From the NCBI RefSeq assembly GCF_038039215.1, contig NZ_JBBPCL010000001.1, positions 4,588,001-4,652,000 on the forward strand: a DNA stretch of 64,000 nt. Reading direction: 5' to 3'. Origin of the DNA: Pseudonocardia sp. T1-2H (GTDB lineage Bacteria; Actinomycetota; Actinomycetes; Mycobacteriales; Pseudonocardiaceae). Of the stretch, positions 1 through 64,000 are shown in pieces. Both the position numbers and the translations under genes were made by a program. The notes below the pieces were generated by a model. That model was given only the letters and a program-made list of their open reading frames with translations, ran no database searches and was not told the origin of the DNA. Every line of letters starts with the position of its first letter. Within the stretch, counting starts at the first letter, position 1.

Positions 1-352
1 GCTTGACAGTGGCGCGGGAGCCGGCGGGGCGGTACTTGGGGGTGTCGCCGTCGAAGCCCTCGAGGACCTGCAGGTCCGCGAACTGCGGGAGGATCGTGTC
101 GATCGGCGCCTCGAGCTCGAGGTTCCCCTGCTCGACCTGCTGCAGAGCGGCCGTCGTGGCGACCATCTTGGTCATGGACGCGATCCGGAAGTGCGTGTCG
201 ACGCCCGCCGGCTCGTCCGAGCCGACCGAGCGCGGCCCGGCGCCGCCCTCGTAGAGGATGTTCCCGTCCCGGTCCGCCGCGATCGCGACGGCCTGGGGAA
301 CCGATCCGGCCGCGACCGCGTCCCGGAGTACCTGGTCGATGGCTGAGCTCAT
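1..352 (-). CDS. Serine hydrolase (beta-lactamase/class C PBP family), N-terminal part
   Basis: The 117 residues in the window carry the S59-M-T-K62 tetrad, the SxxK motif of class C beta-lactamases, DD-peptidases and related esterases, with serine as nucleophile and lysine as general base. No signal peptide is visible, so a cytoplasmic esterase-like enzyme is more likely than a secreted beta-lactamase. The ATG at 352 was chosen because family-like sequence (MSSAIDQVLRDAVAAG) begins there. The gene runs off the left edge, so the Y-x-N and C-terminal motifs cannot be checked. It is followed on the same strand, upstream, by a 174-bp gap that holds a hairpin repeat. The substrate is unknown. Confidence 0.8.
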   Translation of the reverse strand, partial: MSSAIDQVLRDAVAAGSVPQAVAIAADRDGNILYEGGAGPRSVGSDEPAGVDTHFRIASMTKMVATTAALQQVEQGNLELEAPIDTILPQFADLQVLEGFDGDTPKYRPAGSRATVK

Positions 353-466
353 GGGGGCTGCTCCTTCTGGCGTCTCTGCCAGCTCGATGTGATGCGCCGC
401 ACAGCCTTCCGACAGCGGGCGGCCACGGCAACCGGCCCCCTCCGAACGGGCAGGTGCGGCTTCGCC

Positions 467-514
467 GCCCGTGCGCGGACAACGTTGTTCCGACGACGTC
501 TTCCGCGCACGAGC
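467..514. repeat. Intergenic inverted repeat, GTGCGCG hairpin family
   Basis: Arms at 467-479 (gcccgtgcgcgga) and 502-514 pair at 12 of 13 positions around a 22-nt centre. The outer arm nearly matches that of the hairpins at 39792 and 25725. It lies in the only noncoding stretch between the serine hydrolase and the molybdenum hydroxylase, so it could end transcription of the latter (minus strand). Confidence 0.7.
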
Positions 515-526
515 GCCGGGACCGGA

Positions 527-2896
527 TCAGATCGCCCCGGACTCCTCGGTGCTGTCGCCACCCCGCCGCGGCAGGTCGTCGAAGATCGCCGGCGGCTCGC
601 GCCACGGGTCCTCACCCCCTGCCCGGACCGCCCGCCAGATCCGCTCCGGCGTGCACGGCAGGTCGATGTGTCGCACCCCGAACGGCCGCAGTGCGTCGAC
701 GATCGCGTTCTGCACCGCGGGCGTCGACCCGACGGTCGCGGACTCACCGATCCCCTTCGCGCCCAGCGGGTTCATGTGGGTCGGGGTCTCGGTGGTCGCG
801 ACCTCGAACGGGAACAGGTCCGCGGCGGTCGGGACGTGGTAGTCCGCGAGTGTCGAGGTCAGGGGCTGCCCGTCCGCGTCGTAGACGACCTCCTCGTAGA
901 GCGCCTGCGCGATGCCCTGGGCCAGCCCGCCGTGCTGCTGGCCCTCGACGAGCAGTGGGTTGAGGATCCGCCCGCAGTCGTCGACGGCGACGTGCCGGCG
1001 CGGGCTGACCCGTCCGGTATCGGTGTCGACCTCCACGACGGACACGTGCGCGCCGAACGGGAACGTCGCGCCGGCCTGGGTGGCGTCGAGCCCCGCGAAG
1101 AGCGTCTCCCCGGCCGCCTCGGCCCCGCTCGCGACCTGCTGCCAGGTGACCGTGGGCGTCGGCACCCCGGTGACGCCGAACTCGCCGCCGTCGGTCAGCT
1201 CGACGTCGTCGATGTTCGCCTCGAGCATCGCCGCCGCCCGGTTGCGGGCCTGGGCCAGGACGTCGGTCGCGGCCTTGTCGACGGCCGAGCCGCCCATCTG
1301 CAGGGACCGCGAACCGCCCGTGCCGCCGCCGCGCGGGACCGTCGCGGTGTCGGACTGCTCGTAGGTGATCCTGTCCATGGGGATGCCGAGGCGGTCCGAC
1401 ACCAGCATCGCGAACGACGTCGCGTGGCCCTGGCCGTGCGCGGACGTCCCGGCCGAGACGGTCGCGGTGCCGTCGGCGTGCACGTGCACCGAGCCGTACT
1501 CGCTGCCCCCGCCACCGGCGGTGATCTCCACGTAGACGGCGATCCCGATGCCGAGCTGCACCGGGTCCTGCGCCTCGCGCCGGGACTGCTGCTCCTCCCG
1601 GAGCTTCTCGTAGTCCGCGAGGCGCAGCGCCTCGCGCAGCGGCAGGTCGTAGTCCCCGACGTCGTAGGTCGCGCCGACCGGCGTGGTCAGCGGGAACGAG
1701 GACGGGTCCAGGAAGTTCCGCCGGCGCAGCTCCACCGGGTCCATGTCCAGCTCGACGGCGGCGATGTCCACCAACCGCTCGAGGTGCGCCGCCGCCTCCG
1801 GGCGTCCGGCACCGCGGAACGCGCCGACGGGCGTGGTGTTGGTCAGGGCCGACGCGGCGTCGTAGCCGACCTTCGGGATGGCGTAGACGCCCGGCGCCAT
1901 CACGTAGGTCATGCGCAGCGGCAGCGCGCCGCCGAACCCGGCGTAGGCGCCGGCGTCCCCGACGACGCGGCAGCGCAGCCCCGTCATCGTCCCGTCCCGG
2001 GTCAGCCCGAGCTCGTAGTACCCGACCTGCGATCGGCCGTGCGGCATCGAGACGAGGTTCTCGGAACGGGTCTCCACCCAGGCCAGCGGGCGCCCCAGCC
2101 GGCGCGCGGCCCCGACGACGGCGGTGTGCTCGGCGAGCACCCCGGCCTTGCCGCCGAAGGCGCCGCCGACGTGCGGGGCGATCACCCGGACCGTCTCGGC
2201 GTCGAGGCCGAGGATGCCGGCGAGCTGTGCCCGGAAGCCGTGCGGCATCTGCGTCGAGACGTGGACGAGCAGGTCGTGACCCGCGTCGCCCCGCGGGTCG
2301 ACGACGATCGCGTTGCCCTCCATCGGGACCACCGCGAGGCGCTGGTTCACCATCCGCGCCCGGACGACGACCTCCGCCCCGTCGAGGGCGGCGGCGCTGT
2401 CCCCGTCGCGGAGCCCGGCGGCGAGGTTGGACCCCTGCTCCGGGAACTGCAGCTCGGCGTCGGGCGCGAGGGCCTCCTCCAGGTCGACGACGGCGGGCAG
2501 CGGGTCGTAGTCCACCTCCACCAGCTCCGCGGCGTCGACGGCCACGGCCTTGCTCTCCGCGACGACCATCGCCACCGCCTCGCCGACGAACCGGACGCGG
2601 TCCGTCGCGAGCGGGGGCCGGGGCAGGTCCGGGTTGAGGACCATCAGGCCGTGGTGGGCCGGCAGACCCAGGTCCGCGGCGGTGTAGACCGCGACGACCC
2701 CGTCGACCGCGGCGGCGGCCGCCGTCTCGATCCCCGTCACCAGGCCGTGGGCGAGCGGGGAACGCACGAAGGCCACGTGCAGCAGGCCCTCGATGCTGCC
2801 GTTCGCCGAGAGGTTTCCCACGTAGGTGGTGTTGCCGGTGATCAGGTCGGGGTCCTCGACGCGGCGCACCGCGGTTCCGAGAATGGATCCAGGCAT
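527..2896 (-). CDS. Xanthine dehydrogenase/CO dehydrogenase family molybdopterin-binding large subunit
   Basis: 789 residues starting MPGSILGTAVRRVEDP, the usual start of the family; the frame is open further upstream but that extension resembles nothing. PHVGGAFGGK (241-250) and GAFRGAGRPEA (358-368) are typical molybdopterin-cytosine-dinucleotide binding motifs. GAKGIGES near 718 carries the expected catalytic glutamate. The loop is GAFRGAGR rather than the AYxCSFR of true CO dehydrogenase, so this is a form II or other aromatic/heterocycle hydroxylase. Such enzymes normally need a [2Fe-2S] small subunit and an FAD medium subunit. Neither is next to it: the upstream neighbour is a divergent fumarase. 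It may be an orphan, or use partners encoded elsewhere. Substrate unknown. Confidence 0.85.
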   Translation of the reverse strand: MPGSILGTAVRRVEDPDLITGNTTYVGNLSANGSIEGLLHVAFVRSPLAHGLVTGIETAAAAAVDGVVAVYTAADLGLPAHHGLMVLNPDLPRPPLATDRVRFVGEAVAMVVAESKAVAVDAAELVEVDYDPLPAVVDLEEALAPDAELQFPEQGSNLAAGLRDGDSAAALDGAEVVVRARMVNQRLAVVPMEGNAIVVDPRGDAGHDLLVHVSTQMPHGFRAQLAGILGLDAETVRVIAPHVGGAFGGKAGVLAEHTAVVGAARRLGRPLAWVETRSENLVSMPHGRSQVGYYELGLTRDGTMTGLRCRVVGDAGAYAGFGGALPLRMTYVMAPGVYAIPKVGYDAASALTNTTPVGAFRGAGRPEAAAHLERLVDIAAVELDMDPVELRRRNFLDPSSFPLTTPVGATYDVGDYDLPLREALRLADYEKLREEQQSRREAQDPVQLGIGIAVYVEITAGGGGSEYGSVHVHADGTATVSAGTSAHGQGHATSFAMLVSDRLGIPMDRITYEQSDTATVPRGGGTGGSRSLQMGGSAVDKAATDVLAQARNRAAAMLEANIDDVELTDGGEFGVTGVPTPTVTWQQVASGAEAAGETLFAGLDATQAGATFPFGAHVSVVEVDTDTGRVSPRRHVAVDDCGRILNPLLVEGQQHGGLAQGIAQALYEEVVYDADGQPLTSTLADYHVPTAADLFPFEVATTETPTHMNPLGAKGIGESATVGSTPAVQNAIVDALRPFGVRHIDLPCTPERIWRAVRAGGEDPWREPPAIFDDLPRRGGDSTEESGAI

Positions 2897-3143
2897 GTGA
2901 CTCACACTACGTCTGTACGCTCGTTCGGTCCCGCTGCTCGACACCAAGATTTCACTCAGGAACGAGTTGACCGGGCCCGGCACGTACGACAAGGTCGCTT
3001 CACCTCTTCCTCGCACCGGCGGGTCCCGCCCGCGCGGTGCGTCCCCGGGAGGTCGGACCGGACGGGGGTCGGTCCGGCCTCCCGACCACACTGCGCCTCC
3101 CGTGACCGCCGCACATCACGTCGGGGGTGCCTCGGGCCCGGGG

Positions 3144-3149
3144 TAGTTT
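3144..3149 (+). promoter_or_regulatory. -10 element for a leaderless fumarase transcript
   Basis: TAGTTT ends 6 nt before the fumarase ATG at 3156, placing the transcription start at or next to the start codon. No Shine-Dalgarno sequence precedes the ATG. The 259-bp divergent gap (2897-3155) otherwise shows only a loose repeat, CTCGTTC at 2920-2926 and GAACGAG at 2960-2966. Confidence 0.5.
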
Positions 3150-3155
3150 TCTCCC

Positions 3156-4814
<1,659 letters not shown>

Positions 4815-4825
4815 GGACGGCATTA

Positions 4826-4864
4826 GTGGCCCGTTCGCTCCGCCGCGGGGAACGAACGGGCCAC
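4826..4864. terminator. Bidirectional hairpin terminator
   Basis: A perfect 12-bp inverted repeat, gtggcccgttcg at 4826-4837 and its complement at 4853-4864, with a 15-nt loop. It sits between two convergent stops (fumarase 4814 and the acyl-CoA synthetase at 4872), so it can serve both. There is no U-tract, as is usual in high-GC actinobacteria. Confidence 0.7.
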
Positions 4865-4871
4865 GGCTAGT

Positions 4872-7596
4872 TCAGCTCAGGCGCCGCGGGCCCGCGTCGT
4901 CCCGGGTCGGGGGCGGGCCCAGGACGACCCGGGCGCCGGTCACGAAGGCGCCCTCCGGGCTGGCGAGGACGGGGTCCAGGGCGAGGGAGCGCACCTCCGG
5001 GAAGCTCCTCCGCGATTCGGCCGACCCGCAGCGCCAGGTCCTCCAGCGCGTCGAGGCGGACGGGCTCGCTGCCCCGGTAGCCGGTGAGCAGCGGGGCCGC
5101 TCGCGGCGCCCGGACCAGGCTCGCGGCGTCCTCGGTCGACAGCGGGACGACCCGGAACGCCCGGTCCTCCAGCAGCTGCGTCGCCATCCCGGAGAGCCCG
5201 AACGACACGAGCGAGCCGAACGACGGGTCTTCCACCACCTCGAGCACGCACGACGTCCCCTTGGGCGCCATCCGCTGCACGTAGACCTCGTCCCGGCCGG
5301 TGAGCCGGGACAGGTCGTCGAACGCCCGGCGCACCGCGGCCACCGAGCCCAGGTCCAGCCGGACCCCGACGAGGTCCGTCCGGTGCCGCCACCGGTCCCC
5401 CACCGCCTTGAGCGCGATCGGGTAGCCGAGCTCGTCCGCCGCGGCGGCCGCGGCGTCCGCGCCCCGCACCTTGCGGAAGGCGGTGACCTGGATGCCGAAG
5501 CACGCCAGCAGCTCCACCGCCTCCTCGTCGGTGAGCGCGCGGGTCTCGTCCGACCCCAGCCGGGTGACGAGCTCCCGGGCCCGGTCCGTGTCGATGCCCT
5601 CCGGCGTCACGAACTCCCCGACCGGCATCGAGCGCCACTCGGCGTAACGCGCCACCCGGGCCAGGGCCACGACGGCGCGCTCCGGGCTGGCGTAGCTCGG
5701 CACGGACCCGGGCCCGGGCGAACCGTCCGGGAGCGGCGCGGCCAGCTCGTCCGGGACGCCCTCGACCGCGAGGAACACCGCGACGACCGGCTTCCCCGTG
5801 TCCGCGACGGCCTCGCGCAGCGCGCGGGCGTAGGCGGCCCCGGGCGTCGCGATCGGCGGGACGAACACGACGACGAGCGAGTCCGCCTCGTCCGCGCCCT
5901 CGGCCCCCATCGCCTTGTTCACCGCGGCGGCCAGCTCCTGCGGGGTGGCCGCGGCGCCGACGTCGACGGGATCGCCCGCGACCGTCATGTCCTCGTCCAG
6001 CAGCCCGTCGGTGACCAGCACGTTCAGCGCCGTCGAGTTCCCGACGACCGCAACCCGCCGGCCCTTCGGCAGCGGCTGGTAGGACAGCAGCAGCGCGGTG
6101 TCGAAGAGCTCGGACAGGGTGTCGACCCGGATCACGCCGGACTGTTCGAACAGGGCGCGCACGCTGGCGTCGTCGATCGGGACGGAACGAGCCCGCAGCC
6201 GGGTCGGCGACGAGTACCGCCCGCTCTTCACCGCGACCACGGGTTTGGTCCGGGCGAGCCGCCGGGCGAGCCGGCCGAACTTGCGCGGGTTGCCGAAGGT
6301 CTCCAGATAGAGCAGCACGACGTCCGTCGCCGAGTCCGTCTGCCAGTACTGCAGCAGGTCGTTGCCGGAGACGTCCGCCCGGTTGCCTGCGGAGACGAAC
6401 GTCGAGAGGCCCAGCCCGCGGTCCTTCGCGCTCGCGAGGATCGCCGTGCCGAGCGCACCGGACTGGCAGAAGAACCCGACCCGGCCGCGCCCGGGCAGAT
6501 CCGGGGCGAGGGTGGCGTTGAGCCGCACGTCGTCGGCGAGGTTCGCGACGCCGAGGGCGTTCGGGCCGATCACCCGCATGCCGTGCGCCCGGGCCTCCTC
6601 GACGAGCCTGCGCTCCGCGTCCGTGCCGCTGTCCCCGGCGTCCCCGAACCCGGAGCTGATCACGAGGAGCGCCTTGACGCCCTTCGCCAGGCAGGAGTCC
6701 ATGACCTCGTCGATCCCCGAGGCCGGGACCGCGACCACCGCGAGGTCGACGTGGTCCGGGATGTCGGTGACCGAGCCGTAGGCCCGGACCCCCCGGACGG
6801 AGCGCGCCTCCGGGTTCACCGGGTAGACGGGCCCGGTGAAGTTGGCGCGCAGCAGGTGCGACAGGACGGCGTGGCCGATCTTCGACTCGTCCGTGGACGC
6901 CCCGATCACCGCGACGGAGGTCGGGTGCAGCACGTTCGCGACGCTGCGCGCCTCGGCGGCCTGCTCCCGGGAGTCCCGCACGGCCAGCGACTTCGCGGTG
7001 GCCTCGATGTCGAACTCGAGGTGCAGCACGCCCTCGGCGAAGGCCCGGCTGACCTGGTAGCCCGCGTCCCGGAAGACCCGGACCATCTGGTGGTTCTCCA
7101 CCAGCACCTCGGCCTCGAAGCGGGACAGCCCGTTCTCCCGGGCGGCCGCGGCCAGGTGTTCGAGCAGGATCGAGCCGAGCCCGCGGCCCTGGTGGTCGTC
7201 CCGCACGACGAAGGCCACCTCGGCGGACACCACGGGATCGGACTCGCCGAGGCCCTCGTAGCGGCCGACCGCGATGATCTCGTCCCCGAGCAGGGCGATC
7301 AGCGCGACCCGCCTGCGGTGGTCGACGTTGGTGAAGCGCTCCAGGTCACGCGGGGGGATCCGCGGGTACGGGCCGAAGTAGCGCAGGTAGCGGGTGCGGT
7401 CCGAGAGCTGCTTGTGGAACGCGGTGATGTCCTCCGCGTCCGTGGGCAGGATCGGCCGCAGGTGCACGATGCCGCCGTCCGAGGCGACGACGTCCGCCTC
7501 CCAGTGCCGGGGGTAACCGGCCGGGGCGCCTTCGGGCTGGTCCCCGCCGGCCGGGGTGCCGGCCTGGTCGGGGTCCGTCTCGTTCGTGTCCGGCAT
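4872..7596 (-). CDS. GNAT acetyltransferase fused to NDP-forming acyl-CoA synthetase (Pat-like), frameshifted near the C-terminus
   Basis: About 907 residues. The N-terminus holds a GNAT domain (GRGLGSILLEHLAAAA, the acetyl-CoA loop). Next come a CoA-binding Rossmann domain (SVAVIGASTDESKIG), a succinyl-CoA-ligase-like domain and an ATP-grasp domain. This is the layout of actinobacterial protein lysine acetyltransferases that control acyl-CoA synthetases. The start MPDTNETD lies 1 nt after the acuC stop, so the two are co-transcribed and translation-coupled. One extra G in the GGG at 4999-5001 shifts the frame. Removing it continues as ELPEVRSLALDPVLASPEG, the family's ending, with a stop at 4872; as written the frame ends at 4867 in unrelated sequence. 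Confidence 0.85.
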
Positions 7597-7597
7597 G

Positions 7598-8773
7598 TCA
7601 GTCCCGGGGATCGTCGGGGTCGAGGCCGTGCAGGGGGAACAGCGCACGGCGGGAGTCGACGACGGCGCCGTCGACCCGGTCTGCGGTGACCCCGTCACCC
7701 CAGGGCACGAAGGCGGGGTCGGCGCCGTCGGTCATGGCGACGGGCAGGGGCTGGCGGGTCAGGGTCGCGGCGTGCGCGGTCCAGCCCGCAGGGATCGGCC
7801 GGCGCGGGTCCAGGTCCCGGTCCAGGGCCGTGGCCAGCAGGTGCGTCCAGGAGCGCGGGACCACCCGGAACAGCGAGTACCCGCCGCCGCCGAGGACCAG
7901 CCACTTGCCGCCGGCCGTGGTCTCGGCCAGCTCGCGCAGCGTGTGGTAGATCGCCCGCTGCCCGTCCACGGACAGCTCCAGGTTCGCCAGCGGGTCCTCG
8001 GCATGGGTGTCCGCGCCGCACTCGGTGACCAGGATCTGCGGGCGGAACTCCTTGAGCAGCGACGGGACGACGGCGTTGAACGCCCGCCGCCAGCCGGCGT
8101 CGCCGGTGCCCGGGGGCAGCGGCACGTTCGCCGCGTACCCCTCGCCCTTGTCCTTGCCGAGCTTCCCCGGCCAGCCCGTGCCCGGCCAGAGGGTCAGCGG
8201 GTGCTGGTGCATGGAGACGGTGAGCACGCGCGGGTCGTCGTAGAAGGAGGCCTGCACGCCGTCGCCGTGGTGCACGTCGACGTCCACGTAGGCGATCCGG
8301 TCGTAGCCGTGCTCGAGCAGCCACGCGATCGCGACCGAGCAGTCGTTGTAAACGCAGAACCCTCCCGCACGGTTGCGCATGGCGTGGTGCAGCCCGCCCG
8401 CCAGGTTGACGGCCCGGTCCGCCCGGCCCTCCGCGATCTCCCGCGCCGCGGCGATCGAGCCGCCGCAGATCAGTGCGCTGGCTTCGTGCATCCCGAAGAA
8501 GATGGGGTTGTCGTCGGTGCCGAGCCCGTGGCCGACGTCGAAGGGCATCTCCGGAGCCGAGCGCACGGCCGTCAGGTAGGACGGCTCGTGCACCCGCAGG
8601 AGGTCCTCCTCCGTCGCGGGCTCGGGGACCAGGAGCTCGACGTCGTCGAGCACGCCGAGCTCGGCGGCCAGACGCATCGTCAGGTCCAGCCGCACGGGAT
8701 TGAGCGGGTGATCCTCGGAGAGCTGGTAGCTCAGGAACTCCGGTGTCCAGACGACCGAGGTGCGGGGACTCAT
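7598..8773 (-). CDS. acuC: Acetoin utilization protein AcuC (class I histone-deacetylase family)
   Basis: 391 residues of the arginase/deacetylase fold. The zinc site motif DVDVHHGDGVQ and the upstream GGLHHAMRNRAGGFC are clear, as is ECGADTHAEDPL near the C-terminus. AcuC-type enzymes deacetylate acetyl-CoA synthetase and restore its activity. Here the gene is followed after 1 nt by a Pat-like acetyltransferase, so one operon encodes both writer and eraser of the same modification. There is no Shine-Dalgarno sequence. A -10 box (TAGCGT, 8786-8781) ends 7 nt before the ATG, so the message is probably leaderless. Confidence 0.93.
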   Translation of the reverse strand: MSPRTSVVWTPEFLSYQLSEDHPLNPVRLDLTMRLAAELGVLDDVELLVPEPATEEDLLRVHEPSYLTAVRSAPEMPFDVGHGLGTDDNPIFFGMHEASALICGGSIAAAREIAEGRADRAVNLAGGLHHAMRNRAGGFCVYNDCSVAIAWLLEHGYDRIAYVDVDVHHGDGVQASFYDDPRVLTVSMHQHPLTLWPGTGWPGKLGKDKGEGYAANVPLPPGTGDAGWRRAFNAVVPSLLKEFRPQILVTECGADTHAEDPLANLELSVDGQRAIYHTLRELAETTAGGKWLVLGGGGYSLFRVVPRSWTHLLATALDRDLDPRRPIPAGWTAHAATLTRQPLPVAMTDGADPAFVPWGDGVTADRVDGAVVDSRRALFPLHGLDPDDPRD

Positions 8774-8780
8774 GACGCGG

Positions 8781-8786
8781 ACGCTA
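8781..8786 (-). promoter_or_regulatory. -10 element for leaderless acuC operon
   Basis: TAGCGT on the minus strand, 7 nt before the acuC ATG; the same box-to-start geometry occurs before the thioredoxin/UGSC operon and the 48444 tautomerase. Confidence 0.45.
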
Positions 8787-8855
8787 GGCGATCGGGGCGC
8801 GCGCGGCCACGTCTCCCGGGGAGCTGCGGTCGCCCGCGGCGGGGTCGCACCCCGT

Positions 8856-9727
8856 TCATCCCGCCTCCGGTCCTGTCGCCGCGGGCCGGTCCGGGTCCGT
8901 CGACCAGTCCGACCACGACCCCGCGTAGAGCGCCGCGGGCTTCTCGGGCGCCGTCAGGCCGGCGTACTCCAATGCCAGGACCAGCGACGACGCCGTCACC
9001 CCGGAGCCGCAGTAGGCCCCGACGGCCTCGGGCCCGGAGCCGGGCTCGACGCCCAGCTCGCGAAAGCGTTCGGCCAGGTCCCCGGGCTCCTGCCAGCGCC
9101 CGTCGTGGCCGACGTTCCCGGCCGAGGGGGCGCTGCGGGCGCCCGGGATGTGCCCGGCCCGCGGGTCGACCGGCTCCACCTCGCCCCGGTAGCGCTCGCC
9201 CGCGCGGGCGTCGAGCAGCACCCCGGAGCGGGCCAGCGCCGCCGCCGCGTCCGCGTCGAGCACGGGCATGCCGCCCGGGCGGACGACGACGTCTCCGGGC
9301 TCCGGCGCCGGCTCCTCCGTCGAGACCGGGAGCCCCTCCTCGCGCCAGGCCGCCCACCCTCCGTCGAGCACCGCGACGCGGTCCGCGGGCAGCCCGGCCC
9401 AGCGCAGCAGCCACCAGGCGCGGGCCGCGACGGACCCGTCCGCGTGGTCGTAGGCCACCACCCGCGAGCCCTCCGAGACCCCCGCGCGCCGCAACACCTC
9501 CTGCAGCCGCGACGGCTCCGGGAGGGGGTGCCGGCCGCCGGTGCCGGGCGGCGCGGCGAGCTCGGTGTCGAGGTCGACGAACACCGCGCCGGGCACGTGC
9601 CCGACGGCGTGCTCCGCGCGTCCGGGAGGGCCGCCGAGCCGCCAGCGGACGTCGAGCACGACGGTCCGGTCGGCGGAGCCGCGTTCCAGGTCGGCGGCCA
9701 GGTCAAGGGGGAAACGACGACGGACAC
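8856..9727 (-). CDS. Sulfurtransferase, tandem rhodanese (thiosulfate/3-mercaptopyruvate type), frameshifted at the N-terminus
   Basis: Two rhodanese domains: the inactive first (VVLDVRWRLGGPPGRAEH, GHVPGAVFVDLD) and the catalytic second with AYCGSGVTAS, whose cysteine carries the persulfide. Such enzymes move sulfane sulfur from thiosulfate or mercaptopyruvate to cyanide or thiols. The expected start, VSVVVSP, begins at the GTG at 9727 behind an AGGATGG ribosome binding site. It is out of frame with the body unless one base is added to the G run at 9707-9711, after which it reads VSVVVSPLDLAADLERG. Without the repair the frame is open upstream to 9794 with unrelated sequence. Divergent from ideR. 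Confidence 0.85.
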
Positions 9728-9811
9728 CCCACCATCCTGCCCGGACGAGGGGCGACGGCCGACAGGGCACCGCACGGCTAGACTGGGTTGACAACGAAGA
9801 GGGGTCCGGCT

Positions 9812-10543
9812 GTGAACGAGTTGATCGACACCACCGAGATGTACCTCCGAACGATCTACGAGCTCGAGGAGGAAGGCGTCGTCCCGCTGCGTGCGCGGAT
9901 CGCCGAACGTCTCGGGCAGAGCGGTCCCACCGTGAGCCAGACCGTGGCGCGGATGGAGCGGGACGGGCTCGTGGTCGTCGCCGGGGATCGTCATCTCGAG
10001 CTGACCGAGAACGGCCGCGCGCGTGCCGTGGCCGTCATGCGCAAGCACCGGCTGGCCGAGCGACTGCTCACCGACGTGATCGGGCTCGAGTGGGAGCTCG
10101 TCCACGCCGAGGCCTGCCGCTGGGAGCACGTGATGAGCGAGGCGGTCGAGCGCAAGCTCGTCCGCCTCCTGGACAACCCGCAGGTCTCGCCCTACGGCAA
10201 CCCGATCCCCGGCCTGGACGAGCTGACGGTCGAGCCCGAGCTGGCCGAGGCCACCGCGCGGCACACCGCGTCCGCGCCGCCCACGCTCGAGGTCGGCCTG
10301 CAGCGCCTGGACGAGTTCGCCCGCCGCGGCGGCGGCAAGGTCGAGGTCCGGCGGATCGCCGAGCACGTGCAGGTGGACGCGGACCTGATGGGCGAGCTGA
10401 AGCTGGCGGGCATCGTGCCCGGCAAGGGCGTGGACGTCGCGTCCATCCCCCGCTTCGGCGACGCGGTGTCCGTCACCTCCGACGGCGAGACCGCACCGGT
10501 GGGGCCGCTGATCGCCCACGCGGTGTTGGTCCGCGCCGTCTGA
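9812..10543 (+). CDS. ideR: Iron-dependent repressor IdeR (DtxR family)
   Basis: 243 residues starting at GTG 9812 behind AGAGGGG; VNELIDTTEMYLRTIYELEE is the canonical start. N-terminal winged helix-turn-helix, then the dimerisation and metal-binding domain, then an SH3-like domain. Metal ligands fall at the same numbers as in M. tuberculosis IdeR: M10, C102, E105, H106 (primary site) and H79, E83, H98 (ancillary site). IdeR with Fe(II) represses siderophore and iron-uptake genes and activates iron storage. Its neighbours galE, a DUF4192 gene and an sthA remnant form an arrangement often seen in actinobacteria. Confidence 0.96.
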   Translation: MNELIDTTEMYLRTIYELEEEGVVPLRARIAERLGQSGPTVSQTVARMERDGLVVVAGDRHLELTENGRARAVAVMRKHRLAERLLTDVIGLEWELVHAEACRWEHVMSEAVERKLVRLLDNPQVSPYGNPIPGLDELTVEPELAEATARHTASAPPTLEVGLQRLDEFARRGGGKVEVRRIAEHVQVDADLMGELKLAGIVPGKGVDVASIPRFGDAVSVTSDGETAPVGPLIAHAVLVRAV

Positions 10544-10598
10544 CCGCACCACCGAGACGAGCGTCGCGCCGCCCCTCCCGAGCTGCCCGTCACCCGAT

Positions 10599-10630
10599 CG
10601 AGTGCCCCGGCCCTGCGGCCGGGGCACTCG
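10599..10630. terminator. Strong hairpin terminator after ideR
   Basis: A perfect 14-bp stem (cgagtgccccggcc at 10599-10612, complement at 10617-10630) with loop ctgc, 56 nt after the ideR stop and 90 nt before galE. It separates the two transcription units. Confidence 0.8.
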
Positions 10631-10720
10631 TCGTTGCACACCCCGTTCCGGGCCGGATGCCCGTGACACCGCGGGGCGTGAGACCGTTCGCACAGCGAGT
10701 CGACCCTCCAGGAGGACCTT

Positions 10721-11686
10721 GTGAAGCTGCTCGTCACCGGTGGTGCGGGCTACGTCGGTAGCGTGTGCGCGGCGCACCTGGCGGAGGCCGGGCACGAGGT
10801 CGTCGTGCTCGACGACCTGTCCACGGGGCACCGCGACGCGGTCCCGGACGGGGCCCGGTTCGTCGAGGGCAACCTGGCCGAGATCGCGGGGACGGTGCTG
10901 GGCGAGGGCGGTTTCGACGGGGTCCTGCACTTCGCCGCGCGGTCGCTCGTGGGCGAGTCCGTGGTGCATCCCGAGCTGTACTGGGACAACAATGTCGTCG
11001 CCGCGCTCCGGCTGCTGGAGGCCATGCGCGAGCACGACGTGCCGCGGATCGTGTTCTCCTCCACCGCCGCCACCTACGGCGAGGCCGAGCAGGTTCCGAT
11101 CCTCGAGTCCTCCCCCACCCGGCCGACGAACCCGTACGGCGCGAGCAAGCTCGCGATCGACATGATGCTGACCTCCTACGCCACCGCGTACGGCCTGGCG
11201 GCGACGAGCCTGCGGTACTTCAACGTCGCGGGTGCCCACGGCCGCTACGGCGAGCGGCACACGGTCGAGACCCACCTGATCCCGATCGTGCTGCAGGTCG
11301 CCAGCGGACACCGCGAGTCCGTCGCGATCTACGGCGACGACTGGCCCACCCCGGACGGCACCTGCGTACGGGACTACATCCACGTCGAGGACCTGGCCGA
11401 GGCCCACGCGCTGGCCCTGGCGAACGCGGCCCCCGGCCGGCACTCGATCTACAACCTCGGCAGCGGTCAGGGCTTCTCCGTCAAGGAGGTCGTCGAGGCC
11501 TGCCGTGAGGTCACCGGCCACCCGATCCCGTCCGCGGTCGCACCGCGGCGCGCCGGGGACCCGGCCGTGCTGATCGCCTCGAGCGCGGCGGCGGCAGCGG
11601 CGCTCGGCTGGCAGCCGACGCGGACGGACATCCGGACGATCGTCGGGGACGCCTGGCGCTTCACCCAGGACCGCCTGCCCGTCTGA
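10721..11686 (+). CDS. galE: UDP-glucose 4-epimerase
   Basis: 321 residues of the extended SDR family. The NAD-binding GGAGYVGS is at the N-terminus, SSTAATYGE holds the catalytic serine/threonine region, and [14 protein letters not shown] holds the Y-x3-K pair. The start is GTG at 10721 with a perfect AGGAGG (10710-10715) 5 nt before it. The enzyme interconverts UDP-glucose and UDP-galactose, supplying galactose for cell-wall arabinogalactan and surface polysaccharides. It ends 2 nt from the stop of the convergent DUF4192 gene. Confidence 0.95.
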
Positions 11687-11688
11687 GG

Positions 11689-12746
11689 TCATCGGAGGTC
11701 CTCCCGCCAGAGGTCCCGGGGCAGCGTCTTCTCCTCGAGCCAGCGGCGGATCTCCACCGGCCCCGTCCCGGAGTCCAGGGCCCGGCGCAACAGGAGCGCG
11801 AGCCGGTGCCCGGGCCAGGCCCGGCACGCGCGTTCGAGGGCGATGTTCGCCAGCGCCCCGTCCCCGCGAAGCAGGGCGCTGACGGCCAGCAGGGCGGCGG
11901 GTTCGGCGGCCTCCGGGGCCGGGGTCTCCCGCGCGAGCGCCGCCCACAGCTGCTCCGCGGCCGGTGCCTGCGGCCCGGCACAGGCGGCGAGGGCGATGTC
12001 CCGCACGGAGGGTTCCTCGAGCGCCGCGGACAGGGCCAGGACCAGCGCGTCGTCGACCATGAGCCGGCAGGCCGCGGCGTCGTCGAGGGCGGCCTGCAGG
12101 GCGGTCCGGTGCTCCGCGAGGGTGGTCGTGCGGGCCTCGTCGGTCCAGCGGTCCCGCTCCTTCGCCCGGCGCGCCAGGACGTCCCGGGACGCGGGCACGA
12201 CCTGCTGTTCGAGCTCCTCGCGAGAGCCGCGCACGACGCTCCCCGGGCCACCGCCGCCGCGGCGAGCGGGGTCGACGAGGGATCCGGGACGGCTCCCCTG
12301 CAGCCGCACGGGTCGACCGAGGGGTAGCAGGCCCACGGGTCCCCGGCGGCGGTGCCGCCCGCCCAGACCACGGTGTGCGCCCGCAGCCCGACGACGGCGA
12401 GCGCGGCCACCATCGCCGTGGCGGCCTCGCCCCGGGGCGGGTGCGCGGGATCGCCCCCGCCCTGCACGACGACCACCGCCACGCTCGCCGGATCCCCGTT
12501 CAGGATCGCATCCGCCGCCGTCTCGCAGACCACCGCGAGATCGTCACCGACGCCGGGCGGGGGCAGGTCCACGCGCAGCGTCAACCCGATCCGCCGCCCG
12601 GACGGGCCGCCGGTGCTCACGAGCACCACCGAGTCCCGGGGATGGAACCCGAGCAGGACCGGGATCGCGGCGACGAGCTCGCCGGGGTCCCGCACCCGGA
12701 GCGGCGGCGGGTCGGAGGAGTGGAGGGGTACAGGCGCTGCGGTCAT
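11689..12746 (-). CDS. DUF4192 family protein, frameshifted
   Basis: About 352 residues of an actinobacterial family of unknown function that often lies beside ideR. The N-terminal half (LLGFHPRDSVVLVS, GDPWACYPSVDPCGCRG, VPDPSSTPLAAAAVARG) is in one frame. The C-terminal half (SVVRGSREELEQQV, PRDLWREDLR) is in another. Adding one base to the C run at 12241-12244 joins them without loss at VARGSVVRGSREELE. With both halves well conserved, a sequence error or a very recent mutation is more likely than an old pseudogene. Convergent with galE, with 2 nt between stops. Confidence 0.8.
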
Positions 12747-12776
12747 GGAGGCAGCGTCCGGCCGCGCACCGGCGGT

Positions 12777-12798
12777 CCGGAAATCGCGACGATTCCGG
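12777..12798. promoter_or_regulatory. Inverted repeat CCGGAA-N10-TTCCGG upstream of the DUF4192 gene
   Basis: This lies 31 nt upstream of the DUF4192 ATG, in the 272-bp gap 12747-13018, which otherwise shows nothing recognisable apart from the approach to the sthA remnant. It could be an operator; no regulator can be assigned. Confidence 0.35.
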
Positions 12799-13018
12799 TT
12801 GTGGACAGTGGTTCGCCCGCCGGCCCTGACCCGCTCGGAGGCCTCGAAATCCCAGCCTGGGGATGAATCGCCCCGCCGGACGCCAGGAGCGTCGGTTCTG
12901 TCGTCGCACAGAGGTAACGTCCCCCGGTTGCCCCACCGGTCGGCGCCGGGGAACGCTGACGGAGCGTGTGGTCACCCCGGCCGCGCGAACGGAACTCTCC
13001 GACAGCACGCGAGGGGAC

Positions 13019-13571
13019 GGCGGTGACCTTCCGCTTCGCGAGGAGGTGTCCAGGGTGGAGAACACCGCGAAGGGCACCGTCACCAGCCTGGTTCAGCGGG
13101 AAGAAGATCCCGGCGGACATGGTCATGTACTCGGCGGGGCGGCAGGGCGTCACGGACGAGCTACACCTGGACAAGGCGAACCTCACCGCGGACGACCGTG
13201 GCCGGATCCCGGTCGACGAGCACTACCGCACCGAGGTGCCGCACATCTACGCGGTCGGGGACGTCATCGGCTTCCCCGCCCTGGCCGCGACGAGCATGGA
13301 CCAGGGCCGGCTCGCCGCCTACCACGCGTTCGACGAACCGGCCCGGGAGCTGCACGGCCTGCAGCCGATCGGTATCGACACCGTCCCCGAGATCTCCTTC
13401 CGCGGGAAGACCGAGGCGGAGCTGACGGGCTCCTCCACCCCCTACGAGGTGGGGATGTCCCGCTACCGCGAACTCGCCCGCGGCGCGATCGTGGGGGACT
13501 CCTACGGCATGCTCAAGCTGCTGGTCTCCACAGAGGACCGCACCCTGCTCGGTGTGCGCGTCTTCGGTACC
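13019..13571 (+). pseudogene. sthA: Remnant of soluble pyridine nucleotide transhydrogenase
   Basis: The middle-to-late part of SthA is unmistakable: [55 protein letters not shown]. The N-terminal FAD-binding half (about 200 or more residues) is absent. The last ~50 residues are also missing: similarity stops at VFGT (near 13571), 3 nt before the stop of the convergent ridA. Two frame changes lie between 13035 and 13110 (AVTFRFA / [17 protein letters not shown] / SGKKIPADM). Loss at both ends marks a true pseudogene rather than a base-calling problem. The ridA-iclR-kinase block probably replaced the 3' part of the gene in an otherwise typical ideR-galE-DUF4192-sthA neighbourhood. Confidence 0.88.
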
Positions 13572-13573
13572 AA

Positions 13574-13978
13574 CTACTCGGCGACGGCGAGCGCGTCGAT
13601 CTCGACGAGCATGACCTCGTGCGGGAGGTCGACGAAGACGGTGGTGCGGGCGGGCAGCGCACCGCTCGGGACGTGCTCGGCGACGAACTCCCCGTAGACC
13701 TCGTTCATCAGCGGGAAGTCCTCCCGCTTCGTGAGGTAGACACGGAACATCAGCACGTCCTCGACCGACGAGCCGCCGGCCTCGAGGATCGCCCGGACGT
13801 TCTCCAGCGTGCGCCGGGTCTGGACGCGGACGTCGCCCTCGCCGATGTAGGTGTTCGACTCCGGGTCCATCGGTCCCTGCCCGGAGACCTGCAGCAGCCC
13901 GCCCTTGCGCACGGCCTGGCTGAAGGTGTGCGCGGGGGCCGGGGCGGCGTCGGTCTTGACGACGGTCTTGCTGCTCAT
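13574..13978 (-). CDS. RidA family protein (enamine/imine deaminase)
   Basis: 134 residues starting [20 protein letters not shown]. It has the YjgF/RidA fold signature ([29 protein letters not shown]). The C-terminal catalytic-arginine region reads [12 protein letters not shown]. RidA proteins hydrolyse reactive enamine/imine intermediates released by PLP dehydratases. The start overlaps the IclR stop by 4 nt (ATGA), making it the last gene of the kinase-iclR-ridA operon. It lies opposite a PLP-dependent deaminase operon, where scavenging such intermediates would make sense. Confidence 0.88.
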
Positions 13979-14763
13979 GCGGGGCGGCCTTTCGAGGTGG
14001 TGACGGATTTCGACGTGGTCGGGGGTTGCCAACCGTGGTCCCGGGAGATCCGGTCGGTGACGGCCAGCAGTGACGGGACCAGCTCGACGAGCTGGTCGTC
14101 GCTCATGACGATGTCCGGGACCGAGACCGACACGGCGGCGACGGCCCGGCCGGAGGCACTGCGGACGGGCGCGGAGATGCAGTTGATGGAGCGCTCGTTC
14201 TCCTCCCTGTCGTGCGCCCAGCCCTGCTCGCGTACGCGGGCGAGCTCGGCCAGGTAGTCCTCGCGCGTCACGAGGGTGTTCGGGGTGGCCCGGGTGAACT
14301 CGACGCCGCCGAGCACCTGCTCGAGCTCGGCCGGCGACAGGTCCGCGACCAGCACCTTTCCCGCGGCCGTCGAGTGCACAGGCGCACGCAGGCCGATCCG
14401 CGACGCCATCCGCACGTGGTCGTGGGACTCGAGCTTGTCGATGTAGACGATCTCGCTGCCCACCAGCTCCGAGAGGTGCGTCGTGCGGCCGTGCTCGGCG
14501 TTGAACACCGCCAGGTGCGGGGCCGCGATGCCGCGGACCTCGCGCTGGTCCAGTCCGCGCGAGGCGAGCTCGAAGACCGTGGCGCCGAGGTGGTAGCGGT
14601 GGTTGCCGTCCCGGTAGACGAAGTGGTCCTCGGCGAGGGTGCGCAGCAGCCGCAGGACCGTGGTCTTGTGCACGCCCAGCGCGCCCGCCAGGTCGTCCAG
14701 GGACGCCGGCCCGGCACCGAGCCGGACCAGGATCTGCAACGCCTTCCCCAGGCTCGCACTCAT
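13975..14763 (-). CDS. IclR family transcriptional regulator of the amino-sugar-acid cluster
   Basis: 262 residues. The N-terminal winged helix reads LDDLAGALGVHKTTVLRLLRTL. The C-terminal effector domain has IVYIDKLESHDHVRM, STAAGKVLVA and ENERSINCISAPV. The ATG overlaps the kinase stop (ATGA) and its own stop overlaps ridA's ATG. It very likely binds the palindrome GCAACGTACGTTGC at 15821-15834, between the two divergent operons, as a repressor relieved by a pathway intermediate. Effector identity is inference; 2-keto-3-deoxygluconate or its phosphate is typical for KdgR-like IclR members. Confidence 0.88.
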   Translation of the reverse strand: MSASLGKALQILVRLGAGPASLDDLAGALGVHKTTVLRLLRTLAEDHFVYRDGNHRYHLGATVFELASRGLDQREVRGIAAPHLAVFNAEHGRTTHLSELVGSEIVYIDKLESHDHVRMASRIGLRAPVHSTAAGKVLVADLSPAELEQVLGGVEFTRATPNTLVTREDYLAELARVREQGWAHDREENERSINCISAPVRSASGRAVAAVSVSVPDIVMSDDQLVELVPSLLAVTDRISRDHGWQPPTTSKSVTTSKGRPA

Positions 14764-15755
14764 CGGGTCACTTCCTTCAGCCCGGCCGCGGACACGCGGA
14801 CGTCCGCCCACTCCCGCTCCGTCGAGTCGAGGAGTCGGTCCGTCGTCGCCGCGGGCAGTGGCGTCGCGGAGTCCCCGGGGACGGTCAGGACCGCCGCCGC
14901 AGCGAGGTGCCCGCGCCGCAGGCAGCGCTCGATCGGCTCGCTCCGGACGAGCCCGGTGAGCAGGCCCGCGGCGAACGCGTCCCCCGCCCCCACCGGCTCC
15001 ACGACCTCCACCGCGAGGGCCGGCTGCGCGACGACGCTCCCGTCCCGCGTCATCGCGAGCGCCCGGTCCGCGCCGTCCTTGACGACCAGCAGTTCCGGCG
15101 CGGGGAGCAGCCGTCGCAGCGCCGCCGGCTCGTCTGTGCCGAACACCCGCCGCGCCTCGTCGCCGCCCACCAGGACGACGTCCGCGAGCCCGGCCAGCCC
15201 CGCCACGGCACGAGGGTCCCCGGACGGCCACATCTGCTCGCGCCAGTTCACATCGAACACCGCGCGCCCGCTCCGCGGCGCGGCGAGCAGGGCGTCCATC
15301 AGCTCCGCGCAGGACTCCGACAGCGCGGCGGTGATGCCGCTGACGTGCACGAACGCGGCGGCGGCGAAACGCTCGCGGACGGCGGGCCGCGCCAGGAAGC
15401 CCGGCCCCATGCCCGCAGCGGCCGAGCCCGCGCGGCAGTAGTGCATGCGCGACGACGGCTCGCCGTCCGGCCCGATCGCGACGGTCTTCGCGTAGCACCC
15501 GGTCGGCAGGGCCGGGTCGATCTCGACGGCGCCGACGTCGACCCCGCGGCGCTCCAGCTCGGACAGCACGGCCGCGCCGAGCGCGTCGTCCCCGAGGCGG
15601 CCGATCCACGCGACGGGGATCCCGGCCCCGGCCAGGCCGAGCGCGACGTTCACCTCGGCGCCCGCGGCGCGCGCCTCGACGGGGGCCGGTTCGCCGGTGG
15701 GCACGTCCGGGAGCAGCGCCAACGCCTCGCCCAGGCACACGACCGTCGGTTGCAT
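14760..15755 (-). CDS. PfkB-family sugar kinase, probably 2-keto-3-deoxygluconate kinase
   Basis: 331 residues from ATG 15755 (MQPTVVCLGEALALLPD). The ribokinase-fold signatures are the early GAEVNVALGLAGAG and the late VVEPVGAGDAFAAGLLTGL, where the GAGD aspartate is the catalytic base. Beside a KDPG/KHG aldolase and a sugar-acid permease, the best substrate guess is 2-keto-3-deoxygluconate, giving KDPG for the aldolase. It is first in the operon kinase-iclR-ridA, each step joined by an ATGA overlap. Its promoter (-35 TTGCAG 15824-15819, -10 TAGCAT 15800-15795) overlaps the central palindrome. Confidence 0.85.
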   Translation of the reverse strand: MQPTVVCLGEALALLPDVPTGEPAPVEARAAGAEVNVALGLAGAGIPVAWIGRLGDDALGAAVLSELERRGVDVGAVEIDPALPTGCYAKTVAIGPDGEPSSRMHYCRAGSAAAGMGPGFLARPAVRERFAAAAFVHVSGITAALSESCAELMDALLAAPRSGRAVFDVNWREQMWPSGDPRAVAGLAGLADVVLVGGDEARRVFGTDEPAALRRLLPAPELLVVKDGADRALAMTRDGSVVAQPALAVEVVEPVGAGDAFAAGLLTGLVRSEPIERCLRRGHLAAAAVLTVPGDSATPLPAATTDRLLDSTEREWADVRVSAAGLKEVTR

Positions 15756-15774
15756 ACCTCGAAACCCCCACACG

Positions 15775-15834
15775 TTGACGCTCTGCCGGCGGCGATGCTA
15801 CAACCAGCGCAGCAAATTCTGCAACGTACGTTGC
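15775..15834. promoter_or_regulatory. Overlapping divergent promoters with IclR operator palindrome
   Basis: Plus strand: TTGACG (15775-15780), 18-nt spacer, TACAAC (15799-15804). Minus strand: TTGCAG (15824-15819), 18-nt spacer, TAGCAT (15800-15795). A perfect 14-bp palindrome, GCAACGTACGTTGC (15821-15834), sits just after the plus-strand start point and covers the minus-strand -35 box, so one bound repressor could silence both operons. Confidence 0.75.
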
Positions 15835-15885
15835 TTCCTACGCAACGCATCAGTTCAACGTGTCTGTCGTCCGAGGAGACGCACC

Positions 15886-17151
15886 ATGAGCGGAACGACC
15901 AGCCCGCCGGCGCACGCGGCCACGGACCTCCGACCGGGGCCGCTGGCGAAGTCCCTGCCGGATTCGGCGGGCGACGTGACCGTCGGCGAGTTCCTCGCGA
16001 CCGGTCCCCGGCTCTCCGCGTTCGGCACCCCGCTGCTGGTGCTCACCGGATCGGCTCTGCGGGAGAACGCGGAGCACATGGCCGCGTGGTGCGCCGAGCG
16101 CGGCGTCGGCCTCGCCCCGCACGGCAAGACGACGATGGCGCCGACCCTCTGGGACCTCCAGCTGCGGGCCGGCGCCTGGGGCATCACGCTCGCCACGCCG
16201 TCGCAGGTCAAGGTCGGGCTCGAGTCCGGGCTCCGGCGGATCATGCTCGCGAACGCGCTGGTGGATCCGCACGGCGTCGCGATGGTCGCGCGGGCGCGCG
16301 ATGCGGATCCGGAGCTGGAGGTCCTGAGCTGGGCGGACTCGATCGAGACCGTCGCTGCGATGGAGCGGGCGCTCCCGGAGCCGCCCGCCCGGCCGCTCAC
16401 CGTGCTGGTCGAGCTGGGCGCTCCCGGCGGGCGCACGGGCGCGCGCAGCCGCGCGGAGGCGGAGGCCGTCGCGGCGGCGATCGTCGCGAGCCCGGTCCTC
16501 GCGCTCGGCGGCGTGAGCGGCTACGAGGGCGCGCTCGCCCACGACGCGTCCCCCGCCGCGCTCGACGCCGTGCGGCGCTACCTCGGGGACATGGCGGCGC
16601 TGCACCGGAGTCTGCGCCACGAGACGGACGAGGTCGTCGTCACGGCGGGCGGCAGCGCCTACTTCGACGACGTCGCGGACATCCTCGGCCCGCTCGCCGA
16701 CGACCGCACGCAGGTCCTGCTGCGCTCGGGCGCCTACCTCGTGCACGACGACGGCTTCTACCGCGGCATCTCCCCCTTCTCCCGAGGGGCGTCGACCCCC
16801 TTCCGTTCCGCGATGCACACCTGGGCCCGCGTCGTCTCCCGCCCCGAGCCGGGCCTGGCGCTGCTCGACGCCGGGAAGCGGGACGTCCCGTTCGACGAGG
16901 GCCTGCCCGAACCGCAGCTCCTCGCGGACTCCCTCGGCGCCCCCGCCACCCCGCTGACCGGCGAGATCACCGCCGTCAACGACCAGCACGCGTTCCTGCG
17001 CACCGAGGACCCGATCCGCGTCGGGCAGGTCGTGCGGCTCGGCCTCTCCCACCCGTGCACGGCCTTCGACAAGTGGCGGTGGATCCCGGTGGTCGAGAGC
17101 ACCGAGGAGGCCGACCCGGTCGTCGTCGACCTGGTCAGGACCTACTTCTGA
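15886..17151 (+). CDS. PLP-dependent amino acid deaminase (D-serine dehydratase/alanine racemase fold), probable D-glucosaminate deaminase
   Basis: 421 residues with a fold-type III barrel. LAPHGKTTMAPTLW supplies the PLP lysine, K81. LSHPCTAFDKW supplies H389 and C391, the zinc ligand pair of eukaryotic-type D-serine dehydratase. The start follows GAGGAG at 15873-15878. The enzyme should eliminate ammonia from a D-configured 2-amino-3-hydroxy acid. Next to a deacylase, a KDG-type kinase and KDPG aldolase, D-glucosaminate (giving 2-keto-3-deoxygluconate) fits better than D-serine; that assignment is inference. The stop overlaps the next ATG by one base (TGATG). Confidence 0.85.
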   Translation: MSGTTSPPAHAATDLRPGPLAKSLPDSAGDVTVGEFLATGPRLSAFGTPLLVLTGSALRENAEHMAAWCAERGVGLAPHGKTTMAPTLWDLQLRAGAWGITLATPSQVKVGLESGLRRIMLANALVDPHGVAMVARARDADPELEVLSWADSIETVAAMERALPEPPARPLTVLVELGAPGGRTGARSRAEAEAVAAAIVASPVLALGGVSGYEGALAHDASPAALDAVRRYLGDMAALHRSLRHETDEVVVTAGGSAYFDDVADILGPLADDRTQVLLRSGAYLVHDDGFYRGISPFSRGASTPFRSAMHTWARVVSRPEPGLALLDAGKRDVPFDEGLPEPQLLADSLGAPATPLTGEITAVNDQHAFLRTEDPIRVGQVVRLGLSHPCTAFDKWRWIPVVESTEEADPVVVDLVRTYF

Positions 17152-18731
17152 TGCGCACCCTCCTCCGCGGGGCCACCGTCGTCGACGGCACCGAGAGCCC
17201 CCGGTACCGCGCGGACGTGCTGCTCGACGACGACGTGATCGCCTCGATCGGCGGCGACGGCACGGCGGACCGGGTCATCGACGCGGACGGGCTCGTCCTG
17301 GCCCCCGGCTTCATCGACATGCACGCCCACTCGGACCTGCAGATCCTCACGGAGCCGGCGCATCTCGCGAAGATCAGCCAGGGCGTCACGACCGAACTGC
17401 TGGGCCAGGACGGGCTGTCCTACGCCCCCGTCGACGACGCCGCGCTCGCCGTCCTGCGCCGCAAGATCGCGGGCTGGAACTCCGATCCGCAGGACTTCGA
17501 CTTCTCCTGGCGCAGCGTCGGCGAGTACCTGGACCGCCTCGACCGCGGCATCGCCGCCTACCTCGTCCCGCACGGTGTCGTCCGCGCGCTGGTCTGCGGC
17601 TGGGACGACGTGCCCGCGAGCGCCGCGGACGTCGAGGCGATGCAGCGGATCATCCGGACCGCGATGAAGCAGGGCGCCGTCGGCATGTCCGCGGGGCTGA
17701 CCTACACGCCCGGGATGTACGCGGACAACTCCGAGCTGCTCGCGCTCTGCCGGACGGTCGGTGAGCTCGGCGGGTTCTTCGCGCCGCACCACCGCTCGTA
17801 CGGCAGGGGCGCACTCGAGGCCTACGCCGAGATGATCGACCTGACGACCCGGGCGGGCTGCCCGCTGCACCTCTCGCACGCGACGCTGAACTTCGGCCCG
17901 AACAAAGGCCGCGCGGGCGAGCTGATCACGATGCTCGACGACGCCCTCGCGGCGGGCGCGGACATCACCCTGGACACCTATCCGTACCTGCCCGGCGCGA
18001 CGACGCTGTCCGCGATCCTGCCCAGCTGGTCGTCCGCGGGCGGGCACACCGCGACGCTGGACCGGCTGCGGGACCCTGCCGCGCTCGCCCGGATCCGGGC
18101 GGACCTCGAGGTCCACGGCTCCGACGGCTGCCACGGCGTGGTCGCCGAGTGGGAGACGATCGAGATCAGCGGGGTCGCGAACCCGGCGCTCGGCCACGCC
18201 GTGGGCCGGACGATCCGGCAGCTGGCCGAGGGGAAGGACCCCTTCGACGTCTGCGTCGAGCTCCTCCTGGCCGACGACCTCGGCACCGGCATCCTGCAGC
18301 ACGTCGGGCACGAGGAGAACGTGCAGGCGATCATGCGTCACGCCCGGCACACGGGTGGGAGCGACGGCCTGCTGGTCGGCGCCAAACCGCATCCGCGGGC
18401 GTGGGGGACGTTCCCGCGCTATCTCGGCCACTACTGCCGTGACCTGGGCATGTTCTCCCTGGAGGAATGCATCGGGCACCTGACCGGACGGGCCGCGGCC
18501 CGGCTCCGCCTGCGCGACCGCGGCCTCGTCCGCGAGGGCTACGCCGCGGATCTCGTCCTGTTCGACCCGGAGGTCGTGGCGGACACCGCGACGTTCGCGG
18601 ACCCGGCGCGACCGGCCGCCGGGATCCCCTACGTGATCGTCAACGGCGAGCTCGCGATCGAGGACTCGCACCGGACCGACGCCCTGGCCGGGCGCGCGCT
18701 GCGCCGCCGGCCGGACGGGAGCACCTCATGA
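17151..18731 (+). CDS. N-acyl-D-amino acid deacylase (amidohydrolase), probable N-acetylglucosaminate deacetylase
   Basis: 526 residues of the D-aminoacylase branch of the amidohydrolases. The metal-binding motif GFIDMHAHSDLQIL has H58 and H60. APHHRSYG and HLSHATLNFGP follow in the barrel, and the C-terminal GYAADLVLFDPE belongs to the composite beta domain. It would remove the acyl group from an N-acyl-D-amino acid. The operon order suggests it feeds the deaminase upstream, making N-acetyl-D-glucosaminate an attractive substrate. It is coupled to both neighbours (TGATG before, ATGA after). Confidence 0.85.
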   Translation: MRTLLRGATVVDGTESPRYRADVLLDDDVIASIGGDGTADRVIDADGLVLAPGFIDMHAHSDLQILTEPAHLAKISQGVTTELLGQDGLSYAPVDDAALAVLRRKIAGWNSDPQDFDFSWRSVGEYLDRLDRGIAAYLVPHGVVRALVCGWDDVPASAADVEAMQRIIRTAMKQGAVGMSAGLTYTPGMYADNSELLALCRTVGELGGFFAPHHRSYGRGALEAYAEMIDLTTRAGCPLHLSHATLNFGPNKGRAGELITMLDDALAAGADITLDTYPYLPGATTLSAILPSWSSAGGHTATLDRLRDPAALARIRADLEVHGSDGCHGVVAEWETIEISGVANPALGHAVGRTIRQLAEGKDPFDVCVELLLADDLGTGILQHVGHEENVQAIMRHARHTGGSDGLLVGAKPHPRAWGTFPRYLGHYCRDLGMFSLEECIGHLTGRAAARLRLRDRGLVREGYAADLVLFDPEVVADTATFADPARPAAGIPYVIVNGELAIEDSHRTDALAGRALRRRPDGSTS

Positions 18732-19354
18732 CCCACCTGATGCAGGACCGCGCGCTCGCGGTCGTCCGCGCCGAGCGGATCCCGGACGCCCCCGCGCTCT
18801 GTCGCGCGCTCGCGGCGGGCGGGATCCGGACCGTCGAGCTCACCTTCACCACGCCGGGCGTGCTCGACCACCTCCGGGCGGCGGCCGGCGAGCCCGGCGT
18901 CGACCTCGGCGTCGGGACCGTCCTCACCGGGAACCAGGCCAAGGCCGCGCTCGACGCGGGCGCGACGTTCCTGGTCACCCCGGGTCTCCGACGGGCCGTC
19001 GTCGACGTCGGCGTTGCCGCGGGCGTCCCGGTGTACCTCGGCGCGTTCACCCCCACCGAGGTCGCCGAGGCGATGGACCTGGGCGCGAGCGCCGTCAAGA
19101 TCTTCCCGGCCGGGCGGCTGGGCCCCGCCTATCTCCGCGACCTGCTCGGCCCCTACCCGCACGCGCGGCTGCTGCCCTCCGGCGGCGTCTCCGCGGACAA
19201 CGCCGCGGAGTTCCTCGCCGCGGGCGCCTCGGCCGTCTGTGCCGGGTCCTCCGTCGTCCCCCCGGCGGCCGTCGCGGCGGCCGAGTGGGATCTGATCACC
19301 GATCGCGCCCGGGCCTTCGCGGCCGCCGTCACCCCTTCACGGCTGGAGAGCTGA
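18728..19354 (+). CDS. eda: 2-keto-3-deoxy-6-phosphogluconate (KDPG/KHG) aldolase
   Basis: 208 residues, the normal size for this class I aldolase. The Schiff-base lysine is K124 in GASAVKIFPAG and the catalytic glutamate is E37 in TVELTF. It splits KDPG to pyruvate and glyceraldehyde 3-phosphate. The start ATG overlaps the deacylase stop and the stop overlaps the permease ATG, so it sits within a tightly coupled four-gene operon and completes the route from a sugar acid to central metabolism. Confidence 0.93.
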   Translation: MTHLMQDRALAVVRAERIPDAPALCRALAAGGIRTVELTFTTPGVLDHLRAAAGEPGVDLGVGTVLTGNQAKAALDAGATFLVTPGLRRAVVDVGVAAGVPVYLGAFTPTEVAEAMDLGASAVKIFPAGRLGPAYLRDLLGPYPHARLLPSGGVSADNAAEFLAAGASAVCAGSSVVPPAAVAAAEWDLITDRARAFAAAVTPSRLES

Positions 19355-20811
19355 TGTCCTTCGTCGACTGGCTGCAACACGACACGGCAGGCCTGCTCAC
19401 GCTCGCCGCCGTGAGCGTGGCGGTCCTGCTGCTGCTCATCATCAAGCTGAGACTCGAACCGTTCATCGCGCTGATCGTGGTCGGCGTCGCGGTGGCGCTG
19501 GTCGCGGGACTTCCGGTCACGAAGCTGGTCGGGACACCGATCAAGTCCGCGGACTCGCTGCTGGAGACGGGCTTCGGCAGCATCCTCGGGCACATCGCCC
19601 CGATCATCGGACTCGGCACCGTGCTCGGCGCGATCATGGAACGCTCGGGCGGCGCGGACGTGCTCACCACGCGCCTGCTCAAGCTCTTCGGGCCGAAGGG
19701 CGCACCGCTCGCGATGGGCCTGACCGGCCTCATCCTCGGCATCCCGGTCTTCTTCGACATCGGCATCTTCGTGCTCGCGCCGCTCGTCTACGTGGCCGCC
19801 AAGCGCGGTGGGCGCTCGCTGGTGCTCTACGCCCTGCCGATGCTCGCCGGCCTGTCCATGACGCACGCGTTCCTGCCGCCGCACCCGGGGCCGGTGGCCG
19901 CGGCCGGGCTGCTGGGCGTGGACATGGGCTGGATCATCATCATGGGCCTGCTCTGCGGCATCCCCGCGTGGCTGGTCAGCGGGGTGTGGTGGGGCTCGTT
20001 CGCCGGGAAGCGGATCCAGGTCGCGGTTCCGGAGGAGTACGTCCCCGAGCTGCCCGACGGCGGTCCGTCGACCGCGTCCGACCCCGACGGTCAGGCCGGA
20101 GGCGGCGGCACCGCAACCGCGACCGCCGTCCGCACCCGTCCGCCGTCGGTGGGACTGATCGGCGCGATCATCGTCGTGCCGCTGGTGCTGATTCTGGGCG
20201 CGACGGTCGGCACGATCGCCCTCGCCGAGGGCTCGGAGTTCCGTTCCGTGCTGCTGTTCCTCGGCACGCCGGCGATCGCGCTGACGATCGCGGTGCTGCT
20301 GGCGATGTACCTGCTCGGCATCCGGCGGGGCATGACCGTCGTCGAGCTGGGCCGGATCACCGGTGAGTCCCTGAAGCCGATCGGCATGATCCTGCTCGTC
20401 GTCGGCGCGGGCTCGTTCTTCGGCGCGGTGCTGCGGGCGACCGGGGTGGGCGACGCGCTCGCCGGTTCGATGACGGCGATCGGCCTGCCGGTGATCGTCT
20501 CGGCCTACCTCGTCAGCGCGGCGCTGCGGCTCGCGCAGGGCTCGGCGACGGTCGCGATCGTGACGACGGCCGGGATCATCGGCCCGACCGTCGCCTCCGG
20601 CGGGTTCTCCCAGGCGCAGGTGGCGCTGATCGTCGTCGCGGTGTCCGCGGGCTCGATCATCGCCAGCCACGTCAACGACGGCGGGTTCTGGATCGTGTCC
20701 AAGTACTTCAACATGTCCGTGAAGGACACGCTGAAGACCTGGACGGTGCTCGAGACGATCCTGTCCGTGGTCGGCTTCGCGATGGCCGGCCTCGTCTGGC
20801 TCGTGGTCTAG
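19354..20811 (+). CDS. GntP family permease (sugar acid/H+ symporter)
   Basis: 485 residues with about 12 hydrophobic segments, starting in the membrane at residues 13-32. Typical GntP signatures are FGSILGHIAPIIGLGTVLG, PVFFDIGIFVLAPL and the conserved HAFLPPHPGPVAAA. A charged/glycine-rich cytoplasmic loop lies in the middle (about residues 230-265). GntP members import gluconate, D-serine and related acids. As the last gene of the operon it is the likely importer of the N-acetyl-amino-sugar acid handled by the enzymes upstream. Confidence 0.9.
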   Translation: MSFVDWLQHDTAGLLTLAAVSVAVLLLLIIKLRLEPFIALIVVGVAVALVAGLPVTKLVGTPIKSADSLLETGFGSILGHIAPIIGLGTVLGAIMERSGGADVLTTRLLKLFGPKGAPLAMGLTGLILGIPVFFDIGIFVLAPLVYVAAKRGGRSLVLYALPMLAGLSMTHAFLPPHPGPVAAAGLLGVDMGWIIIMGLLCGIPAWLVSGVWWGSFAGKRIQVAVPEEYVPELPDGGPSTASDPDGQAGGGGTATATAVRTRPPSVGLIGAIIVVPLVLILGATVGTIALAEGSEFRSVLLFLGTPAIALTIAVLLAMYLLGIRRGMTVVELGRITGESLKPIGMILLVVGAGSFFGAVLRATGVGDALAGSMTAIGLPVIVSAYLVSAALRLAQGSATVAIVTTAGIIGPTVASGGFSQAQVALIVVAVSAGSIIASHVNDGGFWIVSKYFNMSVKDTLKTWTVLETILSVVGFAMAGLVWLVV

Positions 20812-20821
20812 AGCCTGCGGA

Positions 20822-21810
20822 TCACGTGTAGCGGAAGCCGTGCTCGTCCAGCCACGGCTGGGGGTTGATCTTCGTCCCATCGGGGGTGATGACCTCGATG
20901 TGCAGGTGCGGGCCGGTGGACTCGCCGCGGTTGCCGACCTCGGCGATCTGCTGGCCGGCCTGCACCTGCTGTCCGACGCTCACGAGCGAGCGGTTGATGT
21001 GTCCGTAGACGGTGATCGTGCCGTCCGCGTGCTGTACCCGGACCCAGAGGCCGAAACCGCTGGCCGGGCCGGAGCTGATGACGGTGCCGGCCAGCGGGAC
21101 GTCGATCGGGGTGCCGATCGGCGCGGCGATGTCCATGCCCAGGTGCGGTACGCCGCCGCGGATGCCGAACCCGGACGAGACCTGTCCGACGACGATCTGG
21201 ACCCCGCCCTCGGCGGCCGCCGGAACGGCTGCCGCGACGGTGTTCGCCTGCTGCGTCCTCAGCCGCTCGGCGGCCTGCGCCGTGGCCTTCTGCTCGGCGT
21301 CCACGGCCTTGACGGCCTCGGCCGCCTTCTGCGTCGCGGCGGCGGTCTGCTGGTGAGGTCCGGCCGCCTTGACGAGGTTCGCGACGTTCGGTGACTCGGC
21401 GACCGGCGCGGCGGCGACCGGAGCCGTGGCGAGGGCCGCGATGGCGGCGCCGTCCACCCTCGGCAGGGGGTGCGCACCGATCTGGGCCGCTGCGCCGCTC
21501 GGGGCCTCTGCACCGATCGGGGGCAGGGCCGGAGCCTCGGCGGCGAGGGCGTCCGTCGTCGTGAACTCGGCGGCGCCGAGCAGCATGGTGCCCACGCCGA
21601 TGTCCGGGAGGGTGCCGGCGTAGGCGGCCTGGCCCGCCGCGGCCAAGGTGCCACCGGCGACGGTGACCGCAGCCATGCGGGCGAGCAGGGACGGGGTGAG
21701 CCCTGGGGTGGCGGACCGGAGCGTGTCGCCGGTCCTCGATGCCGTCACGAGGACGGGCAGCGAGGAACCGACGATCGCGCGACGGCCCCGGGGGAGCGAT
21801 GCCGTGCCAC
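20822..21810 (-). CDS. Secreted M23 family metallopeptidase, frameshifted near the N-terminus
   Basis: About 329 residues: an N-terminal signal segment (SLLARMAAVTVAGGTLAAAG), an Ala-rich region with a short coiled-coil-like stretch, and a C-terminal LytM/M23 domain. Zinc ligands are in GVPHLGMDIAAP and GPHLHIEV. Such proteins cut cell-wall peptide crosslinks or activate other hydrolases. The natural start is GTG at 21810 behind GGAAGGAAAGAC, reading VARHRSP. It reaches the body only if one base is added to the five-G run at 21790-21794, giving VARHRSPRGRRAIVG, a typical start for this group. Confidence 0.82.
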
Positions 21811-22269
21811 GTCTTTCCTTCCGGATCACCGGCGGCCGGACGACCCGTGGGGAGCGGGCGAGCGACTGGGGTTCGACTCGTGTCCGTTTCGTGACCGCGC
21901 CGTGATCCGGGATGGAACGTAGCGGCGAAAACACGCCCGGCCAGACAGAGGTTGCCTCCGGCAGGACCACCGGATCGTGGACGGCGCCGAGCGGTCGAAA
22001 CCGGCGCGTCGCGAGGACACGCCGGGCAAGCGTTCCCGTTCGGCGCAGGGAGCAACCCGTTTTCGCACCCAACACTGCTCTTCGTACGTCGATCGTAACT
22101 CAGTGTGACAACCGGTGCTGTGCGTCACGCGCCGCACGCCCGCCCGTCGCGCCCGGCCTCGTGGAGGACCGCCAGCGGACTCCACCAGGTGAGCTCGTCA
22201 AGCTTCGCGCGCGTTGATCTGCCCCACACGCGCGGACGACACCGCGCGACGCGCCGAAGCGCGCGGGCC
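21811..22269. other. 459-bp noncoding stretch between the M23 peptidase and IOR genes
   Basis: It lies upstream of the peptidase (minus strand) and downstream of the oxidoreductase (minus strand). I see no gene of convincing composition. It has several GC-rich self-complementary stretches but not the conserved 3' signature (CCGAACCCGTCAGCTAACC) of the c-di-AMP riboswitch that often precedes cell-wall hydrolase genes in actinobacteria. It may hold a long 5' leader of unknown type. Confidence 0.4.
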
Positions 22270-25200
22270 TCAGCCGATTCCGAGCTCCGCGAGCCGCGCC
22301 CGGTACCGCGCGACCCCCGCGAGCTTGACGTCCTCGTACCCCCGCACCAGGTCGGCCGCCTCCGCCGCGGCTGCCGCGCTCTCGTACGACTCGGGCGTCA
22401 GGCCCGCGGCGAGCCGCAGCACCATCGCCCGGTACTCGTCCCGCAGCTCCCGCTCCAGCTTGCGGATCTCGGTCCGGCCGAACGGGTCCAGCGGCGTTCC
22501 CCGCAGCACCTTGCCGCGGGCGAGCTGGGTCAGCACCGGCTTCATCCACGGCCCGAACGCGATCTTCCGGTCCCGGCCGAGCGCCTTGAGGATCGGCGGG
22601 TGCAGCCGGTAGCGGAGCTTCGCCCCACCCGGCACCTCTGCGGCGAGCGCCGCCTCAAAGGCGGGGTCGGTCAGCAGCCGGGCGACCTCGTACTCGTCCT
22701 TGTACGCGGTCAGCCGGTGCAGGCCCCGCGCCACGGCCTCGGAGAACGCCGTCCCGGAACCCACCCGCTGCTCGGCACGCCACACCGTGACGACGTCCGC
22801 GACGTAGCGGCGCGCCGTCCGCTCGCCCTGGTACCCGACCAGCTGCGCCGCCCGCACCTCGACGAGCCGCCGGGTCTCCCCCGCCAGCTCTCCGAGCGAG
22901 ATCGACGCGGGCAGCCCGGGTGCCGTCGCCACCGCCGCCGGCCGGGGCGTCGCCGCCGCGAAGGCCTCGGGGTCCGCGACCGCCACGCGTCCCCACCGGA
23001 ACGCCGCGGTGTTGGCCGCGACCGCGACGCCGTTGAGCTCGATCGCCCACTCGATCGCCGCGGCGGACAGCGGCAGCGCCCCCGACTGGTACGCCGCGCC
23101 CACGAGCAGCAGGTTCGCGGGCATCGTGTCACCGAAGAGGGCCTGCGCGGCCGCCTGGGCGTCGAGCTGCACCACCTCGCGGGACGTGCCGGCGATCCGC
23201 GCCACCAGCCCGTCGACGTCCGGTGCGGTGGCCGTCGCGTCCCGCACCATCGTGCCGGTCGGGACCGGGCTGGTCGAGACGACCGCGGTCGTCGAGTCCG
23301 GGGAGGCGTAGGTGAGGTACTTCCCGTCCGCGCCGACCAGGACGTCGAAGGCGAGGTAGCAGGCGGCCTGTGCGCTGCCGACCCGGTTGGCCGGGCCGAG
23401 CGCGGCCTCGTCCGCGGCGATCCGCAGGTGCGAGACGACCGGCCCGGCCTTCTGCGAGAGCCCGGTCTGGTCGACGCCGTGGACCGCGAGCCCGTCGCGG
23501 ATCGCGGCCGAGCCGAGCACCTGGTTCACGGTGACGATGCCGGTGCCGCCGATGCCGGCGAGGAAGACGTCCCCCTCCCGGCGCGAGGTCACGTCGGGGA
23601 CCACCGGCGGCTCGCGACGCTCGGGGCGGGACGCGGCCGAACGAGCGGGCGCCTCCACCGTCACGAACGACGGACAGTCGCCCGCCAGGCACGAGTAGTC
23701 CGTGTTGCAGGACGTCTGGTCGATCCGGGTCTTGCGCCCGAACTCCGTGTCGACGGGCTGCACGGACAGGCAGTTGGACTTCACACCGCAGTCCCCGCAG
23801 CCCTCGCAGACCGCTTCGTTGATCACGACACGGGTCGCCCGGACCGGGATCGCCCCACGCTTGCGCAGCCGCCGGGACTCCGCGGCGCAGCGCTGGTCGT
23901 AGACCAGCACGGTGACGCCCTCGGTGGAACCGAGCACCTGCTGCGCCTCGTCGAGCCGGTCCCGGTGCCACAGGTCCACCCCGCGCGGCAGCGGCGTCAG
24001 CGCGCGGAAACGCTCCGGCTCGTCCGCGCACACGATGATCCTCGTGACGCCCTCGGCCAGCAGCTTCGCCGCGAGCTCGGGCACCTCGAGGCCGCCCTCG
24101 GCGTCCTGCCCGCCCGTCATCGCGACGGCGCGGTTGTAGAGGAGCTTGTAGGTGATCGTGACGCCCGCGGCGACGCAGGCCTGGACGGCGAGCTGCCCGG
24201 AGTGCGCGAACGTCCCGTCGCCCATGTTCTGGAACATGTGCCCGGCGGTGGTGAACGGGGACTGCCCGATCCACTGCGCGCCCTCCCCGCCCATCTGCGT
24301 GATCGACGTGACCTCGCTGGACTCGCGGTGGGTCAGCGCGACCATCGCGTGGCAGCCGATCCCGCCGCCGGCGACCGCGCCCTCGGGGACGACGGTCGAG
24401 CGGTTGTGCGGACAGCCGGAGCAGAAGTAGGGCGTCCGGGCCACGGGCAGGAGCTCGAGCTTCGGCGGTTCGCGGCGGGCCCCCGGGTCCGGGGCCAGCT
24501 CACCGAGCACCCGGCGCAGCGGCCCCGTCAGGGCCCCGGCCGTCAGCTCGCCCGCGACCGGGACCAGCGGCGCCCCGTTCTCGTCGGCGGACCCGATCAC
24601 GGCGGGCGCGTCGGCGAGCCCGTAGAGCACGTCGCGCACGGCGGACTCGACGAACGGCGACTTCTCCTCCACGACCAGCACGGTCTCGAGCCCTGCGGCG
24701 AACTCGCGCAGCTGTCCGCGGTCCAGCGGGTGGATCATGCCGAGCTTCAGCAGCCGGACGGCGCCGTCGGCCACCCCGAGGTCCCGCAACGCCTGCCGGA
24801 CGTCCGTGAACGCCTTCCCACCGGCCACGATCCCGATCCGCGCGCCGGGCGCCGCGTCCTCGACCGTGTTGATCGGGTTCGCCGCGAGGAACTCCCGCAG
24901 CATCGCCCAGCGCGGCCCGTACATCTGCGCCTCGGCCTCGAGCGACGCGGGCGGCACGAGCATCGGGATCTGCCGGTACTCCCACGGCCGCCCGTCCCAC
25001 TCCAGCTCGGGGACGGTGATCGGGACGTCGGGTGCGCCGTCGAGGGTGTAGACGCCGTCCGCCACGTCGGCGGTGATCTTCATGCCGACCCACATGCCGG
25101 ACGCCCGGGACATCGCGATCCCGTAGCGGCCGAGCCGGACGATCTCCGCGGCGTCGGAGGGGTAGAGGACGGGCAGGCCGAAGCCGGCGAGGGTGCGCTC

Positions 25201-25701
25201 GGAGATGCAGGGGATCGTGGAGGACTTGCAGCTCGGGTCGTCGCCGGCGAGGACGAGCACGCCGCCGGACGGGTGGGCGCCGCACATGTTGCCGTGCCGG
25301 AACGGGTCCCCGGCCCGGTCGACACCCGGCGCCTTGCCGTACCAGACCCCGACGGCGCCGTCGACGGTCCGCGGGTGCCCGGGCACCTCGACCTGGCTGC
25401 CCCAGATCGCGGTCGCGGCGAGCTCCTCGTTCAACCCGGGGACGAACTCCAGCCCGGCCGTCTCCTTCAGCTCGGGCGCGGCGGCCAGCGTCTTGTCCAG
25501 CCCGCCGAGCGGGCTGCCCTGGTACCCGGACACGAACGAGGCGGTGCGCAGCCCGGCCGCGGCGTCCGCGGCGTGCTGCTCGACCAGCAGCCGGGCGATC
25601 GCCTGCACTCCCGTGACCAGCACGGGGCCGGCCCCGGCGCGGTAGCGGGCGCCCAGGTCGAAGTCGACCTGGGCGTGCGGGGTGGTGTCTTCGAGCGTCA
25701 T
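22270..25701 (-). CDS. Indolepyruvate ferredoxin oxidoreductase family protein, single-chain
   Basis: 1143 residues joining the alpha and beta parts found as IorA/IorB in archaea. The order is: N-terminal pyrimidine-binding domain; ThDP-binding domain (GIGCHAMVAL, GGEGAQWIGQSPF, near residue 445); a cysteine-rich iron-sulfur segment (CEGCGDCGVKSNC, about 629-641); the gamma domain (GIGGTGIVTVNQ); and a C-terminal extension. The family oxidatively decarboxylates aryl- or branched 2-oxoacids to acyl-CoA and reduces ferredoxin. The ATG at 25701 (MTLEDTTPHAQ) was preferred over an upstream start at 25761, which would run through a hairpin. The substrate could link to aromatic acids from the island upstream. 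Confidence 0.9.
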   Translation of the reverse strand: MTLEDTTPHAQVDFDLGARYRAGAGPVLVTGVQAIARLLVEQHAADAAAGLRTASFVSGYQGSPLGGLDKTLAAAPELKETAGLEFVPGLNEELAATAIWGSQVEVPGHPRTVDGAVGVWYGKAPGVDRAGDPFRHGNMCGAHPSGGVLVLAGDDPSCKSSTIPCISERTLAGFGLPVLYPSDAAEIVRLGRYGIAMSRASGMWVGMKITADVADGVYTLDGAPDVPITVPELEWDGRPWEYRQIPMLVPPASLEAEAQMYGPRWAMLREFLAANPINTVEDAAPGARIGIVAGGKAFTDVRQALRDLGVADGAVRLLKLGMIHPLDRGQLREFAAGLETVLVVEEKSPFVESAVRDVLYGLADAPAVIGSADENGAPLVPVAGELTAGALTGPLRRVLGELAPDPGARREPPKLELLPVARTPYFCSGCPHNRSTVVPEGAVAGGGIGCHAMVALTHRESSEVTSITQMGGEGAQWIGQSPFTTAGHMFQNMGDGTFAHSGQLAVQACVAAGVTITYKLLYNRAVAMTGGQDAEGGLEVPELAAKLLAEGVTRIIVCADEPERFRALTPLPRGVDLWHRDRLDEAQQVLGSTEGVTVLVYDQRCAAESRRLRKRGAIPVRATRVVINEAVCEGCGDCGVKSNCLSVQPVDTEFGRKTRIDQTSCNTDYSCLAGDCPSFVTVEAPARSAASRPERREPPVVPDVTSRREGDVFLAGIGGTGIVTVNQVLGSAAIRDGLAVHGVDQTGLSQKAGPVVSHLRIAADEAALGPANRVGSAQAACYLAFDVLVGADGKYLTYASPDSTTAVVSTSPVPTGTMVRDATATAPDVDGLVARIAGTSREVVQLDAQAAAQALFGDTMPANLLLVGAAYQSGALPLSAAAIEWAIELNGVAVAANTAAFRWGRVAVADPEAFAAATPRPAAVATAPGLPASISLGELAGETRRLVEVRAAQLVGYQGERTARRYVADVVTVWRAEQRVGSGTAFSEAVARGLHRLTAYKDEYEVARLLTDPAFEAALAAEVPGGAKLRYRLHPPILKALGRDRKIAFGPWMKPVLTQLARGKVLRGTPLDPFGRTEIRKLERELRDEYRAMVLRLAAGLTPESYESAAAAAEAADLVRGYEDVKLAGVARYRARLAELGIG

Positions 25702-25724
25702 CGCCTCGAGCCTCACTTCGTTCG

Positions 25725-25772
25725 GCCCGTGCGCGGTGAGTGGTGTCGGGGCACCACTCACCGCGCACGGGC
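25725..25772. repeat. 21-bp perfect intergenic hairpin
   Basis: Arms at 25725-25745 and 25752-25772 are exactly complementary, with loop tcgggg. It begins one base from the IclR stop and ends 23 nt before the IOR start, so on the minus strand it can end the IclR transcript. The outer GCCCGTGCGCGG is shared with the hairpin at 467. Confidence 0.85.
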
Positions 25773-25773
25773 G

Positions 25774-26624
25774 TCAGCAGTTCGCGAGCATCGCGGACAC
25801 CGTGGCCGCGGCCCTGCGGACACTCTGTACCACCGCGACCTTCCGCGCCCCGAGGACACGGGACGTCGACCCGACCACCGAGATCGCCGCGACCGCCACC
25901 CGCCGGTCCCCGCGCGTGACGACGACCGGCGCCGCGACCGACGACATGCCGATCGTGTGCTCCTCCCGCGACGCCGCGTACCCGTCCGTCCGGACCTGCA
26001 CGAGGACCTGCCGGTACCGCGCGGGGTCGACGATCGTGAACGGTGTCTTCCGCTCGAACCCGCGCTCGAGGATCGCCCGCGCCATCGCCGGGTTCACCGC
26101 GGCCATCGCCTTGCCCGCGCTCGACGAGTGGCCGGGCCCGCGCCGGTACATCTCGGTGTGGAACATCGTCCCGGCCCCGGCACCCTCCAGCCGGTCGACG
26201 TAGAGCACGTCCGCCCCGACCGGGATCGCGAGCTGCGCGGTCTCCCGCAGGATCTCCCGCAGCTCGCCGAGCACCGGCAGGGACAGCTCGCGCAGCATCA
26301 ACCGGTCGACGGCGAGCTGCCCGATCTCGAAGAGCCGCAGGCCCAGCCGGTAGCGGCCGCCGGGCGTCCGCTCCAGGAGGCCGCCGGAGGCCAGCGCCGC
26401 CAGCATCCGGCAGGCCGTGCTCTTCGCGACGCCGAGCCGCTGCGCGACCTTCGTCGCCCCAGCTCGGCCTCGTCGCCGAAGCAGTCCAGGACGGCCATCG
26501 CGATCGCGACCGAGCGGAGCGGGCCGTCCTGGGCGTCCGGCGCCTCGGGCACCGGGCCGTCCGGGACCAGCAGGGGTGGTGCGTTCTCGAGCGCTGCGCC
26601 GACTTCACTGGCGGTGAGCGTCAT
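25774..26624 (-). CDS. IclR family transcriptional regulator, frameshifted in the HTH
   Basis: About 283 residues. The N-terminus (SVAIAMAVLDCFGDEAELG) is in one frame and the rest (STACRMLAALASGGLLE, LYVDRLEGAGAGTMFH, HSSSAGKAMAAV) in another. Adding one base to the C run at 26457-26460 gives an intact recognition helix, ELGATKVAQRLGVAKSTACR. It starts 6 nt after the stop of the histidine phosphatase gene, so it belongs to the dioxygenase-phosphatase operon, and it is the nearest regulator for the downstream oxidoreductase. The C-terminal domain is complete and well conserved, so the lesion is recent or artefactual. Confidence 0.82.
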
Positions 26625-26630
26625 ATCGCG

Positions 26631-27695
26631 TCAGGCCTCCCAGGCGGGGAACTCGTCTGCGGGCGGGACGTGCACCTCGGTCACGCGGTTGCGGTAGGAG
26701 ACGAACGCGGTCTTGCCACCCTCGCGGAGCTTGACCCGGATCTCCTCGGTGTTCAAGGGCTCGCCCGGGTCGTAGCCGTGCGCCCAGGTCGCGAACGCCC
26801 GCATCGGCCCCGAATGGGTGGCCGCGACGATCCGCCGGTGATCGGGCGACTCGCTCATCAGCCGGTGGAACCCCCGCCAGAACCGCCGCACGCACAGCGC
26901 GGGCGGCTCGAAGTACATCATCGGGATGGTCAGCCACATCTCGATCGGGTCCGCCCCGCCGAGCTGGGTCCGGTAGAAGCGGTCGATCTCGACCAGCCAG
27001 CGCGGGCGGTCGCCCATCGCCATCCGCTCGAGCTTCTCCATCGTCGACTGGTACTGCCGGAAGGCCGACGTCACGTCGCGCAGGCCGTCCGGGGTCCAGA
27101 CCCCGAAGTTCCGCAGCTCCGGGATGGGTTCGGGCTCGGACAGCTCGACGTCGTGACCCCACATCTGCAGCCCGTCGAGCGCGCCGCGGTGGATCTGCTC
27201 CGCGGTCTGCCGGGCGCGGTTGGTGTTCGCGCAGACGAGCCGGACCTTGTCCCCGGAGTCCCAGCGCCGGGCCAGCTCGTGGCCGCGGCGGTGGGCCTGC
27301 CAACCGCCCATCGGCGTCAGGCCCGCATCGGTGGAGTAGCCCTGGGTGATGCCGTGCCGGATGATCGAGATCTCGCAGACGATCTTCTCCGACGCCTTGC
27401 GCTCGACCGGCGCCGCGACCTCCTTGCCCCGGGTGGCCTCGGCGAGCGCGGGGGTGAAGGACTTCCCCTCGTACTCGACGACCGTGGGCGCGGACGAGGC
27501 CCGCTCCCGGAACCGCCGGAGGTAGAGCGGCGCCGAGTCGGGCGCCTCCTCCGCGGCCCCCGGTTCGACGGGCGCGGCGTACGACCGGCTCGACCCGTTG
27601 CCGTCCACGCCCTTGCGGGTCTGCCGGTCCCGGTACTTCGCGAGGTAGTTGGGCGCCTCGTACCGGTCGATCCTGCGCGGGTCCGTGGCCGTCAC
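26631..27695 (-). CDS. Histidine phosphatase superfamily protein with N-terminal extension
   Basis: 354 residues. The first ~105 are charged and of unknown function. Then comes the RHG motif (SIIRHGITQGY, with R113-H114-G115), NTNRARQTAEQIHRG with a second arginine, and AATHSGPMRAF with the distal histidine. H114 would be phosphorylated during catalysis. Members dephosphorylate sugars, nucleotides and small phospho-esters. GTG at 27695 overlaps the stop of a 14-codon ORF (GTGA), which itself overlaps the dioxygenase stop. An association with extradiol dioxygenases is unusual and suggests a phosphorylated aromatic intermediate (inference). Confidence 0.85.
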   Translation of the reverse strand: MTATDPRRIDRYEAPNYLAKYRDRQTRKGVDGNGSSRSYAAPVEPGAAEEAPDSAPLYLRRFRERASSAPTVVEYEGKSFTPALAEATRGKEVAAPVERKASEKIVCEISIIRHGITQGYSTDAGLTPMGGWQAHRRGHELARRWDSGDKVRLVCANTNRARQTAEQIHRGALDGLQMWGHDVELSEPEPIPELRNFGVWTPDGLRDVTSAFRQYQSTMEKLERMAMGDRPRWLVEIDRFYRTQLGGADPIEMWLTIPMMYFEPPALCVRRFWRGFHRLMSESPDHRRIVAATHSGPMRAFATWAHGYDPGEPLNTEEIRVKLREGGKTAFVSYRNRVTEVHVPPADEFPAWEA

Positions 27696-27736
27696 GACTG
27701 CGCCTCCGCGGGAAGAAGAACGTCGGCGCGGCTCAT
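27692..27736 (-). CDS. Possible 14-codon mini-cistron between dioxygenase and phosphatase genes
   Basis: Encodes MSRADVLLPAEAQS. Its ATG overlaps the dioxygenase stop (ATGA) and its TGA overlaps the phosphatase GTG (GTGA). It could be a coupling ORF that carries ribosomes across the junction, or chance in high-GC sequence. No function can be assigned. Confidence 0.3.
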   Translation of the reverse strand: MSRADVLLPAEAQS

Positions 27737-28662
27737 GAGTGCACCGTGAAGAAGCGCTCGTTGACCTGGCGGTGGTAGTAGAAGATCGCCCGGCCCATCT
27801 CCTCCTCGGTCCAGGTGATCGGCTCGAAGTCCGGGTCCACCCAGTAGCCGCCGGTGAAGAGCTCGTTGCGGTTGCCCACCGGGTCGAAGAAGTAGGTCGT
27901 GTAGCCGCGGGTCACGCCGTGCCGCGTGGGCGCCACGTCGATCGTCACGCCGTGGTAGGCGAGGGTGTCCGCGGCGTCCCGGATGCCGTTCCAGTCGTCC
28001 ATCCAGAACGCGAAGTGGTGCAGCGCGCCGTTCGGACCGGTGATCACCGCGATGTCGTGCGGGGTGTGGCTGTGCTCCAGGAACGTCGCGAGCTGGTGGC
28101 CGTCGTTGGCCACGATCTGCTCGGTGAGCCGGAACTCCAGCAGCTCGGTGAAGAAGCGGGTGAACTCGCCGACGTCCTCGGCCATGACGAACACGTGGTC
28201 CAGCCGCGGCGGCGCGATCCCCACCAGGTCCTGCGGGCGGGGCGGGGGGTTGGTCATCGGCAGCATGTTTCCGACCCGCTCCATGCCGTGGACCAGCTCG
28301 ACGAGGTGCCCGGACGGCGAGTCGAAGCGGATCGCCTCACCCCAGCCCGGTCCCAGCTCGCGGGCGGCGAACCGCTTCACCGGCACGCTGGCGGCCTGCA
28401 GCCGGTCCGTGAAGTAGTCCAGGTCCTCGGCGTCGCGGACCTTGAACGACATGTGGTCCAGGCCGTAGGTCGGGGCCTGGCGCAGGATCACCGAGTGGTG
28501 CTCGCGCTCGTCCCAGCACTTGAGGAAGACGCGCTCGGTGCCGTCCTTCTGGTCGCGCGCCGTCTCGATCAGGCCGAGGACCTCGGTGTAGTAGGCGGTG
28601 CACAGCTCCAGGTCCGGGACGCGGATCTCGACGTGCTGCAGCCGCAGGATTCGGTCGGTCAC
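27733..28662 (-). CDS. Extradiol ring-cleavage dioxygenase (VOC family, catechol 2,3-dioxygenase-like) 1
   Basis: 309 residues, two vicinal-oxygen-chelate modules. The Fe(II) ligands of type I extradiol enzymes fit H156 (PRLDHVF), H215 or H216 (GALHHFAFW) and E267 (GNRNELFT). It would open a catechol ring next to the two hydroxyls. The start is GTG 28662 with AGGAG before it. It is the second gene of the operon, 10 nt after the stop of a homologous dioxygenase. The shared GALHH, GYWVDPD and ITWTE segments imply a tandem duplication followed by divergence. Confidence 0.9.
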   Translation of the reverse strand: MTDRILRLQHVEIRVPDLELCTAYYTEVLGLIETARDQKDGTERVFLKCWDEREHHSVILRQAPTYGLDHMSFKVRDAEDLDYFTDRLQAASVPVKRFAARELGPGWGEAIRFDSPSGHLVELVHGMERVGNMLPMTNPPPRPQDLVGIAPPRLDHVFVMAEDVGEFTRFFTELLEFRLTEQIVANDGHQLATFLEHSHTPHDIAVITGPNGALHHFAFWMDDWNGIRDAADTLAYHGVTIDVAPTRHGVTRGYTTYFFDPVGNRNELFTGGYWVDPDFEPITWTEEEMGRAIFYYHRQVNERFFTVHS

Positions 28663-28672
28663 GATGAGCTCC

Positions 28673-29587
28673 TCAGGTGTGCATCCGCATGAAGCGCTGG
28701 CTGACGACGTTCTCGTAGTAGAAGAGGCCCTTGCCGAAGTTGTCCTCGGTCCAGGTGATGATCTCGGTGTCCGGGTCCACCCAGTAGCCGCCGGTGAAGA
28801 CCTCGTTGCGGATGCCCAGCGGGTCGAAGAAGTAGATGGTGTTGCCGCGGGTGATGCCGTGCCTGGTCGGGCCCTGGTCGATCTGCACGCCGTTGTAGGC
28901 GAGGGTGTCCGCGGCCTTGCGGACGTGGTCCCAGTCGTCGAGCCAGTAGGCCCAGTGGTGCAGCGCGCCGTTGGGTCCGTTGACGATCGCGATGTCGTGC
29001 GGGGAGTTCGTCCGGCCGGCCATCCAGACGCCGAGCTGGTGGCCGTTGCCGTCGAGGATCTGTTCGGTCATCCGCATGCCCAGCACGTCGATGAAGAACG
29101 ACGCGGCCTCGGCGACCTCCTCGGCGTTGACCAGCATGTGGTCCATCCGCGGCGGCGCGATGCCCGGCAGGTCCGGCGGCGGCGTCGGGCTCGGGTTGTG
29201 CTTGCCGAGGATGTTCCCGGTCTTCTCGATGTCCCAGACCAGCTCCATGATCTGGCCCGAGGGCACCTCGAACCTGATCGACTCGCCCTGGCCGACCGCG
29301 GCGCCCTTGGAGACGCGCGTCGTGGGGCAGCCGTAGGCCTCGACCTTCTTCTCGAAGTCGTGCAGGTCGTCCTCGGACTCGACGCGGAAGGTGAAGGAGT
29401 CCATTCCGGTGCGCGGGTTGTAGCGCATGCGCAACGAGTGGTGGTCCTCCTCGTCCCAGCACTTGAAGTAGACGGTCTCGGCGTCGCGCTGCACGGTCTG
29501 CAGGCCCATGACCTCGGAGTAGTACGCGGTGGCGAGGTCCAGGTCGGGTGTGCGGACGTCGATGTGGGCGAGGCGCAGGATCCCCAC
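28673..29587 (-). CDS. Extradiol ring-cleavage dioxygenase (VOC family, catechol 2,3-dioxygenase-like) 2
   Basis: 304 residues and first gene of the operon. Predicted Fe(II) ligands are H150 (PRMDHML), H210 or H211 (GALHHWAYW) and E262 (GIRNEVFT). The GTG at 29587 follows AGAGGGGC. It shares its 109-bp upstream region with the divergent unknown gene at 29697, including the CCGTTC-N9-GAACGG operator. Two copies side by side could give two substrate ranges or a heteromer; sequence alone cannot decide. Confidence 0.9.
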   Translation of the reverse strand: MGILRLAHIDVRTPDLDLATAYYSEVMGLQTVQRDAETVYFKCWDEEDHHSLRMRYNPRTGMDSFTFRVESEDDLHDFEKKVEAYGCPTTRVSKGAAVGQGESIRFEVPSGQIMELVWDIEKTGNILGKHNPSPTPPPDLPGIAPPRMDHMLVNAEEVAEAASFFIDVLGMRMTEQILDGNGHQLGVWMAGRTNSPHDIAIVNGPNGALHHWAYWLDDWDHVRKAADTLAYNGVQIDQGPTRHGITRGNTIYFFDPLGIRNEVFTGGYWVDPDTEIITWTEDNFGKGLFYYENVVSQRFMRMHT

Positions 29588-29645
29588 GGGTAGCCCCTCT
29601 CTCAGCAGCGGTGCCGGCGGGTTGACGGTGCGACCGTAGGCGGCC

Positions 29646-29651
29646 TAGCGT
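29646..29651 (+). promoter_or_regulatory. -10 element of the 29697-iclR operon
   Basis: TAGCGT on the plus strand, about 45 nt before the ATG at 29697 and directly upstream of the operator at 29669-29689. A protein bound there would block elongation or open-complex formation. Confidence 0.4.
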
Positions 29652-29668
29652 TCCGGAAGGAAGCCCAC

Positions 29669-29689
29669 CCGTTCCGGAAATCAGAACGG
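29669..29689. promoter_or_regulatory. IclR-type operator CCGTTC-N9-GAACGG
   Basis: A perfect 6+6 inverted repeat with a 9-nt spacer in the divergent region between the dioxygenase operon and the unknown gene/iclR operon. TTCCGGAA occurs at 29651-29658 and again at 29672-29679, 21 bp (two helix turns) apart. The same layout recurs at 31233 and 42819-42866. Confidence 0.65.
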
Positions 29690-29696
29690 ACGTCGC

Positions 29697-30407
29697 ATGA
29701 CCCAGACCGATCCGATGCGGATGCGCGAGGCCGTCGCCGAGTACGTCACCGCCCTGCACCGCTCCTACCTCGCCCAGGCGGACACGTTCCCGCCCGCCGC
29801 CCGCGGCCGGATGCCGTTGCTCACCGGCGGTCCGCTGCACGTGGTGGCGATCGGGGTGCGCAACCTGCACCTGCTCGCGACGCGGGAGGATCTCGGCCCG
29901 CTCCGCGGCCAGGAGGTGCAGCACACCGGCGCGCTGCCGGGCCTGCAGTGGACCCTCCGCTTCTACGACCCGGTCGTCGTGCCGGCACTCGGGCTGGTCG
30001 ACGAGTCCGTCGAACCGCAGTACGCCGAGGTCAGACACGCTCTCGGGCTGCAGACGACCGTCTACCACGTGGTCGCGCAGCCCGGCTCGGGCCTGACGCC
30101 GCACCACGCGGGCCACGTCGGCTCGGGCCTGGCGAGCGGCCACTCGGCCGCGATCCGGGACTTCGACACCATCCGCAGCCGGGTCCGCGGCCGGGAGTCC
30201 CTCGTCGACGAGCTGGTGGGTGCCTCGGTGGCCGGCCTCCCCCGCGCCCAGGCGTTGCTGGCCCGCGCCATCGCCCCCCGGGACCCGGCGGTGGCGGCCC
30301 TGGCGGAGAGCGCGACGCCGGACCCGGACGAGGTCCGCAAGGCCCTCCTCACCTCCCTCGGCGGCCGCCGCGACTGGACCCCGAGGCCGCCGGAGCCCCC
30401 CTCATGA
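29697..30407 (+). CDS. Protein of unknown function in the aromatic-degradation island
   Basis: 236 residues that I do not recognise. It starts MTQTDPMRMREAVAEYV. Histidines are frequent (AQPGSGLTPHHAGHVGSGLA) and the N-terminal LLTGGPLHVVAIGVRNLHLL looks structured. There is no signal peptide or membrane segment. The last ~60 residues are Ala/Pro-rich. Its stop overlaps the ATG of the IclR gene (ATGA), so the two are co-translated, and it shares an operator region with the extradiol dioxygenase operon. A role in ring-cleavage metabolism, possibly as a small metal enzyme or chaperone, is a guess from context only. Confidence 0.75.
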   Translation: MTQTDPMRMREAVAEYVTALHRSYLAQADTFPPAARGRMPLLTGGPLHVVAIGVRNLHLLATREDLGPLRGQEVQHTGALPGLQWTLRFYDPVVVPALGLVDESVEPQYAEVRHALGLQTTVYHVVAQPGSGLTPHHAGHVGSGLASGHSAAIRDFDTIRSRVRGRESLVDELVGASVAGLPRAQALLARAIAPRDPAVAALAESATPDPDEVRKALLTSLGGRRDWTPRPPEPPS

Positions 30408-31195
30408 CGGACGCCCCCCTCGCCACCGTCACCAACGCCGCCCGCCTCCTGAAGGCCTTCCGCACCCGCGAGGCCACCCTCGGCGTCTCGGAGCTCGCGC
30501 GACGCCTGGGCCTGCACAAATCCGTCGTCCACCGGCTCCTCGTCACCCTCGCGGGCGAGGGCATGATCGAGCAGGACCCGCACACCGGTGGTTACCGGCT
30601 CGGCGTCGTCATGGTCGAGCTCGGCGAGGCGGTCAAGGTCCACATGGACCTGCACGCCGCGGCCGGCCCGGTGCTCGCCCACCTGCGCGACGAGACCGGC
30701 GAGACCTGTCAGATCGGGGTGCTCGACGGCGTCGAGGTCGTCTACGTGGACCGCCTGGAGAGCGCCCACTCGCTGCGCCTGTTCACCGAGACCGGCCGCC
30801 GGGTCCCCGCGCACTGCACCAGTTCCGGGAAGGTGCTGCTCGCGCACCTGCCCGAGGCGGAGCGCGAGGACCGCCTCGCCGGGCCCTTCGCCGCGCTGAC
30901 CCCGCACACGCTCGTCGAGCCCGGGACACTGCGGGACGAGCTCGCGACCGTCCGGGCCCGCGGCTGGGCGGAGGCGGTGGACGAGCGGGAGATCGGGATC
31001 GCGTCGATCGCGGCGCCCGTCCGGGACCGCTACGGCGACGTCGTCGCGGCCCTCTCGATCGGCGCCCCGGGAGCCCGGTTCGGCGCCGCGGCCCGGCGGC
31101 GGCATGCGCGCTCGCTCGTCGAGGCGGGGGAGGCGATCTCCCGGCGTCTGGGCTGGTCGCCCGAGCCCGCCGAACGCGACGGACGGGGTGCGTGA
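30404..31195 (+). CDS. IclR family transcriptional regulator of the ring-cleavage operons
   Basis: 263 residues. Helix-turn-helix SELARRLGLHKSVVHRLL; effector domain with VEVVYVDRLESAHSLRL, CTSSGKVLLAHL and REIGIASIAAPV. It is the natural candidate to bind CCGTTC-N9-GAACGG, since that motif lies upstream of its own operon (29669), the hydratase operon (31233) and the dikinase/Rieske promoter region (42819-42866). Aromatic-acid sensing is common among such regulators. The effector here is unknown. Confidence 0.88.
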   Translation: MTDAPLATVTNAARLLKAFRTREATLGVSELARRLGLHKSVVHRLLVTLAGEGMIEQDPHTGGYRLGVVMVELGEAVKVHMDLHAAAGPVLAHLRDETGETCQIGVLDGVEVVYVDRLESAHSLRLFTETGRRVPAHCTSSGKVLLAHLPEAEREDRLAGPFAALTPHTLVEPGTLRDELATVRARGWAEAVDEREIGIASIAAPVRDRYGDVVAALSIGAPGARFGAAARRRHARSLVEAGEAISRRLGWSPEPAERDGRGA

Positions 31196-31232
31196 ACGCG
31201 AGGCCACCGCGTGCCTCGACTCGCGCGACCGT

Positions 31233-31253
31233 GGGTTCCGGTGAGCGGAACGG
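31233..31253. promoter_or_regulatory. IclR-type operator half-sites GTTC-N9-GAAC
   Basis: ggGTTC-N9-GAACgg lies 70 nt before the hydratase ATG. It keeps the 9-nt spacing of the 29669 and 42846 sites; the left flank differs at two positions. Confidence 0.5.
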
Positions 31254-31322
31254 GGGCGGTGACGAGGTGCGCCCCGGACGACAGGATGATCTCGGACTTC
31301 GAACGACGAGGAGAGGCCTGCG

Positions 31323-32120
31323 ATGCCCGTGACGGACGCCCGCGAGAAGGCGCAGGCGCTGTACGACGCCCGCCGCACCCGCATCCCGATCCCGCCCTTC
31401 ACCGACGACGACCCGTCGCTCGGCATGGCGGACGGCTACGCGGTGCAGAAGGAGCTGGTGGCGCTGCTCCTCGCGGACGGAGACAGCGTGGTCGGCTACA
31501 AGGTCGGTCTGACCTCGGAGCCGATGCAGAAGATGGTCGGCGTCGACTCCCCGGACTACGGCCCCGTCCTCGCCTCCACCGTCTACCGCGACGGGGACGA
31601 GATCCCGCTCGACCGGTTCATCGCGCCGAAGGTCGAGGCGGAGATCCTCTTCGTGCTCGGTGAGCGGCTGCAGGGCCCGGGCGTCACGGTGACGCAGGCC
31701 CGGGCCGCGATCGCCGGCGCCGTGGCGGGCATGGAGATCGTCGACTCGCGGATCGCGGACTGGCGGATCAAGCTCGCGGACACGGTCGCGGACCTGGCGT
31801 CGAACGGGGCGATGGCGACGTCGAGCCGGATCGTGCCGGTCGAGGACCTGGACACCCGGCTGATCGGGATGACCCTCACCCGCAACGGCGAGCTGATCGA
31901 CACCGGCGCGGGTGCCGCGGCGCTCGGGGACCCGGTGGCGGTCGTCGCCTGGCTGGCGAACGTGCTGGGCGAGAACGGCATCGCGCTCGAACCCGGCCAC
32001 CTGGTGATGACGGGCGCGCTGCACGCGGCGGTCCCGATGACGCCCGGCGACGTGTTCCGGGCCGAGTTCGACCGGCTGGGCCCGGTCACGATCCGCGTCG
32101 GCGCGGGAGGCAACGCATGA
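31323..32120 (+). CDS. 2-Hydroxypenta-2,4-dienoate hydratase-like enzyme (hydratase/decarboxylase family)
   Basis: 265 residues with the FAH-like fold of MhpD/DmpE/DmpH enzymes: VVGYKVGLTSEPMQ, PKVEAEILFVLGERL, GMEIVDSRIADW, MTGALHAAVPM. It adds water to the dienoate left after meta-cleavage, giving a 4-hydroxy-2-oxo acid. A GGAGAGG ribosome binding site precedes the ATG. It overlaps its paralogue downstream (ATGA). Which of the pair is hydratase and which decarboxylase cannot be settled by eye; order and motif similarity favour the assignment given. Confidence 0.85.
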   Translation: MPVTDAREKAQALYDARRTRIPIPPFTDDDPSLGMADGYAVQKELVALLLADGDSVVGYKVGLTSEPMQKMVGVDSPDYGPVLASTVYRDGDEIPLDRFIAPKVEAEILFVLGERLQGPGVTVTQARAAIAGAVAGMEIVDSRIADWRIKLADTVADLASNGAMATSSRIVPVEDLDTRLIGMTLTRNGELIDTGAGAAALGDPVAVVAWLANVLGENGIALEPGHLVMTGALHAAVPMTPGDVFRAEFDRLGPVTIRVGAGGNA

Positions 32121-32875
32121 ACGTGTCCGAACTCGCGGCCCGGCTGAGCAAGGCCGTCGCGGACCGCACCGCCATCGAGCAGCTCTCCGCGGACGTCCCC
32201 GAGCTCGACCTCACCACCGCCTACCAGGTGCAACGCGAGCTGCGCGACGCCGCGGGCCCGCTCGTCGGCTGGAAGCTCGGCGTCACGAGCCGGGCGAAGC
32301 AGGCGCAGGTCGGCGTCAGCGACCCGGTGTTCGGCTTCCTGGCCGGGGCCAACGCCGTCGACCTCGGGGAGCCGCTCGACACCTCCGCGCTGATCCAGCC
32401 GCGCTGCGAACCGGAGATCGTGTTCGTCCTGGGCCGTGACCTCGCCGGACCGCACGTCACGGCGTCCGACGTCGTCGCGGCCTCGTCCGGCGTGGCCGTC
32501 GGTATCGAGGTCCTCGACTCCCGCTACACCGACTACAGGTTCACGATGGCCGACGTCGTCGCGGACAACACGTCGGCCGGCCGGTTCGTGGTCGGCACGC
32601 CCGTCCCGCCCGGGTCGATCGACCTCCGGCTGGTCGGCGTGGTGCTGGAGAAGAACGGCAAGGTCGTCGCGACGGCGTCGGGGGCCGCCTCGCTCGGCCA
32701 CCCGGCCGCCGCGGTGGCGTGGCTGGTCCGCCAGCTCGCCGCCGACGGCGAGGGGCTGAGCGCGGGCGAGATCGTGCTGTCCGGCGGCCTCACCGCCGCG
32801 GTCCCGGTGGCCCCGGGCGACGTGGTCGTCGCCTCGATCGACCGGCTCGGCACCGTCGAGCTCGGCTGCAGGTAG
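32117..32875 (+). CDS. 4-Oxalocrotonate decarboxylase-like enzyme (hydratase/decarboxylase family)
   Basis: 252 residues, paralogous to the gene before it (GWKLGVTSRAKQAQ, PRCEPEIVFVLG, GIEVLDSRYTDYRF, SGGLTAAVPVAPGDV). In the dehydrogenative branch of meta-cleavage, 4-oxalocrotonate is isomerised by a tautomerase and then decarboxylated; the tautomerase gene follows after one hairpin. The ATG lies inside the stop of the hydratase gene, consistent with complex formation, since DmpE and DmpH homologues associate. Confidence 0.83.
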   Translation: MNVSELAARLSKAVADRTAIEQLSADVPELDLTTAYQVQRELRDAAGPLVGWKLGVTSRAKQAQVGVSDPVFGFLAGANAVDLGEPLDTSALIQPRCEPEIVFVLGRDLAGPHVTASDVVAASSGVAVGIEVLDSRYTDYRFTMADVVADNTSAGRFVVGTPVPPGSIDLRLVGVVLEKNGKVVATASGAASLGHPAAAVAWLVRQLAADGEGLSAGEIVLSGGLTAAVPVAPGDVVVASIDRLGTVELGCR

Positions 32876-32881
32876 AGCCCA

Positions 32882-32927
32882 CCTGTGCGCGTGGAACCTC
32901 GTTCTAGCGAGGTTTCACGCGCACAGG
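32882..32927. repeat. 20-bp intergenic hairpin, CCTGTGCGCG family
   Basis: Arms at 32882-32901 and 32908-32927 match at 19 of 20 positions; loop ttctag. It starts 7 nt after the decarboxylase stop and ends 25 nt before the tautomerase ATG. Its inner AACCTCG-TTCTAG-CGAGGTT core recurs at 54194 and 54767. Confidence 0.88.
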
Positions 32928-32952
32928 GCGGGGTGAGCAGGGAGGACGCGAC

Positions 32953-33156
32953 ATGCCGTTGATCCAGGTGACGATCGGGCGCGGGCGCACGCCGGAGCAG
33001 CTCCAGGCCCTGGGCCAGGCGCTGACCGACGCCGCCGAGAAATCGATCGGGGCGAAGCGCGAGTCCATCCGCGTGGTCCTCACCGAGTGCGAGCCGGAGC
33101 ACTGGTTCGTGGGCGGCGAGACCCTCGCGGAGCTGCGGGCGTCCGGGCGCAGGTAG
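32953..33156 (+). CDS. 4-Oxalocrotonate tautomerase-like protein
   Basis: 67 residues, typical of the small 4-OT family. Proline 2 would become the catalytic N-terminal base after removal of methionine (MPLIQVTIGRGRTPEQL). The AGGGAGGA ribosome binding site is strong. The stop overlaps the GTG of the Rieske ferredoxin gene (TAGTG). It isomerises 2-hydroxymuconate to 4-oxalocrotonate, the substrate of the decarboxylase just upstream. Confidence 0.9.
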   Translation: MPLIQVTIGRGRTPEQLQALGQALTDAAEKSIGAKRESIRVVLTECEPEHWFVGGETLAELRASGRR

Positions 33157-33521
33157 TGAGCCTGGTCCGGCTGGACGGTCCGGGCGTCGTCACCAGCGAC
33201 GACGGCCGGACCTTCGCGGTGTTCGCCGACGCCGGCGGCTACCGGGTCACCGACGCGCTCTGCCCGCACAACAAGGGCCCCCTCGACCAGGGCTGGCTGC
33301 GTAGCGGAGAGGGACAGGGGCGCGGCGCGACCGTGACCTGCCCCTGGCACTGGTACCGCTTCGACCTCGAGACCGGCGAGTGCGACGCCTCGCCCCGGCA
33401 CCGGCTCGGGGTCTACCCCGTGCTCGAGCGGGACGGGGCGTGGTTCGCGGACGTGGGCGAGCCCGCGGCGGCGCTGTCCTGGGCGGAGCGGCTCCGGGCG
33501 CACGCCCGCGGCGACGCCTGA
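33156..33521 (+). CDS. Rieske [2Fe-2S] ferredoxin
   Basis: 121 residues with both halves of the Rieske motif: CPHNKGPLDQGW (C-x-H) and CPWHWYRFDLETG (C-x2-H). It starts at GTG 33156, overlapping the tautomerase stop. The separate ferredoxin is a plausible electron donor for the two Rieske oxygenases encoded at 36.7 and 42.9 kb. A ferredoxin reductase is not seen in the window. Confidence 0.9.
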   Translation: MSLVRLDGPGVVTSDDGRTFAVFADAGGYRVTDALCPHNKGPLDQGWLRSGEGQGRGATVTCPWHWYRFDLETGECDASPRHRLGVYPVLERDGAWFADVGEPAAALSWAERLRAHARGDA

Positions 33522-33615
33522 CCTGCAGGGACCCGCCCGCCGATCACCGAGGATCACGACGCCGTGACCCCGACGGCGGCTTGTCCGCACGCGCACGCCC
33601 TGGCTGGATGAGGGA

Positions 33616-34398
33616 ATGCCCCGGCGTGCCCTGGTCCTCCTGCTGAGCTGTCTGACCCTGCTCGGCGTGGCCACGGCCGTCGCCCCGGCCGCCTCGGCGG
33701 ACGCCGGGCCGGAGTACGTCGCCCTCGGGGACTCCTACGCCGCGGGCGTCGGCGCCTCCCCCGACGGCGTGAGCGGCGCCTGCCTGCGCAGCCCGCATTC
33801 CTACCCCGCCCTCTACGCCCGGCCCCGGCCGCTGACCCACGTCGCCTGCAGCGGCGCGACCACGGCCGACGTCCTGCGCCACCAGGTCGAGGCCGTCACC
33901 GCCACCACCGATCTGGTGACGATCACCGTCGGCGGCAACGACGCCGGCTTCTCCCCGGTGCTCACCACCTGCTCCACCGCCGCGGCGGACGAGACGTGCG
34001 CGCGGGCCGTCCGGGCCGGGGGGTCGGTCGCGCGCTTCGCGCTCCCGGTCGGGCTCGCCGCCGACTACGGGACGATCCGGCTGCGCGCGCCGCACGCCCG
34101 GATCGTCGTCCTCGGCTATCCCCGGCTCTTCGACGAGACGCCGAACTGTGCCGGCGTCCCGAACCAGGCCCGCAGGGTCCTGCTCAACCACGGCGCGGAC
34201 ACCCTGAACGCCGCGATCCGCAGGAGCGCGGCGCGCCTGGGTGCCGAGTTCGTCGACGTGCGCCCGGCGTTCGAGGGCCACGGGGTGTGCAGCGCGGACC
34301 CGTGGATCAACGGGCCGGCGGCGGCCGGCGCCTACCACCCGACGGCGCGCGGCTATGCGCTCGGCTACCTCCCCGCGCTGGTCGCCGCGGCGGCCTGA
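33616..34398 (+). CDS. Secreted SGNH/GDSL-family lipase/esterase
   Basis: 260 residues with an N-terminal signal peptide (RRALVLLLSCLTLLGVATAV, then a likely cut after ASA). Block I ALGDSYAAGVGAS holds the serine nucleophile, GGNDAGF is block III, and YHPTARGYALGY holds the catalytic histidine. Six cysteines suggest disulfides. It resembles Streptomyces SGNH lipases. It could release aromatic acids from esters outside the cell, but proximity to the island is the only basis for that. Confidence 0.9.
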   Translation: MPRRALVLLLSCLTLLGVATAVAPAASADAGPEYVALGDSYAAGVGASPDGVSGACLRSPHSYPALYARPRPLTHVACSGATTADVLRHQVEAVTATTDLVTITVGGNDAGFSPVLTTCSTAAADETCARAVRAGGSVARFALPVGLAADYGTIRLRAPHARIVVLGYPRLFDETPNCAGVPNQARRVLLNHGADTLNAAIRRSAARLGAEFVDVRPAFEGHGVCSADPWINGPAAAGAYHPTARGYALGYLPALVAAAA

Positions 34399-34404
34399 CC
34401 AGGC

Positions 34405-34929
34405 CTACTGCTCCCGCGTGACCGCCGCCAGGACCGCGGCCAACGCCCCGTCCGCGAGCGCCCGCATCTCCTCGTCCGTCCGGTCCTGGATCGGGTGCGG
34501 GACGAAGACCGACGGCACCTCGCGATAGCCCAGCGCCTTGGCCTGAGCGGCGGCGGCCACGACGAACTCCGTGGACGCGAGGAAGGCCGCGATGACGCCC
34601 CGGCCCTCGAGGGCGGCGAAGTCGTGCACACTGCACGACGTGCAGGATCCTCAATCGGCGAGGGCCTCGATCACCACGTCGCACCGGGCGGTGATCTCGC
34701 GCCGCAGGTCCGGCGGCATCGGCTTGGCGAAGGTCGGCTTGGCGTAGCGGCGCACGGCGATCCCGCGGCCGGCCAGCAACTCCTCGAGCCGGTCGAGGAA
34801 CACGTCCCCCCGCGCCTTGGCGATGTCCAGCAGCCCCACCCGCAGGCCGTCGAGCGACGCGGGCCGCTCCAGGGGGGTGCGCGAGTCCGGCGCCCGCTCG
34901 TCGGTCGGGTCCATGATCGTCAGCGCCAC
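34405..34929 (-). CDS. UGSC-family selenoprotein (selenocysteine at in-frame TGA)
   Basis: 174 residues if the TGA at 34653-34651 is read as selenocysteine, U93. The frame is uninterrupted on both sides, and the motif around it reads ALAD-U-GSCTSCSVHDF, the UGSC signature for which the family is named (in other members a cysteine replaces U). U93 and C96 would form a CxxC-like redox pair, with C99 close by. A 7-bp hairpin lies 12-30 nt after the TGA, the distance used by the E. coli fdhF SECIS. The start GTG 34929 has GAGAGAGG upstream and overlaps the stop of the thioredoxin-domain gene; ATG 34914 is an alternative. A standard caller would split it in two. Function unknown. Confidence 0.85.
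34621..34639 (-). promoter_or_regulatory. Predicted bacterial SECIS hairpin
   Basis: In the minus-strand mRNA: GUCGUGC-AGUGU-GCACGAC, a perfect 7-bp stem with a 5-nt loop. The stem starts 12 nt after the UGA and the GU-containing loop lies at +19 to +23, matching the geometry of the fdhF SECIS bound by SelB. Confidence 0.7.
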
Positions 34930-36374
34930 GGGTCCACCTCTCTCGTCACGGGCCGGCTGCCGCCGGGGCCGCCCGCCCATCCGCCGATCACGGCGGAGAA
35001 CATCCCCGCCCCTCCCCCGGCGTGCACGATCTGCAGCCCACCGGGCCGGAACTTGGGGAGCGGACGGTCGGAGTCCGACACCGGGACGCCCTCCTCGATG
35101 CCGCCCGCCCCGCGCTCGATCTCGGCCCGGTCGAGCAGCAGGAGCGCATCCAGCTCGGCCGTCAACCGCGTGCGGTCCCAGCCCGCGGCCGCGAACACCC
35201 GCGCGTGCTCGGGGCAGACGACCAGCGTCGCGTCGAACCCGATCACCAGCTTGGGATGACAGACCGCGCGCAGGCCGAGCGCGAGCGAACGGGCCAGCGA
35301 CTCCGGCGTCCGGGAGATCTGGTCCACCACGCCGCGCGGTCCCTCGGCCGCGAACACCGTGACCGCCGAGCGGCCCGGGGCGACGCCGTAGGTCTCGGCG
35401 AGGGGCTCCCACGGGGAGCCTTCCTCGTCCTCGGCGAAGCAGAAACCGATCTTGCCGGGGTGCCCGAGCGCGGCCCGGTCGACCTCGCCCGGGCGCCCGC
35501 CACCGACGTTGCGGATGACGAGCTGCAGCGCGCGGCCGATCGTCGAGTTCGCCCGGTTGCCCTGGCCGAGTGCGTTGCCCCGGGAGTTCATCCCGATCTC
35601 GGGCGCGACCGGGCCGTTGACCACGATGGCCGGGCCGGCGCCCCAGGTCGTCGCGAGCAGACCGTGGGCGTTGAACTCGTCCGTGCACGCGGCCTCGACG
35701 GCGGCAAGCACCACGGGCAGGTAGTCGGGCTTGCACCCGGCGAGGACGGCGTTGATCGCGACCTTCTCGACGGTCGCCTCGGCGAGGTTCGGTGGGATGA
35801 CCGCGACCACCTCCGAGGGCGCCCGCGACGTGCCTTCCAGCATCCGCAGGACCCGGGCGGGGGTCGGCGCGACGACCGGCAGGCCGTCGGAGTATCCGCG
35901 GTCGAACATCGCCTCGGACTCGTCCTCCAGCTCCGCGATCTCCAGCCGGCGCGACGACAGCGTGCCGCCCCGGGTGCGGACCAGCAGCTCCTCGGCGACC
36001 TCCGGATCGTGGGTGCGCGACCCGCAACCCGGCCGGTGCTCCGGCAGGCCGGCGCCGAGGTCGTCGATCCCGGTGAGCGCGGCCCACGACGCGCGCAGCC
36101 ACCCGACGGTCCGCTCCACCTCGACGCCGCCCGCGAAGCGGATCAGCGTGGGGACGGTGTCGATGTCGAGGGCGAGGCTGCCGTCCAGCGCGGTGTCGTC
36201 GCGCAGGTCGGCGACCCCAGCGGGGAACGCGGGGTCGTCCTGGGTGAACACGGCCACCTGCGGCAGCGCGGCGAGGACGGGTTCGACCAGCCGGCACGTC
36301 GGACAGTCCTGCTTGACGACGGCGACGAGCCCGTCGGACGGGAGCGCGACCGTCGGATCCGTCTGTGCCGACAT
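34920..36374 (-). CDS. Thioredoxin-domain protein with large conserved C-terminal domain, partner of the UGSC selenoprotein
   Basis: 484 residues. Residues 15-100 form a thioredoxin-like domain: redox motif DCPTC (C24, C27) and the cis-proline loop DTVPTLIRF (P75). C113 (GCGSRTH) follows. Residues from about 150 form a domain I cannot name, with GYSDGLPVVAPTPARVLRML, LAGCKPDYLPVVLAAVEA and NSRGNALGQGNRANSTIG. There is no signal peptide. The message is probably leaderless (TAGCGT 6 nt before the ATG). Its stop overlaps the selenoprotein start, so the two are made together. The pairing suggests that the CPTC site reduces or loads the UGSC site (inference). Confidence 0.82.
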   Translation of the reverse strand: MSAQTDPTVALPSDGLVAVVKQDCPTCRLVEPVLAALPQVAVFTQDDPAFPAGVADLRDDTALDGSLALDIDTVPTLIRFAGGVEVERTVGWLRASWAALTGIDDLGAGLPEHRPGCGSRTHDPEVAEELLVRTRGGTLSSRRLEIAELEDESEAMFDRGYSDGLPVVAPTPARVLRMLEGTSRAPSEVVAVIPPNLAEATVEKVAINAVLAGCKPDYLPVVLAAVEAACTDEFNAHGLLATTWGAGPAIVVNGPVAPEIGMNSRGNALGQGNRANSTIGRALQLVIRNVGGGRPGEVDRAALGHPGKIGFCFAEDEEGSPWEPLAETYGVAPGRSAVTVFAAEGPRGVVDQISRTPESLARSLALGLRAVCHPKLVIGFDATLVVCPEHARVFAAAGWDRTRLTAELDALLLLDRAEIERGAGGIEEGVPVSDSDRPLPKFRPGGLQIVHAGGGAGMFSAVIGGWAGGPGGSRPVTREVDPWR

Positions 36375-36380
36375 GTGATC

Positions 36381-36386
36381 ACGCTA
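36381..36386 (-). promoter_or_regulatory. -10 element for the leaderless thioredoxin/UGSC operon
   Basis: TAGCGT on the minus strand, 6 nt before ATG 36374, with no ribosome binding site in between. Confidence 0.45.
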
Positions 36387-36433
36387 GCCCGCCCGACGAC
36401 GCGGGCACAGTCCACAGGACGGCCGGCCGGCGG

Positions 36434-36673
36434 TCAGTGGTCCGGCTCGTGCCCGACCACCCCGCCGTCGGACGTCGTGATCTCCCCGCTCCAGCCGCAG
36501 CCGCCGCACCAGCAGTAGAACCGGCGCTCGTCGGCCTCCCAGAACTCCGTCGCCATCGGGAACCGGGCGGCGCACCGCGGGCAGAACCGGGGGGCGTCGC
36601 GCCGGTGGGCGTCCGCGTCCTCGGTGAAGCGCCGGTCCGGGCGCGCCCCACCGGGTAGCTCGGAGACGCTCAC
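36434..36673 (-). CDS. Small zinc-ribbon protein coupled to Rieske oxygenase 1
   Basis: 79 residues from GTG 36673, overlapping the oxygenase stop (GTGA). Four or more cysteines form a ribbon: FCPRC, then FYCWCGGCGW. The C-terminus ends GVVGHEPDH. A 55-residue protein with the same plan (FCPGC, FLCWCAAC, SHEPEH, and FW-x-AD-R-F between) follows the second Rieske oxygenase at 44146. The recurrence shows it is a real gene with a job tied to these oxygenases, perhaps metal delivery or subunit assembly. I know no named family. Confidence 0.75.
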   Translation of the reverse strand: MSVSELPGGARPDRRFTEDADAHRRDAPRFCPRCAARFPMATEFWEADERRFYCWCGGCGWSGEITTSDGGVVGHEPDH

Positions 36674-37926
36674 CCCGCCTTCTCCGCCGCGATCTTGTCC
36701 GCCGCGGAGATGTGGATCTTCTTGATCGTGTCCAGCATCGGCGAGAAGCGGGTGGAGCCCATGTCGCAGAAGTCGAGGGCGAACTGGGCGCCGCCGGCGT
36801 GGAACTTGTCCTTCTCGCACGGCAGGTCGATGCGCTCGTGCTTCTCCCGGATGGTGCCGAGCGGGTCCTCCCCGCGCTCGACGAGCTCCATCTGCTCGCG
36901 GAACATCTTGCGCAGCATCGCGACCCCGATGTCGCTGCGGCCCAGGTGCTCCGTGGTCCGGTCGGTGATCGGCCCCTGCGTCACCCAGGCCATGAAGTCC
37001 TGGCCCTCGACGTAGTTGGTGACGTGCCGGCCGGACTTGTCGATCAGCGGCAGCTCGTAGTCCGGGATCTGCGGCTGCTCGACGTGCTCGTAGCCGTCCG
37101 GGGCGTGCACGGTGTAGAGGTAGAACCGCGTGGTGGTGCGGTTGACCGGGACGCGGATCTGCATCTGGTGGATCCCGCCGCCGCCGACCCGCATGTTGTA
37201 CGGGAAGACGAGCGGATGGCCGACCTTCCAGTCGTCGTTCTCCTCCGAGGCACCCTTGAGCACGCGGCGCTTGATGATCCCCCACTCGAACGCGGTGAAG
37301 CCGATCTTCACGTGCTCCTTGCCGAACGACGCGGGCGCGGTGAAGCCCTCGTGCCGGCCGACGAACTCGAAGTACCGCCCGTGCAGGAACTCGACGTGGT
37401 GCGGGTCGACCGCGTTCTCCATGACCTGCACGTAGTTGCAGGGCAGGTCAGCCCAGCCGATGTCGCGGAAACCCTCCATGACGTAGGTGTCGAAGCGCGG
37501 CAGCTCCGGCGCAGGCATCGGGCCGACGTACGCCCAGATCAGCCCGCCCAGCTCCTCGACCTTCCCCGCCTGCGCCCGCACCCGGTCCTGGAAGTTCGTG
37601 TTGTCCTTCTCCGCGGGCTGCTCGGTGCACGCGCCGTCGGTGTCGAAGACCCAGCCGTGGTACGGGCAGCGCAGCCCGTCCGCCTCGACCACCCCGTAGG
37701 CCATCGACGCCTTCCGGTGCGGGCACGCCTCGGGCATGATCCCGTACCGGCCGCTCGGGCTCTTCCACAGCGCGAAGAACTCGCCGAGCAGCTCGACCCG
37801 CTTCACCGGGAACTCCTCGAGCTCGCGGGTGAACGCGACCGGGTACCAGTAGCGGCGGAGGACCTCTCCCATCCGCGTCCCGGCGTCGACCTGGGTCAGC
37901 TCGTCGTTCTGCTCGGCAGTGAGCAT
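36670..37926 (-). CDS. Rieske non-heme iron oxygenase, alpha subunit 1 (phthalate-dioxygenase-like)
   Basis: 418 residues. The Rieske cluster ligands are C68, H70 (CPHRKASM) and C87, H90 (CPYHGWVF). The mononuclear iron motif is D174-x2-H177-x4-H182 in ENAVDPHHVEFLHGRY. The alpha-only layout suits the phthalate 4,5-dioxygenase/vanillate O-demethylase group, which hydroxylates or demethylates aromatic acids. Ribosome binding site GAGGAG; first gene of the pair with the zinc-ribbon protein. Divergent from the IclR gene at 38010, with a CGCTA-GG-TAGCG palindrome between. About half its residues appear shared with the oxygenase at 42909. Confidence 0.93.
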   Translation of the reverse strand: MLTAEQNDELTQVDAGTRMGEVLRRYWYPVAFTRELEEFPVKRVELLGEFFALWKSPSGRYGIMPEACPHRKASMAYGVVEADGLRCPYHGWVFDTDGACTEQPAEKDNTNFQDRVRAQAGKVEELGGLIWAYVGPMPAPELPRFDTYVMEGFRDIGWADLPCNYVQVMENAVDPHHVEFLHGRYFEFVGRHEGFTAPASFGKEHVKIGFTAFEWGIIKRRVLKGASEENDDWKVGHPLVFPYNMRVGGGGIHQMQIRVPVNRTTTRFYLYTVHAPDGYEHVEQPQIPDYELPLIDKSGRHVTNYVEGQDFMAWVTQGPITDRTTEHLGRSDIGVAMLRKMFREQMELVERGEDPLGTIREKHERIDLPCEKDKFHAGGAQFALDFCDMGSTRFSPMLDTIKKIHISAADKIAAEKAG

Positions 37927-37966
37927 CTATCGCTCCTCGCGGTGGTGGGGGGTGCGCTGCGAGGAA

Positions 37967-37978
37967 CGCTAGGTAGCG
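37967..37978. promoter_or_regulatory. Palindrome CGCTA-GG-TAGCG between divergent Rieske 1 and iclR
   Basis: A 12-bp inverted repeat that contains a possible -10 box (TAGCGT) for the Rieske gene on the minus strand. A candidate site for the IclR protein encoded next to it; it differs from the GTTC-N9-GAAC motif. Confidence 0.45.
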
Positions 37979-38009
37979 CCGGACGCCCGCGACAAGGAAG
38001 CTTTCCCGC

Positions 38010-38804
38010 ATGGAGGGAAGGCCACGCACGGAGGGAAAGCCGTCCTGGGAGCTGACGTCGGTCCGCAACGCGGCCCGGCTGCTCAAGGAGTTCTCCAGGA
38101 CGGACCGCGAGCTGGGCGTCTCCGAGCTGGCCCGCCGACTCGACCTCGCGACGTCCACCGTCCACCGGCTGCTCGCGACCCTCGCCGACGAGCGACTCCT
38201 CGAACGCGGCCGCGCCCCCGGCCGGTACCGGCTGGGCCTGGCCGTCTTCGACCTCGGCGCCGCCGTCGGGCCCAACCTGGACCTGCACGAGGCGGCGATG
38301 CCGGTCATGGCGACCCTGCGGGCGTCGACGGGCGAGACGGTCCAGCTGGCGGTCCTCGACGGCCTGGAGTCCGTCTACATCGACCGGCTCGAGAGCCCGC
38401 ACACGGTCCGCATCTTCTCCCGCGTGGGCACCCGCCTCCCCGCGACGACGACGAGCACCGGCAAGGTCCTGCTCGCCGCCCTCCCCGCCGACGAGCTCGA
38501 CGCCCGACTCGCCGGCTGGCGGCCGAGCCGGATCACCCCGCGCACGATCGTCGACGCGCGGGTGCTGCGGGCCCGGCTCCACGAGATCGCGGAGCGGGGC
38601 TGGGCGGAGAACAACGAGGAGAGCCGGGTGGGCGTCGTGTCCGTCGGGGCGCCGGTGCACGACGCCGACGGGACCGTGATCGCGGCGCTGAGCGTCGCCG
38701 CCCCGACGGACCGCGCTGCCCCGGACACGCTGCGTCGCATCCGTTCCGGCGTGATCGACGCCGCGGGGGTCGTGTCCCGGCGGATCGGCGTCCGGCCCGG
38801 GTGA
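38010..38804 (+). CDS. IclR family transcriptional regulator of Rieske oxygenase 1
   Basis: 264 residues. Helix-turn-helix SELARRLDLATSTVHRLL; effector domain with LESVYIDRLESPHTVRI, TTSTGKVLLAAL and ESRVGVVSVGAPV. It closely resembles the regulator at 30404. ATG 38010 lies in GCATGGAGG with no clear ribosome binding site. It is transcribed away from the Rieske oxygenase it probably controls. A rival start further in is possible because the first 15 residues are not conserved in such proteins. Confidence 0.87.
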   Translation: MEGRPRTEGKPSWELTSVRNAARLLKEFSRTDRELGVSELARRLDLATSTVHRLLATLADERLLERGRAPGRYRLGLAVFDLGAAVGPNLDLHEAAMPVMATLRASTGETVQLAVLDGLESVYIDRLESPHTVRIFSRVGTRLPATTTSTGKVLLAALPADELDARLAGWRPSRITPRTIVDARVLRARLHEIAERGWAENNEESRVGVVSVGAPVHDADGTVIAALSVAAPTDRAAPDTLRRIRSGVIDAAGVVSRRIGVRPG

Positions 38805-38814
38805 TCGGCGGCGG

Positions 38815-39744
38815 TCAGATCGTCAGGACGATCTTCCCCGTCGTCCGGCCCTGCTCGCCGAGCCGGTGCGCGTCCGCGGCCTGCGCCAGCGGGAACGTCT
38901 CCGCGACGAGAATCCGCAGCTTGCCCTCGGTGTACAGCGCGACGAGCTCGGCGAGCCCGCTGCCGCCTGCCCGCACGTAGGCGCCGGACGCGTTCACCCC
39001 GCGCTCCTGCGCCGCCTCCAGGGCGGCGGCGACCGCGACCGTCGGGAGGCAGATCAGCAGGCCACCGGGCTTGAGGATGTCGAAGGACCGGACCGCCGTC
39101 TCGCCCCCGACCAGGTCGTACACGAGGTCGACGGGCTCGACCACCTTCTCGAACGCCGTGCTCCGGTAGTCCACGACCTCGTCCGCGCCGAGCTCGCGGA
39201 GCAGCTCGTGCTTGGCCTCCGACGCCGTCCCGATCACGTGGGCGCCGCGGGCCTTGGCGATCTGCACGGCGAGGTGGCCCACCCCGCCCGCCGCGGCATG
39301 GATCAGCACGCGCTGCCCGGCCTCGAGCTTCCCGACGTCGACGAGGCTCTGCCAGGCCGTCATCCCGGCGAGCGGCAGGGCGGCGGCCTCGAGCACGGGC
39401 ATGCCCTCCGGACGCGCGACGAAGTGCCCCGCCGGGGCCGTCACGTACTCGGCGTAGGCGCCGTCCGGGCTCGGGAACCGGGCCATGCCGAGGACCGCGT
39501 CGCCCTCCGCGAAGCCGTCGGCGGCCACGTCGACCACGCCGGCCGCGTCCCAGCCCACGATGAAGGGCTTGCCGCCGAAGGACTTCGCCGGCCCGCCGCC
39601 GCCGCGGGTCTTCCAGTCGATCGGGTTGACGCCGGCGGCCTCGACCCGCACCCGGATCTCGCCGGGCTCCGGCTCGGGCACCGGGACGTCGACGAGCTGA
39701 AGGACCTCGGGCCCACCGGTGGATCCACAGACGATCGCGCGCAT
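38815..39744 (-). CDS. Zinc-free NADP-dependent quinone oxidoreductase (MDR family)
   Basis: 309 residues. The N-terminal GroES-like domain ends in GVNPIDWKTRGGGG. The nucleotide-binding AAAGGVGHLAVQIAKARG is in the middle. No catalytic or structural zinc cysteines are present, which puts it with zeta-crystallin-like quinone reductases. It may reduce quinones formed from catechols. A -10-like TAGACA (39756-39751) sits 6 nt before the ATG, so the transcript may be leaderless. Convergent with the IclR gene, with 10 nt between stops. Confidence 0.9.
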   Translation of the reverse strand: MRAIVCGSTGGPEVLQLVDVPVPEPEPGEIRVRVEAAGVNPIDWKTRGGGGPAKSFGGKPFIVGWDAAGVVDVAADGFAEGDAVLGMARFPSPDGAYAEYVTAPAGHFVARPEGMPVLEAAALPLAGMTAWQSLVDVGKLEAGQRVLIHAAAGGVGHLAVQIAKARGAHVIGTASEAKHELLRELGADEVVDYRSTAFEKVVEPVDLVYDLVGGETAVRSFDILKPGGLLICLPTVAVAAALEAAQERGVNASGAYVRAGGSGLAELVALYTEGKLRILVAETFPLAQAADAHRLGEQGRTTGKIVLTI

Positions 39745-39791
39745 GTCCGCTGTCTACCAGGTCCACGGACGACGATGATGCGCACTTCGCC

Positions 39792-39839
39792 GCTCGTGCG
39801 CGGAAAGCGTCGCCCTGGCAACGGTTTCCGCGCACGAGC
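39792..39839. repeat. 15-bp intergenic hairpin, GCTCGTGCGCGG family
   Basis: Perfect arms at 39792-39806 and 39825-39839 with an 18-nt loop, between the dikinase beta stop (39844) and the quinone oxidoreductase start (39744). It shares GTGCGCGGA with the repeat at 467. Confidence 0.8.
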
Positions 39840-39843
39840 CGCG

Positions 39844-40977
39844 TCAGCGGCCGGGGATCGGTTTCCCGCTGAAGACGAACTTCGTCGCGAGGGCGACCGG
39901 GTCGTAGGCCGCGGGTGTCTCCTCCTCGGACGTCACGGTCACGGGGCGGGACTGGACGATGCAGACCGGATCGCCGGGGCGGCGGTGCCGGTCGATCACC
40001 CACTCGATGTCCACCGGGTAGCCGTAGTGGTCCTCGATGCACCTGACGGCGTCGGCGATCGCGCCGATCTGCTCGTCGTCGAGGACCTGACGGTCCGCCA
40101 GCTTGGCGGGCATGTCGATCTCGGTGACCCGGCCCTCGGCGAAGTCGAACGCCGAGACGACCGCCTTGTGCGCGACGTTGTACTTGAGGATGCGGCCGTC
40201 GGCCTTGCCCACCTCCACGTGGTCGGGATCGACAAGGCCCTGGACGATCGCCTCGCCCCAGCCCCACGACGTCTCGATGACGATCCGGTCCGTCTTGCCC
40301 GTGACCGGGTGCACCGAGAACGCGACGCCCGACGCCCGGGCGTGGATCAGCTCGATCACGCCGACCGCGATCGGCATGTCGTGGTGGCTGATCCCCTTGC
40401 GGAGCCGGTACGCCAGCGCCCGTCCGGTGAACAGCGATCCCCAGCAGGCGCGGACGGCATCGAGGACCCGCTCCGGCCCGGAGACGCCGAGGTAGGTGTC
40501 GAAGATGCCGGCGAAGCTGGCGTCCGCGGCGTCCTCCCCGGTGGCCGACGAGCGCACCGCGGTGGGCACGTTGACGTCGACGCAGCGCAGGCAGAGCTCC
40601 TCGTAGGCCTCGACGATCTCGGCCCTCAGCCCCTCGGACACCGGGGTGGCCTCGAACATCGCGCGGATCTCCCGGGACGCGGCCTCCACCTCCGCGTCCG
40701 ACGGCCCAGGTCCCGTCGGGCCGCCGCCCAGACCGTCGATCACCGCCTGCACCCGGGCGTCCAGCCCGGACGCCGCGCAGTGCCGCAGGTAGGCGCCGAC
40801 GCTCACCGCGAACCCCTGGGGCACGCTCACCCCGGCGCGGTGCAGCTCGGTCAGCCGGCCGATCTTGGACCCGGCCGCGGCGACCGCGCTGTCCGTGTCC
40901 ACCTCGTCGATCCAGACGATCGAGTCCGTGCTGTGTGCGGCCCCGTCGGTCTCCGGCTCCACCAGAACCCCCGTCAT
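39844..40977 (-). CDS. PEP-synthase-like ATP-binding subunit (aryl dikinase/phenylphosphate synthase beta type)
   Basis: 377 residues equal to the N-terminal ATP-grasp part of PEP synthase: GSKIGRLTELHRAGVSVPQG, TAVRSSATGEDAADASFAG, ending ICIVQSRPVTV-like (VCIVQSRPVTV). On its own it cannot be a PEP synthase, since the phospho-histidine domain is on the next gene. Two-gene enzymes of this kind phosphorylate phenols: phenylphosphate synthase of Thauera and the hydroxyphenylethanone kinase HpeHI of Rhodococcus. The start overlaps the alpha stop (ATGA). The substrate here is unknown but probably phenolic. Confidence 0.85.
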   Translation of the reverse strand: MTGVLVEPETDGAAHSTDSIVWIDEVDTDSAVAAAGSKIGRLTELHRAGVSVPQGFAVSVGAYLRHCAASGLDARVQAVIDGLGGGPTGPGPSDAEVEAASREIRAMFEATPVSEGLRAEIVEAYEELCLRCVDVNVPTAVRSSATGEDAADASFAGIFDTYLGVSGPERVLDAVRACWGSLFTGRALAYRLRKGISHHDMPIAVGVIELIHARASGVAFSVHPVTGKTDRIVIETSWGWGEAIVQGLVDPDHVEVGKADGRILKYNVAHKAVVSAFDFAEGRVTEIDMPAKLADRQVLDDEQIGAIADAVRCIEDHYGYPVDIEWVIDRHRRPGDPVCIVQSRPVTVTSEEETPAAYDPVALATKFVFSGKPIPGR

Positions 40978-42751
40978 CCGGCGACCCCCGCCGTGTCTGC
41001 GGCAGTCGCTTCCGCGAGCTCGGCGGCCCGCTTGAGGATCGTGACCCTACCGTTCGTGCCGTCGACCTCGACCGTGTCGCCGTCCTTGATGGCGACGGTC
41101 GCGACACCGACCGCGGTCACCGTCGGGACGCCGTACTCCCGGCCGACGATCGCCGCGTGCGAGAGCATCCCGCCGCCGTCGCAGACCGCGCCGGCGATCT
41201 TGCCGAACGCCGGGGTCCAGCTCGGCGACGTCGACTCGCACACCAGGATCGACCCCGGCTCGAGGCGGTGCATGTCGTCGCTGGACTGCAGGACGCGGGC
41301 GATGCCCGTCGCCATGCCCTTGGCCGCCGCGACCCCGGCCAGCGTGGTCTCCTCGGCCGCGTTCGGGTTCTGCACCGCGCGGATCGCCGCGGGGTTGAGC
41401 CCGAAGATCTCGATGAGCACCGGGTCCTCGACGGTGTCCGGGACCGTGCCGAGCACCTTGGGCATCGACGAGCGCAGCGCGCCCCAGTGGTCGAAGTACT
41501 GGCGGCGGTCGGCGACCAGGCTCTTCGCTCGCCCTGGTAGGGCTTGCCGTTCGCGACGTCCTGCAGCTCGGGCCAGAACAGGTAGAGCAGGTCGTCCTTG
41601 TGGTCGGCGCCGAGCCGGTTCGCCAGCTCCTGCGAGATCCGCCGGAGCGGGATCATGACCTTGAGGTCGATGTAGAAGTTGTGGTCGTCCTGCCACCACG
41701 GGAAGTTCGCGTCGAGGTTGGACTGCAGGCCGGCGTCGAAGACCGCCTGCTCCTCCTTGGTCAGCCCCGAGCGCGCCGTGTCGATCGCGGCCTCCCGCTC
41801 GGCCATCGCGTTGCGGGCGGCCGCCTCGAAGTCGTGGTCCTCCTCCTTGAGGACGAAGGTCTTGATCAGGTCGAGCGGGATCGTGTTGTCCTCGATCCAG
41901 CTGGGCACGCCGACGTCGCAGGTCGCCTCCTGGCGGTGGCCGTAGACCTGCAGGAAGTCGTCGAAGTCGGTGAGCCACACCGACGCGGCACCGCCGTGGG
42001 CCGAGAGCGCGGCCCGCAGGTTGCCACCGGTGTGGTCCGCGAACACCTGGCCGAGACCGGCCTGCCGGGCCTTGATCGCGAGCTTGTAGAGCTCCCGGTC
42101 GGTCTCCATGATCTTGGTGTCCTCGCCCTGGAGGAACTTGCCGATGTCGGCGGTGTTGATGCCCATCTCGGCACACGCCCCGTAGAAGCCCAGGAAGTTC
42201 ACCAGCAACGGGTACATCACTCCGAAGTGGATCTCCATCGAGCGCTGGTGGTAGCGCCGGGCCTGGTTGAGCAGGGTCGGGAAGTCAGCGGTGGGCGCGG
42301 TGGTGAGGTCGATGCCCTGGAAGTACTGCCACGTGGCCTCCAGCTCGTCGCGGCCCGCCGCCCACGTCTGCTTGTAGTTCTGCAGGAACCGGGGGAGGTT
42401 CGTGCCGAGCCGGTTGGCCCGGGCCCCGATCTCGCGGGGGTCGGACTCGGGGATCGCGGAGCCGTAGAGGTGGGTGCCCGCGAAGCGGGACGTGATGCCA
42501 CGCCCGGGCGGCAGCGGCAGCGCCTCGGCGGCGTGCTGGGTGCCCCAGCAGTAGCCGTCCTGCCCCCAGGCGAAGGCGGCAAGCGGGGTCATCCCGCGCG
42601 ACCAGTGGAAGTCGAGGTACCAGAACTTGTCCTCGTCCGCACTCGTGAACGGCCCGGTGCCGTCGACGATGTAGGGCGAGGCGATGTGCTCGGGCTTGAA
42701 GCCCGGGTACCACTCACCCGTGTAGGGCTCGACTGGGACGACGTTGGCCAT
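40974..42751 (-). CDS. PEP-utilising swivelling-domain subunit of an aryl dikinase (HpeH/PpsA-like), frameshifted
   Basis: About 592 residues. A long N-terminal part (FWYLDFHWSRGMTPLAAFAW) is probably the phenol-binding region. The C-terminal swivelling domain carries the phospho-histidine in GGGMLSHAAIVGREYGVPTV. AGGAG precedes ATG 42751. One base is missing near 41526-41528: the reading goes KPYQGER in the first frame, then KSLVADRRQYFDHWG in the second. Both parts are well conserved. It forms an operon with the ATP-binding subunit and is divergent from Rieske oxygenase 2, sharing the GTTC-N9-GAAC operator pair. Confidence 0.83.
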
Positions 42752-42818
42752 GACGATCTCCTGGAGGCTCGCGGTTGCGCAGGACCGTGACAGGCGCCAC
42801 AACCCCCTCACAACCACC

Positions 42819-42866
42819 CCGTTCCGCCCTGCCGAACGCTCAAGTCCGTTCGCTCAGGCCGAACGG
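42819..42866. promoter_or_regulatory. Tandem IclR-type operators CCGTTC-N9-GAACG(G/C)
   Basis: Site 1, CCGTTC 42819-42824 and GAACGC 42834-42839, matches 11 of 12 positions. Site 2, CCGTTC 42846-42851 and GAACGG 42861-42866, is perfect. Centres are 27 bp apart in the divergent region between the dikinase and Rieske 2. Both lie upstream of the Rieske 2 -10 box (42896), as for an activator. Confidence 0.68.
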
Positions 42867-42895
42867 CGCCCTGTCGGGCCGCTGACCAGCGGATC

Positions 42896-42901
42896 TAGTT
42901 T
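42896..42901 (+). promoter_or_regulatory. -10 element for leaderless Rieske oxygenase 2
   Basis: TAGTTT, 7 nt before ATG 42909, without a ribosome binding site. Confidence 0.5.
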
Positions 42902-42908
42902 CGGCGTC

Positions 42909-44149
42909 ATGCTCAGCGCGGAGAAGAACCGACGGCTCACCCAGGTCGGACCGGGCACACCCATGGGTGAGCTGTTGCGCCGCTACTGGTGGCCCGTCGC
43001 CACCCACGACATGGCCACGCGCGTCCCGGTGAAGCGCCGGCTGCTCGGCGAGGACCTCGTCCTCTACCGGGACGGGAACGGGACCGTCGGGCTGCTGGCC
43101 GAGCAGTGCCCGCACCGCCGGGCCGCGCTGTGGCTCGGCTGCACCGAACAGGAAGGGCTGCGCTGCGGGTACCACGGCTGGCGCTTCGACGCGTCGGGGC
43201 AGTGCCTCGAGCAGCCCGGCGAACCCGCGGAGTCGACCTTCAAGGACCGGATTCGGGCGACCGCATATCCGGTGCAGGAGCTGGGCGGGCTGGTCTTCGC
43301 CTACCTCGGCCCCGCGCCCGCGCCGGGCTTCCCCGCTACGACCTCTTCGTGTGGGAGGACGCCTGGCGGGACATCGGGCACGCCGAGCTGCCCTGCAACT
43401 TCGTGCAGATCATGGAGAACTCGGTCGACCCGTACCACGTCGAGTGGCTGCACGGCCGGTACGGATCGTTCCTCCGGGAGCTCGACGGCCGCGGCGGACC
43501 CCTGCCCGTCGTCACGAAGAAGCACGTCAAGGTGGCCTTCGAGGTCTTCGAGCACGGCATCCTCAAACGCCGGGTGCTCGAGGGGCACACCGAGGAGGAC
43601 GAGGACTGGAAGGTCGGGCACCCGCTCGTCTTCCCGCACATGCTCCGGGTCGGGGCGGCCGGGCTGGCCACCTTCCAGATCCGCGTCCCGATCGACGACG
43701 AGAACACCTGGCACGTCTGGTACCAGACGTACCGGCCCGAGGGCGGGGCGCCGCCGCAGGAGTCCGTGCCGGTCTACGAGGTGCCGCTGCGCGACGAGAA
43801 GGGCGAGTACCTGCGGGACTACGTCGACGGACAGGACATCGTCGCGTGGATCACCCAGGGCCGGGTGTCCGACCGGACCCAGGAGCACCTCGGGAAGTCC
43901 GACCTGGGCGTCATCCTGCTGCGCAAGCTCTACGCGGAGCAGATGGACCGGGTCGCGTCCGGGCTCGACCCGCTGTGCACCTACCGGGAGCCGCACGACG
44001 TGATCGACCTGCCGATGGAGAAGGACAAGTTCGGCTCCGCGGTGGAGTTCCGGCAGCTCTGGACCCGGGAGAGCTCGATCCGCTACTCCCCCATCAAGGA
44101 CGAGATCTTCGAGCTGTTCGGGGACCCCGTGCCCGCCTGGGTGTCATGA
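42909..44149 (+). CDS. Rieske non-heme iron oxygenase, alpha subunit 2, frameshifted
   Basis: About 413 residues, paralogous to the oxygenase at 36670. Rieske ligands: C67, H69 (CPHRRAAL) and C86, H89 (CGYHGWRF). The mononuclear iron site lies in the second frame: ENSVDPYHVEWLHGRYG. One base is missing from the C run at 43331-43334; restoring it reads PAPGFPRYDLFVWEDAW without a break. It is first in a five-gene operon whose starts all overlap the preceding stop: Rieske 2, zinc ribbon, HAD hydrolase, SDR. It probably acts on an aromatic related to the dikinase substrate. Confidence 0.88.
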
Positions 44150-44313
44150 GCTTCTGTCCCGGCTGCGGGGCCTCGCTCGACGCGGAGGCCAGCTTCGTGC
44201 AGGAGTTCTGGTCGGGCGCGGACCGGAACTTCCTGTGCTGGTGCGCGGCCTGCGACCTGCTGTCCACCGTCGTCCTGCCGGCGATGATCGTCTCCCACGA
44301 ACCGGAGCACTGA
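44146..44313 (+). CDS. Small zinc-ribbon protein coupled to Rieske oxygenase 2
   Basis: 55 residues: MSFCPGCGASLDAEA, FVQEFWSGADRNFLCWCAAC, and the ending SHEPEH. The two C-x2-C/C-x-C-x2-C knuckles and the terminal HEP-x-H mirror the 79-residue protein after Rieske oxygenase 1. ATG 44146 sits in the oxygenase stop (ATGA) and its own stop overlaps the HAD gene start. Too short for most gene callers to name. A metal-binding accessory role is inferred from the repeated pairing. Confidence 0.8.
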   Translation: MSFCPGCGASLDAEASFVQEFWSGADRNFLCWCAACDLLSTVVLPAMIVSHEPEH

Positions 44314-44960
44314 TGAACGCTTTGCTGCTCGACGTCGGCGGGGTGATCTTCCGGTCCGGCTCCGAGATGCTCGAGGTGCTCGGCGCCCGCGAGCCGGCCG
44401 CCCGCGCGGTCACCGCCCGCCGCGGGCCCCTCGGCCCGGAGCCGGACCCGGACTGGGCGGCGATGCTGCGCGAGGAGATCACCGAGCGCGAGTACTGGGC
44501 GCGGCGCTGCGCGGAGGTCGGCGGGGCGCTCGGCCGGGACTGGTCGATGCACGAGTTCATGCACGCCCTCTACGACCTCTCCGGCGAGGAGCTGATCCGG
44601 CCCGGGGCCGCCGCCCTGATCGCCGACGCCCGGGCCGACGGAGTGCCGGTCGGGGTCCTGACCAACGACCTGAAGGCCTTCCACGGTGCCGCCATGGCCT
44701 CGCATCCGGTGTTCGAGCAGGTCGACGTCCTGGTCGACGCCTCGGTCACCGGGATCCTCAAGCCCGATCCCCGCGCCTACGCCCTCGCGATCGCGAAGCT
44801 TGGCGTGCCCCCGCAGGACATCGTCTTCGTCGACGACATGCCCTGGAACGCCGCCGGGGCGCGCCGCGCGGGCCTGCGGGCGATCCAGCTGGACCTGCTC
44901 GACCCCGACCTGGCGTTCCTCACCGCCCGCGCCGCTCTGGGCCTGAAGATGGCAGCGTGA
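44313..44960 (+). CDS. HAD superfamily hydrolase (phosphatase)
   Basis: 215 residues. Motif I LLLDVGGVIF has the nucleophile D7; motif II is GVLTND; motif III is ILKPDPRAY; motif IV is VFVDDMPWN. A helical cap lies between I and II. The subfamily includes phosphatases and epoxide-hydrolase-like enzymes. Being translated together with a Rieske oxygenase, and beside a kinase that phosphorylates phenols, it could remove the phosphate after oxidation; that is a hypothesis. Confidence 0.87.
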   Translation: MNALLLDVGGVIFRSGSEMLEVLGAREPAARAVTARRGPLGPEPDPDWAAMLREEITEREYWARRCAEVGGALGRDWSMHEFMHALYDLSGEELIRPGAAALIADARADGVPVGVLTNDLKAFHGAAMASHPVFEQVDVLVDASVTGILKPDPRAYALAIAKLGVPPQDIVFVDDMPWNAAGARRAGLRAIQLDLLDPDLAFLTARAALGLKMAA

Positions 44961-45691
44961 GCAGCGAGGTCGCGGTGGTGGTCGGGGCGTCCGGCGCGCT
45001 CGGGTCCGCGATCACGAGGCGGCTGGTCGACGCGGGGTTGCCCGTCGTCGCCGTCGCCCGGAAGGCGCCTGCGGACGGGCCCGGCGTCACCGGATGCGCG
45101 GCGGACATCGGCACGGAGGAGGGCGCCGCCGCGATCGCCGACGCCGTCGGCGGCCGACCGGTGCGGATGGTCGTGCAGGCGGCGGGGCTGCCGGCCACCG
45201 GGCCGCTGGAGACGATCGACCCGGACGCGCTCGGACACGTCGTCGCGCTCAAGGTGGGCGGGCTCCTCCGGCTGGTCCGGGCCGTCGACGGCCGGCTCCG
45301 GGAGGGCTCGCGGATCGTCGCGCTGGGCGGGCACTTCGGCAGCGAGCCCGCGCCCTACGCGTGCGCCGCGGGCGTCACCAACGCGGGCCTGGCCAACCTC
45401 GTCCGCCAGCTCGCCGTCGCCTACGGGCCGCGCGGGGTCACCGTGCACCTCGTCGCGCCCGGTCCGGCGGACACCCCGCGGCTGCGCGGGCTCGCCGGAC
45501 AGGCCGCGCAGCGCCGCGGGGTGGCGGTGGAGGACGTGCTGGCGGAGCGGGCCGCGGAGTCCCCGCTGGGGCGTCTGGTCACGCCGGAGGAGGTGGCGTG
45601 GGCGGTCACGTCGCTGCTCGCGCCGGAGGCCTCGGCCCTGCACGGGGCCACCCTGGCACTCGACCTCGGCGCCCGGAAGGGGCTGTTCTGA
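44957..45691 (+). CDS. SDR family protein lacking the catalytic lysine
   Basis: 244 residues. The Rossmann motif GASGALGSAITRRL is intact and the C-terminus ALHGATLALDLGA is usual. At the active site PYACAAGVTNAGL has the tyrosine but alanine where Y-x3-K requires lysine. It may be a dehydrogenase with altered chemistry (for example a dihydrodiol or NmrA-like binding role) or a non-catalytic partner. GTG 44957 overlaps the HAD stop (GTGA). Last gene of the Rieske 2 operon. Confidence 0.8.
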   Translation: MSSEVAVVVGASGALGSAITRRLVDAGLPVVAVARKAPADGPGVTGCAADIGTEEGAAAIADAVGGRPVRMVVQAAGLPATGPLETIDPDALGHVVALKVGGLLRLVRAVDGRLREGSRIVALGGHFGSEPAPYACAAGVTNAGLANLVRQLAVAYGPRGVTVHLVAPGPADTPRLRGLAGQAAQRRGVAVEDVLAERAAESPLGRLVTPEEVAWAVTSLLAPEASALHGATLALDLGARKGLF

Positions 45692-45718
45692 CGGGGCCGG
45701 GTAGACCTCCCCGTCCGC

Positions 45719-46144
45719 TCACGGCCGGATCATGCCCTCCAGCGCCGCCCGGGCGGCAGCGTCCCGCGCCGCGATCCGCTGGAGGTCCTCGGCCAGCGCG
45801 CGTAGCCACTCGTCGACGCCGAGGGGTCGCCTGCTGATCACCACGCCCCGCACGACCTGACGCAGCTCCGCGGTCAGCGTCCCGTGAGCCGCCTCCCGCA
45901 GCTCGAGATCGCGCTCGTGGCCGTGCACCACCATCGCCACGGCCCGGCCCTCCCGCCCGGCGAGCCGGTCCGACAGCCCCCGCCGGTACTCCACCTCGAC
46001 CATGCCCGGGGGCAGCGCATCCGCCAGCGCACCGGTGAGCACCCGCGCCTGCGACGCGACGTCCGCCCGGTCCGCGCGGAGCATCGCCGCGAGGAGCTGG
46101 ACGTCCCCGAGGGGGCCCAGACCGCTGGGTTCTCCGGCGTTCAT
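45719..46144 (-). CDS. Hypothetical protein in the YbjQ-like operon
   Basis: 141 residues, not recognised. Mostly helical and charged (LLAAMLRADRADVASQARVL, VDEWLRALAEDLQRIAARDA), without membrane segment or cysteines. The ATG overlaps the stop of the YbjQ-like gene upstream (ATGA). It may associate with the two YbjQ-repeat proteins. Confidence 0.7.
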   Translation of the reverse strand: MNAGEPSGLGPLGDVQLLAAMLRADRADVASQARVLTGALADALPPGMVEVEYRRGLSDRLAGREGRAVAMVVHGHERDLELREAAHGTLTAELRQVVRGVVISRRPLGVDEWLRALAEDLQRIAARDAAARAALEGMIRP

Positions 46145-46974
46145 TGGTCCGTGAGGGGCAGGACGAGCTGCGGTGTCGGGATCCGGTGGTCCGGGCGCAG
46201 CGGGCGCACGGCCGTCCCGATCGCGAAGAACTCCGTGGTGTGCCCGCCCCAGCGGTGCCCGTGCGAGAGCAGTTGCACCCCGACGATGCCCTCGGCGTGC
46301 AACTGCTCGGCCTCGGTCTGCATCCGGCTCATCGCGAGCTCGCGCGCGTCGTAGAGGGCCTCGGTGAACTGCGGGAGCTCCACGTTCTGCCCGATGTTGC
46401 CCATCGCCTGCCAGAACCGCTGGTGGGCGATGTGGTAGACGCAGGAGCCCATCGTCATCCCGAGCGGGGCGTAGCCGGCCTGGATCAGCGTCCAGAAGTC
46501 CTGCCCGGACAGGTCGGAGGTGAACGGCTGGTTCTTGTTGTTGCGCCAGGAGTGGCCGTCCGGCGTCATCGGCTCGTCCGCCTTCACCGCGGTGCCCACG
46601 GCGATGAACTCGGCGAGGTCCGAGCCGAACTCCTTGAACTCGATGTCCAGGCGCACGCCGACGATCCCGTCCGCGCCGAGCTGGTCCGCCTCGGCCTCCA
46701 TCCGGGTCATCGCGAGCTCGCGGGCGTGGTACATCGCCTGGGACAGGACCGTGAGCTCCTGGTTCTTGTTCCACCGGCCCATCTGGAACCCGACGTGGTA
46801 GATGCTGGAGCCGAGGACGAGCCCGAGCGGGCGGAAACCCGCCTCCCGGACCAGCAGGAACTCGTTGACCGAGAGGTCGGAGGTGAACAGGCTGGTCGGC
46901 TGGCCCGGGCGCATCTCGGCGAGCCGGCGCATCGCGTCGTCGGGGATGCGCTGCTCGGTGGGGTCGGCGGTCAC
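46141..46974 (-). CDS. YbjQ/heavy-metal-binding-domain repeat protein A
   Basis: 277 residues with two similar modules: REAGFRPLGLVLGSSIYHVG ... GADGIVGVRLDIEF ... EFIAVGTAV and IQAGYAPLGMTMGSCVYHIA ... AEGIVGVQLLSHGH ... EFFAIGTAV. The GIVGV and GTAV signatures belong to the YbjQ (UPF0145) family, often called heavy-metal-binding though the biochemical role is not established. It lies between a homologous gene upstream and a helical hypothetical gene downstream. Confidence 0.78.
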   Translation of the reverse strand: MTADPTEQRIPDDAMRRLAEMRPGQPTSLFTSDLSVNEFLLVREAGFRPLGLVLGSSIYHVGFQMGRWNKNQELTVLSQAMYHARELAMTRMEAEADQLGADGIVGVRLDIEFKEFGSDLAEFIAVGTAVKADEPMTPDGHSWRNNKNQPFTSDLSGQDFWTLIQAGYAPLGMTMGSCVYHIAHQRFWQAMGNIGQNVELPQFTEALYDARELAMSRMQTEAEQLHAEGIVGVQLLSHGHRWGGHTTEFFAIGTAVRPLRPDHRIPTPQLVLPLTDQ

Positions 46975-46999
46975 GCGGACGTCCTTCCGGAACGGGGGC

Positions 47000-47872
47000 T
47001 CATCGAAGAGGCAGGTAGGTCAGGGACCGGGTCGGCGCCGCCGGCCCGGCGTGGAAGCGGACCAGCGACGTGCCGAACACGGTCGCCTCCGCGACGTGGT
47101 CCCGGTGGTTCTCCCCGGGCTCGATCTCCCACGTCCGCAGACCCATCGACGAGACGATCGCGCCCTCGGCACCGGTGGCCCGCACGTGCGCGGCGAAGCG
47201 CTGCCGGGCGTCCGCACGGGCGTGGGTGACCAGCTCGGTGTACCCGGTGACCTCCACGTTCCCGGCACCCCAGGACGACTGCTGGCGGGTGGCCCAGTCG
47301 TCGTGCCGGATGGCGACGGAGATGCCGAAGACCAGGTCCGTGGGCATCCATCCCGCTCGCAGGAGCTTCGCGACGTCCGTCGCCGCCAGGGTGGTGCCGA
47401 AGACGCGGGCGGGCCGCGTCCGGCTGCGTGCCCGGACGGCGGTGCCGAGCGCCGTGAACTCGCGGGTGCCGCCCTCCATGTGGTCCTGGCGCACCGTCAC
47501 GCCGACGACGCCGTCCGCGCCGATCGCGCTCGCCTCCTGTGCCATGCGGTGCATCGCGGTGGCGTAGCCGTGGTCGAGCGCAGCGACGTAGGGACCGAAC
47601 CCGGCGAACCGCTGCCGGTCCGACGACGTGATCGTCGGCGCCGAGCCGTCGGAGAACGCGCCCCAGCCGGTGTACCCGCAGCCGCGGTACCCGGCCCAGC
47701 CGATCTGCTGCACGATGCTGCCCATCACCTCGCCCACCGGATCGAAGCCGGCGGCGGTGAGCCCGAAGGCGGCCGGGGCGGTCAGCAGCGATGTCCAGGC
47801 CCCGCCCGCGGCGGCGCGCCGCACCCGTTCCGCGGCGACGGGCGGCAGGCCCCGTCCGTCCCAGTCGGCCAT
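47000..47872 (-). CDS. YbjQ/heavy-metal-binding-domain repeat protein B
   Basis: 290 residues from ATG 47872. Two YbjQ-like modules again: GADGVVGVTVRQDH with EFTALGTAVRA, and a weaker second (AEGAIVSSMGLRTWE, ATVFGTSLVRF). KLLRAGWMPTDLVFGISVAI marks the second module's start. It is the first gene of a three-gene operon. Function unknown; such duplicated pairs are seen in actinobacteria. Confidence 0.75.
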   Translation of the reverse strand: MADWDGRGLPPVAAERVRRAAAGGAWTSLLTAPAAFGLTAAGFDPVGEVMGSIVQQIGWAGYRGCGYTGWGAFSDGSAPTITSSDRQRFAGFGPYVAALDHGYATAMHRMAQEASAIGADGVVGVTVRQDHMEGGTREFTALGTAVRARSRTRPARVFGTTLAATDVAKLLRAGWMPTDLVFGISVAIRHDDWATRQQSSWGAGNVEVTGYTELVTHARADARQRFAAHVRATGAEGAIVSSMGLRTWEIEPGENHRDHVAEATVFGTSLVRFHAGPAAPTRSLTYLPLR

Positions 47873-48016
47873 CCGCGACCCCCGTCCGTCACGATCGACA
47901 CTAGTGCCGCGAACGCCTCGGCGTGGGGAACGGGAAAGACCTCCCGAAGTGCGCCGATGCTCCCGATCGTCCGGCCTCGTCCGCACCCGGCACGTGACGC
48001 CCCCGTGCCTGGGCCG

Positions 48017-48444
48017 CTACCGCTCTTCCCGGGTCGGCTCGACTCGAGACCCCGCGCGGGCGTCGATCTCCGCCCTGCGTGCCGCCGCGGCGGGGACGCC
48101 GCCGATCCCCAGTCCGCCGCGTCGACCGGGACGATCTGCCCGCGGACCAGGGACCGTTCGCAGCCCAGCTGCGCGACGAGGACGTCGGTGAGCGCGGCGA
48201 GCAGCCGCGCGCGCTGATCGGCGGGGCGGTCGGCGAGCACCAGCGCGGTGAACCACGGGGCCTCGAGGCCGATCTCCCCACCCGTCGCCCAGTGTTTGGG
48301 CGCGTGCGGCACGACGGCCGCGCGGATCCGTCCGACCGGGGACCCCAGGACGGCCGCGTACCGCTCGGTCAGCGCGGCGAGCATCCCCGCCAGGCGCTCG
48401 GGCGGGTGTCGGCCGTCGAGCAGGTGGACCGTCACGATGGGCAC
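48017..48444 (-). CDS. Tautomerase family protein, frameshifted
   Basis: About 143 residues. The GTG-initiated PIVTVHLLDGRHPPERL has proline 2 as potential catalytic base, and two 4-OT-like modules follow. Near the end the frame must change: adding one base to the C run at 48107-48110 gives ADWGIGGVPAAAARRAEID, the normal family ending, with a stop at 48017. Without it the frame runs on into unrelated sequence. A -10 box TAGCGT (48457-48452) lies 7 nt before the GTG, so it is probably leaderless. Confidence 0.75.
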
Positions 48445-48477
48445 GCCGGCGACGCTAGGCGCGCGCGACGGCCGGGC

Positions 48478-48894
48478 CTACCACGTCGTTCCCGAACCCG
48501 GAACGAACTGCTCGCCGTCGACGACGGACGGCGCGCGCTTCTCCCAGTCCAGGTAGCGCTGGGTCTCCACGAGGACGGCGCCGCCGAGCCAGAGCGCGAC
48601 GACGCCGTCGTCGACCAGGCCGAACACCGAGAACAGCAGTTCGGGCACGACGTCGACGGGCGAGACGAGGTACGCGACGGCGAGCACGAGCATCGCGAGC
48701 CGGCCGCGGCTGAGCTCGGGGTACTTCCCGCTCAGTGCGGCGCCCGCCATCCGGGGGAGTGCTCTCAGCCGGTCCGCGAGCCCGGGGGCACCGGGCCTGC
48801 GGCCTTCCGACAGCGCTCGCCAGAGGACGCGCAACGCCGCGAGCTTCTGGGGGCCGTACCTGGTCGTCGCCACGATGCGGTCAACGCCGGACAT
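48478..48894 (-). CDS. DUF1232 (YkvA-like) membrane-associated protein
   Basis: 138 residues. The core is a hydrophobic hairpin: RLAMLVLAVAYLVSPVDVVP followed by FGLVDDGVVALWLGGAVLV, the YLxSPxDxxPD-type motif of DUF1232. Probably one or two membrane segments. It starts 6 nt after the nitrile hydratase beta stop, so it may be co-transcribed with it. Function unknown. Confidence 0.85.
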   Translation of the reverse strand: MSGVDRIVATTRYGPQKLAALRVLWRALSEGRRPGAPGLADRLRALPRMAGAALSGKYPELSRGRLAMLVLAVAYLVSPVDVVPELLFSVFGLVDDGVVALWLGGAVLVETQRYLDWEKRAPSVVDGEQFVPGSGTTW

Positions 48895-48899
48895 CTCGC

Positions 48900-49556
48900 C
48901 TACGTTCCCGCGAGGTAGCTCTCGAACGCCTCGATCTCCACCGTGAGGCCCGGATCGGCCGCCTCGCCCCAGAGCTCGCGGCCCGGGAACCGGACCGTGT
49001 AGAGCCATTCCGGCTGCTCACCGGCACGGTGGGCGTTGCTGTCCGGCAGGACGTGCGCGCCGTGGACGCGTTCGATCACACCCTCCTTCCCGCGCGCGTA
49101 CCGCGGCAGCCGGGTGTGGCCGAGCGGGTGGACGTTGCGGGTCCGGACCCGGTCGCCCACCGCGAAGCGCGAGGGCGAGTCGACCGGCCGTTCGGCGGGG
49201 CTCCCCGTCGCGAGGACGCCCGGGACCGCCGCCGCCGTGAGCACCGGCCCGGGCACCCCGGGTCTGAGCGCGCGGCGTTCGGCCAGTTCGTCGGCCCCGA
49301 CCAGCCCCGCGCCGACGAGGAGCCGCTCGAGCGCCTTGATCCAGATCGCGTAGTAGCTCGACGTCAGGTACTCCCCCGGCGGCAGGCTCTCCCGGGCGGA
49401 GCGGGAGGCGTCGATGGTCCAGCCGCCGGGAAGGGCCGCGGCGAGGGTCAGCGCGAGCGCGCGGCGTTCCCAGTCGGCGTGGAACCGCTCGTCCTCGGGT
49501 TCGGGGCGCACCGGGCCGAAGCCCATCATCCCGCCCAGGTCGGCGACGGTGTTCAC
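48900..49556 (-). CDS. nthB: Nitrile hydratase beta subunit
   Basis: 218 residues from GTG 49556 ([19 protein letters not shown]), the standard opening. The C-terminal SH3-like part has [35 protein letters not shown] and [10 protein letters not shown]. It pairs with the alpha subunit, whose stop its start overlaps (GTGA). The active-site arginines expected in the beta subunit fit the RVRTRN region. Confidence 0.92.
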
Positions 49557-50134
49557 GCCGGGCCCTCGACGAGCCCCGTGCCGATCATCGAGTCCCGGGT
49601 GACGAGCGCGGCGAGGGCCCCCTCGTCCCAGCCGTCCGTGCCCCGCGGCCGCCGGGGCACCACGAGATACCGCACCTCCGCGGTCGAGTCGTGGACGGTG
49701 ATCCGGGTGTCCGCGGGCAGGGTCACGCCGAAGTCCGCCAGCACGCCGCGCGGGTCGATCACCACGCGCGAGCGGTAGGCCGGGGACTTGTACCAGGTCG
49801 GCGGCAGCCCGAGCACCGGCCACGGGTAGCACGAGCAGAGTGTGCAGACGACGAGATGGTGCTCGTCCGCCGTGTTCTCGACGGCCACCATGTGCTCGCC
49901 CTGCCGCCCGCCGTACCCGAGCTCCGCGATCGCGGCGGTGGCGTCGGTGAGCAGCCGCTCCCGATAGGCGGGATCGACCCACGACCGCGCGACGACGTGG
50001 GCCCCGTTGCGGGGCCCGACGTCCTTCTCGTAGGTCTCGATGATCACGTCGAGCGCCGCCGGCTCGACGTACCCCTTCTCGACGAGGATCGACTCCAGCG
50101 CCTCCACCCGGAGCGTCATGTCCTTCTCGTCCAT
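49553..50134 (-). CDS. nthA: Nitrile hydratase alpha subunit, cobalt type
   Basis: 193 residues. The metal-binding claw is C97-T-L-C100-S-C102 ([15 protein letters not shown]). Threonine at the second position marks the cobalt type; iron enzymes have CSLC. C100 and C102 are normally oxidised to sulfinic and sulfenic acids. The enzyme hydrates nitriles to amides. The gene order is alpha-beta. The small activator/cobalt chaperone that usually follows is not present within the window, and no amidase is nearby. An aldehyde dehydrogenase lies just upstream. Confidence 0.95.
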
Positions 50135-50147
50135 GCGATCAAGCCTG

Positions 50148-51572
50148 CTACGGCTGGATCGCCATCACAACCGCCTTGGGCTCGGTGAAGAACTCCCGGC
50201 TGAAGTTCCCGCCCTCGCGGCCCCAGCCCGAGTCCCCGACGCCGCCGAACGGGGCGCGCAGGTCCCGGACGAAGAAGCAGTTCGTCCAGACCGTGCCCGC
50301 CCGCAGCGCCGCGGCGACCCGGTGCGCGCGCGAGAGGTTCTCGGTGAACACCATCGCGTTGAGGCCGTACGGGGAGCCGTTCGCCAGCCCGACCGCCTCG
50401 GCCTCGGAGTCGAACGGGGTCAGCGTCACGACCGGCCCGAACACCTCCTCGCGCTGGATCGGCGCGTCCGCGGGAGCGTCGACGATCACGGTGGGCCGGA
50501 CGGCCCAGCCGTCGCCGCGGCCGCCGGTCAGCACCTTGCCCGCGGGGTCCTCGAGGTACCCGCACACCTTCTTCCAGTGCGACTCCGAGGCCAGTGGACC
50601 GATCTGGGTGCGCGAATCCGCCGGGTCCCCGACGACGAGCGCTTCGGCGGCCGCGACGAACCGGGCGGTGAACTCGTCGAACACCGCGCGTTCGACGTAG
50701 AGCCGGCTGCCCGCGAGGCACACCTGCCCGGCGTTGGTGAAGATCGCCTTGATCGACCAGTCCACGGCCGCGGCGAGGTCCGCGTCCGCGAAGACGAGGT
50801 TCGCCCCCTTGCCGCCCAGCTCGAGGCTGACCGGCGTCAGGTTCCGCGCCGCCGCCGCGGTGATCACCCGGCCGGTACCGGACTCGCCGGTGAAGGTGAT
50901 CCGGTCGACCCGGGGATCCGTCGTGAGGGCCTCGCCCGCGGAGTCCGGGCCGTAGCCGTGCAGGACGTTGAGCACGCCCGGCGGCAGACCGGCCTCCACG
51001 GCCAGCCGGGCGAGGATCGTCGCCGAGGCCGGGGTGTCCTCCGTGGGCTTGAGCACGACGGTGTTGCCCCAGGCCAGCGCGGGCGCGACCTTCCAGGACT
51101 CCAGCATCAGCGGGAAGTTCCAGGGGGCGATCGCGGCGACCACCCCGGCCGGTTCGAAGCGCGCGTAGGCGTGGTGGCCGGTGTCCATCGGGTAGGCCTC
51201 GGCGGTCGCGAGCCGGGCGTGGTCGGCGAAGAAGCGGAAGTTCTGGGCGGTCCGGGGGACGTCCTTGCCCGCGGCGTCCGCGACGGGCTTGCCCATGTCC
51301 CGGGAGTCCGCCCGCGCGAGCTCGTCCGAGTGCTCCTCGACGAGGTCGGCGAGCCGGTGCAGCAGCGCGCCGCGCTCGGCGTGCCCCATCCGCGGCCACG
51401 GCCCCTCGTCGAACGCCCGGCGGGCCGCGGCGACGGCGTCGGCGGCGTCCTCGGCGGTGCCGAGCGCGACGTCCGCCCAGGGTTCGCGGGTCCAGGGATC
51501 GACCGAGTCGAACCGGGCGCCGCGGCGCGAACCGCGCTCCTCGCCGTCGATGACATGCCCGAAAGACACCAT
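50148..51572 (-). CDS. NAD(P)-dependent aldehyde dehydrogenase
   Basis: 474 residues from ATG 51572. N152 (PWNFP), E251 ([10 protein letters not shown]) and C285 (NAGQVCLAG) form the catalytic set. Cofactor loop [11 protein letters not shown]. The sequence type ([26 protein letters not shown]) suits the HpaE/hydroxymuconic-semialdehyde dehydrogenase branch, which would connect to meta-cleavage of catechols. It lies 13 nt upstream of nthA, so the two may be co-transcribed; a link from nitrile to aldehyde chemistry is also possible. Confidence 0.92.
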
Positions 51573-51678
51573 GCGCCGAGGTTGGCAGCCGCTGCCCGGG
51601 CGAGGAACCGGGCCGTTCGCACGGGCGGAACGACCGGGCGCGAGACCGCCGGAGATCCTCTGACAGGCCCTAAGCTCG

Positions 51679-53271
51679 ATGATCGTGAGTGACGTGACGG
51701 TCGCCCGGCAGGTGCTCGACGTGCTGGCGGACCACGGTGCGACGACGGTGTTCGGCCTCCCCGGGGTGCACAACCTTGCGTTCTGGGGCCCCGCTCGCGC
51801 GGAGCGTGGCACCGACCCCGCACCCGTCGTCGTCCGGCACGAGCAGACCGCCGTCTACGCCGCGGACGGCTGGGCGCGGCGGAGCGGGCGGCTGGGCGCG
51901 GCCGTCGTGACGACCGGCCCGGGCGCGGCCAACGCCGTCGCCGCGTTCGGCGAGGCCGCGGCCTCGCACTCGCCCGTCGTGCTCGTCGCGTCCGAGATCC
52001 CGGCCGCCGCGGCCCGGTCCGGGCGGTTCCGCGGTGTGCTGCACGAGTCCCGGAACCAGGCGGCGCTGTTCGCCCCGCTGGCCAAGGCGGTGTTCCGGCC
52101 GCGGACGCCGGAGGGGGTCGCGGCCGTGATCGCGGAGGCGGCGGCCACGGCGTTGCGGCATCCGCGCGGTCCCGTCTACCTCGACGTCCCGGCGGACGTC
52201 CTCGGCCGGCCCGCCGCGGTCGGGCCGGTCGCCGCGGGCCGCGAGGCCCGCAGGACGGAGCCGTGGGCGAGCATCTCCGACGCCGTCGACCTGCTCGCCG
52301 GGAGACGTGTCGCCGTCTGGGCCGGCGCGGCCGTCCTCGACGACGCGGAGGCGATCGGTGCACTGGCCGGTCGGCTGGGGGCGCCGCTGGTCACGAGCTT
52401 CCACGCGCGCGGGCTCCCCGGCGCCCTGGGTGTCCCGCCGCACGAGCCGGAGGTCGCGGCGGTGATCGGCGACGCGGACGTCCTGCTCGTCCTCGGCGGT
52501 GACCTCGACGGGATGAACACCCGGAACTGGACGATGCCGCGGCCGCCGGTGCTGGTGAGCGTCGACCCGGCGCCGCCCGCGGACCCGCCGGAGTGGACCG
52601 CGGACGTCGCCCTCACCGGCGAGCTCCGCGGGCTGCTGCGGGTGCTCACCGAGCGGGTACCGGCGCACGAGCCGTGGTTCCCGGCCGACCTCGACACGCG
52701 CGTCCGCCGCGGACTGGATGCGGACGCGTCGACCCTGCTCGACGCCCTCGACTCCCGTCCCGACGGCACCGCGCTGGTCTGCGACATGGCGGTCGCCGGG
52801 TACTGGGCCGGCGGCTACGCGCGGGTCACCGAGCCGCGCGGGCTCGCCTACCCCGTCGGCTGGGGCACGCTCGGGTTCGGGCTCCCGGCCGCGGTCGGCG
52901 TGGCGTCGACCGGGGTGCCGACACTCGTCGTCTGCGGCGACGGCGGTCTGGTGATGGGCGTCGGCGAGCTCGCGACGCTGGTCCAGGAACGCCTGCCGGT
53001 GACCGTCCTCGTGGTCGACGACGGCGGGTACGGGATGCTCCGCTACGACCAGGCCCGGGCGGGCGTCGAGCATCGCGGGGTGGATCTGGTGACTCCGGAC
53101 TTCGTGGCCCTGGCCAGGGCGTTCGGGGTCGAGGCGACCGACGTGCCGGCGCTGGACGGACTCGGCGAGGCACTGCGGAAGGCGATCGGCTCGGGCGCGC
53201 CGCACCTGGTCCGGGTGGCGGCCCGGCTGACCCCGCCGCGCACCACGTCCCCGCGCTGGCACGAGGGCTGA
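51679..53271 (+). CDS. Thiamine pyrophosphate-dependent enzyme (acetolactate synthase/benzoylformate decarboxylase family)
   Basis: 530 residues, three domains. The ThDP-activating glutamate is E55 (VRHEQTAVYAADG) and the ThDP-binding GDGG lies at 420-423, continuing to VVDDGGYGML. The central domain has the ALS-like fold but no obvious FAD signature. ATG 51679 is used; GTG 51685 is equally possible. It could decarboxylate a 2-oxo acid such as an aroylformate, or ligate pyruvate; it resembles catabolic, orphan members rather than IlvB. Divergent from the aldehyde dehydrogenase, whose substrate it might supply. Confidence 0.87.
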   Translation: MIVSDVTVARQVLDVLADHGATTVFGLPGVHNLAFWGPARAERGTDPAPVVVRHEQTAVYAADGWARRSGRLGAAVVTTGPGAANAVAAFGEAAASHSPVVLVASEIPAAAARSGRFRGVLHESRNQAALFAPLAKAVFRPRTPEGVAAVIAEAAATALRHPRGPVYLDVPADVLGRPAAVGPVAAGREARRTEPWASISDAVDLLAGRRVAVWAGAAVLDDAEAIGALAGRLGAPLVTSFHARGLPGALGVPPHEPEVAAVIGDADVLLVLGGDLDGMNTRNWTMPRPPVLVSVDPAPPADPPEWTADVALTGELRGLLRVLTERVPAHEPWFPADLDTRVRRGLDADASTLLDALDSRPDGTALVCDMAVAGYWAGGYARVTEPRGLAYPVGWGTLGFGLPAAVGVASTGVPTLVVCGDGGLVMGVGELATLVQERLPVTVLVVDDGGYGMLRYDQARAGVEHRGVDLVTPDFVALARAFGVEATDVPALDGLGEALRKAIGSGAPHLVRVAARLTPPRTTSPRWHEG

Positions 53272-53306
53272 GCCGGGGCTCCGAAACTTTCTCCTTGCGC
53301 ATCAGC

Positions 53307-53330
53307 GCTATCGCGATATATCGTGATAGC
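53307..53330. promoter_or_regulatory. PadR-type operator upstream of the padR gene
   Basis: gctatcgcgatatatcgtga plus tagc: a 24-bp near-perfect palindrome (11 of 12 pairs) centred on ATAT in an otherwise GC-rich gap. The position, about 80 nt before the PadR start codon, suggests autoregulation. Confidence 0.7.
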
Positions 53331-53410
53331 ACACGAGCTACTGAGATGGATCCACGATGGATCGTCCAACCCCAGGAGGCTCGATCCGAGAATCATCGAG
53401 GAGACATCTG

Positions 53411-54190
53411 ATGAACGCCATGAACCCCGCGTGGGACCCCCACACACTCTTCGCCATGGGTCAGCAGTTCGCTGACCAGTTCGGCCGCGGGCGCCGCGGC
53501 CGGCCCCCCTTCGGTCCCCGGCACGGCGGGCCCCGCCCGGACATGCGAGCGGACTCCGACACCACTCCTCCGGAGCGTCCCGAGGGCGAGGAGCGCGGCC
53601 GGCGCGGACGTCGCCACGGCGGGCCCCGGTTCGGCCCGGGCTTCGGGCCCGGCGGTCCCGGAGGACCCGGCCGCGGCTTCGGCCCGGGCGGCCCCGGCGG
53701 CTTCGGCCCCGGTGGTCCGCGCGGTGGCGGCCGGCGCGGCCGGCGCACCAACCGCGGCGACGTCCGGCTGGCCGTCCTCGCCCTCGTCGCCGAGGCCCCG
53801 CGGCACGGCTACGAGATCATCCAGGAGATCGCCGAGCGTTCGGGCGGACGCTGGAAGCCCAGCCCCGGCTCCGTCTACCCCACGCTGTCGCAGCTGGAGG
53901 ACGAGGGCCTGGTGCGCGTCGAGCAGGTCGACGGCCGCCGGGTCGTCCACCTCACCGAGGCGGGCACGGCCTACGTCGCGGACCACCGGGACGAGCTGGA
54001 CAAGGTCTGGCAGTCCATGGACGCGGACGGCGAGGAGAACGAGCCCACCGGCGTCCTGTGGCAGCAGCTCGGCCTGCTGCACGCCGCCGCCCAGCAGGTG
54101 ATCGCCACCGGCACACCGGAGCAGGTCGCCGCGGCGACCGAGGCCCTCACCGAGGCCCGCAAGACGATCTACCGCCTGCTCGCCGAGTGA
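53411..54190 (+). CDS. PadR family regulator with Gly/Pro/Arg-rich N-terminal extension
   Basis: 259 residues. Residues 25-120 are a low-complexity Gly/Pro/Arg tract (for example GFGPGGPGGPGRGFGPGG). The PadR winged helix follows: NRGDVRLAVLALVAEAPRHG, then SPGSVYPTLSQLEDEGLVR. A C-terminal helix for dimerisation ends the protein. The ATG at 53411 has GAGGAG upstream. PadR proteins repress stress, phenolic-acid or efflux genes. No adjacent target is obvious other than itself. The tract may bind nucleic acid non-specifically or drive phase separation (guess). Confidence 0.9.
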   Translation: MNAMNPAWDPHTLFAMGQQFADQFGRGRRGRPPFGPRHGGPRPDMRADSDTTPPERPEGEERGRRGRRHGGPRFGPGFGPGGPGGPGRGFGPGGPGGFGPGGPRGGGRRGRRTNRGDVRLAVLALVAEAPRHGYEIIQEIAERSGGRWKPSPGSVYPTLSQLEDEGLVRVEQVDGRRVVHLTEAGTAYVADHRDELDKVWQSMDADGEENEPTGVLWQQLGLLHAAAQQVIATGTPEQVAAATEALTEARKTIYRLLAE

Positions 54191-54193
54191 CCT

Positions 54194-54233
54194 GTGCGCG
54201 CGCAGCCTCGTTCTGGCGAGACTGCGCGCGCAC
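54194..54233. repeat. 17-bp intergenic hairpin, GTGCGCGCGCAG-CTCG family
   Basis: Arms at 54194-54210 and 54217-54233 pair at 16 of 17; loop ttctgg. It directly follows the padR stop. Core CCTCG-TTCTGG-CGAG matches the repeat at 32882. Confidence 0.85.
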
Positions 54234-54255
54234 GACCCTGGTCGACCTGAGAGAA

Positions 54256-54292
54256 CGAGGGCCCCGACGCTCAGCGAGCGCCGGGGCCCTCG
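54256..54292. terminator. Hairpin terminator between padR and the SCO5389-family gene
   Basis: Perfect 11-bp stem (cgagggccccg at 54256-54266 with 54282-54292) around a 15-nt loop that can itself pair (gctc/gagc). It lies between convergent stops (54190 and 54320). Confidence 0.75.
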
Positions 54293-54319
54293 GCATGTCG
54301 ACCGAGTCGTGGGAACCGA

Positions 54320-54715
54320 TCAGCAGTCGCGCAGCTCGGGCGTCTGGTTCAGCACCTGGCCGCGCGGGGAGACGAACTCCCGGTAGACGGCCGAGTCGAC
54401 GGCGGCCGGCGCGAAGGCGGCGACCCGGTGGCAGTTCTGGAACGCGAGCACCACGCCGAAGTGCCGCTCCAGGGCGCCGCGGATCGAGTTGCTGGCCAGG
54501 GCGCGCAGCAGCTGGCCGCGGGCCTGCTCCGACGGCGGCGGGACCTCGTGCTCGCCGAACGGCGCCTCGGGGCGCGCGGCCTGGTCGTCGGCCGCGGCGG
54601 AGATGACCTCCCACGCGTAGGGCAGCGAGTCGCGCACGACGGCGACGAACTGGGCGTCGTCCATCTCGCCGCGCTGGGCGGCGTCGATCACGGCGGTGGG
54701 GACGTCGAGGGACAC
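54320..54715 (-). CDS. SCO5389 family protein
   Basis: 131 residues from GTG 54715 behind AAGGAG. It matches a family conserved in actinobacteria and of unknown function, by SLPYAWEVIS, EQARGQLLRALASNSIRG, ERHFGVVLAFQNCHRVAAF and the ending NQTPELRDC. No membrane segment or known catalytic motif. It is monocistronic by layout; a degenerate hairpin repeat lies upstream. Confidence 0.9.
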   Translation of the reverse strand: MSLDVPTAVIDAAQRGEMDDAQFVAVVRDSLPYAWEVISAAADDQAARPEAPFGEHEVPPPSEQARGQLLRALASNSIRGALERHFGVVLAFQNCHRVAAFAPAAVDSAVYREFVSPRGQVLNQTPELRDC

Positions 54716-54766
54716 GGGTTCTCCTTGAGTTGCTGGTCGGACGGGAATCGATGGTCGGACTGGGTC

Positions 54767-54806
54767 GTGAGTGCGCAACCTCGCTAGAACGGGGCTACGC
54801 GCTCAC
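54767..54806. repeat. Degenerate intergenic hairpin, GTGAGTGCGCAACCTCG family
   Basis: Arms 54767-54783 and 54790-54806 pair at 13 of 17; loop ctagaa. The right arm runs 12 nt into the 3' end of the CooC-like gene. AACCTCG matches the 32882 copy. Confidence 0.7.
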
Positions 54807-55739
54807 AGGGGTGAAGTCGGGATCGATCTGGGTGCTCAGGTCGGTGCCGGTCGCGGTGTTCGCCCAGGCCCGGGCGTTGCGCAGGTGGAACTCGACGGTG
54901 CCGCGGTGGTAGGCCGCCCAGTCCCGGTCCCGCGCGTCGAGGTCCGCGTGCAGGGTCTCCAGGACGGCGAGGTTCGCGGGTTCGAGCGCCTCGATCGGGA
55001 GCAGGTCCCCGCGCTCGGCGGAGCGGACCCAGGCGGACTGCCCGAGCCAGCCGAGCAGCGCGTCGCCGACCTGGGCCCGCAGGTACTCCACGTCGGTGTC
55101 ATCGGCGACCTTGTTGCCCAGGACCCGGAGCGCGACGTCGTGGGCGCGCGCGTGCTCGGCGTACTGGGCGTAGACGCCCACGCCGCGCCGGGTCGGCTCG
55201 CTGACCAGCACCGTCAGGTCGAAGCGCGTGAACAGGCCGGAGGCGAACGCGTCCGCTCCGGCGGTCATGTCGACCACGACGTACTCCCCCGGCCGGTCGA
55301 CCAGGTGGTTCAGGTAGAGCTCCACCGCGCCGGTCTTGGAGTGGTAGCAGGAGACGCCGATGTCGGACTCCTCGAACTCCCCCGTCACCAGGTACCGGAC
55401 GCCGCCGGCCTCTCCTGAGTAGCGGGTGAGCAGCTCCCCGGACGGGTCGAGCCCGACCAGCCGCGATCCACGCCCCGGCGGGGTGGTCTTGATCATGACG
55501 TCGGCGGACGGGATGCGCGGGTTGTCGCCGCGCAGGTGTTCCTTCAGCCAGCCGAGGTCCGCGCCGAGCGGCCGCGGCGGGGCCGCCGCCGGGTCCGCCC
55601 CGAGCGCCACGCCGAGGTGCTGGTTGATGTCCGCGTCGATCGCGAGCACCGGGTGGCCCCGGGACGCGAGGTACCGGCTGAACATGGCCGCCGCCGTCGT
55701 CTTGCCGCTGCCGCCCTTGCCCACGAACGCGATCCGCAC
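54795..55739 (-). CDS. CooC-like/MinD-family ATP-binding protein
   Basis: 314 residues from GTG 55739. The deviant Walker A is VGKGGSGKTTAA (the GKGGxGKTT type), AIDADINQHLG follows, and VVVDMTAGADAFASG is the Walker B/switch II region. CooC-type ATPases insert metals or control partner proteins. No CO-dehydrogenase-like partner is adjacent; the molybdenum hydroxylase at 527 is not a nickel enzyme. Upstream GGTAACGGTAACC (about 55772-55784) is a direct repeat that could be a regulatory site. Confidence 0.87.
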   Translation of the reverse strand: MRIAFVGKGGSGKTTAAAMFSRYLASRGHPVLAIDADINQHLGVALGADPAAAPPRPLGADLGWLKEHLRGDNPRIPSADVMIKTTPPGRGSRLVGLDPSGELLTRYSGEAGGVRYLVTGEFEESDIGVSCYHSKTGAVELYLNHLVDRPGEYVVVDMTAGADAFASGLFTRFDLTVLVSEPTRRGVGVYAQYAEHARAHDVALRVLGNKVADDTDVEYLRAQVGDALLGWLGQSAWVRSAERGDLLPIEALEPANLAVLETLHADLDARDRDWAAYHRGTVEFHLRNARAWANTATGTDLSTQIDPDFTPVSA

Positions 55740-55830
55740 GCGTCATCCCCTCCATCCGTCGTACTGACGAGGGTAACGGTAACCATGTTCACTAAAGGCT
55801 GACGTCGTCGGGTGACCCCGCGACGGAGAG

Positions 55831-57135
55831 TCAGCTGGAGCGCGAAGAGCGGCGCGCCGCGAGGGCCGCCCGCAGCGACGGCACCGGGGTCCCGGCGAGG
55901 GCCATCCGGCGCCGGGCCCGTCGCCGGGCGACGACCACGCCCACCAGCGCGAACGCCCAGATCACGTACTGGACGGTCCAGGCGACGCGGAACGCCCCCG
56001 GGGTGTAGCCGCCCGTGCCGCCGACGGCGCTGAGCACCAGCCCGATCGCCAGCGACACCAGCAGCGACGCGGTGAATCCGCCGACGTTGACGATCCCGAC
56101 GGCGGTCCCCCGCCGGCGCTCCGGGTTGAAGGTGCGCGCGAAGTCGAACCCGATCATCGAGCCGGGCGGGCCCAACGCGAGGACCACGACCAGCACCACC
56201 AGCAGCCACAACGGCGCCGGCGGCGGCACCAGGAGCACGATCGTCCAGATCGCGGCGTTCGAGCCGATCACCGCCATCACCAGGTTCGAGCGGCGCAGCG
56301 GGTGGCGGGCGGTGAACCTGCCGAACAGGGGACCGGCAACGATCCCGCCGGCGACCAGCAAGGTCAGCATCAGGCTCGCGGTCCCGCTCGCGACACCCTG
56401 GCCCGCCACCAGGTACGGCACGCCCCAGAGCAGGCCGAACACGGTGCCGGAGAACTGCGTACCCATGTGCGTCCAGAGCCCCAGCCGGGTGCCGGGCTCG
56501 GACCAGGACTCCTTCAGCCCGTCGAGGACCTCGCGGGGGGTCGGGGCGTCCGGGCGTTCCGTCGAGCCGTCCGGCCGCTCGCGGAAGATCGTCAGCACGG
56601 CGAGGGCCGCGACCACGCCGAGCGCCGCGGCGGAGAGGAACGCCGCCGTCCAGCCCGGGCCGTGCAGCAGCGCCGCGAGCGGGACCGCGCTCAGCACCTG
56701 CCCGATCTGCCCGAGCTGACCGGTGAGCTGGGTCAGAACCGGCACCTGGCGGGCCGGGAACCAGGCGCCGAGCACCGACAGGACACTGATGAACGTCAAC
56801 GCGTCGCCCGCGCCGACGAGGACGCGCGCCGCGATCGCAAGCGGCAACGACGTCGCGAGCGCCAGCGCGGCCTGCCCCGCCGCCATCAGCAGCGCCCCGG
56901 CGACGACCATCGTCCGGGCGCCGAACCGGTCCAGCAGCACACCCACCGGGACCTGCAGCGCCGCGTAGACCAGCAGCTGCAGGACGACGAAACCGGACAG
57001 GATCGCCGGCGAGGCGTGGAACCGGGCCGCGGCGTCGAGGCCCGCCACCCCGAACGACGTCCGGTGCATCACGCCCACCAGATAGGCGAACAGACCGACG
57101 GACCAGACCACCAGGGGGCGACGCAGTACAGACAT
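55831..57135 (-). CDS. MFS transporter
   Basis: 434 residues with about 12 membrane segments. The MFS signature between TM2 and TM3 reads GVLLDRFGARTMVVAG and the central cytoplasmic loop ERPDGSTERPDAPTPREV separates the halves. The C-terminus is very arginine-rich. ATG 57135 (MSVLRRPLVVWSVG) has no ribosome binding site on this strand. The substrate cannot be told from sequence; efflux is as likely as uptake. Confidence 0.87.
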   Translation of the reverse strand: MSVLRRPLVVWSVGLFAYLVGVMHRTSFGVAGLDAAARFHASPAILSGFVVLQLLVYAALQVPVGVLLDRFGARTMVVAGALLMAAGQAALALATSLPLAIAARVLVGAGDALTFISVLSVLGAWFPARQVPVLTQLTGQLGQIGQVLSAVPLAALLHGPGWTAAFLSAAALGVVAALAVLTIFRERPDGSTERPDAPTPREVLDGLKESWSEPGTRLGLWTHMGTQFSGTVFGLLWGVPYLVAGQGVASGTASLMLTLLVAGGIVAGPLFGRFTARHPLRRSNLVMAVIGSNAAIWTIVLLVPPPAPLWLLVVLVVVLALGPPGSMIGFDFARTFNPERRRGTAVGIVNVGGFTASLLVSLAIGLVLSAVGGTGGYTPGAFRVAWTVQYVIWAFALVGVVVARRRARRRMALAGTPVPSLRAALAARRSSRSS

Positions 57136-57144
57136 GAGGAGACA

Positions 57145-57279
57145 ATGGTCCCCGATCCGCAGCCGGAACGGGTACGCGGTGCGGGCGGGGTCACGTCGGA
57201 GGCCTCGACCGCCGCACCGCGCCGGTACCGTCGGGGGTGGTCCTCCCCGGTGGTGTCCCGGCCGCACGACCGGTGCTGA
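57145..57279 (+). CDS. Possible 44-codon upstream ORF coupled to PAP2 gene
   Basis: ATG 57145 has GAGGAG immediately upstream (57136-57141). The ORF (MVPDPQPERVRGAGG ...) ends in a TGATG overlap with the PAP2 start at 57279, which itself lacks a ribosome binding site. It may serve for translational coupling. Composition is Arg/Pro-rich and no similarity is evident. Confidence 0.35.
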   Translation: MVPDPQPERVRGAGGVTSEASTAAPRRYRRGWSSPVVSRPHDRC

Positions 57280-57923
57280 TGCCGCCACTGCGCCGTCCCG
57301 CCGTTCTCGCCGTAGTCCTGGCGGTGTCGCTGTTCACCCTGCTGGCGAGGCGGTACGGCGGGCAATCGACCCCGGGCCGGATCGACGCCCGGGTTCAGTC
57401 CCTCGTCCGACCGTCGGACCCGCTCCAAGCCCTGCTGCGGGCGTTCGTCGACCTCGGCGACCCGGTGCCCGTGATCGCGCTCGCCAGTGGCCTGGCCGTG
57501 CTGGCCCTGGCGCTGGGGCAGCGACGCCTCGCGGTGCTGGCCGTGCTGGGTCCGGGCCTCACCGGAACAGCGACGACGCTGCTGAAACCGGCCGTCGGCC
57601 GCACCCTCGAGGGCGACTTCGCCTACCCCAGCGGCCACACCGGGGCGGCCACCGCGCTCGGCCTGGTCGCCGCGCTGCTGGTAGTCGGCGTGTTAGGACC
57701 GGGGACGGGGGCTGGGACGGGTGCGGCCGTTCTCGCCGCCGGCGCCCTGCTCGGGGGCGGCGGCATGGCCGGCGCGCTCGTCATCCGCGACGAGCACTAC
57801 CCCACCGACACCGTTGGCGGTTTCTGCGTCGGCGTGGTCGTGGTGCTCGCGGGTGCGCTGTTCGTCGACCGCTGTGCGGAACGGTGGTCGTTCCGCCGGC
57901 CCGGGCCGCGCAGCGGCGCCTGA
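57279..57923 (+). CDS. PAP2 family membrane phosphatase
   Basis: 214 residues from ATG 57279 (MPPLRRPAVLAVVLA); an in-frame GTG at 57237 is an alternative. About five to six hydrophobic segments. Phosphatase motifs: LLKPAVGRTLEG (KxxxGR-like block 1), YPSGHTGAAT (block 2) and IRDEHYPTDTVGG (block 3, RxxxH...D). It may recycle polyprenyl pyrophosphate for the polysaccharide genes that follow. Its 3' end overlaps the convergent kinase frame by 231 bp. Confidence 0.87.
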   Translation: MPPLRRPAVLAVVLAVSLFTLLARRYGGQSTPGRIDARVQSLVRPSDPLQALLRAFVDLGDPVPVIALASGLAVLALALGQRRLAVLAVLGPGLTGTATTLLKPAVGRTLEGDFAYPSGHTGAATALGLVAALLVVGVLGPGTGAGTGAAVLAAGALLGGGGMAGALVIRDEHYPTDTVGGFCVGVVVVLAGALFVDRCAERWSFRRPGPRSGA

Positions 57924-59366
57924 TGACCGGCCGGCCGTTGACGAGCTGGCCCCCGGCGCGGCGGAACCGAGCGAGTCGGACCTGCTCGCGACGGCTCGGG
58001 ACGGGCCGGTCCGCGAGGCGCCGCGGCCGTACACGCGCTGCTGGTACCGGCGCGTCCCGGCGCGCGGCACCATCGTCAGCACCGATCCGAGCAGCCGCGC
58101 GGAGACCGCGTCGATCGCCTGCTTGGCCACCAGGACATGGTTCTCCGTCGTCCGGCCGTGCCTCACGACCAGGATCACACCGTCTGCTCCCGTGGCCACG
58201 ACCGCGGCGTCGGTGACCGGCAGCAGCGGTGGCACGTCGACGAGCACCATGTCGTACGTCCCGCGCGCCTCGTCGAGGACATCGGCCATCCGCCGTGACC
58301 CGAGCAGCTCGCTGGGGTTGTCCGGGACCGGCCCGGCGGGCAGGACGTCGAGTTCCGCTCCCCAGTAACGGATCGCGTTCGTGAGCGGGAGCCCGGAGTC
58401 GAGCACCGCGACCAGGCCCGGGCCCGGGTCCACTCCCATCAGGTCGGCGAGCTGGGGCCGGCGGAGGTCGGCCTCGACGAGCAGGACCCGCTTGCCCCCC
58501 GCGGCGACGGCGAGGCCGAGTCCCGCGACCGTCGTCGTCTTACCCTCGCCCTCCGACGGGCTCGTGACGACGACGATCCGGGGCTCGCGCTCGTCGGCGA
58601 ACCGCAGGTTCGTCCGCACCTGCCGGACCGCCTCGGCGAGCGGGGACCGCGGGTCGTCGTGGACGACGAGCGGGTTGGCCGACCGGGAGGGCCCGCGCCC
58701 GAAGGCACCGAGGACCGGCACCCCGAGCACCTCCGCCAGCCGCCGGCGGCGCCTGATCGACGTGTCGAGCGCGTTGCGCAACAGGGCGGCTGCGAGACCC
58801 GCCAGCAGCCCGAGGCCGAGCCCCGCCCCCAGGTAGAGCACAGGTCGGGGCGCCACCAGGTCCGCGGGTGGGGCGGCTTCCTGGAACACCTTCGCGGCGA
58901 CGACGGGTGTCGTGGTCGTGTCGGTGGGCTGCTCCAGGTTTGCGACTTCCTCGATGAACTTCTCGGCGACCGTGTTGGCGATGTCGACGGCGCCCTCGGG
59001 CGCGCCGTCGGTGACCGTGGCCGTGAGCAGTGCCGTCTCCGGGGCCGAGCTGGCGGTGATCCGGGCGGCGAGGTCGTCGCCCGTGACGGGCAACTCCATC
59101 GTCTCCACGACCTCCGTGGCCAGCCTGCGGCTGTCGAGCAACTCGACATAGGTCCGCATCCGCTGCGCCGACAGCTGGCTGCCCTCGAGCGCGGTGGAGG
59201 TGTCCGCCCCGGCCGACTGCGCCGAAACGAAGATCGTCACGTCGGCGGAGTACTCCCGCGGCATCAGCACCGTGAGGGCCACCGCCGCCGCGAGCCCGGC
59301 CAGCACACCGGCCAGGACGAACCGCCATCGCTCCCGGGCGACCTCGAAATACTGCCGGACCGTCAC
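57693..59366 (-). CDS. Polysaccharide co-polymerase/tyrosine autokinase fusion (Wzz-Wzc/CpsD type)
   Basis: 557 residues as written. The N-terminal Wzz domain has two membrane segments (FVLAGVLAGLAAAVALTVLM and VLYLGAGLGLGLLAGLAAAL). The C-terminal BY-kinase domain has Walker A' SPSEGEGKTTTVAG and Walker B MVLVDVPPLL. These proteins set polysaccharide chain length. After the conserved core (about residue 460) the tail is low-complexity and overlaps the 3' end of PAP2; a frame error near the end is possible, and tyrosines typical of the tail are few (RYQQRVYGRG). Start GTG 59366. Confidence 0.85.
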   Translation of the reverse strand: MTVRQYFEVARERWRFVLAGVLAGLAAAVALTVLMPREYSADVTIFVSAQSAGADTSTALEGSQLSAQRMRTYVELLDSRRLATEVVETMELPVTGDDLAARITASSAPETALLTATVTDGAPEGAVDIANTVAEKFIEEVANLEQPTDTTTTPVVAAKVFQEAAPPADLVAPRPVLYLGAGLGLGLLAGLAAALLRNALDTSIRRRRRLAEVLGVPVLGAFGRGPSRSANPLVVHDDPRSPLAEAVRQVRTNLRFADEREPRIVVVTSPSEGEGKTTTVAGLGLAVAAGGKRVLLVEADLRRPQLADLMGVDPGPGLVAVLDSGLPLTNAIRYWGAELDVLPAGPVPDNPSELLGSRRMADVLDEARGTYDMVLVDVPPLLPVTDAAVVATGADGVILVVRHGRTTENHVLVAKQAIDAVSARLLGSVLTMVPRAGTRRYQQRVYGRGASRTGPSRAVASRSDSLGSAAPGASSSTAGRSSGAAARPGPAERPPFRTAVDEQRTREHHDHADAETANGVGGVVLVADDERAGHAAAPEQGAGGENGRTRPSPRPRS

Positions 59367-59499
59367 CTGCTGCCACCCCTCGTCGTACCGTTTCCCGTCC
59401 TCGCCGACGGACGCGATGCCGGGAAGGCTGCACCGCTAGGGTCTGCGCGGTGCACCTGCGCGATCTGTCGGCTCATCGGAGCCCGCCCGGAGAACGCCG

Positions 59500-60915
59500 A
59501 TGAGCCTCGTCGTCGAGACGCCTCCCGGGCGTGCGGCCGAACGCGGTTACGTGCTCGGCGTGGTGCTCGGCGACCGGCTGGGCCTCGACTGGCGGCTGGA
59601 GCAGTCCGGACGTGCGGACGTCCGCCTCCGGTTCGATGCCGACCCCGCAGGTCCCGCCGTGACCATGCCGGACACGCTGCTGGGCATCCCCGAGGAGGAG
59701 TGGCTCACCCCGGCCTCGCTCCGCGCCGACCCGCCCGCCACACTCCCGGTCGACGATCCGGGGTCGACCTCGCTCACGGCGGGCCAGCGGGTACCGCTGC
59801 TGCTCGGACCGGCGGCGGCCGACGGTCCCCTCGTCACGTTCGGTCCGAGGGGCGCCCGGCTCTCCCTCGACGTCTTCGGCACCGCGTTCTTCATGCTGAC
59901 CCGCTACGAGGAGGCCGTGCTGCCCGACCGGGACACCTGGAACCGGTTCCCCGCGGCCGCGTCGGCCGTCGACCGGGCGGGCATGCTGCGCACCCCGGTC
60001 GTCGACGTCGCCGTCGAGCTGCTGTGGAGCGCGCTGGAGCGCGTCTGGCCCCGGCTCCGCCGCCGTACGGGGCCCGGTTACCGCGTACTGCTGACGCACG
60101 ACGTCGACGATCCGCTGTCGACACTGGGCCGCGGCCCGCTCGACGTCGCCCACCAGTTCGCCGCGGACCTGGTGCTCCGCCGGGACCCGGGGCTCGCCGC
60201 CCGGCGCGCCCGCGCCCTGCTCCGCATGCGGTCGGACCACACCGGGGACCCGCACGACACGTTCGACCTCCTGATGGACGTCAGCGAGCGTCACAGCCTG
60301 GCGAGCGCGTTCTATCTCCAGTCGCACGAGCGGGCCGACCCCGGGGGCGGTGCACCCTACGCGCTGACCCATCCGCGGATCGTCGACCTGATGCGCCGCG
60401 TGCACGTCCGGGGGCACGAGCTCGGCTACCACGCGGGTTTCGGCACCTACCGGGACGCCGGGCGCACGGCCGCGGAGTTCGCCCGGCTGCGCGGCGCCGC
60501 CCGGACGCTGGGGATCGACCAGGAACGGTGGGGCGGACGGCAGCACTACCTGCAGTGGGACCCCACGGCGACCTGGCGGAACTGGGCGGACGCCGGGCTG
60601 GACCACGACTGCACCGTCGCCTACGCCGACGCCGTCGGCTTCCGCACGGGGACCAGCCACGAGTTCCCGGTGTTCGACCTCGCCGCAGGACGGCCGTTGC
60701 CGCTGCGGGAACGCCCCTTCCAGGTGATGGACGTGACCCTGTCCGGCTACCTGGGCCTCACCCCCGACGCCGCCGCGGACGAGGTCCTGGCGATCGCCGC
60801 GGAGTGCCGGCGCTACGGCGGCACCCTGGGCCTGCTGTGGCACAACGACACACTGCGCGGGAGCAGGACGAAGCGGTGGTACGCGGCGCTCGTCGCCGCC
60901 GTGTCGGCGGGGTGA
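59500..60915 (+). CDS. Polysaccharide deacetylase-like protein
   Basis: 471 residues. The first half is unrecognised and includes LDVFGTAFFMLTRYEE. The second half has a NodB-like core: LLTHDVDDPLS (metal-binding aspartates), RGHELGYHAGFGTY (the H-x4-H pair) and GLLWHNDTLRG. It resembles deacetylase-like proteins of exopolysaccharide clusters. No signal peptide, so perhaps cytoplasmic and acting on precursors. The paralogue at 62706 shares RHG-like and WHDY features. Confidence 0.8.
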   Translation: MSLVVETPPGRAAERGYVLGVVLGDRLGLDWRLEQSGRADVRLRFDADPAGPAVTMPDTLLGIPEEEWLTPASLRADPPATLPVDDPGSTSLTAGQRVPLLLGPAAADGPLVTFGPRGARLSLDVFGTAFFMLTRYEEAVLPDRDTWNRFPAAASAVDRAGMLRTPVVDVAVELLWSALERVWPRLRRRTGPGYRVLLTHDVDDPLSTLGRGPLDVAHQFAADLVLRRDPGLAARRARALLRMRSDHTGDPHDTFDLLMDVSERHSLASAFYLQSHERADPGGGAPYALTHPRIVDLMRRVHVRGHELGYHAGFGTYRDAGRTAAEFARLRGAARTLGIDQERWGGRQHYLQWDPTATWRNWADAGLDHDCTVAYADAVGFRTGTSHEFPVFDLAAGRPLPLRERPFQVMDVTLSGYLGLTPDAAADEVLAIAAECRRYGGTLGLLWHNDTLRGSRTKRWYAALVAAVSAG

Positions 60916-60932
60916 CGCGGGCGTCGGGGGGT

Positions 60933-61577
60933 TCAGAGCATCCACCGCAGCACGTCGAAGGTCTCGGCGTAGGTCGTCCCCGCCTGTACGCCGTGGAAGC
61001 GGAGCTGGGACCGCAGGAAGCCCGGGTCCGTGTAGGTGCGGTGCCCCTGTGACTTGTAGCAGCTCAGCGCGGTGATCTTGGCGTCGACGTGCCGCTCCTC
61101 GAGCTCGACGAACGCGGTGGTGCGGAACGCGAGGGTGTTCCACGCGATCTCGTAGGACAGGACCGAGGTGCGCTTGAACGCGCGCATGCCCTCCTCGGCG
61201 ATCACCTGGTGGTCCTGGTGGAGATCCTCCAGGCTCGGCAGCAGGACGAGCCCGGGCCGCAGGTCGCGGCCGAGGTCGACCATCGCCTGCAGGATGTCCT
61301 GGCGGTCCCGGGTGAACTGCCGCACCTCGAACTCGAGCACGTGCAGCTGCTCGCGGGGGACGCCGAGGCTGCCCGTCGCATCGGCGACCTCGGTACGCAG
61401 GACGTCCGCCGGCCAGCCGGGAGGGACCGACGACTCGCACGCCGAGAACGCGACGTAGTGCAGGTCGTGGCCCTCCTCGGCCCATCGCGCGAGGGCACCG
61501 CCCGCCCCGAGCTCGCCGTCGTCCGTGTGGGGCGCGAGGACGAGGATCCGTGTGGGTCCTGCCAGCAAGGAGACCAA
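60933..61577 (-). CDS. PIG-L (LmbE-like) deacetylase
   Basis: About 214 residues. The zinc-binding LAPHTDDGELGAGG is the PHxDDxE motif and LEDLHQDHQV supplies the third ligand. It removes N-acetyl groups from amino sugars or similar. The start is uncertain: there is no ATG or GTG near the natural N-terminus. TTG 61577, preceded by GAGGAG, places the motif close to the start as in relatives. Divergent from the FemAB-like gene across an unusually AT-rich 86 bp. Confidence 0.83.
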   Translation of the reverse strand: MVSLLAGPTRILVLAPHTDDGELGAGGALARWAEEGHDLHYVAFSACESSVPPGWPADVLRTEVADATGSLGVPREQLHVLEFEVRQFTRDRQDILQAMVDLGRDLRPGLVLLPSLEDLHQDHQVIAEEGMRAFKRTSVLSYEIAWNTLAFRTTAFVELEERHVDAKITALSCYKSQGHRTYTDPGFLRSQLRFHGVQAGTTYAETFDVLRWML

Positions 61578-61663
61578 CTCCTCGACATCTGTGATCGCGA
61601 TTACAGTACTTTTGTCATCGATACGGAACTCAGCAGCGTTACCGGAGCGATCGGTGAGAGTGG

Positions 61664-62587
61664 GTGCCCGTGGTCCCGTCCGTCTTCCACGAACCGTGGT
61701 GGCTCGACGCCGTCGCGCCCGGCGGCTGGGCGGAGGCGCGCGTCGAGGAGGGTGGCGCGGCGGTCGCCCGGATGCCGTATGCCGTCCGGCGGCGGCACGG
61801 GTTGTCGCTGCTGCTCGCGCCGCCCCTGTCGAACCGTCTCGGCCCGCTCGTCGACCTCGGCGAGGGGCGCCAGGAGGCGCGGCTGCGCCGCTTCGACCAT
61901 CTCGTCGACGCGCTCCTCGATCAGCTCCCGGCCGCGGATCTGGTCCGCCAGCCGCTACATCCGGACGTGCTGAGCTGGCTGCCGTTCCACCGCCGCGGTT
62001 TCCGGGTGGAACCACAGATCTCCTACGTGATCGACCGGCTGGACGATCTCGACGAGGTGTGGGGCGGCGTCGCGGGACGCACCCGGCGGGTGATCAAGAG
62101 TGCCGGGAAGGTGGTCGAGGTCCACCGCGACGAGAATGCGGAGCGGCTCGTGCGGATGGTCGGATCCACCTACCGGCGCCAGGGGCTCGACGTGCCGTAC
62201 GACCCGCGGGTGCTCGACCGTGCCGTGGAGGCGGCGCTCGGACGGGCCCGTGGCACGGTGCTCACCGCCGTCGACGAGGCCGGGAACGTGCACTCCTCGC
62301 TGTTCTGCGTCTGGGACGACCGGCGGGCCTGGTACGTGGGCGGCGGCGGCGATCCCGAACTGCGGTCGAGCGGCGCCGGCAGCCTGCTGATGTGGGAGCT
62401 GATCAAGGAGGCGGCGAAGCACGTCCCGCGGTTCGACTTCGAGGGGTCGATGGTGCCCGGCGTGGAGCGCTACTTCCGGAACTTCGGCGGGCGCCAGGAG
62501 ACCTACCACATGGTCACGCGCACGAGCGCGCGGCTGGCGCCGCTGTGGGCGCTGCGCGGGCTCCGCGAGCGCAGGCGGGCGCGGTAA
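61664..62587 (+). CDS. FemAB/GNAT-fold acyltransferase of an exopolysaccharide cluster
   Basis: 307 residues from GTG 61664. DVLSWLPFHRRGFRVEPQIS, the double GNAT fold core (RRVIKSAGKVVEVHRDEN) and FDFEGSMVPGVERYFRNFGG near the C-terminus are typical of FemAB-like proteins linked to polysaccharide export. They transfer amino acids or acyl groups to sugars or lipids. Acceptor unknown. Confidence 0.8.
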   Translation: MPVVPSVFHEPWWLDAVAPGGWAEARVEEGGAAVARMPYAVRRRHGLSLLLAPPLSNRLGPLVDLGEGRQEARLRRFDHLVDALLDQLPAADLVRQPLHPDVLSWLPFHRRGFRVEPQISYVIDRLDDLDEVWGGVAGRTRRVIKSAGKVVEVHRDENAERLVRMVGSTYRRQGLDVPYDPRVLDRAVEAALGRARGTVLTAVDEAGNVHSSLFCVWDDRRAWYVGGGGDPELRSSGAGSLLMWELIKEAAKHVPRFDFEGSMVPGVERYFRNFGGRQETYHMVTRTSARLAPLWALRGLRERRRAR

Positions 62588-62705
62588 CGCCCCGCGCGGC
62601 CGGAACGATTCGGACATAGACGAGGTCGGCGGGCCTTCGAGCCGGCCTGCGTTCCCCGGACGCGGCTCCCCGCGCCGGTGCGGCACACGGGCGACGGAGC
62701 TGCGC

Positions 62706-64000
62706 ATGGCGAACCCGGTCGACACCCTCGGGCACTGCCGGCCCACGGCGCGCCTGATCCTGTCCACACCGGACCCGCGTAGCGTCGCGCGGCTGCGCTA
62801 TGCGTTCAGCGCCTACGCCGCCCTGCACGGTATCCGGGTCGTTGACGACGACTCGGCCGACGTGACCGTCGCGCACGGCGACGTCGACACGGCTGTGCAG
62901 GTCAGGCTGCCCGCGGGGTACAGGCTGCGGCCCGACACGGAGCCCGCACCGCCCCCGGTGCAGGTCGACGGGATGCCCTGCTTCCACCTGGCCCCGAGCG
63001 GCGAACCGGACGTCCTGGGCGAGGTCTTCGAATGGCTCGCCGCCCCGCACGAGCGGGCCAGTACCGAGCTCGACGACATCGGCCGGATCCCTCCCGAGCA
63101 CACCCTCGCCGGCACCCACGGACTCGACCGGCGGGTGCCCTGGGCCAACCGCTGGCTCGCCCGGTTGCATCGGGCGGTCCGGACCGCCCTGCCCGGTCTG
63201 CCCGGATCCCCGCCCTCACCGTTCGGCGCGTCCCGCACCTTCGTCGCGAGCCACGACATGGACCATCTCTCGTCCCGGCGGCTCGTCAACGGTCACCGGG
63301 TGCTGAAGAACGTCGGAGTGGCGGTCGCGGGACGGCGCGACCTGCGAACCGGTGCCGCGATCCTGGGCGCGGCGGCCCGTCGGACGGTGCACGGACGGCC
63401 GACGATCGTCGGCGTGGCGGACCTGCTCGCGGGCGAGGCCGCGCGCGGCGTGCGGGCGACCTACACGGTCGTCGCCGAGTCGACGCACCGGCGCGACCCC
63501 GGCTACCGGCTCGACGACGACTTCGTCCGGCACACGCTCGCCGACATCGCCGAGGCCGGACACGAACTGGCGGTCCACGGCAGCTACCGCAGCCTCGAGG
63601 TGCCCGGCCAGCTCGAGCACGAGTACGCGCTGCTCGCCGACGCGGGCTTCCCCGCCACCGGCGGACGGCAGCACTGGCTCCGTCATCGCGGCGGCGAATT
63701 GTTCGCGGCGCTCGAACGGGCGGGAGCGGAATGGGACTCCACCTACGGACATCCGGACCTCGTCGGCTACCGGCACGGCGCCGCTTTCCCGTTCCTGCCG
63801 TACGACCTGGACCGCGAGCGGGCCCGCCCCGTCGTGGAGATCCCCATGGTCGTCATGGAGCGCGCCCTGTGCACGGCCGGGAGTCGTCCGGCGGACTGGG
63901 CCGCGACCGCGACCGAGGTGCTGCGCGCGGCCGGCGACGACGGCTGGGGCGGTACCGCCGTGCTGTGGCACGACTACGCCTTCCCGGGTGCCGCACTGCC
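62706..64000 (+). CDS. Polysaccharide deacetylase-like protein, C-terminal end beyond the window
   Basis: At least 431 residues, open to the right edge. It starts MANPVDTLGHCRPTARLILS. The NodB-type core includes FVASHDMDHLSS (metal aspartate region), AGHELAVHGSYRS (H-x4-H), ATGGRQHWLRHRGG and TAVLWHDYAFPG. It is related to the protein at 59500, so the locus encodes two members. There is no clear signal peptide. Role in polysaccharide maturation inferred from neighbours. Confidence 0.82.
   Translation, partial: MANPVDTLGHCRPTARLILSTPDPRSVARLRYAFSAYAALHGIRVVDDDSADVTVAHGDVDTAVQVRLPAGYRLRPDTEPAPPPVQVDGMPCFHLAPSGEPDVLGEVFEWLAAPHERASTELDDIGRIPPEHTLAGTHGLDRRVPWANRWLARLHRAVRTALPGLPGSPPSPFGASRTFVASHDMDHLSSRRLVNGHRVLKNVGVAVAGRRDLRTGAAILGAAARRTVHGRPTIVGVADLLAGEAARGVRATYTVVAESTHRRDPGYRLDDDFVRHTLADIAEAGHELAVHGSYRSLEVPGQLEHEYALLADAGFPATGGRQHWLRHRGGELFAALERAGAEWDSTYGHPDLVGYRHGAAFPFLPYDLDRERARPVVEIPMVVMERALCTAGSRPADWAATATEVLRAAGDDGWGGTAVLWHDYAFPGAAL

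Follow-up and report, generated by a model that had tools for sequence, protein, structure and literature searches.

A UGSC-family selenoprotein gene and its partner in Pseudonocardia sp. T1-2H: probable kinship with the selenocysteine domain of GrdB and PrdB and a possible two-subunit reductase

The UGSC gene and its locus

The window, a stretch of 64,000 nucleotides from the genome of the soil actinobacterium Pseudonocardia sp. T1-2H, carries on its reverse strand a gene of the UGSC selenoprotein family and, directly upstream, a second gene that we refer to as the partner (Table 1). The UGSC frame runs from a GTG start at 34929 to a TAG stop at 34407-34405 and crosses only one in-frame TGA, in the context ADUGSCTSCSVHDF; on recheck, the frame, the codon and its context were all as described in the initial annotation. 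The translated protein scored 153.7 bits against NF041046 (curated cut-off 125) and 160 bits against PF24696 (curated cut-off 25), and it contains the UGSC motif with selenocysteine (Sec). The window protein itself differs in nothing from the known family. Its assignment as a UGSC-family selenoprotein was borne out by these two models and by the retention of the TGA in relatives. From the sequence evidence set out below, the gene product is a new member of this family, and Sec insertion, through UGA decoding directed by SelB and a SECIS element, is close to certain.

As read by eye, the first 10 nt of the UGSC gene are also the last 10 of the partner gene, so translational coupling of the two is probable.

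Table 1. Features of the locus and of the selenocysteine machinery. Positions are those of the window except where contig C1 of the same genome is given
Feature	Position	Strand	Details
UGSC-family selenoprotein gene	34405..34929	(-)	174 aa, Sec at residue 93; frame and curated family models
In-frame TGA, predicted selenocysteine codon (residue 93)	34653-34651	(-)	TGA in 80/80 named-genome loci
Predicted SECIS hairpin	34621..34639	(-)	8-bp stem capped by the apical loop GUG (alternatively 7 bp and AGUGU); frozen codons, compensated pairs
Partner protein gene	34920..36374	(-)	484 aa, N-terminal thioredoxin domain and unnamed core domain; upstream homologue in 79/80 loci
Partner thioredoxin domain	36066..36359	(-)	residues about 6-103, motif CPTC
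Partner core domain	35175..35942	(-)	residues about 145-400; part accompanying UGSC in diverse loci
selB	C1:2317029-2318084		259.9 bits, over cut-off
selA	C1:2318139-2319407		409.3 bits, over cut-off
selD	C1:2319607-2320527		392.5 bits, over cut-off
tRNA-Sec	C1:2320653-2320744		73.4 bits, cut-off 47

Decoding of the in-frame TGA

In the named-genome set, composed of the best 80 of 542 confirmed stretches, TGA occupied the Sec position in every locus (77 by strict motif and 3 read separately). The closest named relatives among these best 80 of 542 are Pseudonocardia, with one locus (L084) at 95% identity. A phylum-wide search of 396 genomes found 27 with a PF24696 match over cut-off, or 29 at E 1e-3, and yielded 30 loci; four more distant loci (L017, L034, L037 and L038) have Cys at the Sec position. 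Of the 120 homologues listed from the protein database, 35 are long and 85 short. The motif is visible in 34 of the long ones, 30 of which have Cys. The other four (P0002, P0003, P0081 and P0006) have W, R, R or G at this site; all are single-member clusters whose residue could arise from TGA by changing a single base, and they likely reflect a read or assembly error of the TGA. A distant fused homologue, L043, has Met. The proposal that homologues would show Cys or Sec at residue 93 therefore held for nearly all sequences and failed for four of the 34 database homologues and for L043, the only cases with a sense codon for neither residue, against TGA in 80 of the 80 named loci.

The 85 short database homologues measure 95 to 122 aa and all break off at ALAD or SLAD, immediately ahead of the TGA, which is what automated gene calling would be expected to yield. 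They speak for a rival reading in which the TGA is a true stop or a sequencing error and the downstream frame is separate or dead. We consider this rival extremely improbable, given that the codon recurs in all 80 loci from different genomes, that the protein is conserved on both sides of it, that synonymous sites downstream are frozen and the stem compensated, and that the genome holds a full Sec machinery.

The initial annotation had also described a perfect 7-bp stem with an AGUGU loop 12 to 30 nt past the UGA. This was found as described (GUCGUGC-AGUGU-GCACGAC, at +12 to +30), an extra A-U pair extending the stem to 8 bp, and comparative evidence supports a bacterial SECIS. Such elements are hairpins shortly 3' of the UGA with a G among the first two loop bases, and the window hairpin has its G within those two positions. 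In 52 of 78 sequences no stem was longer than the 8-bp one with the GUG loop; in the remaining 26 a stem at +13 that overlaps it was longer. The folding energy of the window hairpin is ordinary (z of -0.73 and -0.50), which taken alone would also fit a true stop. Compared with synonymous recodings, the energy gave z of +0.30 for the window and a mean of -1.07 over the 78 sequences, 44 of which fell below -1, and Rfam gave no match at E 10 over the 601 bases searched. With these ordinary z-scores, hairpin stability was dropped as sole evidence for a SECIS, and the argument rests instead on the comparison of relatives.

In the codon-entropy set of 78 sequences (the window and 77 named-genome loci), codons +3 to +10 past the TGA had a mean codon entropy of 0.17 bits, with 0.82 bits at +3 and at most 0.34 at +4 to +10; the other 105 codons had a mean of 1.23 bits and a lowest value of 0.29. 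The Ser at +7 was coded AGT in all 78. The peptide pattern that fetched these loci spans the hairpin residues, so part of the amino acid conservation there comes from the way the loci were selected; this should not apply to codon choice, because the fetching patterns are described as degenerate. Among the distant TGA loci found by profile rather than by peptide pattern, the hairpin was kept in 21 of 22, in three of them (L030, L036 and L046) with a stem that is shorter at the base. The exception, L042, has a codon insertion, and no hairpin was seen at the usual place.

Covariation was assessed in a set of 26 sequences (A7) made up of the window, 21 of the 22 other distant TGA loci (all except L042) and four of the 80 named loci picked by eye. 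In this set 97% of the stem cells pair, three of the eight pairs change on both sides, and each of five measures was reached by 0 or 1 of 500 shuffles; there were five double-change cells, one of them from the four loci picked by eye. Slid-stem controls lay below the true stem on all measures, with covariation at slide +2 still 0.097 versus 0.129. The hairpin was absent from the SECIS position in all four Cys relatives examined, one of which (L037) can fold a different one.

Profile searches with cut-offs in the window's own genome (7.0 Mb in 3 contigs) recovered all four components that the initial annotation had proposed to look for, each over its cut-off; selA, selB, selD and tRNA-Sec stand side by side within 3.8 kb (C1:2317029-2320744), and an absence of the machinery can thus be set aside. 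A second selD-like gene (L049, C1:4293362-4294306, 344.6 bits, over cut-off) lies far from this locus. Across genomes, tRNA-Sec was present in 23 of 23 with a TGA copy of UGSC, in one of the four with only Cys or Met copies, and in nine of 20 lacking UGSC, which were taken from the top of the list and not drawn at random. At E 1e-60, all TGA-copy genomes but G036 and G326 (21 of 23) had a selB-like match, as did none of the four Cys/Met-only genomes and 12 of the 20 without UGSC; several of these 12 matches do not reach the selB cut-off and could represent other GTPases. Growth experiments lend support to Sec use in this group, since, according to excerpts of PMC7176365, Actinomycetospora chiangmaiensis, placed in the Pseudonocardiaceae by the title of one of its references, shows selenium-dependent formate removal while degrading 2-hydroxyisobutyrate, which its authors assign to Sec formate dehydrogenases.

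The partner gene and the gene neighborhood

A partner homologue lies directly upstream of UGSC in 79 of the 80 named-genome loci. In the phylum search, the partner core was within 1.5 kb of UGSC in 28 of 28 loci, a count that includes the window's own locus and leaves out L044 and L045. (L043, L044 and L045, distant or below cut-off, were left out of set A1, in which the window protein replaced the window's own locus, L024.) Over the 396 genomes, the core domain occurred in 27 of 27 genomes with UGSC, and UGSC in 27 of 28 with the core. UGSC and the core also share one reading frame in L042, where the frame runs across the TGA, and in L043. From these patterns of sequence co-occurrence we hold with great confidence that UGSC and its partner form a functional pair, a conserved two-gene unit that is sometimes fused.

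Partner sequences were compared in two sets, A4 (25 hand-chosen from 120 listed partner homologues) and A6 (18 of the 28 partner loci). A thioredoxin domain bearing CxxC was present in 25 of 25 close partner relatives aligned; over the 28 partner loci the thioredoxin part occurs in only 14, two of which (L028 and L040) have CPTS as the motif. The core contains a single nearly invariant Cys. In Pfam, NCBIfam and the PDB sequences nothing related to the core turned up, the matches being either of the thioredoxin type or isolated and weak, and hhalign of the core against UGSC and against GrdB gave nothing. No GrdE or PrdA model in Pfam or NCBIfam was matched by 18 partner members up to E 10, so that at the level of these sequence models the pyruvoyl activation of GrdB and PrdB has no visible counterpart. 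The structure prediction for the whole partner had a mean pLDDT of 75.5. Foldseek alignments of about 370 columns linked it weakly with class I fumarate hydratase (E 2.9e-3, TM 0.21); with TM about 0.2 and rmsd 15-17, this fold was not accepted for the partner.

Three variants of the arrangement were seen along the way. L043, a 573-aa UGSC-core fusion, has Met in place of Sec and Ser at +3, and no tRNA-Sec was found in its genome (G136). L184 (G183:C272) has two long frames of 664 and 782 aa, each with two tandem partner-core domains, next to a frame that reads as an FAD monooxygenase-like protein, and UGSC was not found in this genome (G183). P0142 is an 818-aa partner homologue with IclR regulator domains, which hints at regulation by IclR proteins such as the one encoded near the window pair.

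Between 30000 and 41000, the window encodes two hydratase/decarboxylases of the FAH superfamily, a tautomerase-like ORF, a Rieske oxygenase-like protein and an IclR regulator. In 29 diverse loci, with families named by reading the sequences, the recurrent neighbors were branched-chain-type ABC ATPases (9), acyl-CoA dehydrogenases (9), short-chain dehydrogenases (6), MaoC-like (5) and CitE-like (5) proteins, CoA transferases (4) and enoyl-CoA hydratases (4). Taken together, these families and the window genes point to catabolism. The idea that other neighbors are fixed parts of the system was discarded, as the commonest sense-strand family was found in only 25 of 65 long loci and 9 of 29 diverse loci. 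The Rieske, hydratase/decarboxylase and tautomerase genes of the window had matches in 5 to 8 of the 80 loci, a count to be read with two points in mind, the shortness of many of these loci and the small size of the tautomerase relative to the threshold applied.

Probable kinship with GrdB and PrdB and a possible reaction

We scanned 31 hand-chosen UGSC members (A5) against 18,950 NCBIfam models. Beyond their own family they matched TIGR01917 (glycine reductase B; 23 of 31, best E 8.5e-7), sarcosine GrdF (21), TIGR01918 (generic reductase B component; 8), betaine GrdH (8) and PrdB (3); apart from a methylthioadenosine phosphorylase model, matched by three members, reductase B components and the family itself were the only families matched by more than one. 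For the window protein itself, the glycine reductase B model gave only a weak match (E 0.0082).

For profile comparison, with Sec written as Cys throughout, we assembled the Sec domains of 15 near-complete actinobacterial GrdB matches (L054-L068) and of 10 PrdB-like proteins out of 12 tried, leaving out the mis-framed L072 and L078. Against the combined set, hhalign aligned UGSC at 95% probability (E 2.5e-8) with Sec on Sec, and with a score of 57.9, where 60 column shuffles reached no more than 19.7. The PrdB-like set alone gave 93% (E 4.4e-7) and GrdB alone only 19-53%, so the combined strength leans on the PrdB-like proteins. In the reverse scan, PF24696 weakly matched 5 of 10 GrdB/PrdB-like proteins (E 4.9e-4 to 0.11), each across its Sec. 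Judged by these sequence comparisons, UGSC is very likely a short, single-domain homologue of the Sec domain of GrdB and PrdB.

In the alignment with GrdB, GrdF and GrdH, the UGSC-TSC segment lines up with UGTGTRC, and a similar UG.(C)T.(C) turn is followed by 'E..GIP' and 'P.P..D' stretches. UGSC, at 174 aa, nevertheless lacks the N-terminal GrdB domain (PF07355) and is not a GrdB proper. The PF07355 model, which ends just before the Sec, was matched by none of the UGSC members and has no match in the window's own genome, and no GrdB structure was found among the PDB sequences. The Cys at +3 (Cys-96) is invariant in the 31 aligned UGSC members, whereas it is missing from all 15 actinobacterial GrdB-like proteins. 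PrdB and the short actinobacterial PrdB-like selenoproteins are likewise small Sec subunits with a UxxC motif, in the forms UPxC and ULTC. PrdB works with the pyruvoyl protein PrdA and with PrdC, while the partner of UGSC belongs, by sequence, to a different, unnamed family. PrdC is named together with PrdB in the available part of PMC13188914.

The AlphaFold model of UGSC (pLDDT 94.5) is predicted to have five strands alternating with five helices in a Rossmann-like order (including E31-35, H41-54, E59-63, H73-82, E85-91 and H94-109), with Sec-93 at the N terminus of the helix that follows the third strand. In a thioredoxin fold it is the first core strand that leads to the helix with the Sec/Cys motif, an arrangement that the model does not have; the model is unlike the thioredoxin fold suggested for UGSC in the passages of PMC2398784 at hand.

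UGSC might instead be a thiol or selenol oxidoreductase, an antioxidant or disulfide reductase, with the partner as its reductase. The UxxC motif fits this role, as does the thioredoxin domain that partners carry in this lineage and in 14 of the 28 loci, and literature lists that group UGSC with thioredoxin-like selenoproteins imply it. We find it unlikely, since the predicted fold places Sec after the third strand, the sequence relatives of UGSC are amino acid reductases and not thioredoxins, the core is present in all 28 loci and the thioredoxin part is not, and the neighbors look catabolic.

Sec acts as the nucleophile in GrdB and PrdB. The shared Sec domain, the invariant Cys-96, the constant second subunit and the thioredoxin domain of this lineage together suggest that UGSC, too, cleaves a bond with Sec as nucleophile. 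In such a scheme catalysis would fall to UGSC as the selenol subunit, and substrate binding and activation to the partner core, which would replace the N-terminal half of GrdB and the GrdE/PrdA subunit. The Sec-93 selenolate would attack a small substrate at a carbon or another electrophilic atom and cleave a C-N, C-S or similar bond in it; Cys-96 would then resolve the selenium adduct as an Se-S bond, to be reduced by the thioredoxin domain that the partner carries in this lineage. The unit would act in catabolic gene neighborhoods and not in amino acid fermentation. By analogy, UGSC and its partner would constitute a two-subunit, thiol-fed, selenium-dependent reductase or lyase of the GrdB/PrdB kind in catabolism, a proposal that we see as evenly balanced; for reductive-lyase chemistry as such, also argued by analogy, we put the chances slightly short of even. 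The analogous steps are described in the portions of PMC13188914 consulted, where GrdB binds glycine and releases ammonia, thioredoxin electrons enter the complex via GrdA, and D-proline reduction by PrdB is analogous to GrdB.

The pair might instead be a transferase or hydro-lyase in which UGSC is a nucleophile without a redox cycle and thioredoxin only keeps the Sec reduced. Hydratases and acyl-CoA enzymes in the neighborhoods would agree with this, and so would the weak partner matches to class I fumarate hydratase, although these have high rmsd and low TM. The single nearly invariant Cys of the core means that an Fe-S cluster of the fumarase type is not expected, and the GrdB and PrdB kin are reductive. 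We regard a transferase or hydro-lyase as improbable, and the reductase or lyase of the GrdB/PrdB kind as the reading to pursue. More broadly, and tentatively, UGSC and the core may represent an unrecognised class of selenium-dependent two-subunit reductases or lyases, a stripped-down GrdB/PrdB type with a new substrate-activating subunit, serving catabolism in aerobic actinobacteria and freshwater plankton.

UGSC is among the abundant selenoprotein families of marine and freshwater samples according to the accessible text of PMC2398784, with 255 members in the GOS set that place it among the commonest of surface waters. The same text mentions a fusion in which UGSC is joined with 'Unknown_1', possibly the partner core. 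A 2026 review, in the excerpts available, lists UGSC among proteins with functions largely uncharacterised (PMC13188914); both sources thus agree with the initial annotation that the role of the family is not established. The passages on the UGSC family in these papers give no activity or substrate for the protein and, the 'Unknown_1' fusion aside, mention no adjacent partner, and the selenium and trace-element surveys found for UGSC together with glycine or proline reductase do not, in the parts seen, state a kinship with GrdB or PrdB. That kinship and the neighboring partner gene go beyond the initial annotation, which mentioned neither. With a sequence link to GrdB/PrdB and a co-inherited partner, UGSC moves from an orphan to a testable enzyme, as the kinship and the pairing indicate two genes to express, a likely nucleophilic residue and a class of reaction to assay. 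If the scheme is true, selenium chemistry of the GrdB/PrdB type would extend to aerobic catabolism.

Two further groups of actinobacterial selenoproteins came to light in the course of these comparisons. All 15 GrdB-like genes (L054-L068) run past an in-frame TGA as U-G-T-[GS]-T-R, without the Cys of a UxxC motif. The ten short PrdB-like selenoproteins (L073-L083 except L078) have UPxC or ULTC and are possibly intermediates between GrdB and UGSC.
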